From the NCBI GenBank assembly GCA_000739535.1, contig DF820471.1, positions 261,467 to 296,134 on the forward strand: a stretch of DNA of 34,668 bases, in the 5' to 3' direction. This stretch comes from Candidatus Vecturithrix granuli. Its GTDB lineage: Bacteria; Moduliflexota; Moduliflexia; Moduliflexales; Moduliflexaceae. The position numbers and the translations under genes are program-made. Below the pieces are notes generated by a model. That model searched no databases and had not been told where the DNA came from. It saw only the letters and a list, made by a program, of their open reading frames with translations. Positions 1 through 34,668 of this stretch are shown piece by piece; positions within the stretch are counted from its first letter, which is position 1, and the number at the start of each line of letters is the position of its first letter.

Positions 1-32
1 TCGGAGGGGGAGAGTTGGAAAAGTGCCAGAAA

Positions 33-148
33 TGATAACTCGCTGGCTCTCTACCCTACCCAGGAAGGGCGGGCGAAAAAATTGATTGCCGAAACTTTAG
101 CTTGGGTAGCGCCCGCCCTTCCTGGCGCGTTATGCGCGGTCGTTATAA
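33..148 (+). other. attC recombination site 1 (integron cassette boundary)
   Basis: The right arm (AGCGCCCGCCCTTCCTGG) and left arm (CCAGGAAGGGCGGGCG) are inverted copies around an A-rich loop with the AAAAAATTG core shared by the other sites. The R' box is GTTATAA at 142-148 and the probable R'' box is TGATAAC at 33-39. The outer part of the left arm pairs poorly with the right outer arm (GCGTTATGCGCG), so this site is a mosaic or decayed copy. Bases 3-35 read as the last ten codons and TGA stop of a possible gene in the preceding cassette, most of which lies outside the window. Confidence 0.75.
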
Positions 149-188
149 TTCCTCAAAAGTGTAGGCATAGTAAATTCGATAAAAAATT

Positions 189-3100
189 ATGAAATTACCT
201 GGAACGTTACGAAACAAGATTATTGATTTCCTACAATCACTTCCCAATATTGGTGACATAAGGGGTCGCCAAGCATTTATCTATTCTGTAGGATTAGACT
301 CAAAATTACAAGATCAAATTGTTTTTGATGAACCGCCAGCACAATTTATCCCCCTCCTTGTAAAAAGACTTCTCGACTATGGTCAAATCAGTGATAAGCG
401 AAATGCACTTGAAGCAGTTTTGAAAGTTGCGAAGAACTATGTAGGACTTGATAGAAAAGCTTATTGCGATGAACTGTTAGCAGAATTATCTGATAAAGTT
501 TGTGAATTTGAAGCTGCAAATGATGCACTAATCTGTAATACTAGTTTTTTTAAACAACTTTTAGTAAATATTCCATTGTCTGCACTCAGAGACATTGTTA
601 GCTTCAAAATGGTTTTGACATTTATAGATAATAAGGAGAGAATAGAGCAATTAGAAAACAATTTCTTTATAGTATTTTCAAAGGTTCTCAATAAATACAT
701 AGGCCAATATAATGTATTAGCAACATTAGAACTGAGAGATCTTAAACGGGAAGATATACAAACAATTATAAAAACGAAAAGCTATACATTTTATGAATCG
801 CTCAAGAAGTTTAGATGTGAAGATATTTCATCAGACCTTTTTAGCGAAGAGGAAATACAACGAGTTTTTATAGAGACATTTGTTAATGTTTTTAAGGATG
901 ATTTAAAAAAGGAACAATATGAACTTATAGAAGCAATTTATAGAGACACTGTTATCTATTATCGAGAGACTTTTTTTGAAGAATTTTCAAAAAATAAGCA
1001 AATTTGGAATACTTTCAAAACGGATTTTAAAATAGATACAGTTTTAGAATTTCTTCATAGTCTCTATCATAATATTTCTATAAGAAATCATTTTGAAAAT
1101 CTCCGATTTTACAGTATTAGACAAGAGATTATTCCTCAGAAAATTAATGAGCTTGAATTCAACTATCTTCATTACATAGAGAGAAAGTTTGCATCTATCG
1201 AGCTGAAAGGGGTCTCTCCACGTGTACATGGGCAAGATATATCGTTTGATTTAGATGAAATATTTATCCCTCTTAAAATTGGAAATAATGAGAAAACCAA
1301 ACATTTTTTATTGAGTTATGAGGATAAAAATAAATATACTCAACTATTTCAGAAAGAGGAACCCTTACAAACCGAAAAATCTGAGTTGTTAGCTTATTTA
1401 GAAAGACTCCCGTGTATTGTATTGCTTGGCGATCCAGGAGGAGGTAAATCTACATTACTTAAATATATTGCCCGTCAAGTATCTAAGTTGAGACATACCA
1501 ATAAATTTTTGCCATTTTATGTCCCAATTTTTTTAAGAATTTCAGAATATGCTCAAGCGATTAAATCAGATTCTTCCAAACGATTACTTGATTTTTTATA
1601 TCATGATTACGATAAACAATATTCGGAATTATTTAAATGGGCTTTTGAAAATTACCGTGCGTTGTTATTACTTGATGGCCTTGATGAAGTTCTTGATACA
1701 TTTCAACGTATGAAGATTGTAGAAGAAGTTGAAGATATTGTAGCGCGTATGCCAGAAAACCGCTATATTATTACTTCTAGGGTTGTCGGTTATAATGAAG
1801 CTCGATTTGGAAAAAGTTTTATTCATTTTACTATTGAAAAATTTGATCGTGCGAGAATAAAAGCATTTTGCGAAAGTTGGTATAAAGCAGTTGCTAAGAA
1901 TAGTTTTCAAACTATAACAACCGCCATAAATGAAGCTAATAAACTTTATGAGGCAATTATTGAAAAGCCTGAGATTGAAAGTTTAGCCTGTAACCCTTTA
2001 TTGATTACGTTAATTGCGAATATTCACTTTAAAGGGCAGACGTTACCTTATAATCGAGTTCAACTCTACGACATTGCTACAGAGACATTACTTCAATATT
2101 GGGTACAGCATAGGGTCAATGATGATAGCCAACTAAAAGATAAAGATGATGTTCTCGAAATCTTATCGCCAGTTGCCTTTTATATTCATCAGAATAGCCC
2201 TGATGGAACTATTGAAGAACAGGATTTTCATAACCGATGCAAGCAAGTACTAAATAGCGAAGCATATAATCTTGAAGAAAATGAGATAAAAAAAGAGATT
2301 AAAGAGTTCACAAGATTTCTGAGACAACAAAGCGGGTTTTTCCATGAAAAAGGTATTGATGATGAAACAGGAAGGATCTTTTTTGGTTTTTTCCATCAAA
2401 CATTTCAAGAATATTTAGCAGCCATTGAAATTGTGAATCAGTGGAAAGAGGAAAGTTTAGACTTGTCTGAAATTGTATTTAATCCCCGTTGGAGTGAATC
2501 TCTCCAACTATCCGCAGGAATTTTAAAATGTGAAAAGGGAAGATCTGGTAAACAAAGTGTTACACGATTTGTTAAGGATATTTTAAAACTTGAAAATATC
2601 GATCATCGCAATACATCCTATCATCAACCCCTTTTCTTGGTAGCTTCCATATTAGCTGATAATATTGACTTAATCCCCCAAACTCAGGAAGAGTATTTTG
2701 ATTTTTTCTTTGAGAAATGGACATTAACTTCTGACAACAAAATACTCGATGAATTTGATAAACATTTTTCTCGTTTACTCCGTTCAAAAAATAAAGAAAC
2801 TATTTGGAAAAGGATGGAATCTATCTTAAAAGAGCCAAAACATCCTTTACAAACAAGGTTTCCTAAAATCATTGCATCAACACAATATTTAATAAAAGAA
2901 GCGAAAAATTATTATATACAGTTTCTTAACTATAATGATATTACAGTTATTAAAGTTTTTTGGGAGTATCTTCAAGAATTGGCCGTCGGTGCATCGCAAA
3001 CAATGTATTATGAAGCACAAAATTATGGGGATCCTTCTTATATCCCTTATGATCCTTCTGTAGGTCTTATGATGATAAATTATTCTGAGCTTCTTAAGGC

Positions 3101-3449
3101 CATTGAAGATTTACCTATAGACTTTTTCTTGAATTTGATAAATACTGTAGGAAATATTTGGAAAGAGTACGAATATATTTACAATGCGTTTTGGACTGGT
3201 TATTGGTATTGTTCTGTTGATATTGAAAATATGATTCCGGGTTTAACGACACTAAAATCTGCAAGGCTTCGTATTCTTATGCTGTATTTAATCTCTCAAG
3301 AAAATAAATTATTAGAGTACAAAGATAGAATATGGAAGGCTCTTCAGGAGGTTGAATCGAAAGATGAATTATTTGACGATTTTGAAAAAAGACTACGAGC
3401 AAAAGTCATTGATGTAGAAAAAAGTAAAAGCGATACTTGTTCAACATAA
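189..3449 (+). CDS. NACHT-domain NTPase, NLR-like, probable anti-phage defence protein
   Basis: The protein is 1086 residues long. An N-terminal helical region (about 1-110) resembles small death-like or effector-associated adaptor domains. A long helical linker follows, then a STAND/NACHT NTPase core. The Walker A motif GDPGGGKST is at 414-422 and the Walker B motif LLLLDGLDE ends at about 500. A sensor-like RYIITSR lies downstream, as does the FFHQTFQEYLAA motif typical of the region after NACHT. The last 300 residues match no repeat I recognise and may sense a trigger. There is no signal peptide or membrane segment, so it is probably cytoplasmic. It is the only gene of its cassette and is clearly more AT-rich than the genes after 10 kb, which suggests separate ancestry. 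Bacterial NACHT proteins are known to act as anti-phage sensors that kill or arrest the infected cell. A defence role here is inferred from family and context. The NTPase call is firm; the effector type is unknown. Confidence 0.85.
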   Translation: MKLPGTLRNKIIDFLQSLPNIGDIRGRQAFIYSVGLDSKLQDQIVFDEPPAQFIPLLVKRLLDYGQISDKRNALEAVLKVAKNYVGLDRKAYCDELLAELSDKVCEFEAANDALICNTSFFKQLLVNIPLSALRDIVSFKMVLTFIDNKERIEQLENNFFIVFSKVLNKYIGQYNVLATLELRDLKREDIQTIIKTKSYTFYESLKKFRCEDISSDLFSEEEIQRVFIETFVNVFKDDLKKEQYELIEAIYRDTVIYYRETFFEEFSKNKQIWNTFKTDFKIDTVLEFLHSLYHNISIRNHFENLRFYSIRQEIIPQKINELEFNYLHYIERKFASIELKGVSPRVHGQDISFDLDEIFIPLKIGNNEKTKHFLLSYEDKNKYTQLFQKEEPLQTEKSELLAYLERLPCIVLLGDPGGGKSTLLKYIARQVSKLRHTNKFLPFYVPIFLRISEYAQAIKSDSSKRLLDFLYHDYDKQYSELFKWAFENYRALLLLDGLDEVLDTFQRMKIVEEVEDIVARMPENRYIITSRVVGYNEARFGKSFIHFTIEKFDRARIKAFCESWYKAVAKNSFQTITTAINEANKLYEAIIEKPEIESLACNPLLITLIANIHFKGQTLPYNRVQLYDIATETLLQYWVQHRVNDDSQLKDKDDVLEILSPVAFYIHQNSPDGTIEEQDFHNRCKQVLNSEAYNLEENEIKKEIKEFTRFLRQQSGFFHEKGIDDETGRIFFGFFHQTFQEYLAAIEIVNQWKEESLDLSEIVFNPRWSESLQLSAGILKCEKGRSGKQSVTRFVKDILKLENIDHRNTSYHQPLFLVASILADNIDLIPQTQEEYFDFFFEKWTLTSDNKILDEFDKHFSRLLRSKNKETIWKRMESILKEPKHPLQTRFPKIIASTQYLIKEAKNYYIQFLNYNDITVIKVFWEYLQELAVGASQTMYYEAQNYGDPSYIPYDPSVGLMMINYSELLKAIEDLPIDFFLNLINTVGNIWKEYEYIYNAFWTGYWYCSVDIENMIPGLTTLKSARLRILMLYLISQENKLLEYKDRIWKALQEVESKDELFDDFEKRLRAKVIDVEKSKSDTCST

Positions 3450-3466
3450 TATCTTGAAAATAGGAA

Positions 3467-3580
3467 TTATAACGATCTGCTTGCAGGGGACGCCAATGGG
3501 CGGCGGGGAAAATTGGTTGCTATTTCCTGCAAGTGTAGTGGCCGCCGCCCTTTGCCGCCCCTGAAGCAGGGGCGTTAGAA
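3467..3580 (+). other. attC recombination site 2
   Basis: R'' TTATAAC is at 3467-3473 and R' GTTAGAA at 3574-3580. The left arm TGCTTGCAGGGG pairs with CCCCTGAAGCA on the right, with one extra G in the left arm, as in the extrahelical bases of known attC sites. The inner GGGCGGCGGGG arm pairs with CCGCCGCCC. R'' plus flank (AGGAATTATAACG) is the exact reverse complement of the first bases of this cassette at 141-153 (CGTTATAATTCCT). That marks the NACHT gene as one circularisable cassette of about 3.4 kb. Confidence 0.85.
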
Positions 3581-3720
3581 GTTGTTGATCCTACCCACCC
3601 CAGAAAACGGTAAGTTTTTTCACATAAAACTTGAATAAATCCTCGACAAAATTTATAATGTCACCATGACGTTAACAGCAGAACTTCTGAACGTAAACCA
3701 GCAAACATAAACGTATCCTT

Positions 3721-5124
3721 ATGGTATCTCAAGACGAATATCTTTCGACGATTGCAGACTTAGACCGAGAATTATATCAGTACTATAAGTCTGTCATCGT
3801 GACAGATAACGCGCTCACCAGACAAGTCGTCAGTTTCCAGGCGAACAAAGAGAAATCACGCTATCGCTGGTATAAGTATAAGGAGGCTTTTTCTGCCGAT
3901 CTGATCGCATATCTTTTGAGAAAATATCACGTTCCTCACGGAAAGTTGCTTGATCCCTTTGCGGGAATTGGGACAACGCTTTTTGCAGGAAGCCGACTTG
4001 GCTATGACGCAGATGGAATCGAGTTGCTGCCAATCGGACAACATGTCATTCTCGCCCATCACTATCTCTTACATCATATCACGAAGGAAGAAGTGGATAT
4101 CCTCAAAAAATGGAGAGATGAGAAACCTTGGGAACATTGTGAACAGCAAAAGAGATTTAATATCTTACGTATTACGAAAGGCGCATATCCTCAGGACACA
4201 GAACAAAAAATTGGACACTATCTCGCTGCTGCCGAACATGAACCAGGAGAGATTAATTTTCTCCTCATCTTTGCGTTATTATGCGTGTTAGAGTCGGTAA
4301 GCTATACCAGAAAAGATGGACAATACTTGCGTTGGGATGTTCGTTCTGGTAGAAATGCCGGGAAAAAACCCTTCAATAAAGGGAAAATATACTCATTTGG
4401 CGAGGCCATCACGTCAAAACTCCATGAAATCATGACCGACATTGATCATAACAGCGATCATTATAACCTGTTCCAAGAAATCCCTTCATATGGCGATATT
4501 CAGTTATTCAAAGGGTCGTGCTTGACGATCCTTCCGACCATCGCGCCAATGACATATACCGCCGTGATGACCTCACCTCCCTATTGTAATCGGTATGACT
4601 ATACCCGAACCTATGCCTTAGAACATGCCTTACTTGGAGTCACAGAACAAGGTCTTGTCCAACTTCGGCAAACGATGTTAAGCTGCACGGTCGAGAATCG
4701 TCCGAAAAATCTGCTTGGCATGAATCCCCAGTGGGAAGAGGCGATCAAAGCCACAGAACGCCAAACGTTACTTCAGACCATTCTTGCGTATCTTGAGGAG
4801 CAACGAGAACAAAAGGCCCTGAATAATGCCGGAATTTCGAGGATGGTGAAAGGGTATTTTTATGAGATGGCCTGTACCATCGCGGAATGTGCTCGAGTCC
4901 TGAAAAACGATGGCCTCCTGTTTATGGTCAACGATAATGTACGGTATGCCGGAGCAAGTATTTCGGTTGACCTGATTTTATCGAATATTGCCGAATCGTT
5001 AGGATTGGTTGTCGAACAGATTCTTGTCCTACCGCAGGGCAAAGGCAATAGCAGCCAACAAATGGGAGGCTATGGAAGAGAACCTCTCAGAAAATGTGTC
5101 TATATATGGAGGAAACGCCTGTGA
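3721..5124 (+). CDS. type II DNA methyltransferase (probable N4-cytosine, partner of AvaI/BsoBI-like nuclease)
   Basis: The protein has 467 residues. The AdoMet-binding motif DPFAGIGTT is at 78-86 and the catalytic motif TSPPY at 284-288. TSPPY, with Ser rather than Asp before PPY, is typical of amino-methyltransferases that make N4-methylcytosine. The binding motif comes before the catalytic one, and a long region between them could carry target recognition. A second conserved block ([19 protein letters not shown]) lies near residue 400. The stop codon overlaps the GTG start of the nuclease gene by four bases, indicating translational coupling. The role is to protect host DNA from the companion nuclease; for AvaI/BsoBI relatives the site is CYCGRG, but specificity here is inferred. 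No strong ribosome binding site is visible before the ATG at 3721. Confidence 0.9.
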
Positions 5125-6095
5125 GTGAACAGCCAGCATATACCAGCCATATCAGTTCAAGCGACAGTTTAGTGACGCCCTACGCAGCGATTCGAGCCGG
5201 ATTTGTCGCATTGGCGTTAGAAAAGAATAGAAAAGCGACGCCGTTTGTCGCTGAAGCACGAGCGTTACAAGTGTCTGCGTCACAAGCCAATACGCCTCAA
5301 GAGTTGTTGGAGATGGAATCGATCAAAGCCTCATTATTAACGGCGGCGGGAGTCTCTGATAAAGCAGCCAATCATCTGACGGAAGCCGATCAGAAAGAGA
5401 CGATTCAGGGATTGATCGATAACTTTTTAGAGCCGGCAGGCAAGGAATTTGTCGAAGAACTTGTCTACCGCTTTTTGTTGACCAGGGGCGATACCTTAGG
5501 AGGGAGTATGCGGAATCTGGCTGGTGCGTTAGGTGAAAGAAAACTGACCAGAGCGATTATCTCGACATTATCCATTGCCGGGAGACCGTATTCCTGGTTA
5601 CATTCCAAAACAATGCAATGGCTGCCCATGTCTGATGATGATACCGATATTGAATTCAATCTCCGTGGGCTACAATGGAGTTATCAACACCAGCCGAGAA
5701 CGTTCGTGTATAATCTGACCGTTCCTCTGGTGAAAAAGAATGTTGATCTCTGTCTTTTCCATTGTGAACCTGAAGATATGGTGTTTGGAAAGCAGAAAGA
5801 TTCCATCCACTACAAGCCAGAGAAATATCTTGCATTAGGAGAACTGAAAGGAGGAATAGATCCTGCCGGAGCCGACGAACACTGGAAAACAGCGAATTCG
5901 GCGTTACAACGTATTCGAACTGGATTTGCCAAAAAGTCATTGACGCCATATACGTTCTTTATCGGAGCCGCAATTGAAAAAAGTATGGCAAAAGAAATCT
6001 TTCATCAATTAGAAAATCGGACATTGACGAATGCCGCGAATCTGACCAATGAAGAGCAATTGATCTCAATTTGTAAATGGCTCATCCAGCTATAG
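5121..6095 (+). CDS. type II restriction endonuclease, AvaI/BsoBI family
   Basis: I chose the GTG start at 5121 because it follows GGAGGA at 5109-5114 and overlaps the methyltransferase stop as GTGA. This gives 324 residues, almost exactly the length of BsoBI. Conserved family segments are present, including [13 protein letters not shown] and a [14 protein letters not shown] block. The active site appears intact: Asp at about 209 (KKNVDLCLF), then Glu241-x-Lys243 in GELKGG, close to the catalytic Asp, Glu and Lys of BsoBI. The predicted role is double-strand cleavage of unmethylated DNA at a CYCGRG-like site. It is the second gene of a two-gene cassette and ends 10 bases before the next attC site. 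The gene looks complete. Confidence 0.9.
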
Positions 6096-6105
6096 GAGAC
6101 GCAAC

Positions 6106-6217
6106 TTCTAACGATGCGCATGAACGGCGACCAGGAAGGGCGGGCGAAAAAATTGGTTGCCACATGTCAAGTTCAGTTGCGCCCGCCCTTCCTGTCGCCT
6201 GAAGCGGGGCGTTCGGC
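6106..6217 (+). other. attC recombination site 3 (mosaic arms)
   Basis: R'' TTCTAAC is at 6106-6112 and R' GTTCGGC at 6211-6217. R'' with its flank (CAACTTCTAACG) is the reverse complement of the cassette's first bases (CGTTAGAAGTTG, 3573-3584). The inner arms CAGGAAGGGCGGGCG and CGCCCGCCCTTCCTG are perfect. The outer left arm is of the GCGCATGAACGG type while the outer right arm is of the CCTGAAGCGGGG type seen in sites 2 and 6, so the site joins two subfamilies. Confidence 0.85.
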
Positions 6218-6288
6218 GCTATCGTTGAAACATGCTGAGATAGTGTCTCATAGAACATAACAACCATACTATGACAAGGAGGTCAATT

Positions 6289-7029
6289 ATGAAAACAATG
6301 CTCTGTACCATGATGATAAGTATGTCTCTCTGTTGGGGGGCGGTTTCCTTTGCGCAGGATGCTACGACGTTGACGTATATGACGGAAGAATATCCCCCCT
6401 ATCAGTACACAGAAGCGGGAACTCTGAAAGGTCTGACCGTGGATTTGTTGAAACTCATGTGGGCGAAAATGGGGATGCCGGAACAAGCTATCGCCGTCTA
6501 TCCCTGGGCGCGAGGCTATAATCTAATCCAGAATAATCCGAATTCTGTCCTATTTTCGATGATTCGAACGCCAGAACGTGAACAGAAGTTTAAATGGGTT
6601 GGCCCGATATTTACGGCGAGAACGGTACTGATCGGTTTAACGCAGCAGCCGGTCACAATCCGCTCTTTAGAAGACGGCAAGCAGTATCAAATCGGTACGA
6701 TCCGCGAGGACGCTGCTGAACAATTATTGAAAGCCGCCGGTTTTGATCAGCAGCAGTTACAAGCCGTGACCAGCTTAGAACAGAACATCAAAAAACTCCA
6801 GGCCCATCGTATTCAATTAATCGCCCATTCCGAAAAAGCCTTCAACGATTTTATTCAACACGCCGGGCTTGATCCCACAGCGTTTGCTGTGGTGTTTGTG
6901 CTTCAATCCGTCGAAGGCTATTATGCCTTTCATAAAGAGTGTTCTGATGTCCTGGTTGCCCGCTTTCAAGACACCCTGAACAGCCTTGAACAGGAGCGTC
7001 AGGAATTACTGGAACAGTATGGACAATAG
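6289..7029 (+). CDS. periplasmic solute-binding protein, family 3 type
   Basis: The ATG at 6289 follows AAGGAGG closely and opens a clear Sec signal peptide (MKTMLCTMMISMSLCWGAVS, cleaved after SFA). The protein has 246 residues. The mature N-terminus (LTYMTEEYPPYQYTEAG) and the later LKGLTVDLLKLMW are typical of the first lobe of family 3 amino-acid/polar ligand receptors. No permease or ATPase genes are beside it, so it may serve as a ligand receptor for signalling rather than uptake; this is inference. It is the only gene of its cassette. A distant paralogue of the same fold lies at 12937-13722. Confidence 0.85.
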   Translation: MKTMLCTMMISMSLCWGAVSFAQDATTLTYMTEEYPPYQYTEAGTLKGLTVDLLKLMWAKMGMPEQAIAVYPWARGYNLIQNNPNSVLFSMIRTPEREQKFKWVGPIFTARTVLIGLTQQPVTIRSLEDGKQYQIGTIREDAAEQLLKAAGFDQQQLQAVTSLEQNIKKLQAHRIQLIAHSEKAFNDFIQHAGLDPTAFAVVFVLQSVEGYYAFHKECSDVLVARFQDTLNSLEQERQELLEQYGQ

Positions 7030-7085
7030 ACTGGACTAACCCCATCCCTGGATTCCCTGTCAATAGGGGCTATCATGGGTGCCGC

Positions 7086-7104
7086 GGGGGCGATCATTGC
7101 CCCC
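7086..7104. repeat. GC-rich hairpin after binding-protein gene
   Basis: GGGGGC and GCCCCC flank a 7-base loop. No T-run follows on the plus strand, so a classical terminator is not supported. It lies in the 143-base stretch between the binding-protein stop and the truncated attC site. I see no gene in 7030-7398. Confidence 0.45.
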
Positions 7105-7172
7105 AGTGCGAGGGAAAAAAAAGAGGAAGAGACGGGGAGGAACCTGGGTGGCGAAAAAATCACATGAACGAC

Positions 7173-7250
7173 GCCGAACAAGGCGCATGAACCGGACGTC
7201 AAAAAGGCGGCGGGGAAAATTGGGCTTTGACGGCCAAAGCGAGCGTTGAC
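7173..7250 (+). other. attC recombination site 4, right half lost
   Basis: The left half is clear: R'' GCCGAAC at 7173-7179, GCGCATGAACCGG, then GGCGGCGGGGAAAATTGGG like the core of sites 2 and 6. Its CGCCGAAC matches the reverse complement of this cassette's start (GTTCGGCG at 6211). The expected right arm and a GTTRRRY R' box are missing; only GCGTTGAC remains near 7242-7249. The next cassette's start does not match its own R'' box either, so a deletion or rearrangement has removed the boundary between the binding-protein cassette and the next gene. Confidence 0.6.
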
Positions 7251-7398
7251 ACTCCTGACTTTTAAAACAGTTTCTTAGTCGGATTGATGTGAGGAGGGCC
7301 GCGCAGTCGTTGCCCCCGCGTAACGCCTGCTTTGCGCGCCTGATGAGTCAACATCAAGGCTCGGATCGAGAGCATGTAACACCACAAAGGAGGGATTT

Positions 7399-7764
7399 AT
7401 GGAAAATCTGCATGATCGGGTACGATGGATGGATTACAAAGGAACAAAAATTCTTGTGGTTGATTTTTCAGGGTTGAAGACGGGGGTGGAGGTCAAACAC
7501 GTGACGGACCTCTCTGAAAAAATTCATTCGGCACAACCCCTGAGATCGGTCAGAAGACTCACGATTGCCCGGAATACCTTTTTTATTGAGGACGCGCGAA
7601 AAGTGATTGCTGAATATACCCCCAAAATCCTCAAGTATACGATCGCATCGGCCTCGATCGGCTTTACCAACAGGAAAGCAATCATTATGAAAACCATTAA
7701 TCCAAACATGAAAGATTTTGAGACGGAAGAGGACGCCGCGGAATGGCTCTCACAACAGGAGTAA
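7399..7764 (+). CDS. SpoIIAA/STAS-like small cytoplasmic protein
   Basis: The protein has 121 residues, and AAAGGAGGG lies just before the ATG. The N-terminus (YKGTKILVVDFSGLKTG) and the C-terminus ending in EDAAEWLSQQ resemble the small SpoIIAA-like/STAS-fold proteins found alone in many environmental bacteria. In these an early strand is followed by a helix and a late 'EEAxEWL' helix. There is no signal peptide, membrane segment or catalytic motif. Members of this fold usually bind partners in signalling, but the partner here is unknown. It sits alone in a cassette whose left boundary is damaged. Confidence 0.6.
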   Translation: MENLHDRVRWMDYKGTKILVVDFSGLKTGVEVKHVTDLSEKIHSAQPLRSVRRLTIARNTFFIEDARKVIAEYTPKILKYTIASASIGFTNRKAIIMKTINPNMKDFETEEDAAEWLSQQE

Positions 7765-7871
7765 CGGTCGTGATTGCATGGAGACGTTGAGCTGTATCCA
7801 TTGGGTTGCGAATGAGGCCTATTGAGGAGGGACGATATCGGAGCACACCGCGCGAATCATTGGCGAAGATG

Positions 7872-7982
7872 CCCTAACGATGCGCATGAACGGCGACCAG
7901 GACGAGCGGGCGGGAAAATGGGTTCTGAAACTTAAGTGCAGTAGCGCCCGCTCGTCCTGGCCCGTTATGCGCGGCGTTAGGC
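7872..7982 (+). other. attC recombination site 5
   Basis: R'' CCCTAAC is at 7872-7878 and R' GTTAGGC at 7976-7982. The left arm GCGCATGAACGG pairs with CCCGTTATGCGC on the right, with one extra G in the left arm. The inner arms CCAGGACGAGCGGGCG and CGCCCGCTCGTCCTGG are perfect. This is the cleanest copy of the GCGCAT subfamily. Confidence 0.88.
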
Positions 7983-8891
7983 ACTATAACTATCACCATA
8001 GGCAAGAGCATTTTCAAGTAACAACATTTGTCCTACTTCTATTTCTTGATGGTGTATTTGCTGGACTTCAAAGTTAGTGACTAATACTTCTTTATTCAGG
8101 ATTCGTGAAGTATCATCTTTTTTCACGCGCATCCCTGAATAACTCTGAACAGGGATAATATGAAAATTATGATATAAGCTATGTATTTCTGGTATATCAT
8201 ATGAAGATAAAATCCATTGACACTTTGCATTGGAGAGATATTCGGCTAATTGCCGATGCTCATCCCAATTTCGCATATTATAGAGGTAATTACAGCCATT
8301 ATTAGGATAAGGAGGATCGATATACATGACCGTTTTAGAACGGTCATAACGTTCAAAACAGGCTTTCCAATCAAGATTTTCAATAATTACTTTGTGTAAT
8401 CGTTCATATACTGGCTCAATTCGCTCTTTGAGGTATTTTAATGCGCCAATAAGTCGATTTCCGTGTCCTCCATCAGTGATACTCGTTTGAAAACGGGGAT
8501 AATGTAATTCGCCTCCCCACCCAGCCATAATAATATAATAGAATCGGTGAGCACGCTCTATCTCAGTTAAGGTTGAAATATCAATGTTCGCAAGTCGTTC
8601 AAATTCGTCTCTAGAAACGAGATCCCATTCGAATGATCGAATGAATTCTTCGGGCTGATATTTTACAACCCGAAAAAAGTTGACAAGTTCTGTATCTATA
8701 TCATTAAGAATTTCAACTTTACTAGGAGGTTTGGCAAACAAGACCCAAGCTGCTCCTGCAAAGAGTTCAACATAACATGTATGTTCAGGGATGAGTGCGA
8801 CAATTTGGTTTCGTAAGCGAGACTTGCCGCCTACCCATTTGAAGGGACTATTGATGACTTGATATTCATCGACTTTATTTATTTTATTCAT
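7977..8891 (-). CDS. D12-class (Dam-like) adenine-N6 DNA methyltransferase
   Basis: The ATG at 8891 is preceded by GAGAGG, giving 304 residues. Motifs appear in family order: PFKWVGGKSRL near the N-terminus (AdoMet pocket), YVELFAGAAWVLF (motif I) and MYIDPPYPNN (motif IV, catalytic DPPY). These define the D12 adenine methyltransferase class. It faces the HTH gene across a short shared promoter region and belongs with the HTH and nuclease genes in one restriction-modification cassette. It is transcribed against the cassette direction. Its TAA stop is formed by the first three bases of the cassette, inside the R' box of attC site 5. The recognition sequence is unknown. Confidence 0.92.
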   Translation of the reverse strand: MNKINKVDEYQVINSPFKWVGGKSRLRNQIVALIPEHTCYVELFAGAAWVLFAKPPSKVEILNDIDTELVNFFRVVKYQPEEFIRSFEWDLVSRDEFERLANIDISTLTEIERAHRFYYIIMAGWGGELHYPRFQTSITDGGHGNRLIGALKYLKERIEPVYERLHKVIIENLDWKACFERYDRSKTVMYIDPPYPNNGCNYLYNMRNWDEHRQLAEYLSNAKCQWILSSYDIPEIHSLYHNFHIIPVQSYSGMRVKKDDTSRILNKEVLVTNFEVQQIHHQEIEVGQMLLLENALAYGDSYSA

Positions 8892-8922
8892 AAATGGGCC
8901 TCTCAAAATTATAAAAACATTA

Positions 8923-8939
8923 TGTCTCTATTGGAGACA
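8923..8939. promoter_or_regulatory. inverted-repeat operator between methyltransferase and controller gene
   Basis: TGTCTC-TATTG-GAGACA is a perfect 6-5-6 inverted repeat in the divergent promoter region. On the minus strand a TTGACA box (plus coordinates 8962-8967) lies upstream, so the repeat would fall near the methyltransferase transcription start. This position fits a C-box where the HTH protein encoded at 8996 could set methyltransferase and nuclease expression. Binding is inferred. Confidence 0.55.
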
Positions 8940-8995
8940 AAATTCCATATATGCTGATCTTTGTCAAGTTTTTATTTTTATGAAAAATTCATCCT

Positions 8996-9220
8996 ATGCA
9001 AAAGTTTGGCGAAAAGTTGCGAAAATTGCGGAATAAGCATGGAATGACTCTGAAAGAATTAGCTGTTAAACTCGGTCTGAACGCCCATGGCTATATCAGT
9101 GAAATTGAATCTGGGAAGAAAAAACCTACTGTAGAATTTGTGGTGAATGTTGCCCGTCTGTTTCATGTCAGTACTGACCAATTACTGAAGGATGAATTGG
9201 ATGTGGAAGGAGACAGTTGA
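8996..9220 (+). CDS. XRE-family HTH controller (C-protein-like) of restriction-modification system
   Basis: The 74-residue protein is nearly all one helix-turn-helix domain (LRKLRNKHGMTLKELAVKLG, then GYISEIESGKKKP), the layout of C proteins that time restriction-modification expression. It diverges from the methyltransferase gene and is one base upstream of the nuclease reading frame, the usual C-R order. C proteins bind an inverted repeat at the shared promoter, activating the nuclease late and repressing the methyltransferase. A candidate operator is at 8923-8939. The ATG at 8996 has no strong ribosome binding site, which is common for leaderless C genes. Confidence 0.8.
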   Translation: MQKFGEKLRKLRNKHGMTLKELAVKLGLNAHGYISEIESGKKKPTVEFVVNVARLFHVSTDQLLKDELDVEGDS

Positions 9221-9221
9221 G

Positions 9222-10010
9222 ATGCGTTCTCATTTTACAGGAATGATTCCAACAAAAAGCCAGATCGAAAAGTTGCGTCTTGTGTTGAGCACGTACCAAG
9301 ATGGAACGGGGCAACTCATCTTTGAATCTGAGCAAAGTTTACCTGGGTGGTGAGATTTTGAACGTTCAGTCGCTTTTGTTTTTGGTGGTGTTGCTCAAGA
9401 GAGCAAGGCTATTTTTGACGTTCTTGTCCCAATTCTACCTGAATCAGAAAGGTTCTATGGAATTTCTTGTAAAATGCGTGAAACGCTCCAAATCGTTAAC
9501 AAAACCGGACGTGTTACCGTCGAGGTTTCCAATTCTTCTGGAAAGTTTTGGGATGCCCTCAAAGCACATGGAATTGATGATTATCATTCTGATCCTGGTA
9601 CTGCCGGGAAAATCTTGCTTGATCTGATCGAAAGTTGGCACAATGAGGTGAGTTTGGAACGAGGAGGAATTGTTGACATCAAGAAAAGCTTTTACCTCTT
9701 ACTCCAATGGGATAAACGGTCTGGTACATATCAATTCTTCCAGTTTTCAACGCAACTTCCAAACCCAAAGAGTCTATCTTGGGTGGTCAACGGCAGACGG
9801 TTAACTGGGAGTGATAAAGTTGGTGTAGCAATAGAATGGTATGGACATTCAGGAGGGCAGTTAAAATATTATCCATTTGCAAAGCAAGCGATTTGGTCAT
9901 CGCATATTTTTCAACTCGAACCGTTACCAGCAAGTGATTTCGGGTATGGGCTGAAGCGACGAGTGTTTGAATATTTTCCAGAGTTATGGCAAGCAGCAGA
10001 CAAGTTGTAA
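9222..10010 (+). pseudogene. restriction endonuclease-like gene with in-frame TGA at codon 44
   Basis: The frame opens at ATG 9222 with AAGGAG upstream, one base after the HTH stop. It runs to a TGA at 9351-9353, then stays open in the same frame to 10010. The protein reads ...QSLPGW-stop-DFERSVAFVFGG..., and codon context suggests CGA (Arg) changed to TGA by one C-to-T transition. The downstream part has IFDVLVP and YGISCKMR, a possible PD-(D/E)xK-like acidic residue and lysine, then IEVSNSSGKFW-like and EWYGHSGGQLKYY segments. By position it is the nuclease of the Dam-like cassette, though I do not recognise a named family. Reinitiation at ATG 9474 could give a 178-residue fragment lacking the putative active-site Asp. 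The gene is probably inactive unless the stop is read through. Confidence 0.7.
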
Positions 10011-10031
10011 AAATCAAAAATGGAGAAAAGT

Positions 10032-10141
10032 GCCTAACACTCGCTTGCAGGGGACGCTACGGGGCGGCGGGGAAAATTGGGTGCTGAACTTCAAGCGCAG
10101 TGGCCGCCGCCTCGTGCCGCCCCTGGAGCGGGGCGTTAGCG
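10032..10141 (+). other. attC recombination site 6 (last in the array)
   Basis: R'' GCCTAAC is at 10032-10038 and R' GTTAGCG at 10135-10141. R'' with flank (AGTGCCTAAC) is the reverse complement of the cassette's start (GTTAGGCACT, 7976-7985). The outer arms GCTTGCAGGGG and CCCCTGGAGC carry the extra base on the left side. I see no convincing attC site to the right, so this appears to be the distal end of the array. Bases 10142-10223 hold no gene I can support. Confidence 0.85.
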
Positions 10142-10223
10142 CCTCCGCAGCGACACGAATCGCCACAACCATCAAGAGGAAAATTGACGCATTTTTATAG
10201 GAGCGCGCGCTCGCAGTGCCATT

Positions 10224-10394
10224 GTACCCTAAAATTTAAAGATTTTGGTAACCAGGAATTTAAGTTATTGTATTATTGAGGCTTATCATATACTGCATGG
10301 TTACATTTGGTAACCATGTGAAAAGAGCTATGTTATAGAAAAACAAAGCTTTATGCTATCCTGGTCACCAAAATCTTTAAATTTTAGGTTGTAC
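10224..10394. mobile_element. MITE-like palindromic element, 171 bp
   Basis: The ends (10224-10257 and 10359-10394) are inverted repeats of about 33 bases with one mismatch and a two-base gap, both containing CTAAAATTTAAAGATTTTGG or its complement. The interior holds a second palindrome, CATGGTTAC...GTAACCATG, at about 10297-10319. There is no coding capacity. Long terminal inverted repeats on a short AT-rich core suggest a miniature inverted-repeat transposable element; a large extruding hairpin of other origin is the alternative. The right end overlaps the stop codon of the minus-strand fragment at 10377. Confidence 0.5.
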
Positions 10395-10634
10395 TTTTTC
10401 TTTGGCATTTTCTGTCCATTCCACAAAGAATTGAAAATCCTCAATAACCTCTTCAATATCACCGGTCAAAGCTCGTGATAAACCAGGATTGTCACGTATC
10501 CCGCCATTGATGAGATATGTGATGTTGTCGTACATAATCTCGCGCATTTTAGGAGGTTCAATTTCTTCTGAGAAAACTCGGAAACAGAAAGATCGAGCGT
10601 TGAAGGGATTAAAGATTGTCAAGATCAATGACAA
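10377..10634 (-). pseudogene. unrecognised short reading frame or gene fragment
   Basis: About 85 codons are open from a TTG at 10634, and the frame continues open upstream to near 10745 without a start codon. The last 55 residues (KMREIMYDNITYLINGG... to ...EWTENAKEKVQPKI) look protein-like: amphipathic, charged, compositionally balanced. The upstream part is poor in start codons and has no ribosome binding site. The stop lies inside the terminal repeat of the palindromic element. It may be the 3' remnant of a gene truncated near the integron end. Function unknown. Confidence 0.35.
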
Positions 10635-10894
10635 ACATTCTTTGGTCTTTTCGAAAAATGGTTTTCCTCTATCAGAGGATTCTCCAAAATATTGTCGACA
10701 CGTCCCTAATTTTTCAGAATTCTCTCTTGGCTTTACACAGAATCAGGCATAAAACAATCTCAAAATTGGCATTATGTGCGCTTTTTTTGATCTCAGCGCA
10801 AGATGTGCCGATGCTGAATGACAGAACACAGTGAGGGGCACGGCTTTGCGGAGCACACTCAAGAAAGAAAGCCAGGACAGAGGAGATATACTCT

Positions 10895-12715
10895 ATGAAA
10901 ACTCGTACGCTACAAGGACAGAACATGCATAGTATTCAAGTGAAAATAGGCGCCGCGATCATTGCTTCAACCACGTTGATTCTCCTGGTTTTTGGGGTCT
11001 ATCAGTATTATGATATGTCTACTCGGAAAATATCTGAACTTCGAGGATCAGCGGAACAGATCGCTGCGAAATTGGCTGGAGGACTGGTGGTGCCCTTGTG
11101 GGATTACGACCGGAAGCAAACGGCCTATCTTCTCACCTCTGAAATGCAAAACCGCGCCATCTATGGAATTGTCGTCAAAACAGCCGCCGGAGACAGCATT
11201 TTCACAGGAAAAATGCGGAGTGATGATTGGCAGATTATTGATACGCAAGAAACCATTGAAGGCGAATTTATTGTAAGCAGCAGCAATGTGGTCAAGGACG
11301 ACAAAACTCTGGGGCTGGTTGAGGTATACCTGACGCGGCGGTTTTTGCAACAGGAACTCCTGTCTGAAATGATCAAAATCGTCATCATGGTGTTGGTGCT
11401 CGATATCAGTATCTTTCTTATCCTTACATTGACATTACGAAGCCTCTTGTTACGACCAATCCACACATTTCTGGCCCTGGCGAATGGCGTTGCGGCCGGC
11501 AATTTTGACCAGACTATCAACATTACCCAACGCGATGAAATCGGGGCGCTGGCTGAAGCCTTTCGCACCATGCAAACCACCATGCAGCAGATTACCGAGT
11601 TGGCCGAGCGGATTGCCATCGGAGATATGACGGTTGACGTTCGCAAACGGTCGGAACACGACCGCTTGATGGGGGCTCTGGAGAAGATGATCGGCGGGAT
11701 GAAGGAGATTGCGCAATCAGCAGAAGAGATGGCCAACGGCAATTTAACCGTGGTTCTTGAGGAACGTTCAGAACAGGATACCCTGATGCAAGCCCTAAAT
11801 GCCATGATCGAGCATTTACAATCGGTAGTGACAGACGTTCAAAGAACGGCGAAAACTATAGGCACAGTGAGTCAAGAGCTGAGTTCCAGTTCGGAACAAT
11901 TGTCGAACGGAGCGTCTGAGCAAGCTGCCTCAATGGAGGAAAGTTCCAGTTCTATGGAGGAAATGGCGGCCAATATCCGTCAGAGTGCGGAGAATGCCAA
12001 ACAAACCGAAAAAATTGCGCTGCAATCGGCGGAATATGCCGAAGAGGCTGGCCGCGTGGTGGCGGAAACCGTGGTGGCGATGCAGCAAATTGCCCAGAAA
12101 ATCGCCATTATTCAAGACATTGCCAATCAAACCCGCACGCTGTCGTTGAATGCCACGATTGAGGCCGCGCGGGCACAAGACCATGGCAAGGCATTTTCCG
12201 TGGTAGCGTCCGAAGTGCGGCAACTGTCTGAGGTGACGAAAAAAGCGGCGGAAGAGATCAGTCAATTGGCCGCATCCAGCCTTGACGTGTCGGAGAAAGC
12301 CGGGATGATGCTCTCGACACTGGTGCCCAGCATCCAGAAGACCACGGAGTTGATCCAGGAAATCAGCGCTGCCAGCAACGAGCAGAGTACTGGCGCCGAA
12401 CAAATCAACCGGGCTATTCAGCAAGCGGATCAGGTGACTCAGCAGAACGCCGCCATCGCTGAACAAACCGCGTCATCGGCAGAGGAGTTGGCCAGTCAGG
12501 CCCAACAATTGCAACACACGATCGCCTTTTTCCGCATTGACGAGTCTGACCTGGAACAGCAAACCAGCGATAAAAAACCTCATCCTGAAAAATCGAGCGC
12601 GCTTCCCAGACGGCCAGGAAAAATGACGAAAGGAAAAGATGAGCAACCGCCTTCTCTTGATAGGGATGTTTATGAGGATGGTAATAAATATGATGAGGAA
12701 TTTGAACGATTTTGA
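10895..12715 (+). CDS. methyl-accepting chemotaxis protein with tandem HAMP units
   Basis: The protein has 606 residues, with AGAGGAGAT before the ATG. Transmembrane segment 1 is at about 18-38, a periplasmic sensor region containing VVPLWDYDR lies between, and transmembrane segment 2 is at about 162-187. A HAMP domain (RPIHTFLALANGVAAGNFD) and two further HAMP-like units follow. Next comes the long signalling coiled coil, with its hairpin tip at QDIANQTRTLSLNATIEAAR, a variant of the usual QTNLLALNAAIEAARAGE. The C-terminus is a flexible linker ending EEFERF, which fits the aromatic pentapeptide that tethers CheR. It would signal through CheW/CheA. A periplasmic binding protein lies downstream and two CheW genes lie about 3 kb away. 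Confidence 0.93.
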   Translation: MKTRTLQGQNMHSIQVKIGAAIIASTTLILLVFGVYQYYDMSTRKISELRGSAEQIAAKLAGGLVVPLWDYDRKQTAYLLTSEMQNRAIYGIVVKTAAGDSIFTGKMRSDDWQIIDTQETIEGEFIVSSSNVVKDDKTLGLVEVYLTRRFLQQELLSEMIKIVIMVLVLDISIFLILTLTLRSLLLRPIHTFLALANGVAAGNFDQTINITQRDEIGALAEAFRTMQTTMQQITELAERIAIGDMTVDVRKRSEHDRLMGALEKMIGGMKEIAQSAEEMANGNLTVVLEERSEQDTLMQALNAMIEHLQSVVTDVQRTAKTIGTVSQELSSSSEQLSNGASEQAASMEESSSSMEEMAANIRQSAENAKQTEKIALQSAEYAEEAGRVVAETVVAMQQIAQKIAIIQDIANQTRTLSLNATIEAARAQDHGKAFSVVASEVRQLSEVTKKAAEEISQLAASSLDVSEKAGMMLSTLVPSIQKTTELIQEISAASNEQSTGAEQINRAIQQADQVTQQNAAIAEQTASSAEELASQAQQLQHTIAFFRIDESDLEQQTSDKKPHPEKSSALPRRPGKMTKGKDEQPPSLDRDVYEDGNKYDEEFERF

Positions 12716-12936
12716 GTGTCGAGAGCCGTTCTTCGAATCGAAAGGAGACGGAAGAAGCCCAAAACACGTAGACACTGTAAACGTAACAATGCAGTCATGT
12801 GTGTCGACGCGAGATCGGGTACTTCATGTTGAAAAATGAATTATGCACGATGTTTGGCGTTGTTGAGGGGGGTACTTGGATAACGCCGAAGAGTAAACTC
12901 ATACGTACCCTATCATCTTTTGGAAGGAGAAACATT

Positions 12937-13722
12937 ATGAAATATCGTCCGTATCTCTTTGTCGTCGTGATTGCCCTCGTGGTGTTTGCTGGTCAGGCTC
13001 TTTCGGCGGACACCATCAGAATGGGATATTTTATGTTGGCGCCTCATCACTATAAAGATGAAGGCGCTGCTGATCCCCAGGGGGCTGCTATTCTGTATTT
13101 TGAGGCGGTAGCCGCCAAAATGGGATATGAGGTCGAATGGGTTGGACCTCTGCCGCTGCCCCGCCTGACCGGAGAATTGGAAACCGGAAAAACGATTGAC
13201 GGAACGGTGGGATTCCCCAAATACCCTGCATTTGAGGCATTTCTCTATTACCCGAACGCTCCCCTGTACGTTGGGCAACCTATCTTCGTCGTCCATAAGA
13301 AGAATCCGTTAACACAGATTCGCTCGATTGACGATATTCAAGGGTATCGTATCGGGCTTGTTAAATCGGCATCAAATCGCTATACTCCGGTGATTGACGA
13401 CCATCGTGATGCGATCCAATTGGAAGAGCTCGGTGGAGAGACCTGGATAGAACAAAATCTTGAAAAATTGATCTCAGATCGGCTACAGGCTTTATTTGAT
13501 CGGCAACAGTACTCAATTCCTTTTGTCGCTGCCAGACTTCACCTTGGCTCCGAGATCAAAGTTCTTCCGGCTCCTGCTCCTCCGACGCTCTTGTATATCG
13601 CCTTTTCAAAAGCCTCTGAACGAGGCCAGTTGCTGCTTGAACAATGTAATGCCGTTCTGCCTCAGATAGACCTGAATTATGAGGAACTTGTGCAGAAAGA
13701 GTTTGATGCTGTCAGCCAATAA
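12937..13722 (+). CDS. periplasmic solute-binding protein, family 3 type
   Basis: The ATG at 12937 follows GGAAGGAGAAAC and begins a signal peptide (MKYRPYLFVVVIALVVFAGQ, cleaved near ALS-AD). The protein has 261 residues. Segments such as AILYFEAVAAKMGYEVEWVG and DDIQGYRIGLVKSASN match the two-lobed family 3 receptor fold. The missing permease and ATPase partners and the chemoreceptor directly upstream suggest a ligand receptor that presents its cargo to the chemoreceptor; that link is inferred. About 220 bases without a clear gene separate the two. Confidence 0.82.
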   Translation: MKYRPYLFVVVIALVVFAGQALSADTIRMGYFMLAPHHYKDEGAADPQGAAILYFEAVAAKMGYEVEWVGPLPLPRLTGELETGKTIDGTVGFPKYPAFEAFLYYPNAPLYVGQPIFVVHKKNPLTQIRSIDDIQGYRIGLVKSASNRYTPVIDDHRDAIQLEELGGETWIEQNLEKLISDRLQALFDRQQYSIPFVAARLHLGSEIKVLPAPAPPTLLYIAFSKASERGQLLLEQCNAVLPQIDLNYEELVQKEFDAVSQ

Positions 13723-13862
13723 CCGTATGCGGGTTGTATGGATCGGGAACATCGGGAACACTTCTGACCAGGAATATCGGTAACATTTTGGGTGCACATG
13801 TGGTATCATGAAACGCTGAGAAAAAGGCTGCGTGGATCGTCTTGGAAATAACTTGTCACATT

Positions 13863-13917
13863 TGGTGGGACAGGCATTCCTGCCTGCCAGCCCAGACAAG
13901 AATGTCTGGGCCACCAT
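13863..13917. repeat. imperfect inverted repeat (TGGTGGGACAGGCATTCC type)
   Basis: TGGTGGGACAGGCATTCCTG on the left is answered by CAGACAAGAATGTCTGGGCCACCA on the right, with several mismatches and an internal GGCATTCCTGCC mini-palindrome. It resembles dispersed extragenic palindromes. Confidence 0.6.
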
Positions 13918-13977
13918 ATTTTACACATTATTTCTCAGGTGATCCGTAGGTGATCTTGGTGAGAGAATGTCCAGGAA

Positions 13978-14042
13978 GAAGTTTTCGGAGGGAAAGACGC
14001 TATTCACCCTTATATGGAAGGTGTTTTCCCCTCCGAAAACTT
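13978..14042. repeat. inverted repeat with GAAGTTTTCGGAGGG arms
   Basis: GAAGTTTTCGGAGGG at 13978-13992 is perfectly complementary to the CCCTCCGAAAACTTC that ends at 14043. Partial pairing (GGAAAGAC with GTGTTTTCC) extends the stem. It may act as a transcript-end structure or be a dispersed palindrome. Confidence 0.6.
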
Positions 14043-14399
14043 CGGACCGGAGCCAGATTGTTATATATCGATGCCATGCATTTGAAAGAATATGTGCTTG
14101 TTTGTAGGCTACGGGCAAATGTTACCCATGTCCATAGATCATACACATAAAAAGCGCTCCTATAGAGTTGGAGACAACTCAGTCTTGATTGCAGGGGTGC
14201 GAAGCCGCGCCACTGGGGCCGCTAACAAACGTTTGCAGCACGACCAAAACCGCGCTCGGTAGTTTTTGCATAATTGCCCGCTGTTATGGTTTGGACATTT
14301 GTTCCGGCTCCGTTATGAACCCCCAAATTACATTTTGAAAAACCAATACCCAATTTATGAACAAAATCGTTTATGCTCTTAGCGCCGCGCTTCGCCAGC

Positions 14400-15806
14400 T
14401 TACCCGAACATGAGCAACTGCGGTTTGATGAGCAGGATTAACCCAAGCGCCAGCATTAACAGTCCGCCCACCAGTTTTAAAATACGGCCTTCTTTTTCCG
14501 TGACTTTGCGCCCACCCATTTTCCAGGCAAAGATGCCGACAATCACCGCGAGTGGAATCACATAAATGACATTATACAACACCAGATAGAGATAATATTG
14601 GATCACTGAAAGATTCTGGGTAGTCAGGATATTAGTATAGATGGCAGGAAACCCAGCGGTACAGAGCAATTCAATCAGGTTTGCCGTTACAGCGAGTACA
14701 ATTGTGCCCAGGATCACGCCGGGAATCGCTGAAGTGTGGATCACCGCACGCATCCGCTTATAGAGTTTTGGTTTGGCCGATTCCGGGATGGTCAACGAGA
14801 CTCCTTTCTGGAAAAAGAAGAAGTCTTTACAATTGATGATTCCCATCACAATCGCAACAAACCCCACCGCGATTCTGAGCCATTTCACGTAGCCAACAAA
14901 TATGAAGATGTTTAACCAGGCCGTCATAAACAGAAAATAGATGATACCGGAAGCAATCACAAAAATACCGCCAATTAACAGAATTTTGGTTCTGGATTTG
15001 GCATAGATCACCAGGGTCAAAAGAAAACTCAAGACCCACATAGCGCAGGGATTAAATCCATCTAACCCTCCGATAATCAAAGTAAACAGCGGTAAGCCAA
15101 TCTGAGATATGTTCAGAGCAACCCGTTTCTTGATAATCGGAATTTCAATTACTTCTGCTTTCGAAGCCGGAACCGCGGGCTGGGCAGAGATTTCAGAAGG
15201 TTGTACAGAGGATGATTGTTCAGACGGCGATGTTTGCGGAACTGGCATTGCTGTTTCCGACTGTACCTGGATAAGGCGTGGAATTTGCAAGATTTCATTA
15301 CTCCTTGGTGGAATGCTTGCGGGATATTGTTCCCAACCAATCGGTTTTTTCCGGGCCGCCTGGTCCTGAATAAGCCAGACGATGTTGCGAGGTCCGAGTT
15401 TTCTCAATCCATCAAAGCATCCCTGCTCAATACATGCAATCACCTGCTGTTCGATTTCAATTCCGGTGATGTCATCAGAGCGAAAACCCGTTATGTTCCA
15501 GTTTCCAAGAAAAGTCATGGGCACACTGGAGGTGTTGAGATGGTAGGCATGCCGCATGGCATCGGCAAGCTGCGTGAATTCTGGGTGTTTCCAGGTTTCA
15601 AACCAGCGCATTTCCAGTTCAGGATAGTGCTGGTGAAGTTTTTTGAGAAACTCTTTTTCTTTCTCACAATGGGGGCATCCTTCTCCCCAAAAAAAGTAAA
15701 GAATCGGATGATCAGCAGCCAGAACATATCCCCCTGAAACATTCCACACCAGGAAAGAGAAAAGTAAACATAATCCTATTTTTATGCAAATGCTTTTTCC
15801 GTTCAT
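14400..15806 (-). CDS. thioredoxin-domain / DsbD-CcdA-like transmembrane redox protein
   Basis: I chose the ATG at 15806 because GAGGAAAG precedes it and a signal peptide follows (IKIGLCLLFSFLVWNVSG). The protein has 468 residues. A periplasmic thioredoxin-like domain carries WGEGCPHC with the redox pair Cys44-Cys47. A second cysteine pair is in ACIEQGCF. A Pro/Ser/Gln-rich linker of about 60 residues leads to a membrane domain of roughly six or more helices beginning GGLDGFNPCAMW. A second membrane cysteine is in LIELLCTAGFPAIY. These paired intramembrane cysteines are the hallmark of CcdA/DsbD electron carriers. The predicted role is to move electrons from cytoplasmic thioredoxin to periplasmic substrates through its own thioredoxin head. 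The domain order is the reverse of canonical DsbD, which has its thioredoxin domain at the C-terminus. Confidence 0.85.
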   Translation of the reverse strand: MNGKSICIKIGLCLLFSFLVWNVSGGYVLAADHPILYFFWGEGCPHCEKEKEFLKKLHQHYPELEMRWFETWKHPEFTQLADAMRHAYHLNTSSVPMTFLGNWNITGFRSDDITGIEIEQQVIACIEQGCFDGLRKLGPRNIVWLIQDQAARKKPIGWEQYPASIPPRSNEILQIPRLIQVQSETAMPVPQTSPSEQSSSVQPSEISAQPAVPASKAEVIEIPIIKKRVALNISQIGLPLFTLIIGGLDGFNPCAMWVLSFLLTLVIYAKSRTKILLIGGIFVIASGIIYFLFMTAWLNIFIFVGYVKWLRIAVGFVAIVMGIINCKDFFFFQKGVSLTIPESAKPKLYKRMRAVIHTSAIPGVILGTIVLAVTANLIELLCTAGFPAIYTNILTTQNLSVIQYYLYLVLYNVIYVIPLAVIVGIFAWKMGGRKVTEKEGRILKLVGGLLMLALGLILLIKPQLLMFG

Positions 15807-15878
15807 GCTTTCCTCAAATCTCATGCACAGGTATGAGAATCGAGAATACCAAATTGTACTCTCGCCCCCTACCATTGA

Positions 15879-16382
15879 TTATGCGAGTTGTGTAAGATCA
15901 ATCAATAAGACAACTTCTTCATGAAAAAAAGCAATTCCCCATAATTCGGCAATTTGTTTCTGTTGTTCCATGATTTTCGGGAGTGCGTAAATATGATCGA
16001 AGGTCATCGTCACAATGTGTTTAACGTTTTCGACATGTATTCCCATATATTCGTGCTTCCGATTTTTGATGACAAGAATTTTCGATGAAAAAAAAGAATC
16101 GTCAGAAAGGTTGCATGTACACTCAAATGGAGATTTAGCGTTTGACTGAGGCTCGAATGCACTATCTGCTTTCTGCAGTTCTCGGCGTGGTGTACGAAGT
16201 TTCAAGTATTTTGAAAAATCGATCACCCGCAGATCTCGCTGCCGGTAGGGAATCGTATATTCTTTATCGGCTTCTGCTAAATCCAGCCTGTTTTCCGCTT
16301 TCAGCAGTTCTTCAACTTGCTGTGCCCATACTCCGAATACAAGATTTTGGACAGAAAATATGAGTAAATCAATCGTATCCAT
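15879..16382 (-). CDS. CheW-like chemotaxis coupling protein (divergent)
   Basis: The 167-residue protein begins LLIFSVQNLVFGVWAQQVEE and ends AELWGIAFFHEEVVLLIDL, matching the first and last strands of the CheW fold. The middle is poorly conserved and includes a Ser/Cys-rich stretch. It starts 12 bases after the stop of the preceding CheW gene and has no strong ribosome binding site, suggesting translational coupling. CheW proteins bridge chemoreceptors to CheA; a degenerate copy may be a modulator instead. Confidence 0.7.
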   Translation of the reverse strand: MDTIDLLIFSVQNLVFGVWAQQVEELLKAENRLDLAEADKEYTIPYRQRDLRVIDFSKYLKLRTPRRELQKADSAFEPQSNAKSPFECTCNLSDDSFFSSKILVIKNRKHEYMGIHVENVKHIVTMTFDHIYALPKIMEQQKQIAELWGIAFFHEEVVLLIDLTQLA

Positions 16383-16394
16383 GACGCTATTTTT

Positions 16395-16922
16395 TTAATG
16401 ACCAAAGAGCTTTTCAAAAATTTTTTCTATGTCAAGGATAATTAATTCTTTCCCTTTGTATGACGACTCTCCTCGAATATACCCCGCACGGTCTTCATCA
16501 AGAATCGCACTGGATGCTGAGATCTGATCTTCGGGAATTTCAAGCACATCTTCAACAGAATCAACGAGGAGACCGGAACGAAGTTCAGCCGCCTCTCCAA
16601 TGATAATTCTGCTGCGTTTTGTCATGACGTTCTGCGGTAATTTCAAGATCCTTCTCAAATCCAGCACGGACTCGATGTCGCCTCGTATATAAATGACTCC
16701 CAGAATATAATCTGGCATTCCAGGAACATAAGCGATCTCGGGCACCGTGACGATTTCTTTAATCGCACTGCCATAAAATGCATAATAGTGCTCGGCCAGT
16801 AAGATAATCACAAGTTGTATGAATTTCTCTTCGATCTCAATGATTTGTTCTTGCTGATCTTGCTGCTTGACCGTCTGTAAAATTTCGCTAAGATTTTCAT
16901 GCATCTGGCATTGTTCCGCCAT
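16395..16922 (-). CDS. cheW: CheW chemotaxis coupling protein
   Basis: The protein has 175 residues, with GAGGAAAAAG upstream of the ATG. After a charged N-terminal extension of about 35 residues, the CheW core is clear: YYAFYGSAIKEIVTVPEIAY, then VPGMPDYILGVIYIRGDIES and VLDLRRILKL. The N-P-x-Y-x-x-G-x-x-x-x-R-G region matches receptor- and CheA-binding CheW proteins. It is the first gene of a two-gene minus-strand operon with a good promoter at 17022-17049. It could serve the chemoreceptor at 10895. Confidence 0.88.
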   Translation of the reverse strand: MAEQCQMHENLSEILQTVKQQDQQEQIIEIEEKFIQLVIILLAEHYYAFYGSAIKEIVTVPEIAYVPGMPDYILGVIYIRGDIESVLDLRRILKLPQNVMTKRSRIIIGEAAELRSGLLVDSVEDVLEIPEDQISASSAILDEDRAGYIRGESSYKGKELIILDIEKIFEKLFGH

Positions 16923-17021
16923 GTCTTTTTCCTCATAGAAGACTTTAGATGGAGTCCGATCCAGATTGAAAACGTCGAGATTCTCTGAATAATCACTTTA
17001 TCAGGAACAGAGCAGTACCCT

Positions 17022-17049
17022 GTATTACAAAGGGAGGGTATAAAGTCAA
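17022..17049 (-). promoter_or_regulatory. sigma70-type promoter for cheW operon
   Basis: On the minus strand TTGACT (plus 17044-17049) is followed after 16 bases by TAATAC (plus 17022-17027), about 100 bases upstream of the first CheW start. Confidence 0.55.
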
Positions 17050-17082
17050 TTATTTTTCCTGAACTTTTTCTTTACATTCTCA

Positions 17083-17105
17083 CACATTCAGAGAGAATGA
17101 ATGTG
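17083..17105. repeat. small hairpin between cheW promoter and tRNA terminator
   Basis: CACATTCA and TGAATGTG form a perfect 8-bp stem with a 7-base loop. No T-run follows, so the role is unclear. Confidence 0.45.
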
Positions 17106-17157
17106 GGGGCATGGCATAACGAATTGCTCTGTCAGTACGAGGAAAGAGAAAGGATAT

Positions 17158-17188
17158 AAAAAAAAGCCGACTATTACAGTCGGCTTGA
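17158..17188 (-). terminator. intrinsic terminator of the initiator tRNA
   Basis: Reading the minus strand, AAGCCGACTGTAATAGTCGGCTT is a 9-bp stem with a small loop followed by a run of T. It lies just past the tRNA CCA end. Confidence 0.85.
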
Positions 17189-17194
17189 ATAATT

Positions 17195-17271
17195 TGGTTG
17201 CGGGGGTTGGATTTGAACCAACGGCCTTTGGGTTATGAGCCCAACGAGCTACCAAACTGCTCCACCCCGCG
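17195..17271 (-). tRNA. initiator tRNA-fMet (anticodon CAT)
   Basis: The 77-base cloverleaf reads on the minus strand with a CGCGGGG acceptor strand, anticodon stem TTGGG/CCCAA, anticodon loop CTCATAA and an encoded CCA end. The first base C faces A at position 72, and the anticodon stem ends in three G:C pairs. Both are hallmarks of the bacterial initiator tRNA, so this is not elongator tRNA-Met or tRNA-Ile2. The T-arm GTTCAAATC is normal. A TTGACA-like box lies about 50 bases upstream. Confidence 0.96.
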
Positions 17272-17421
17272 CCAGAACTTTCGATTAACTCTATAGATAC
17301 GATGTGTAGAAGAGGAAATTTTGTCAAGCAAATTTTTAGATTATTTGCATATATGCTAAAAATTTGTAGAGCCATGTTTTGGTCATACTTCGCGCAATCC
17401 CTTGAAAATAGGTGAAAATTC

Positions 17422-18183
17422 ATGTTCCAAATTTTCTTGCGCTTCTATGAAGAATTAAATGATTTTTTACCGGAAAAGTGGAAAAAAAAGGAATTTTCTC
17501 ATTTTGTAGCCGGAGGAAGGTCGGTGAAAGCTGTGATTGAATCACTGGGGGTGCCTCATACGGAAGTGGATTTGATTTTAGTGAATCACGAATCCGTTGA
17601 TTTTTCTTATGGCGTGCAGCCTGATGACCATATCAGCGTCTATCCGGTGTTTGAAGCCTTCGATATTCAGCCGATCACGCGTTTGCGGCCAAAACCACTG
17701 CGAGAAACGCGCTTTATTCTGGATGTGCATCTTGGCAAGCTGGCCATCTATTTGCGGTTCAGCGGGTTTGATACATTATATCAATCCGATTATAATGATA
17801 AGACATTGGCGCAGATTTCCGCTCAAGATCATCGAATTTTACTGACACGTGACCGCGAGTTGTTGAAACGCCGGATGATCACCCATGGATATTATGTGCG
17901 GGCGACGCATCCCAAACGCCAGTTGCGCGAAGTGTTTGCACGTTTTCATCTTTCGCTATCTGTTCCGCTTGTTCCTCGTTGTACCAGGTGTAATGGCATT
18001 CCAGAGCCAGTTTCCAAAGCCGAGATTTTTGATCGTTTACCGCCCTTAACGCAACAGCATTTCGATGAGTTCTTTCATTGTGAAGTCTGCGATGTGCTTT
18101 ACTGGAAAGGGTCGCACTATCAACGAATGCAGGTATTTTTGCAGGCTGCCAGCATACCGGAAATTGACCACGACTCGTTTTAA
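17422..18183 (+). CDS. Mut7-C RNase-fold protein with N-terminal ubiquitin-like domain
   Basis: The protein has 253 residues. Residues 1-90 form a ThiS/MoaD/ubiquitin-like domain (FVAGGRSVKAVIESLGVP, HISVYPVFE). Residues 95-175 carry the PIN-like Mut7-C core with acidic residues in FILDVHLGKLAIYLR and LLTRDRELLKRR. The C-terminus has two Cys pairs, CTRC and CEVC, forming a probable zinc ribbon. This three-part layout is a known but poorly studied family related to the exonuclease domain of Mut-7. RNA cleavage is predicted by fold only. It diverges from the tRNA gene and may share the preceding AT-rich region for promotion. Confidence 0.85.
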   Translation: MFQIFLRFYEELNDFLPEKWKKKEFSHFVAGGRSVKAVIESLGVPHTEVDLILVNHESVDFSYGVQPDDHISVYPVFEAFDIQPITRLRPKPLRETRFILDVHLGKLAIYLRFSGFDTLYQSDYNDKTLAQISAQDHRILLTRDRELLKRRMITHGYYVRATHPKRQLREVFARFHLSLSVPLVPRCTRCNGIPEPVSKAEIFDRLPPLTQQHFDEFFHCEVCDVLYWKGSHYQRMQVFLQAASIPEIDHDSF

Positions 18184-18242
18184 CATTTCTTATCCCCTGC
18201 TGTCAAATAGGGTAAAGAAGCGAGAGTTTCTAAAAATGGAAC

Positions 18243-18271
18243 TTGACAGTGAAGCTCTCATAGTATATACC
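18243..18271 (+). promoter_or_regulatory. candidate promoter for the metallo-hydrolase pair
   Basis: TTGACA at 18243-18248 is followed by TATATA at 18264 (spacing 15) or TATACC at 18266 (spacing 17), about 80 bases upstream of the first hydrolase ATG. Confidence 0.45.
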
Positions 18272-18347
18272 ATTATTATAAATGTAAAATATCTTCTGTT
18301 GCGACCGAGCGAGAAATTGGTGATTCAGGCAAAGGAAGTGGTTGACT

Positions 18348-19271
18348 ATGCTGCATTTTCAACTCTTAGGTACGCGCGGTTCTCGTCCAATTCTTGATCA
18401 GAACTATGTGTACTTTGGGGGAAATACAACAGCTTATAAAATCTGGGCTGAAGGCAATTTCCCGATTTATATTGATGGCGGAAGTGGTTTATTTCGTGAG
18501 GGAAGCCGGCTTCAGCCTGAAGTCAAGGAATTTAGTTTTTTGCTCACACACTCGCATTGGGATCATATCCTGGCCTTTCCTTTTTTTGCCCCATTTTATC
18601 GTCCTGAGACCTGTGCCAGATTTTGGGGGTCCCGGTCTTTTAAAGAAACCTTTGAAGAACTTTTTAAACACCAATTTCAAACCGATGCTTTTCCCGTGAA
18701 TTACGCTGAAATTCCTGCCACGATCACATTCACCACCATTGTCGGCGGGCAAAGCTTTGAGATTCCTCCTCCTCCGCGATTTACTCAGGAAAATTGCCTT
18801 TCTAATACGCACCACAGTTATCATATCTCAACGTATCAAATTAATCATCCGGGCCTTGACTTAGGCTATCGCATTGAGCACAAGGGAAAGACGATCGTCA
18901 TCCTCACAGACCTGGCGCCTATCAAAAACAATTATCTGGGGCCAGGGATGGAAGATTTTGGAGCCGTCGATGAAGATCGGTATTATGAGGGTTTAATCGC
19001 ATTCTGTCGAGACGCAGACTTGCTGCTTCACGATACACACTTTAATGAGGAAAGTATCCGTGGTAAAGAACGGTGGGGACACTCCACAGAGATTATGGCC
19101 GTAAAGCTGGCCCTTGAAAGCCAGGTCAAACAATTGATTTTGGGGCACCACGCCCCTGAAGACAATGATCAATGCATTTTTCGAAAACTGCACAACGCGC
19201 AAAAATATTGTCAAAAAACTGCTCTCAACGTGATTATTCCACAAGAAGATGAGATTATCACAATTTCATGA
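18348..19271 (+). CDS. metallo-beta-lactamase-fold hydrolase
   Basis: The ATG at 18348 is used because AAAGGAAG precedes it. The protein has 307 residues. It opens with LLGTRGSRPI and FGGNTTAY, followed by the zinc-binding motif THSHWDH. A later Asp (ILTDLAP), HDTHFNEE and the final GHHAPED supply further metal ligands. This is the PhnP/class II phosphodiesterase branch (COG1235-like) of the superfamily. Substrates in this branch include cyclic nucleotides and phosphodiesters; the real one is unknown. There is no signal peptide. A paralogue follows 56 bases downstream, probably in the same transcript. Confidence 0.85.
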   Translation: MLHFQLLGTRGSRPILDQNYVYFGGNTTAYKIWAEGNFPIYIDGGSGLFREGSRLQPEVKEFSFLLTHSHWDHILAFPFFAPFYRPETCARFWGSRSFKETFEELFKHQFQTDAFPVNYAEIPATITFTTIVGGQSFEIPPPPRFTQENCLSNTHHSYHISTYQINHPGLDLGYRIEHKGKTIVILTDLAPIKNNYLGPGMEDFGAVDEDRYYEGLIAFCRDADLLLHDTHFNEESIRGKERWGHSTEIMAVKLALESQVKQLILGHHAPEDNDQCIFRKLHNAQKYCQKTALNVIIPQEDEIITIS

Positions 19272-19327
19272 GAGCGAATTTCATGGTTGGAAAGCTGGGG
19301 TAATGAACAATTTTTTATGTAGTGGCT

Positions 19328-20134
19328 ATGAAAATAATATTTTGGGGAACCCGCGGAGCCATTAGCGCTCCCAAACCGGATCAAATCATATTTGGCGTGC
19401 ATACGACCTGCATCGAAATAAGAAACGAAAATGATTCGCTTCTTTTTGACGCCGGATTCGGGATTGGCCGCTATAGCGATTCACTCCCAAATAAAAGCGG
19501 AATCTATCACCTGTTCTTTACACACTTTCATTGGGATCATGTCCAGGGAATCGGGTATTTTATCCCTATTTTTCTGCCAAGCACTTATCTTTATATCTAT
19601 TCCCCCTGGACCATCGAACGCCTGAAAAAACAGTTGAATTATTATTTTGATTATTCTTTCGGTCCCTTTTCTTCGATTGAGGATAAAAATCTATCATCTC
19701 ACATCTTGTATAATTCCCTGACAGGACCTGTGGAAATGAACGGTTTTACCATCGGATTTTTCGGAACTATGCACGAAGGCAATTGTTATGGATACTGGGT
19801 CGCCTATCAGGGGAAAAAGATCGCCCTGATCACCGATCATGAAGCTCGCGCTGTAGATTCTTATAAATTCTGGGGCACGGATTATGACGTCGTGATTCAT
19901 GACGCACAATACACAGATGAAGAATACCAGCAGGTGTACCGTGGACGAGGGCATAGTTCCTTTTCTCTCGCAATTGAAAATAGCCAAAGAATGGGAGCAC
20001 ACACCATCATACTCACTCACCATGAACCTTTGCGGACCGATGCAGAATTACTCATCATCGAAGAATCGCTTCGCCAAAAATATCCAGATTTACGTATTAT
20101 TCTTGCTCGTGAACAAGTTATCTATGAAATCTAA
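19328..20134 (+). CDS. metallo-beta-lactamase-fold hydrolase, paralogue of the preceding gene
   Basis: The protein has 268 residues. MKIIFWGTRGAISAPKPDQI and FGVHTTCIEI parallel the opening of its neighbour, and the zinc site is THFHWDH followed by TDHE, HDAQY and THHEP. The two proteins share fold and order but differ strongly in the middle, so this is an old duplication. A GTG six bases upstream is an alternative start. The cytoplasmic location and lack of partners give no clue to the substrate. Confidence 0.85.
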   Translation: MKIIFWGTRGAISAPKPDQIIFGVHTTCIEIRNENDSLLFDAGFGIGRYSDSLPNKSGIYHLFFTHFHWDHVQGIGYFIPIFLPSTYLYIYSPWTIERLKKQLNYYFDYSFGPFSSIEDKNLSSHILYNSLTGPVEMNGFTIGFFGTMHEGNCYGYWVAYQGKKIALITDHEARAVDSYKFWGTDYDVVIHDAQYTDEEYQQVYRGRGHSSFSLAIENSQRMGAHTIILTHHEPLRTDAELLIIEESLRQKYPDLRIILAREQVIYEI

Positions 20135-20297
20135 CTTTCATGCTCATCAACCTACCTTCTCTGATATTCTCTCAATTTCTTAGAAGAATTTTATTGACTT
20201 CTCACTTGCCTGATGTCCGCTTTACTGTTGTATGCCTGTTCATGCTTGATTGCTAACAAATCTCTTATGAGGTTCAAATAACAAAGGGGGTCGTTTT

Positions 20298-21089
20298 ATG
20301 AAGAAATGGATTTCACGACGTTTATGGTTTGCTGCATATTTCTGCTCAGTAATGTTATTGGGATTGTTGATATGCTCTGTACAACTTGTGGCTCAAGATG
20401 TGCAAACCTTACTCCAGCAAGGGGACGCCTATTATGAGCAGCTTGATAATGCAAAAGCCCTGGTTGAATACGAAAAAGCGTATCAACTTGCGCCGGATGA
20501 TTTTGGCGTTTTGATGCGCTTAACGCGCTCGTGTAATAACGTGGGCGAAGATATTGATTCCGACGATTCTAAACCCTATTTTGAACGTGCGGTCGAGTAT
20601 GCTGAGACGATGTTAGAGAAATACCCGGATAAAGCCGAAACCCATTATTTTCTTTCCGTCAGTTACGGCAACCTGGCCATGTTTACCGGCGGAAAAACCA
20701 AAGTCAAATTATCGCGCAACGTCAAGGAACATGCGGAAAAAGCGATTAGACTCGATCCTAATCACGCCGAGTCTCATGTGGTGCTTGGAATTTATTATCG
20801 CGAAATTGCTAATCTGAATCGCGTCTTAAAAGCCTTTGCTAAAGTCTTTTTCGGCGGCCTGCCCGGCGGCAGCAATGAAGATGCGGAACGCTCGTTTCTG
20901 AAAGCCCTTGAGCTCAAACCGGATTACATTAACGCCCATTTTCAGTTAGCCAAAACGTATGAGAAAATGAAAGACAAAGACAAGGCGATTGCGCAGTATG
21001 AACAGGTGCTGGAATTGCCCATCCACGATCATCAGGATCAGGCCATTAAAACCAAAGCAGAAAAACAGTTGAGCGAGATCAAAAAATAA
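20298..21089 (+). CDS. exported TPR-repeat protein
   Basis: The protein has 263 residues with AAAGGGGG before the ATG. It starts with a twin-Arg-like, strongly hydrophobic signal segment (ISRRLWFAAYFCSVMLLGLL) ending at VAQDVQT. The mature part is made of about five tetratricopeptide helices, such as GDAYYEQLDNAKALVEYEKA, NHAESHVVLGIYYREIANLN and DKDKAIAQYEQVLEL. TPR proteins scaffold complexes, and this one would act in the periplasm or be membrane anchored. A partner is not evident. Confidence 0.8.
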   Translation: MKKWISRRLWFAAYFCSVMLLGLLICSVQLVAQDVQTLLQQGDAYYEQLDNAKALVEYEKAYQLAPDDFGVLMRLTRSCNNVGEDIDSDDSKPYFERAVEYAETMLEKYPDKAETHYFLSVSYGNLAMFTGGKTKVKLSRNVKEHAEKAIRLDPNHAESHVVLGIYYREIANLNRVLKAFAKVFFGGLPGGSNEDAERSFLKALELKPDYINAHFQLAKTYEKMKDKDKAIAQYEQVLELPIHDHQDQAIKTKAEKQLSEIKK

Positions 21090-21150
21090 AAGGAGTCATC
21101 GAATGACACGAATACAACGAATGTAATGTAATATGCACACGAAATGAAAA

Positions 21151-21212
21151 TCAGGTTCGTAGTTGCCGCTTCAGCGGTGTGATGAAACGCTAAAGCGTTT
21201 ACTACGAACGCA
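21151..21212. repeat. dispersed inverted repeat (GTTCGTAGT type)
   Basis: GGTTCGTAGTTGCCGCTTCAG on the left is answered by CGCTAAAGCGTTTACTACGAAC on the right. The same design recurs at 27914-28003 (GTTCATAGTT...CTAAAGCAAGAACCACGAAC). It looks like a REP-type extragenic palindrome. Confidence 0.65.
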
Positions 21213-21235
21213 GATTTACATGAGAGGGAAAATCT

Positions 21236-22207
21236 ATGCACTATCGTACTTTTGGCAGAACTGGCTGGCAAATCAGCGAGATCGGTTATGGCATGTGGGG
21301 CATGGCCGGCTGGACAGGCTCTGATGATCAGGAATCCATGCACTCCCTCGATATCGCCGTTGAGTTGGGTTGCAATTTTTTTGATACAGCCTGGGGTTAT
21401 GGCAGTGGCAAAAGCGAACAACTGCTCGGACAATTACTCAAACGTCATCCTGAAAAACGGCTATATACGGCTACTAAAATCCCGCCGAAAAATTTTATCT
21501 GGCCCTCGAGACGCGAATTCTCTCTGGATGAGTGTTTTCCGCCCGAACATATTGTGGAATATGTTGAAAAAAGCCTGAACAATATTGATGTTGAAACGAT
21601 TGATCTGATCCAATTTCACGTGTGGGAAGACAGTTGGGCCCGGGATGAACGCTGGCAGCGCACCATGGAAGACCTGAAACAGGCCGGAAAAATTCAGGCT
21701 GTGGGCATCAGTATCAATCGCTGGGAACCTGACAACAGTCTGGAAACGATCAAAACCGGCCAGGTTGACGCGGTACAGGTGATTTACAATATTTTCGATC
21801 AGGCTCCGGAAGATCACTTGTTTCCATTGTGTCAGGAATATAACCTGGGCGTGATTGCCAGAGTGCCCTTTGATGAAGGCACGTTAACCGGAACCTTGAC
21901 GAAAGAGACCACGTTTCCGAAAGATGATTGGCGCAGCACTTATTTTGTGCCGGAAAATCTCAGATCCAGCGTGGAACACGCTGATGCCTTGAAACCGCTT
22001 GTCCCCCAGGGCATGACCATGCCGGAAATGGCGCTGCGCTTTATTTTGAGCCATCCTGCGGTCAGCACCACGATCCCCGGTATGCGCAAAACCGCTCATG
22101 CGCGTGCGAATATTGCGGCCGGCGACGGCAAAGGTTTAGCGCCCGAACTTTTGGCAGAATTGAAAAACCATCGATGGGATCGCCAACCGACCGAATGGTC
22201 TCAGTAA
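21236..22207 (+). CDS. aldo/keto reductase
   Basis: The protein has 323 residues with GAGAGGG before the ATG. The family signature is intact: FDTAWGYGSGKSEQLLG (catalytic Asp and Tyr), YTATKIPP (Lys) and IQFHVWED (His). The C-terminal FILSHPAVSTTIPGMRK is the usual NADPH-binding segment. The overall layout (MHYRTFGRTGWQISEIGYGMW) is of the YghZ/AKR type that reduces small aldehydes and ketones. Substrate unknown. Ends in a strong hairpin. Confidence 0.93.
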   Translation: MHYRTFGRTGWQISEIGYGMWGMAGWTGSDDQESMHSLDIAVELGCNFFDTAWGYGSGKSEQLLGQLLKRHPEKRLYTATKIPPKNFIWPSRREFSLDECFPPEHIVEYVEKSLNNIDVETIDLIQFHVWEDSWARDERWQRTMEDLKQAGKIQAVGISINRWEPDNSLETIKTGQVDAVQVIYNIFDQAPEDHLFPLCQEYNLGVIARVPFDEGTLTGTLTKETTFPKDDWRSTYFVPENLRSSVEHADALKPLVPQGMTMPEMALRFILSHPAVSTTIPGMRKTAHARANIAAGDGKGLAPELLAELKNHRWDRQPTEWSQ

Positions 22208-22233
22208 AAATCGGCCTTGCTCTGGGTGAAAAA

Positions 22234-22262
22234 ACCTCCGAGGTTTCGAAGACCTCGGAGGT
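22234..22262. terminator. terminator-like hairpin after aldo/keto reductase
   Basis: ACCTCCGAGGT and ACCTCGGAGGT flank a 7-base loop, with A-run before and TCTCGT after. The stem is strong but the U tract is weak; it may also be a dispersed palindrome. Confidence 0.55.
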
Positions 22263-22275
22263 CTCGTAAAAACCT

Positions 22276-22470
22276 GGGTGTCGAAAAATGTTACACCCGG
22301 ATAAAATGGAATAACCCGTCTTTTTTCCCTGAGTTACCTTCAAAATTGTGTCATGACAAAAATTGGGGTGTCGAAAAATGTTACACCCGGATAAAATGAA
22401 ATAACTCGGCTTTTTTCATGAGTTATCTCTAAAATCATGTCATGTCCAAAATTTAGGTGTCGAAAATTTT
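22276..22470. repeat. 90-bp tandem direct repeat, 2.2 copies
   Basis: GGGTGTCGAAAAATGTTACA starts units at about 22276 and 22366, and a decayed third unit starts at about 22456. Each full unit contains two hairpins: GGGTGT...ACACCC, and an arm pair around a T6 run (ATAACTC...GAGTTAT in unit 2). No coding potential is convincing. It sits between the reductase gene and the riboswitch promoter. Confidence 0.8.
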
Positions 22471-22603
22471 TACAGTTTTTCGATATTTTTCTGGTCTTGA
22501 AGAGGATTTTTGAACGCAAAAAATACCTGCGAATAATTTTTTTAACCTTTTTTTCCTTGCATTGTCGAATAATCAGAAAAAAATTGCACAGCGTAGTGCT
22601 GAG

Positions 22604-22630
22604 TTGGCATGAACTTTGCTATACTATAAT
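22604..22630 (+). promoter_or_regulatory. candidate promoter of the riboswitch-fimbrial transcript
   Basis: TTGGCA (22604-22609) and TATAAT (22625-22630) are spaced by 15 bases, slightly short. Transcription would begin about 10 bases before the aptamer. Confidence 0.5.
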
Positions 22631-22647
22631 AGCAGAAGAAAGAATAT

Positions 22648-22734
22648 CCGCACGATACTGCCAAACCATTCGCGAGGGTGGGACGGAAAGCTACGGGTCT
22701 TCTGCAACACAGAAGATCGCCGGGTTGCCAAAGC
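22648..22734 (+). promoter_or_regulatory. cyclic di-GMP-I (GEMM-I) riboswitch aptamer
   Basis: The stem CCGC/GCGG closes the domain. Inside, GCCAAACCATTCGCGAGGGTGG forms the first hairpin with a GCGA tetraloop, followed by GGACGGAAAGCTACGGGTC, a variable stem (TTCTGCAACACAGAAG) and CGCCGGGTTGCC. These blocks match the GEMM-I consensus (GCAAACC, GNRA loop, GACGCAAAGC, CCGGGTTACC). Aligned to the Vibrio Vc2 aptamer, the guanine that contacts one base of c-di-GMP (G20) and the matching C are kept; an A at G20 would have pointed to cGAMP. It controls the operon starting at 22936. Confidence 0.92.
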
Positions 22735-22754
22735 GGTTCATAACTGACTATGGG

Positions 22755-22782
22755 AAACCGGCGTTTCAACGCCGGTTTTTTT
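22755..22782 (+). terminator. intrinsic terminator of the riboswitch expression platform
   Basis: AAACCGGCG-TTTCAA-CGCCGGTTT is followed by a T-run. The 5' arm (CCGGC) is also complementary to GCCGG inside the aptamer (22719-22723), so an antiterminator could form when ligand is absent. This would make ligand binding favour termination; the direction of control is inferred. Confidence 0.88.
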
Positions 22783-22935
22783 GTGGCATCTGATTGGCGG
22801 CAAGGCGGAACAGGTCAATTTTTTTTCACTAGTGATTTAACAACAAGAAAAGCGCGGAGGGTTAACAAGCGTTAATAGGAATTGTTCCTGATTAATTGCT
22901 GTTGGCAAACCGCTCATTACATAAGGAAATTTCTC

Positions 22936-23577
22936 ATGAAACATCTCAAAATATTTACCTATGGTCTAACAATCGTTGCGCTTCTTGGCGTCGTCGTGTT
23001 CTTTTCAGCATCACCATCACAGGCGCAGGCTGTGGGTAATGTGGACGTTCAAGTAATTGTGCCGGGAGTGCTGCAATTAAGGTACTACAGCGAATTGATT
23101 ATTAATGTTTCAGCAAATCATTTTGCAGATGTGGTTTTCGGAACAACTTCTGACACAGATGACGCCGGGTCAGCGAGTGTGAATTCCTGGAGCGACAACG
23201 CTGCTATTACGCCGAGTGCGCTGGGATCGAACACCGGAACGCAAGTTGTCGAAAACGCCTGGATGGTTCGGGCGGTCGGAAATCCACATGCCGGTAATAA
23301 CCTGCGTGTAACGGTTGCACTAAATACCGGCGCCGGCGCAGCCACATTAACGAATAATGCCGGCGCAGGTTTTGGCACACTGGAAATTAGTTCGGTTCAG
23401 ACACGATTGAATGGTGGCGCCGGTTTTGCTGGCAGCGTGGATTTTACATCGGCGGGGCCTGGCAATCCACAGTACGGCGATCTTGAACTTGGTCTGAACT
23501 TTGCAGATGCAAGCCATGCCGGAACCTATGAGAATACCTCAGCTCACCAGTTTACGATTACGGCAAGTCATATTTAA
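22936..23577 (+). CDS. exported pilin-like subunit of chaperone-usher operon
   Basis: The ATG at 22936 follows TAAGGAAA and opens a signal peptide (MKHLKIFTYGLTIVALLG to SQAQA). The protein has 213 residues. The mature part is beta-rich and Gly/Ala/Asn/Thr-rich, with no cysteine, starting VGNVDVQVIVPGVLQLRYYS. It ends THQFTITASH-like (AHQFTITASHI), a hydrophobic terminal strand that could take part in donor-strand exchange. As the first gene behind the riboswitch it is the best candidate for the main structural subunit. The family is not one I can name with certainty; spore-coat-U/DUF4402-like subunits have similar layout. Confidence 0.65.
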   Translation: MKHLKIFTYGLTIVALLGVVVFFSASPSQAQAVGNVDVQVIVPGVLQLRYYSELIINVSANHFADVVFGTTSDTDDAGSASVNSWSDNAAITPSALGSNTGTQVVENAWMVRAVGNPHAGNNLRVTVALNTGAGAATLTNNAGAGFGTLEISSVQTRLNGGAGFAGSVDFTSAGPGNPQYGDLELGLNFADASHAGTYENTSAHQFTITASHI

Positions 23578-23599
23578 CAAGGCGGTTTATAAAGTTTTC

Positions 23600-24268
23600 A
23601 TGAAGCACAGGAAAAAACCGGGTTTTTTGAAAAAACCCGGTTTTTATGGTTTACAGATATCTTTTCTGCTTGAAAAGAGCCTTCACTCAGCTCTTGCGAT
23701 AATGGTTTGTCTGGGGATATTGACGAATGCAGCCGAAAGCACGGAACGGTCAATACAGTTATCGTATCTTCAGCATCAGGCCTTGCTCGATCCGGTCACG
23801 TCTTTTGAATTGTTGGGCGGTCCGGCATATCAGGCTCTGCCAATCCGGAGCGATTCTCACGCTGCAACCCTGCTGGTCGAAGAAATTTCCCGTACCCTGC
23901 CATCGCTCTGGCAAATTCGCGTTTCCGAAAAGATGTCGCCCGGTTCTCTGCGCGTGAGTTACCAACTGACAGGCGCAAACGGCAAAGCCGGCCGCCTGAG
24001 CCACCTGGATTTCCCGAAAGCTGAAATTTCCGTGAGTCTTCAACCTCTGCCGCCGCGCGTTATCAAACAAGAAGAGATGCTGATTGAGGAAGAAGAGGGG
24101 GTAAACGTGGACGCGACAACCGCACAGACTCCTCCATCAAAAAGAGTCGTCAACATTCAGCGCTTCAATATTATCGAAGGCGGCGTGATAATTTCTTTTG
24201 ATCCGAGCCAGATTCAGTATGCCGGAACCTACGCCGGCACCCTGACAATTCTGATTCATGGACTGTAA
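23600..24268 (+). CDS. exported protein of fimbrial operon, function unknown
   Basis: Either ATG 23600 or TTG 23669 may be the start. The first places the hairpin at 23613-23645 in the coding region as KKPGFLKKPGF. The second starts right at the signal peptide (LEKSLHSALAIMVCLGILTN). Neither has a good ribosome binding site. From 23600 it is 222 residues. The mature part is beta-rich, has an acidic patch (EEEEG near residue 170) and ends IQYAGTYAGTLTILIHGL, another strand-like tail. It could be a minor subunit or tip/adaptor protein. The frame is supported by composition and neighbours only. Confidence 0.55.
   Translation: MKHRKKPGFLKKPGFYGLQISFLLEKSLHSALAIMVCLGILTNAAESTERSIQLSYLQHQALLDPVTSFELLGGPAYQALPIRSDSHAATLLVEEISRTLPSLWQIRVSEKMSPGSLRVSYQLTGANGKAGRLSHLDFPKAEISVSLQPLPPRVIKQEEMLIEEEEGVNVDATTAQTPPSKRVVNIQRFNIIEGGVIISFDPSQIQYAGTYAGTLTILIHGL
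23613..23645. repeat. perfect hairpin in subunit intergenic region
   Basis: AAAAACCGGGTTTTTT and AAAAAACCCGGTTTTT form a 16-bp stem with a 1-base centre. It resembles a bidirectional terminator. Related hairpins are at 25273-25305 and 32575-32609. Confidence 0.8.
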
Positions 24269-24288
24269 CGTGCCGTAAAAAAAATAAG

Positions 24289-24375
24289 GAAACTACAGGA
24301 ATGAGGAATAAGCAAGAATGTATGCGTGACATGCATGCAATCACCTTCTTGCTTATTCCTCATTCCTGTAGTTTC
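24289..24375. repeat. perfect 30-bp inverted repeat before chaperone gene
   Basis: GAAACTACAGGAATGAGGAA and the following AAGCAAGAA (24289-24318) are exactly complementary to 24346-24375, leaving a 27-base loop. It fills the gap before the chaperone start at 24388. There is no T-run beyond the few T in the arm end, so transcript processing or stability is more likely than termination. Confidence 0.9.
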
Positions 24376-24387
24376 AAAAAAGAGAGA

Positions 24388-25248
24388 ATGAAGATATGGC
24401 GCATACTTAACATTTTGGTCTTCTTGATGCTGGCATGGTATTCAGGAAATACATTGGCGCAGGCCCCGGCTGGGGCCATAGAGTTCGGAATTTCCCCCTC
24501 CCTCTTCCAACTGACAATTGGCGCACAGAATAAAACCGAATCCTTCCGGGTGTTTAATTTCGGCGCGCGTCCCATGAAATTCCAGATTAGCGTCCATAAT
24601 TGGGAAGTGGATGAAGCGTTTAACGTGCAGGTGATTCCCCCGACCGAACAATCGCTTGACCAGTGGATTGTCATCAATCCGGTTGAATTTACGGTTGCTC
24701 CGGGCAAATCACAGGTGGTAAGATTTGCGATTCGCCCCAGAGTGCAGCCTGAGCCAGGAGAACACCGCGCTATTTTATATACGTGTGAAGTCCCCATCAA
24801 AACAGAAAACCAATCCCAATCCAATATTGTCGGCTGCATTGGCGCAGCAGTGTATGGCGATTACGGCGAAATCAGCCGAATAGGGATTTTACATGATGTG
24901 ACGCTGGTCTCTGCAACAAATCCAGTACTGGCGCGGTTCGATATTTCCAGCGAGGGCAACGCTCATGTACGTATGGACGGGCAATATGCAATCTGGAAAG
25001 CCTCAGCGTATCCGGGGACTGAAAATACGACGCGGTTAGAGGATATGCAGGATGCTGAGAAATTGGCGGCGCAAGGAATTGCGGACGCCGGCGTTCTCCC
25101 GTCGTTACCCGTGCTGCCGGGTACGCGGCGCACTATGGAGCTTCAGACTTCGATGGTGCTAGCGCCGGGCGAATATGTTCTGGATATTAACGGCAGCCTC
25201 AGCGGAAATGCCATAGATCAGGGAATTCCGTTTAGTATCCCGAAGTAA
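24388..25248 (+). CDS. PapD-like periplasmic pilus chaperone
   Basis: The ATG at 24388 is chosen because a signal peptide follows directly (MKIWRILNILVFLMLAWYSG to NTLAQA) and AGAGAGA precedes it; an earlier ATG at 24301 lies inside the inverted repeat. The protein has 286 residues. Features of the chaperone family include GISPSLFQLTIG, SFRVFNFGARPMKFQISVHN, a W-I-x-x-x-P step (QWIVINPVEFTVAPGKSQVV), and RFAIRP followed by GEHRAILYTCEV. The basic residue in RFAIR corresponds to the subunit-anchoring Arg region. The role is to hold subunits in the periplasm and deliver them to the usher encoded next. Confidence 0.82.
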   Translation: MKIWRILNILVFLMLAWYSGNTLAQAPAGAIEFGISPSLFQLTIGAQNKTESFRVFNFGARPMKFQISVHNWEVDEAFNVQVIPPTEQSLDQWIVINPVEFTVAPGKSQVVRFAIRPRVQPEPGEHRAILYTCEVPIKTENQSQSNIVGCIGAAVYGDYGEISRIGILHDVTLVSATNPVLARFDISSEGNAHVRMDGQYAIWKASAYPGTENTTRLEDMQDAEKLAAQGIADAGVLPSLPVLPGTRRTMELQTSMVLAPGEYVLDINGSLSGNAIDQGIPFSIPK

Positions 25249-25272
25249 TTGATGGAAAATGTGTAGGTATCT

Positions 25273-25305
25273 AAAAACCGAGTTTTTGAAAAAACTCGGT
25301 TTTTT
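25273..25305. repeat. hairpin between chaperone and usher genes
   Basis: AAAAACCGAGTTTTT and AAAAACTCGGTTTTT form a 15-bp stem followed by T's, terminator-like. It lies 65 bases upstream of the usher start, so full transcription past it is needed for usher expression. Confidence 0.8.
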
Positions 25306-25369
25306 CCCTCAATCATGGCTACTGTCCTTTGAGAGTAAAGTACGCTTTGCTGCAACGCAGAGAAAAGTT

Positions 25370-27922
25370 ATGAAAATACGATCAAACATATTTCAGAGAT
25401 TTCTCTGCCTTTTTCTGCTTGTTTGGCTTTTGACAGAATGGGGGGCAGAGGTCCCTTTCGCTGATGCTCAGGACGATCTCATGGTTGTCGGACTGCTTAT
25501 TCGCGGCAAAGAAGTGGACATGGTGGAAGTTCTGCAACGCGAGGATGCATTTCTGCTGCCGCTCATTTCTTTGATCCGCGCCATTGGCGCGACTATCGAA
25601 TCATCGCTGACAACAGAGCGTCTGATCACGCCTTTAGGTTCGGTCTCGATAGAGGCTGGTGAACTGCTTGAAATCAATGGTATTAAGTATATCCACCAAC
25701 GCACGGTTGAAGAACGTCTGCACATTACCGTCGCTTTCGTTCCGGAAGAATTTGCTCTCTCCCTCGATATTCCCTGGAACCCGGGAGCGAAAGAACGTTC
25801 CGCCGCAGTGTCCGAGTTAGAAGCGCAATTTCATCCGCCGCGTTTCGGGCTTTCAACATTCAGGGAGAAGATTTCTTATATAGAACGAGAGGGGGAAAGC
25901 GTTTCGACCAGTTCAACGCTTTTAGGGGGGCGTTTGTTCGAAGGAGCCTGGCGCATTGAATTTGATTCCGATTTCAATGATCTTACCGGTATGAGGGACT
26001 ATACCTGGTATCGCTCCTGGAACAACACGCTGCTGCAACTCGGTCAGCAGCATCTCGCCTTACATCCGCTGCTGACAGGAGTTGAATTTACCGGCTTGCA
26101 ACTGGGATGGACCAACCAACCCTTAGAACGTTTTTCGCTTACTTCAACCCCCAGAGAATTGCTGCCGCGCTATTCCACCGTAGTACAGACCTTTCGCGGC
26201 CAGGCTGCGCCCGGGTTTTTAGCGCAGTTGCGCGTGGATGGTAGAATAGTGGATTACCAGGTGGTCGGATTGGACCGCAGCTATGAATTCACGGATGTGC
26301 CGATAACTTCAGGCGCGTTGACGCAAATTGAGGTCTATCTGTTTGATTATCACGATGCGCGTGTGCCGGCCGATATTCATGAATTTACGGTGACAAGTTC
26401 CTCGCTACTGCTGCCCAAAGGCAAACACGCATTGCTGGCCGGCATAGGCGGCAGTGGCAATCCGCTGGATGAATTCATCCAACCCGAATTGGCCCAGCCT
26501 TTGGAGTTGCAGAGTTTTTTGCAATGGCGCCAGGGTTTTTCGGAAAATCTCACGATTGAAGCCGCAGTGCAACAACATTCTGATGCATTTCAAGTTCAGG
26601 CCGGAATGATTGTGCGCGCCTTCGAATCCATCATTCTTGAAGCAGCCGGCGGTCTGTCAAATGACAAATTCGCCTATAATGTGAATTTGGAAACGATTTT
26701 TCCGCGCTGGCATTTGCTCGCCAATTCATCGTTTTTTCCCGAATCATATTCTTTATGGAGCGATTCGGGAAAAAACCGGACTCATAGCGCTGAACTTCAT
26801 TATCGAATCAACGACAGCATCCAGGTTGGCATAAAAGGAACGCATCATGAAACCGAAACCGAACAGAAAGCATTTGTGCTGCCTTTTGCGACATGGTCGC
26901 TGTTTTCGAAACTCTTTTTACGCGCTATGCCCAATTCGGACGGGGACTATGGTTTTGATGGCTATACCTGGCTTACACCTGCAACCCGGCTTTCATTTTT
27001 AGTGGAAGACACGACTAGCGTGGAACTTTCTCGCAATCTTGGTTCCCGCTACGGCGTGTCGCTTAGTGCAACTTTCGAAGACGGAAGGCTGGGCGAATAT
27101 GCTGCTATCTTCAGGCGTCATGCTGGACAGGGACGCGATCCTTATCTCCATACCGGCCTTACTGTGAGGGATGATAGCATCTATTATGTTGCCGGCGGGG
27201 GAGTGGATCTTTTCCCCGGTATTCAAGCTGAAGTGGTGTATCAAGGGCAGGCGTTGGATCAGACGCGACAGGAATCGGAAACTTATACGTTGATGTTCAA
27301 GCTTTCTACGAATTTCAGCATGGCAGGCGGACGTCTTTTTCCGGCGAGCACTGAATCGCTACGCCGCAATCAGGGTGCGATTGCCGGGAGAATTCAGGTG
27401 CAAACCTCTCCGGATTCAACAAAAACCTATGATCTTGAAAATATTACGATCATGATCGGACCTGCTCGCAGAGTCCGCACCAACCATTTCGGGAATTTTT
27501 TCTGCGGAAATTTGCAAGAGGGCGTCTATCCGGTGGAGCTTGATCTGGAAAATTTGCCCTTTGAGCTTGTCCCGGAACGCACTGTGTTGACCGCCCGCGT
27601 AGCCGCTGACGCTGCTACCAGAGTTGATTTTGTGGTACGGCCTGAGTACGGCATTGCCGGGCGCATTACCGACCATACAGGAAACACGCTTCAAGGCGCA
27701 TACATTGAGTTGCTTGACGAGCAAGGAAACATGATCAAACACACCCTGACCGATCAATTCGGGCTGTATCGGATTGATGGACTTCCTCCAGGAATCTATC
27801 GTCTGCGTGCAGCAACGCAAAGTCCTTCCGATCCTTTCATGGCGTCACCGGAACGAGAGATTGAAATTGTTGATGACTTCTTATTCGGCCAGGATATCCA
27901 ACTTCCTACTTTATCACAATGA
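25370..27922 (+). CDS. usher-like outer-membrane protein with carboxypeptidase-regulatory-like domains
   Basis: The ATG at 25370 begins a signal peptide (MKIRSNIFQRFLCLFLLVWL to PFADA); a start at 25259 would lie before the hairpin. The protein has 850 residues. Residues about 30-150 resemble a periplasmic N-terminal domain. A long alternation of short strands from about 170 to 660 fits a beta-barrel. PGFLAQLRVDGRIVDYQVVG followed by YEFTDVPITSG parallels the 'V-x-P-G-x-x-x-V-x-x-N-G' region near the usher plug. The C-terminal 150 residues hold two transthyretin-like units (GIAGRITDHTGNTLQGAYIE, then LYRIDGLPPGIYRLRA). Ushers export and assemble chaperone-bound subunits; carboxypeptidase-regulatory-like ends are known in the alpha-type and related ushers. 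The call rests on operon context and these motifs. Confidence 0.75.
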   Translation: MKIRSNIFQRFLCLFLLVWLLTEWGAEVPFADAQDDLMVVGLLIRGKEVDMVEVLQREDAFLLPLISLIRAIGATIESSLTTERLITPLGSVSIEAGELLEINGIKYIHQRTVEERLHITVAFVPEEFALSLDIPWNPGAKERSAAVSELEAQFHPPRFGLSTFREKISYIEREGESVSTSSTLLGGRLFEGAWRIEFDSDFNDLTGMRDYTWYRSWNNTLLQLGQQHLALHPLLTGVEFTGLQLGWTNQPLERFSLTSTPRELLPRYSTVVQTFRGQAAPGFLAQLRVDGRIVDYQVVGLDRSYEFTDVPITSGALTQIEVYLFDYHDARVPADIHEFTVTSSSLLLPKGKHALLAGIGGSGNPLDEFIQPELAQPLELQSFLQWRQGFSENLTIEAAVQQHSDAFQVQAGMIVRAFESIILEAAGGLSNDKFAYNVNLETIFPRWHLLANSSFFPESYSLWSDSGKNRTHSAELHYRINDSIQVGIKGTHHETETEQKAFVLPFATWSLFSKLFLRAMPNSDGDYGFDGYTWLTPATRLSFLVEDTTSVELSRNLGSRYGVSLSATFEDGRLGEYAAIFRRHAGQGRDPYLHTGLTVRDDSIYYVAGGGVDLFPGIQAEVVYQGQALDQTRQESETYTLMFKLSTNFSMAGGRLFPASTESLRRNQGAIAGRIQVQTSPDSTKTYDLENITIMIGPARRVRTNHFGNFFCGNLQEGVYPVELDLENLPFELVPERTVLTARVAADAATRVDFVVRPEYGIAGRITDHTGNTLQGAYIELLDEQGNMIKHTLTDQFGLYRIDGLPPGIYRLRAATQSPSDPFMASPEREIEIVDDFLFGQDIQLPTLSQ

Positions 27923-28003
27923 ATTTGACACGTTCATAGTTCTGCCTTCAGGCGGAAAAACTCGCTAAAGCAAGAACCACGAACGTGCTAAATTCATTGT
28001 GGT
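27914..28003. terminator. large inverted repeat between convergent usher and AlkD genes
   Basis: TCACAATGAATTTGACACGT with TTCATAGTTCT (27914-27944) is answered by AGAACCACGAACGTGCTAAATTCATTGTGG (27973-28002), about 30 bp with few mismatches. It overlaps the usher stop codon and can act as a bidirectional transcript end. It belongs to the GTTCGTAGT repeat type. Confidence 0.6.
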
Positions 28004-28008
28004 GTTGA

Positions 28009-28716
28009 CTATTTTTCCATGGCTTTATTCTTCAATTCTTTCGGCATTTTTTCAATGGCATAACGTAAAGCCGTTCGCGGCATTCTCGTTTTATTGGCGA
28101 GAACATACTCAAACACCTCTTGCTGGTGGGTATGGCTGGCGGCTTTCAGCATCCAGCCATATCCCTTTTGAACCAGGTCTTCTTGATCCACAAGCAGGAT
28201 ATCGGCAATCTCAAAAATATCTTGCAGGAATTTTCCTTGTTTGGCAGGGATAATCAGCGATACGGCCGCTGCGCGACGCATCCAGCGGTTCGGAGATGTG
28301 CCCCAGATTTTTAAATTGGAAACATACTCCGGATACATTTCAAGGAATGCGCCGATGGTATGATTACAAAGTGTATCGCACGACGCCCAATTACTGACAT
28401 ACTCATTGACCCATCTCTCGAAAACCAGAAAATCTTGAGGTTCATAAGATTTCCGAAGAAAATACGACCAATTACACGCAATAAAGCTTTCTTCCATATA
28501 GCCCGACTTCCACAGCTCATCGCAAAGCGTAAAAATTTCCCCTTTACTCTTCCCCTTAATCTCTTTAAAATAATCTTTCCCGATTTTCGTCACAACGGCG
28601 GTTTTCACGCCATAGAACTGCACTGGTTCCTTAAAAAATTTTTGGCCGGATTGTTGTGTATGTTCATCCGCTTTTTGCTTCAGCTCCTGTCTGATCTTAT
28701 CAATAATGTTGCTCAT
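28009..28716 (-). CDS. AlkD-type DNA glycosylase (DNA alkylation repair)
   Basis: The protein has 235 residues with AGAGGAAG before the ATG. It is all helical, HEAT-like, as in AlkD. Family segments seen are KIGKDYFKEIKG near residue 50, ELWKSGYMEESFIA, EYVSNWASCDTLCNHTIG with the conserved Asp used in catalysis, and NRWMRRAAAVSLIIPAKQG. AlkD removes bulky or positively charged alkyl adducts from DNA without flipping the base. It is last in a three-gene minus-strand unit, 61 bases after the HAD gene. Confidence 0.92.
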   Translation of the reverse strand: MSNIIDKIRQELKQKADEHTQQSGQKFFKEPVQFYGVKTAVVTKIGKDYFKEIKGKSKGEIFTLCDELWKSGYMEESFIACNWSYFLRKSYEPQDFLVFERWVNEYVSNWASCDTLCNHTIGAFLEMYPEYVSNLKIWGTSPNRWMRRAAAVSLIIPAKQGKFLQDIFEIADILLVDQEDLVQKGYGWMLKAASHTHQQEVFEYVLANKTRMPRTALRYAIEKMPKELKNKAMEK

Positions 28717-28777
28717 GCTATCTTCCTCTTTCCATAGTTGTCAGTTTATTAACACACATTCAGGATCCGCAGATCGA

Positions 28778-29434
28778 TCAAACCTCACCATTGCAGTGCA
28801 CTAAATCCTGCATCTCTTTCAAAATCAACGTTGGCTGCGGCGAAAGCTCTTCAGGCGTGTAATGACTCCAGGCCACAAACGCAGTATCCATTCCGGCTCG
28901 ATGACCGCACTCAATATCAGAGGACACGTCGCCGACAAACAGCGATTGTTCAGGCGAACCCTTCATAAGCTCCAGGGCCTTGAACGCCGGCGCCGGGTCG
29001 GGTTTGTTGGTTCCATTCGTCAACTCCGGACTGACAATCGCATCGAAATACTCAAAGATTCCGGTTTCTCGCAGATACACCAGTAAAGTATCTTGTTTTC
29101 TGGCAGAGACAATCGCCAGATGTTTTCCCTGTGATTTCAAGGCGTGCAAGGTGGGTAATACTCCCGGAAACAGTGAGAGGTAATGTTGATAGGTCGTCAA
29201 TTGAAATTCTAATTGCGCCTGATAAATTTCTGCATACTCTTCATCCGAAAGCGGACCGAGATAGCTTTGAATCAGGGTTCGGACCGGCAGACCGACATGG
29301 GCATGCACCTGGGCGCGTGTTAGGGGAAAGTTTGCAAATTTTTGGCAGGCATACGCAAAACTTTGATAAATCAATTCAGTTGAATCCAGTAGCGTTCCAT
29401 CAGCGTCAAAAAGATAATAGGTATAACATTTCAT
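28778..29434 (-). CDS. HAD-family phosphatase, phosphoglycolate phosphatase-like
   Basis: The ATG at 29434 gives 218 residues and places the nucleophile motif at once: LFDADGTLLDS. A cap domain follows with HVGLPVRTLIQSYLG, then LAIVSARKQDT (motif II), TNKPDPAPAFKAL (motif III Lys) and FVGDVSSDIECGHRAGM (motif IV). These mark the Gph/PpaX branch. Phosphoglycolate arises when 3'-phosphoglycolate DNA ends are repaired, so the AlkD neighbour is suggestive. The SDR gene ends 19 bases upstream, indicating one operon. Confidence 0.9.
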   Translation of the reverse strand: MKCYTYYLFDADGTLLDSTELIYQSFAYACQKFANFPLTRAQVHAHVGLPVRTLIQSYLGPLSDEEYAEIYQAQLEFQLTTYQHYLSLFPGVLPTLHALKSQGKHLAIVSARKQDTLLVYLRETGIFEYFDAIVSPELTNGTNKPDPAPAFKALELMKGSPEQSLFVGDVSSDIECGHRAGMDTAFVAWSHYTPEELSPQPTLILKEMQDLVHCNGEV

Positions 29435-29453
29435 TATGGTCGCATTTCCAAAA

Positions 29454-30227
29454 TTAACTGACGGTCCAACCGCCATCCACATAAAGGATATGTCCGGTCA
29501 CAAATTCCGCACACGGGGAACAGAGAAAGATCACAGGTCCGACAATCCATTCCATTTCACACAACCGACCTTTCGGAATACGCGACAAGATTTTTTCATA
29601 CATCGCTTTATCTCCGAGCAATCCGCGTTCGGCATCGGCTTGCGTAAATGTTGGAGCAACCGCATTCACATTAATGTTGTCTTTAGCCCATTCAATGGCA
29701 AGCGACTTGGTGAGTTGGTTCATACCGGCTTTACTTGGAGAGTACGCCATATCCTGCGCACGCCCTTTCAGACCGAGCACGGAAGACAGATTTACAATCC
29801 GTCCTTTCCCTTGTTTGACCATGTATTTTCCAATCGCCTGGCAGGTGAGAAAGGTACCCTTTAAATTCACTTCCATGACCCAATTCCACATGGCTTCCTC
29901 AAAATCAATTGCATTTTCCAGGTGCGCCACGCCCGCGCAATTGATCAGAATATCAATTTTCCCAAATTGCTGAAAGACCTGGTCAGCCATAGCCTGGATG
30001 CTGTCTTTTTTCGTGGTATCGGCCGGGATCCCGATCACATCAAACCCCTGGTCCTGAAGATCACTCACGGTTTTAAACAAGTGCATCGCGCTCACACTTA
30101 CCAACACAACCTTTGCCCCCAGTGAGGCCATGGCCATGGCGATTTCTCTCCCAATTCCCCGTGATGCGCCTGTCACAACCGCAACTTCTCCCGTAATATC
30201 AAACATGCTCTGTAAATCGTATCGCAT
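29454..30227 (-). CDS. short-chain dehydrogenase/reductase (gluconate 5-dehydrogenase-like)
   Basis: I use the ATG at 30227, preceded by GCAAGAGGGAT; starts at 30257 or 30206 are possible. The protein has 257 residues. TGASRGIG (about 19-26) binds the nucleotide, NCAG replaces the usual NNAG, LSSVLG holds the catalytic Ser and YSPSK the Tyr-Lys pair. The C-terminal EFVTGHILYVDGGWT is standard. The LDITGEVAVVTGAS-like start resembles gluconate 5-dehydrogenase and 2-deoxygluconate dehydrogenase. Substrate is not proven. First gene of the minus-strand operon. Confidence 0.92.
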   Translation of the reverse strand: MRYDLQSMFDITGEVAVVTGASRGIGREIAMAMASLGAKVVLVSVSAMHLFKTVSDLQDQGFDVIGIPADTTKKDSIQAMADQVFQQFGKIDILINCAGVAHLENAIDFEEAMWNWVMEVNLKGTFLTCQAIGKYMVKQGKGRIVNLSSVLGLKGRAQDMAYSPSKAGMNQLTKSLAIEWAKDNINVNAVAPTFTQADAERGLLGDKAMYEKILSRIPKGRLCEMEWIVGPVIFLCSPCAEFVTGHILYVDGGWTVS

Positions 30228-30343
30228 ATCCCTCTTGCTCTCCCCTGCTTGCAGCATAACTTCTGATTCGTCCCCTGCTATAGTATAACAAAGATGAAAT
30301 CCTCTCCCCGCCCTTTAAAAAGCCCTCTTCTCATGAGTAATCC

Positions 30344-30762
30344 CTATAGTTGCTTACATTATTCTCCCTTGTTGTAAAGTCAAGCCATTCCTCGTGCATA
30401 TTCAATTTTTGTAGTTACTTCTTGCACAATGATCGGAATTGTTGTCAAGAATTCTTCAGGATTTATAATCATTCTCTCATTTTTTTATCATATTCAGTGC
30501 AAACAGTTCGAAATGCTTGCTGTTGTGAAATAAGTGATTATGAATAATAAGGATGTTTCGATCATCAAAACACATCCTGTTCTTATCTCTTCTCTTTGTA
30601 GTTCACCATGACGCAAGAAGCAAACTTGACAAAGTAAAATTAAGTGATTACAAATAAATTTTCTGGACTTTTATTGAGGCAAAACATTTGTTTTCAGGCA
30701 ATATTCAGACATCTTTTTCTTCTCTCTTCTCCTTGTAATTACTTATGATAAAGTAATACAAA
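30344..30762. promoter_or_regulatory. cluster of TTGTARTYACTT motifs in divergent intergenic region
   Basis: Exact copies are at 30409-30420 (plus), 30642-30653 (minus) and 30733-30744 (plus). Near copies are at 30345, 30463, 30532 (minus), 30596 and 30751-30761 (minus). The last two at 30733-30761 form an inverted pair, TTGTAATTACTT-N6-AAGTAATACAA. The region is AT-rich, has no credible gene and separates the SDR operon from purH. A TTGACA box is at 30770-30775. This has the look of a multi-site operator for an unknown regulator. Confidence 0.55.
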
Positions 30763-30887
30763 TGTTTTGTTGACATTTTTCTCTTAAAATCAACATCATT
30801 TCTTACAGCATTAACCGTTTTATCAACTTATCTACAGAGGCATGGAGATTGGTGTCTTGATGTTTCTGTACCCAGCCCGATAAATTG

Positions 30888-32510
30888 ATGATCACAATTC
30901 AACGAGCCTTAATCAGTGTCTCAGATAAAACCGGATTAGTTCCATTGGCGCAAACCTTGCATGAATTCGGCTGCGAGATTATTTCCACTGGCGGCACAGG
31001 TAAAGTCTTGCAGGACAATGGCATTCCGATCACCGAAATCCAATCCGTAACTGGCAATCCCGAAGCCTTTGGCGGACGCATGAAAACCATTTCTTTTGTG
31101 ATTGAATCGGCCTTATTGTTTGACCGCGAAAAAGATCAGGCTGAAGCCCGGACTTTGAACATTCAACCGATTGACATGGTGGTCTGTAATCTATATCCCT
31201 TCAAAAACGTGCTTGAATCAGGAGCAGATCTGGAGACCCTGATTGAAAACATTGACATCGGCGGCCCGACCATGGTGCGCGCCGCCGCCAAAAATTTCAA
31301 ATATGTGGCGGTGGTCACGGATACGGCTGATTACGACCGGATTATCGCAGAATTGCAAGCCAACCAGGGCGCGTTAAGCCTGGAAACGCGCAGACGCCTG
31401 ATGCGCAAAGCCTTTAATCATACGGCCGATTACGACGCTATGATCGCCACGGCCATGGATGCCTTAGACGGAGAACAGTCACTGCGTCTGGCTTTTATAG
31501 GTGGCAAAACCTTGCGTTACGGCGAAAATTCGCACCAAACCGCCATGTATTACCGCGAAAAAGAGGCGGGCGCGAATTCGCTCTACGATATGAACGTGCA
31601 GCACGGTAAAGAATTATCCTTTAATAACATCCTCGATATTTACGGCGCGATTGAATCTGTCCGGCGACTTAAGGACAGCGGCTGCGCCGTGATTAAACAC
31701 ACCAACCCCTGTGGGTTATGTGAAGGCACGGAAGGCGTGGATCAACGCACAATTTTTGAGGCAGCCTGGGCCGGGGATCCGGTCTCAGCCTTTGGCTCAA
31801 TCATCGCTTTTAATCGTCCGGTTGAGCGCAACACCGTCGAGTTCCTGGCTCTGGATGCCGAAGATAAAAGTCAGCGCAAATTTGTTGAAGTCTTGATCGC
31901 TCCCAAATTCAGCGCAGAAAGCCTGGAGTATCTGCAATTGCACAAAAATCTGCGTGTGATCGAATATGATACCTCTTCGGCAATGTGCCCGAAAGACCTG
32001 CGCTATTTGAATGGGTCGCTGCTCGTGCAAGACAGCGACACTGAACTCTATTCCAAACTTGAGCCTGTGACCGACATCAAAGCAGATGTTGAACGCTTAC
32101 ACGGGCTGCTTGAATTCGGGTTAAAGGCGATCAGCAGCATCAAATCTAACTCGATTATCCTGGCGCGTGAAAAAGAGGGTCTTTACCAGCTGCTTGGTAT
32201 GGGCGCAGGCCAACCGAATCGCTTGATCTCAACCAAACTCGCCATCGAGAAAAGCCGCGAAACTCTAAGTCATGAATATACGGGAGATCCGGATCAATTA
32301 GAAGCCTATATCAAGGAAGAAATCGGCAAGGCGATCCTCGTGTCCGACGCCTTCTTTCCGTTCCCGGATAATGTGGAACTCGCCGCCTCCCAGGGCGTGA
32401 AAATTATCAGCCAGCCCGGCGGGTCCCTGCGCGATGATCTGGTGCTGGCTGCCTGTAATCGGCTTGGCGTCGCCATGATCTTTACGGGTCTGCGGCATTT
32501 TAAACATTAA
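30888..32510 (+). CDS. purH: bifunctional AICAR transformylase / IMP cyclohydrolase
   Basis: The protein has 540 residues from ATG 30888; a TTG three bases earlier is less likely. The IMP cyclohydrolase half shows RALISVSDKTGL, EIISTGGTGKVL and GRMKTI, with NIDIGGPTMVRAAAKN further on. The transformylase half shows LRYGENSHQ (Ser in place of the usual Pro), ELSFNNILD, AVIKHTNPCG with the catalytic Lys-His, and SDAFFPFPDNVELAA followed by QPGGSLRDD. It carries out the last two steps of purine synthesis, from AICAR to IMP, in the cytoplasm. No other pur gene is adjacent. Confidence 0.97.
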   Translation: MITIQRALISVSDKTGLVPLAQTLHEFGCEIISTGGTGKVLQDNGIPITEIQSVTGNPEAFGGRMKTISFVIESALLFDREKDQAEARTLNIQPIDMVVCNLYPFKNVLESGADLETLIENIDIGGPTMVRAAAKNFKYVAVVTDTADYDRIIAELQANQGALSLETRRRLMRKAFNHTADYDAMIATAMDALDGEQSLRLAFIGGKTLRYGENSHQTAMYYREKEAGANSLYDMNVQHGKELSFNNILDIYGAIESVRRLKDSGCAVIKHTNPCGLCEGTEGVDQRTIFEAAWAGDPVSAFGSIIAFNRPVERNTVEFLALDAEDKSQRKFVEVLIAPKFSAESLEYLQLHKNLRVIEYDTSSAMCPKDLRYLNGSLLVQDSDTELYSKLEPVTDIKADVERLHGLLEFGLKAISSIKSNSIILAREKEGLYQLLGMGAGQPNRLISTKLAIEKSRETLSHEYTGDPDQLEAYIKEEIGKAILVSDAFFPFPDNVELAASQGVKIISQPGGSLRDDLVLAACNRLGVAMIFTGLRHFKH

Positions 32511-32512
32511 AG

Positions 32513-32552
32513 GAGTGCGAAAGCTCGGTTTTCGCACTCAAGGCCGAGCTTT
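32513..32552 (+). terminator. two mutually exclusive hairpins after purH
   Basis: GAGTGCGAAA pairs with TTTCGCACTC (32513-32539). The loop segment AAAGCTCGG can instead pair with CCGAGCTTT at 32544-32552. Both stems are perfect but cannot form together. The site directly follows the purH stop, so a terminator role is likely, though the U-run is short. Confidence 0.55.
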
Positions 32553-32574
32553 GACATTCCTGGCATTAATTTCA

Positions 32575-32609
32575 TCCACACCGGGTTTTTTCTAAAAACC
32601 CGGTGTGGA
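32575..32609. repeat. hairpin upstream of AraC-family gene
   Basis: TCCACACCGGGTTTTT and AAAAACCCGGTGTGGA form a perfect 16-bp stem with a 3-base loop. It shares the ACCGGGTTTTT/AAAAACCCGGT core with the hairpin at 23613. Confidence 0.8.
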
Positions 32610-32623
32610 ATGGGTCGAACCAG

Positions 32624-33487
32624 ATGGCATTATCTGTTCCCATTGCTCCAATAGAACAAACAGAACACGATCAGGCGCGTATCTGGATGCCTGAAGCTGT
32701 GAACGGTATTTTTTTGCTCAAAGCCCGCTTTCTTCATTTTGCCTATAAAAAGCATGTACACGAGGAATTTGGGATCGGCGTGATCGAACAGGGCGCTGAG
32801 AAATTCGAATATCAAGGTGAAATGCACGTTGCTCCGGCATCGTCGGTGGTGACAGTCAATCCTGAGATCCTTCACGACGGGGCCGCGGCAACCGACAGCG
32901 GCTTTCAGTATCGTATGGCGTATGTGCCGGCCGTGTTTGTGCAAGAGCTTCTGTCCGAAGTTTTCGAGAATACAGCGTCTTTACGATATTTTTCCACTCC
33001 GGTCACATTTGATCCCGATCTTTCCCGCCGTCTGCTGTATGCCTTACGCTTACTCGAACAGAACCCTGACAGCATCCTTGAAGCGCAATCCTGCTTTTTT
33101 CAGACGACTGTAGACTTATTTCTGCGCCATACGTATCCGCATCACTCCTCCAAAAATCTTCTGAGCAATCCTGCGGTAATCCGTCATGCGTGCGAATTCA
33201 TCCGCGCCAGGGTTACAGAGAACATTTCATTGGATGAAATCGCCCGAGAAGTCGGGGTTTCACGTTTTTATTTTTTGCGGCTCTTTAAGGCTTCAACCGG
33301 CCTGTCGCCCCATGCTTATCTGATGATGCGCCGTCTCGAACTGGCGAAACATCTGATTCAACAAGGGAAAACGTTAGCACAGGCCGCATACAACGCCGGA
33401 TTTGCCGATCAAAGCCATCTGACCCGCCATTTCAAAGCTGCTTATGGCTTTACTCCTGGTCAATTCCAACACGCCATTCACCCATAA
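32624..33487 (+). CDS. AraC-family transcriptional regulator
   Basis: The ATG at 32624 gives 287 residues; a GTG at 32603 lies inside the hairpin. Residues 1-170 are a cupin-like ligand-binding domain (HVHEEFGIGVIEQGAEKF). The C-terminal 100 residues hold the two helix-turn-helix motifs: SLDEIAREVGVSRFYFLRLF, and TLAQAAYNAGFADQSHLTRH then FKAAYGFTPGQF. This type, with an N-terminal AraC-binding domain, often sits beside exporters of amino acids. The AzlC gene 230 bases downstream is the likely target. Confidence 0.93.
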   Translation: MALSVPIAPIEQTEHDQARIWMPEAVNGIFLLKARFLHFAYKKHVHEEFGIGVIEQGAEKFEYQGEMHVAPASSVVTVNPEILHDGAAATDSGFQYRMAYVPAVFVQELLSEVFENTASLRYFSTPVTFDPDLSRRLLYALRLLEQNPDSILEAQSCFFQTTVDLFLRHTYPHHSSKNLLSNPAVIRHACEFIRARVTENISLDEIAREVGVSRFYFLRLFKASTGLSPHAYLMMRRLELAKHLIQQGKTLAQAAYNAGFADQSHLTRHFKAAYGFTPGQFQHAIHP

Positions 33488-33612
33488 AAAAGAGCAATTT
33501 TATTCAAGACAAAATCTTCACTGTCTATTATTTTGCTCACAGCATCACTGAGTTCAGGAATAAAAGCTATCAGAAAAAAACTCTTTGAAACTACCAATGA
33601 AATGTGTCGTTG

Positions 33613-33677
33613 GAGTCCACCTTCAAGGTGGCCTCCAACTCGTCGAAGGAGATGGAGACCACCTTGAAGGTGAACTC
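33613..33677. repeat. inverted repeat before azlC
   Basis: GAGTCCACCTTCAAGGTGG with CCTCC (33613-33636) is answered by GGAGACCACCTTGAAGGTGA with ACTC (33654-33677), 24 bp with two mismatches. Each arm contains its own CCACCTTCAAGGTGG palindrome. It may be a dispersed palindrome or a binding site for the neighbouring regulator. Confidence 0.6.
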
Positions 33678-33716
33678 TATTGAATGCTATAACCTCTTTA
33701 ATATGGAGGAAATATG

Positions 33717-34439
33717 ATGTTTAAACATATTCAACGCGGATGCCTTGCCAATTTGCCAGTGGCGGCCAGTGTGGCGGTGTATGGCAGTATTCTGGGTGTA
33801 TTAGCGGTGCAGAAACAGATCAGTTGGCTGCAATTGTTAATCATGAATCTTTCCGTATTTGCCGGATCGGCTCAGTTCGTGATGGTGGAGATGTGGACGC
33901 CGCCGCTGCCGATTGTGGAAATCACCCTGGCGGTGCTGGTGATCAATTTTCGCTACTTGTTGATCGGTGCCTCATTACAGCCCTTATTTCAAGGCAAATC
34001 ACTGTTACACAAATGCGCCATGATGCACCTGGTCGCCGATGAAAATTGGGCCGTAACGATGGCGGAATATCGTCGCGAAACAGCCTCGACTTACTTTCTC
34101 TTTGGCGGCGGGCTATGTGTGGTTTCAGCCTGGTGCGCCGGCACGCTACTTGGACATCGACTGGGGGCGGTCATTGCCAATCCAGAAACTTACGCCCTGG
34201 ACTTTGTGTTTGTGGCGGTGTTTACAGCCTTACTGATGAGTTTATGGCGCGGTAAATCTGATATAATCCCCTGGATCGCCGCTACGGGCCTCGCAATGCT
34301 TACCTATCATACTTTACCAGGCAAATGGTATATTGTGGTTGGCGGTGTTGGCGGCGCGTTGACGGCGGCGCTGTTTCAGAAACCAGGGCAGGAGAAAAAA
34401 ACAGAGAGACAATGCTTCAAAAGCGATACTATCACTTGA
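33717..34439 (+). CDS. azlC: AzlC-family branched-chain amino acid exporter subunit
   Basis: The second of two adjacent ATGs (33717) has better spacing from GGAGGA, giving 240 residues. The protein is mostly membrane helices and matches AzlC: LPVAASVAVYGSILGVLA, LQLLIMNLSVFAGSAQFVMV, LVINFRYLLIGASLQPLF and HLVADENWAVTMAEYR. AzlC works with the small membrane protein AzlD to export branched-chain amino acids or their analogues. No AzlD gene is visible directly downstream, which is unusual. The AraC-type gene upstream probably regulates it. Confidence 0.92.
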   Translation: MFKHIQRGCLANLPVAASVAVYGSILGVLAVQKQISWLQLLIMNLSVFAGSAQFVMVEMWTPPLPIVEITLAVLVINFRYLLIGASLQPLFQGKSLLHKCAMMHLVADENWAVTMAEYRRETASTYFLFGGGLCVVSAWCAGTLLGHRLGAVIANPETYALDFVFVAVFTALLMSLWRGKSDIIPWIAATGLAMLTYHTLPGKWYIVVGGVGGALTAALFQKPGQEKKTERQCFKSDTIT

Positions 34440-34534
34440 AATATGCTGCGAAACTCTATTTCGCAAGTGCGAAAAGAAATCTCGTGCTACTTGTTCAAAG
34501 AAGTTGTCATAAGCTAATGCTCGCCCGACGCAAT

Positions 34535-34618
34535 AAAACTACACGGATTTTATGGAGGGAGGATGGATTCGAGGAGCAGTGAAATTCAATTCTCCCTCCA
34601 GAAAATCCATGTAGTTTC
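34535..34618. repeat. inverted repeat after azlC
   Basis: AAAACTACACGGATTTTATG with GAGGGAG (34535-34561) is answered by CTCCCTCCAGAAAATCCATGTAGTTTC (34592-34618), about 27 bp with a few mismatches. Bases 34440-34534 also contain a small GCGAAA...TTTCGC hairpin. No gene is seen in 34440-34618. Confidence 0.6.
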
Positions 34619-34630
34619 ATAGGAGCTATC

Positions 34631-34668
34631 ATGAGCCTCCGGCTCACCCGTCATCATGAAAATGAGAT
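34631..34668 (+). CDS. possible start of a new gene, cut by window end
   Basis: AGGAG lies five bases before ATG 34631, followed by 12 open codons (MSLRLTRHHENE). Too short to identify. Confidence 0.3.
   Translation, partial: MSLRLTRHHENE

Follow-up and report, generated by a model that had tools for sequence, protein, structure and literature searches.

Do the repeats at the left end of this locus delimit the cassettes of a genuine integron, a gene-capturing and gene-shuffling system, and is its cargo directed mainly against phages, as was originally predicted? The window, by which we mean the whole stretch of 34,668 nucleotides that was analysed, corresponds to C13:261467-296134 in the 8,384,694-base, 21-contig genome of Ca. 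Vecturithrix granuli, an uncultured filamentous bacterium of the Modulibacteria (KSB3). This genome is a metagenome bin with a listed contamination of 10.75%. Table 1 of Sekiguchi et al. (2015; PMC4312070) gives 21 scaffolds, 8,384,694 bp and an N50 of 597,372 for UASB270, there named 'Vecturathrix granuli'; contig C14 of the genome used here is 597,372 bases long. The same paper describes an anaerobic wastewater reactor as the origin of the UASB270 population and mate-pair data as having been used in the scaffolding. The word 'integron' is absent from PMC4312070, and a full-text search of open-licence papers found 'integron integrase' and 'Modulibacteria' together in 0 papers. We conclude with high confidence that the array at 33-10141 belongs to a sedentary chromosomal integron of this bacterium and that it mainly stores phage-defence modules.

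Five intact attC sites (110-116 bp) and one truncated site lie at the predicted positions, and the predicted span of 33-10141 runs exactly from the R'' box of the first to the R' box of the last.

33-148, plus strand: attC site 1; covariance model 76.4 bits, bottom-strand fold z -4.0
3467-3580, plus strand: attC site 2; covariance model 104 bits, fold z -6.9
6106-6217, plus strand: attC site 3; covariance model 107.6 bits
7173-7252 (right end approximate), plus strand: truncated attC; aligned repeat family D1
7872-7982, plus strand: attC site 5; 110.2 bits, fold -39.7 kcal/mol, z -8.6
10032-10141, plus strand: attC site 6, the last of the array; covariance model 101.6 bits

The R''/R' boxes, paired arms and shared A-rich loop (AAAATTG-like) are all present as described; the right and left arms pair, and the stem contains unpaired bases. 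Each of the five intact sites folds better as a single strand than its dinucleotide shuffles (bottom-strand z -2.75 to -8.6). Their alignment has a mean column identity of 76%, and RNAalifold yields 43 consensus pairs, 17 of which show compensatory change. Site 1 is the first attC past an N gap in the scaffold and closes a cassette that is otherwise unseen. The truncated site (R'' at 7173) retains the R'' box, left arm and loop, its right arm and R' are gone, and it has no stable fold (z +0.57 against dinucleotide shuffles). A search with an attC covariance model, suggested as a check on the prediction, was made with a model built here (R1), which matches all of the predicted intervals; R1 was derived from the attC sites of the window, and their scores of 76-110 bits hold by construction. 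An Rfam scan of the window gave no match to an attC family. R1 gave 0 matches in seven genomes from phyla with related IntI and is therefore lineage-specific and uninformative on attC in those genomes, while genomes of the same family and the same order gave short, weak matches only.

Just past the array, at 10228-10388, lies a 161-bp element bounded by terminal inverted repeats of 30 nt that are 97% complementary, and flanked at either end by TTGTAC; a MITE family was ruled out by its single copy in the genome. At 22651-22733 the window contains a c-di-GMP-I-GGC riboswitch that exceeds the gathering score of Rfam.

The borders of the cassettes can be read from the sites themselves. IntI would act on the bottom strand of attC, in its folded form, to excise and insert cassettes, and the G^TT core would be the point of exchange, so that the first bases of each cassette should pair with the R'' of its own attC. 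In the cassette circle R'' and R' originate from one cassette; within an array, the expected partner of each R'' is therefore the R' of the preceding site and not that of its own site. The first bases of cassette 1, GTTATAATTCCT, are reverse-complementary to AGGAATTATAAC, which precedes attC site 2, over 12 nt, and the starts of cassette 2 (GTTAGAAGTTG) and cassette 5 (GTTAGGCACT) match their own R'' sequences over 11 nt (CAACTTCTAAC) and 10 nt (AGTGCCTAAC), respectively. The start of the interval that follows site 3, GTTCGGCG, is the reverse complement of CGCCGAAC in the truncated site (8 nt); the next intact attC gives no such match. Across the genome the mean match run is 7.67 nt for 43 neighbouring pairs compared with 4.29 nt for shuffled partners; 0 of 5000 shuffles reached 7.67 nt (the highest shuffled mean was 5.2), and within a single site R'' and R' match over a mean of just 4.29 nt. 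The test locates cassette borders to the single base. It also shows that the attC core is looser here at the fourth base (A in 38, C in 16 and G in two of 56 sites) than the textbook consensus, GTTRRRY.

The intervals delimited in this way carry the following genes.

142-3573, plus strand: cassette 1, with one gene (189-3449) for a 1086-residue EAD8-NACHT NTPase
3574-6210, plus strand: cassette 2, a BsoBI/AvaI-type restriction-modification system (methyltransferase 3721-5124, restriction enzyme 5094-6095)
6211-7975, plus strand: fused cassette 3/4, with a solute-binding protein of family 3 (6271-7029) and a 121-residue protein (7399-7764)
7976-10134, plus strand: cassette 5, with the three genes below
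7977-8906, minus strand: D12/Dam-type methyltransferase (Pfam MethyltransfD12, 5.3e-28)
8996-9220, in cassette 5: HTH control-protein-like gene (Pfam HTH_3, 1e-13)
9222-10010, in cassette 5: type II restriction enzyme with an in-frame TGA (PADLOC REase_II, 1.4e-20, in the part after the stop)

The NTPase of cassette 1 matches EAD8 (1.2e-28) and NACHT (1.1e-12) in Pfam and scores far below the EruA cut-off; from this domain architecture alone, it is a putative anti-phage NACHT protein (bNACHT). Two restriction-modification modules had been predicted. The type II system of cassette 2 is intact in both genes, which have open frames and whole-length family matches (restriction enzyme, Pfam BsoBI 6.9e-156 and PDB entry 1dc1 2.9e-120; methyltransferase, PADLOC 1.1e-153), but the restriction enzyme of cassette 5 is broken by a TGA at codon 44, ahead of the likely active site, and that pair is thus not intact in both members. 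Truncation of the attC at 7173 has left the genes for the binding protein (Pfam SBP_bac_3, 2e-11) and for the 121-residue protein in one fused cassette; the label 'STAS-like' given to the latter finds no match in Pfam, PADLOC or NCBIfam. A mainly anti-phage cargo describes this array well (three of the four intervals between intact sites), but holds less well for the genome as a whole, where defence accounts for roughly one in six to one in three cassettes by our own tally. We infer that this cargo functions in defence.

According to the original prediction, repeats occurring throughout the genome without relation to genes would have counted against an integron. Repeats do occur elsewhere: after both-strand matches were merged there are at least about 74 attC sites, some 70 of them beyond those of the window, with 150 of 1062 candidates scored. 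However, 55 of the approximately 74 detected sites lie in ten clusters, each of a single orientation, for which the probability is 3e-14 if orientations are random. The largest clusters are on C14 (12 sites), C15 (11), C21 (10), C18 (six) and C13 (five), the others being smaller, and 88 of the 93 inter-site open reading frames of at least 80 residues run along the array direction. The median inter-attC interval is 1.6 kb. Certain long intervals may contain missed attC sites; others pass the cassette test, examples being C15:450020-456620 (6.6 kb, four genes) and C15:426970-430571 (3.6 kb, DarT and a macrodomain protein). Cassette starts that are identical over at least 25 nt are shared by C3:89206 and C14:365936 and by C15:456731 and C18:476707, and the ends of contigs C3 and C15 lie within 60 bases of such starts. 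The repeated cassettes therefore probably broke the assembly, and array links between contigs are uncertain.

Defence genes in the other arrays include the DarT/macrodomain pair (DarTG), an EcoRV-type enzyme with a D12 methyltransferase alongside at C14:378852, and a short Argonaute at C14:369190-371963 (L070:4190-6963) with an HNH protein bearing an APAZ-like region ahead of it. Contig C18 adds a type II restriction enzyme together with a D12 methyltransferase, and C21 a BrxL-like gene and a DNA methyltransferase. Enrichment was judged on four Pfam families only. DNA methyltransferase matches are over-represented, with seven of 31 inside arrays that make up 1.35% of the genome (P = 1.6e-7); there is no such over-representation for solute-binding proteins (one of 19) or NACHT (one of ten).

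Other array intervals hold further gene sets. Ten same-direction genes lie between two attC sites at C15:441807-448713 (L073:1807-8713); they include two QueC-like genes, thymidylate-synthase-like, dCTP-deaminase-like, Ham1-like, GreA-like and kinase-like genes and methyltransferases, a set that looks like a nucleotide-modification pathway. A group II intron maturase with an HNH domain sits inside an attC array interval at C20:990460-991473 (L077:10460-11473), and similar DNA occurs in L079, near the attC sites of C8.

An integron also needs an integrase, and a search leftward of the window, proposed with the prediction, found two IntI genes in tandem on the same scaffold. A third gene with an intact frame is on C3.

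C13:256343-257281, minus strand: distal IntI, above the TIGR02249 cut-off
C13:257564-258505 (frame 257552-258532; L009:14553-15533), minus strand: proximal IntI, above the TIGR02249 cut-off
C3:83863-84807: C3 IntI, TIGR02249 451 bits

The tandem genes score 439 and 398 bits (cut-off 265) and lie 3-5 kb left of the window on the strand opposite to the array, as expected. A run of N of about 2.3 kb (C13, about 259,188-261,466) parts them from the window, so that their association with the array depends on the scaffold. The distal IntI has a complete R-K-H-R-H-Y catalytic set; full sets are present at two loci, and broken IntI copies occur on C14 and C18. The three intact-frame IntIs cluster in the tree (94/95) and adjoin the IntI of a same-order genome, and hence look native. 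A scan of genome contigs with the proximal IntI gave matches mainly in Holophagaceae.

The cassette-start rule locates attI without any model. Applied to the first cassette, it yields a sole good match in the stretch from intI to the first attC on each of two contigs. The match on C3 (L010:10164, GTTAGCCAT) is 9 nt long and some 345 bp distant from intI (chance expectation 0.013), and that on C18 (L074:18359, GTTAGAACATC) is 11 nt long and some 190 bp distant (chance expectation 0.0005). For the window array the rule finds no attI as far as the N gap, within which the site may lie; the first cassette would be expected to start with GTTATCATT. The position L009:15674, at which the homology of the two tandem IntI copies ends, was rejected as an attI as it has no GTT core. 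Several short palindromes (CGAACATGTTCG, CGAACAGGTTCG) directly ahead of the C3 attI, at L010:10000-10160, are possible operator sites. Beside the tandem IntI, a small gene (L009:15696-16058), possibly an integron-head gene, encodes a 120-residue protein that is 65% identical to the product of a gene (L069:7811-8164) immediately ahead of the C14 array's first attC.

Two other readings of the array were considered. The repeats could be MITE- or REP-like palindromic elements, dispersed and similar to attC in appearance only, and the roughly 20 of 74 sites that are isolated singles would suit this; neither the same-orientation clusters nor the presence of IntI and attI does, and a palindromic element would not match its R'' to the R' of a neighbouring site. 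The cassette-start test refutes this reading for the clustered sites, and overall it is extremely improbable. The second reading is a CALIN, in which the array would lack a functional integrase of its own, the adjacency of IntI would be a product of scaffolding and any shuffling would fall to the C3 IntI in trans. Its appeal lies in the N gap between IntI and the array, the lack of an attI on the IntI side of that gap and the several other arrays of this genome without a nearby IntI. Yet the orientation and distance fit a complete integron, the scaffold was built on mate-pair data (PMC4312070) and the distal IntI retains every catalytic residue, which makes a CALIN rather unlikely. In the sedentary integron that we favour, the tandem IntI presumably serves the window array across the gap, and the integron would be active at the present day.

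The proximal IntI differs from its neighbour in the active site. Its catalytic positions read Q-E-R-R-H-Y, whereas 17 of the 17 other aligned IntIs have R-K-H-R-H-Y; three of the six residues (Arg, Lys and the first His of HxxR) are therefore lost. Nevertheless, 326 codons are open, and its overall identity to other IntIs is roughly equal to that of the active copies. The remnant on C14 (at 198 kb) represents the same tandem fused by deletion, with a first part 87% identical to the proximal IntI and a last part 94% identical to the active (distal) copy. It has the same R-to-Q change, so that the loss of Arg most simply predates the split between the two; the remnant is without the K and H positions, and the shared inactivation is read solely from this change. 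Comparison of the proximal IntI with the remnant over 198 codons gives dS 0.60, dN 0.087 and dN/dS 0.15 (Fisher P = 2e-17). A functionless gene would be expected to approach a dN/dS of 1 over such a time. The proximal gene thus seems, from its codons, to be a pseudo-integrase retained by selection, although part of the signal could predate the inactivation if R-to-Q arose twice.

In the structure of V. cholerae IntI with VCR, the attC synapse holds four IntI subunits, of which two cut. Since only half of the protomers cut, our preferred role for the proximal IntI, proposed tentatively, is to partner the active copy without cleaving or to regulate it; repression of the active copy is an equally simple alternative to partnership. 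It is possible, if doubtful, that this is a two-integrase system in which the dead upstream paralogue either fills the non-cleaving places of the synapse or represses the active IntI. The dead IntI would then limit second-strand cutting and so control cassette traffic in the defence library. The gene might instead have no role and be merely decaying, its frame open by luck, in keeping with the two further broken IntI loci of this genome and with the frequent inactivation of IntI reported in Xanthomonas (PMC12444791). Against this stand a dN/dS of 0.15 between two copies that both bear R-to-Q, the 326 open codons and an identity to other IntIs at about the active-copy level, and we regard it as unlikely. 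A dead IntI that does work as a partner would provide a natural way into the question of how a four-subunit synapse achieves a single strand exchange. The tandem pair with a dead, selected copy is what is new here.

Integrons as defence libraries were published in 2025 for Vibrio (Darracq et al., Science eads0768; Getz et al., Nat Microbiol; as cited in PMC12444791 and PMC13064858). The suggestion that this locus broadens the defence-island view of integrons stands for the taxon, but not for the idea itself, already in print in 2025 (PMC12444791). The sedentary integron described here is genuine and is a defence library. We found no earlier report from its phylum; the principle is already known. 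A large, many-armed and defence-rich integron is now placed in the candidate phylum Modulibacteria, and supports integron defence libraries not being a speciality of Vibrio.

By the accounts cited above, the sedentary chromosomal integrons of Vibrio share with this one an IntI, attC cassettes, a large total array and phage-defence cassettes. Vecturithrix differs in belonging to another phylum, in the scatter of its arrays over several contigs, in its multi-gene cassettes with a median interval of 1.6 kb and in a GTTC core (16 of 56 sites) beside GTTA. The integrons described for Xanthomonas (PMC12444791) are likewise of ancestral chromosomal origin, with frequent IntI inactivation and IntI-less arrays. 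There 1.8% of the cassette orthologues were called defence compared with our sixth to third, a rough comparison as the methods differ, and inactivation is by frameshift, stop or deletion, whereas in the proximal IntI of Vecturithrix the frame is intact and residues of the active site are lost. Among known integrases, the proximal IntI matches V. cholerae IntI4 (PDB entry 2a3v) over its whole length (E = 2.8e-87) and retains the IntI-specific region, but has Gln, Glu and Arg in place of the catalytic Arg, Lys and first HxxR His.

Follow-up and report, generated by a model that had tools for sequence, protein, structure and literature searches.

Chaperone-usher fimbriae are usually controlled by proteins or by phase variation, and the locus described here raises the question of whether an operon of this type might be controlled directly by an RNA that senses c-di-GMP. 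In the window, by which we mean the whole 34,668-nucleotide stretch of DNA that was analysed, the initial annotation had picked out a GEMM-I aptamer with a GCGA tetraloop, the conserved G20 and its matching C. The Rfam search that it proposed was run, and the aptamer was recovered together with each of these details.

22651-22733, + strand: c-di-GMP-I riboswitch aptamer of the GGC subtype, matched by RF03167 (c-di-GMP-I-GGC) and RF01051
22666-22681, + strand: aptamer hairpin with the GCGA tetraloop at 22672-22675, from the sequence and the RF03167 alignment

In particular, RF03167 matched the aptamer in cmscan with 64.1 bits against a gathering score of 59 (E 4.3e-13), and the parent model RF01051 did so with 62.9 bits against a gathering score of 35. 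(The GGC subtype was reportedly described in a 2017 survey of candidate structured RNAs.) The tetraloop closes the stem CCAUUC/GGGUGG, and in the RF03167 alignment the bases that contact the ligand are kept, with G20 at 22660, A47 at 22687 and C92 at 22728, in what we take to be the numbering of the Vc2 structure. Positions 21-22 and 45-46 read CC/GG in place of GC/GC, so the base pairs are kept. The element is a c-di-GMP-I (GEMM-I) aptamer, and it is predicted to bind c-di-GMP. Note that in predicted folds the 5′ leader sequence GCAGAAGA (22632-22639) pairs with TCTTCTGC (22696-22703) in an arm of the aptamer; this pairing, too, might compete with the aptamer.

The element does not stand alone. 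It is one of 29 GEMM-I aptamers in a genome of 8.38 Mb (21 contigs), most of them with the opposite layout, as set out below; relatives carry 3-4 each. Because contamination of the assembly stands at 10.75% by the tool's figure, a small number of the 29 may derive from a different organism. The genome also encodes 20 GGDEF domains. In the aptamers at C18:511148, C4:76917, C18:508542 and C21:116509, position 20 is an A, which we take to be the change linked to cGAMP, and these four possibly sense cGAMP in the same genome as aptamers with G20. Their presence, and the fact that Geobacter uses GEMM-Ib riboswitches to regulate pili and surface genes (PMC6456294), would fit a window aptamer that senses cGAMP, as GEMM-Ib does, or some other dinucleotide. 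Position 20 of the window aptamer, however, is G and not the A associated with cGAMP; for that reason we did not adopt the cGAMP reading for this aptamer, where we judge it highly improbable, and we infer that the ligand is c-di-GMP. (Separately, the aptamers at C15:68327, C18:508542, C18:516605 and C21:116509 have a variable hairpin loop with a palindrome-like repeat insert of up to ~60 bases.)

What ligand binding might do can be read from the sequence between the aptamer and the operon, for which the initial annotation had described an intrinsic terminator and a complementarity between GCCGG in the aptamer and CCGGC in the terminator arm.

22755-22782, + strand: intrinsic terminator, with hairpin AAACCGGCGTTTCAACGCCGGTTT at 22755-22778 (-15.1 kcal/mol) and a T-run to 22782
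22718-22723, + strand: CGCCGG, aptamer 3′ strand able to form an antiterminator, from folding and shuffle comparison
22758-22763, + strand: CCGGCG, terminator 5′ arm and complement of 22718-22723, from folding and shuffle comparison

The terminator is present as described and is a strong one, and the complementarity is real and one base longer than claimed (CGCCGG/CCGGCG); a duplex of equal strength arose in just 13 of 2000 shuffles. Since the terminator starts 21 bases after the aptamer and does not overlap it, the two can coexist. The antiterminator was the sole strong alternative pairing found by folding, and it breaks up both aptamer and terminator. In a thermodynamic folding model, transcripts ending at 22766-22771 favour the antiterminator over the ligand-free aptamer by ~10.6 kcal/mol, whereas at full length the terminator together with the aptamer (-48.4) lies slightly ahead of the antiterminator (-46.9). 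The full-length gap is only ~1.5-3 kcal/mol, which counts against an OFF switch and means that the outcome of switching rests on kinetics. As modelled, this folding profile is the picture expected of a kinetic OFF switch.

The mechanism that these folds suggest is as follows. Without c-di-GMP, CGCCGG would leave the aptamer once CCGGCG is made and would pair with it; this pairing would block the terminator, and the fimbria operon would be transcribed. With c-di-GMP, the aptamer would retain CGCCGG, the terminator would form and transcription would stop before the operon. Such an arrangement resembles that of the Cd1 c-di-GMP-I riboswitch of Clostridioides difficile, an OFF switch of the same aptamer class that acts on a flagellar operon (PMC9262584). 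Both have a free downstream terminator and an antiterminator that joins the aptamer 3′ strand to the terminator 5′ arm; in the window the folding model finds this antiterminator to be exclusive with both aptamer and terminator. The two are also alike in their predicted ligand-promoted termination. They differ in that Cd1 controls flagella, whereas the window element precedes a fimbria-like operon and lies behind a probable sigma-54 promoter.

Comparison with the other leaders in the genome bears on this polarity. An ON-type layout was assigned computationally to 13 of the 29 leaders and visually to a further 4; in these, the aptamer strand GCCGGGUUGCC doubles as the terminator 5′ arm, and the ligand should therefore prevent termination. 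This layout matches that of the GEMM-I ON switch of Geobacter pilM, reported alongside the OFF layout of Cd1 (PMC9262584). As in this genome, GEMM-I copies in Geobacter are numerous (17 in G. sulfurreducens), precede surface genes and occur in tandem (PMC9262584, PMC6456294); unlike the window aptamer, with its G20 and OFF layout, the Geobacter pilM/GEMM-Ib switch has cGAMP as ligand and ON polarity. A free terminator after the aptamer was found in 7 of the 29 leaders, the window's included, and in six of these seven, again including the window, folding indicates that an aptamer strand pairs with the terminator 5′ arm at the decision point. The seventh, at C20:124123, is without the pairing, which counts against the OFF reading. 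The remaining 5 leaders have an unclear or translational-looking layout. When matched and swapped flanks of the antiterminator were compared, 2407 of 40320 permutations were as good as the matched arrangement (p ~0.06); matched flanks thus have only a slight pairing advantage over swapped flanks, and the evidence from covariation is weak. (Among the ON-type aptamers, three stand in tandem before one gene at C14:491403, 491643 and 491831, and a pair stands before one gene at C2:18039 and 17810. At C9:106244-106322 the aptamer end GCCTCC lies opposite a GGAGG ribosome-binding site, so translational control is possible there; behind this aptamer, a short reading frame ends early and is followed by a folD-like gene.)

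We therefore had to weigh whether the window riboswitch is real but ON, with ligand binding somehow favouring read-through in the manner of most other leaders in the genome. That majority speaks for it, as does the general tendency of c-di-GMP to raise fimbriae more often than it lowers them, a point that also counts against an OFF switch. The window terminator, however, is clear of the aptamer, and the sole strong alternative pairing disrupts the two of them together. An ON switch seems quite unlikely to us. Ligand-promoted termination, which the initial annotation had proposed, is upheld as the most likely polarity by the modelled preference for the antiterminator and by a pairing that the window shares with five other leaders.

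The aptamer had also been said to lie behind a promoter. A promoter candidate is indeed present upstream of the aptamer, but it is better read as a sigma-54 site than as a sigma-70 one.

22604-22620, + strand: probable sigma-54 promoter TTGGCATGAACTTTGCT, with GG at 22606-22607 and GC at 22618-22619, agreeing with 12 of 13 consensus positions

With both strands scanned, TTGGCATGAACTTTGCT was the only site in the whole window to agree with at least 12 of the 13 positions, and the GG and GC of its -24/-12 element are spaced 10 bases apart, as in the pattern YTGGCACGNNNNTTGCW. Of the genome's 29 GEMM-I aptamers, 14 have a similar site, agreeing at 11 or more of 13 positions, within the preceding 120 bases; the background rate was 0.6% for random 120-mers and 0.01% when upstream regions were shuffled. 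One such sigma-54-like site precedes each of the six OFF-type leaders that have the pairing, and the genome encodes one RpoN. Counting against sigma-54 is an overlapping sigma-70 reading, made up of TTGGCA (the hexamer noted earlier, which falls within TTGGCATGAACTTTGCT), a 15 bp spacer and TATAAT at 22625-22630. If this were an ordinary sigma-70 promoter, its resemblance to a sigma-54 site would be incidental. The TATAAT is perfect and TTGGCA is common to both readings; the 15-bp spacing is poor, however, a sigma-70 scan did not call the site, and the -24/-12 motif recurs before other aptamers of this genome and in G003, a genome of the same family that belongs to another genus. A sigma-70 promoter is on balance unlikely, and the best promoter candidate is probably the sigma-54 -24/-12 site. 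A separate promoter after 22782, which would allow the operon to escape the riboswitch, did not appear in a sigma-70 scan of the + strand from 22782 to 22936.

Behind the terminator lie four genes on the + strand, the first of which starts 154 bases after the T-run, in agreement with the distance of about 150 bases given in the initial annotation.

22936-23577, + strand: exported pilin-like subunit, 213 aa, with a signal-peptide-like N-terminus; identity by position only
23600-24268, + strand: second exported protein, a possible second subunit, ending in AGTYAGTLTILIHGL; start codon uncertain
24388-25248, + strand: PapD-like periplasmic chaperone, 286 aa, PapD_N at 24.7 bits (cut-off 23)
25370-27922, + strand: divergent usher, 850 aa, with a C-terminal CarboxypepD_reg-like domain; usher profile alignment score 32.2

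A description of this operon as chaperone-usher-like holds for the chaperone, through its PapD_N match, and through the alignment of the large protein with an usher profile; the usher is nevertheless very divergent, with no match to Pfam Usher. As for donor-strand pilin subunits, neither exported protein matched a family (no Pfam match for 22936-23577, for which tblastn likewise found nothing, and none for 23600-24268), and no tip adhesin gene was recognised in the operon. The closest match found for the chaperone was the chaperone of the MP1 plasmid of D. radiodurans (26.5% identity, E 3e-5). The MP1 operon (DR_RS15760-DR_RS15775) has the same order as that in the window, with two small exported proteins, a PapD-like chaperone and a usher-like protein of ~720 aa; its first subunit matches SCPU weakly, and its large protein matches Usher weakly, at E 7e-5 and short of the cut-off. 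No Rfam riboswitch was found in four Deinococcus loci. (In Deinococcus plasmid chaperone operons the large protein is annotated as hypothetical and looks like an unrecognised usher.)

The identity of the 850-aa protein comes from profile comparison. Searched against Pfam it gave no Usher (PF00577) match at E up to 1, and no NCBIfam usher model matched it. With an E limit of 10, Pfam Usher matched nothing in the genome, and none of the 4 genomes of the phylum that were searched gave a match. No relatives of the protein appeared in the phylum's other three genomes searched, nor in scans of genome contigs with the usher and with a Deinococcus usher alignment, and tblastn of the usher in plasmids matched essentially only the C-terminal CarboxypepD-like domain. 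Pairwise comparison with the Deinococcus usher gave no significant similarity, hhalign against the Deinococcus usher alignment alone was weak, and a structure predicted without an alignment reached a pLDDT of 32. However, a profile built from 5 E. coli K-12 ushers and 4 Deinococcus usher-like proteins aligned with the 850-aa protein over 730 columns, full-length, in global hhalign, with a score of 32.2, whereas none of 60 shuffles exceeded 14.0 and none of 47 decoys exceeded 12.0. In hmmsearch the protein ranked first, but with an E of only 0.04. With a score above all controls beside so modest an E value, we regard the protein as a homologous but divergent usher that is not formally a member of the family.

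These results also bear on whether the operon builds a fimbria at all. The large protein could be some other outer-membrane protein, and the chaperone could serve something else; the missing Pfam Usher match, the modest hmmsearch E value, the subunits without a family and the lack of a recognised adhesin would all fit. Set against this are the full-length alignment, well above every control, and the Deinococcus operons, which share the gene order and have weak SCPU and Usher matches of their own. We consider an operon that makes no fimbria very unlikely, and a divergent chaperone-usher gene set the better description. Taken as a whole, the locus is in our view probably a fimbria operon transcribed by sigma-54 and gated by a transcriptional OFF riboswitch, as one copy of a cassette found genome-wide. 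The operon would be transcribed from the sigma-54 promoter and then gated, so that the fimbria would be made when the sigma-54 activator is on and c-di-GMP is low.

The genes behind the genome's aptamers mostly encode exported surface proteins, which carry PEP-CTERM or end in LLWT[K/R]. OFF-type leaders precede four genes with a PEP-CTERM motif, at C17:515397, C16:317216, C17:371057 (where the motif lies inside the reading frame) and C15:68327, and the genome has one exosortase. In G003, each of the three aptamers has a sigma-54-like site (10-11 of 13) and leads a protein that ends in a PEP-CTERM-like tail, as read by eye; an OFF-type terminator is present in two of the three. The window operon appears to be a case in which the aptamer cassette has been placed before a chaperone-usher operon. 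Sigma-54 control of PEP-CTERM surface proteins has a likeness in Zoogloea, where control of PEP-CTERM genes by RpoN/PrsK-PrsR is reported (PMC9012009); unlike in the window, no riboswitch is described there.

A C-terminal LLWT[K/R] or ILWTK, encoded by varied codons, ends exactly 8 riboswitch-led and otherwise unrelated exported proteins, at C18:503000-520700, C4:75500-95400 and on other contigs. The DNA pattern for LWTK followed by a stop occurs 25 times in the genome, compared with 1 in the control, with a dense run at C18:497060-522882. The ending is possibly an unknown C-terminal sorting signal; no paper on it was found.

Within a partial literature that included few subscription papers, no paper was found in which a c-di-GMP riboswitch controls a chaperone-usher operon, PEP-CTERM genes or a sigma-54 promoter. 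The aptamer class and the type of platform are known; what appears new is their combination with this target operon and with sigma-54, and the presence side by side of both polarities before surface genes. At this locus an RNA sensor would control a chaperone-usher fimbria directly, coupled to sigma-54. Given that most copies of the cassette are ON-type, one set of surface proteins would give way to another when c-di-GMP rises. We put forward only tentatively, as somewhat short of an even chance, that the sigma-54 and cyclic-dinucleotide riboswitch cassette, with ON and OFF versions and perhaps versions for c-di-GMP and for cGAMP, brings about such an exchange genome-wide. If it does, a change in one messenger would turn one set of coat proteins on and another, including the chaperone-usher fimbria, off; and with 29 leaders of two opposite predicted polarities, mostly before exported proteins, the sorting of a coat into on and off sets by one messenger becomes directly testable.
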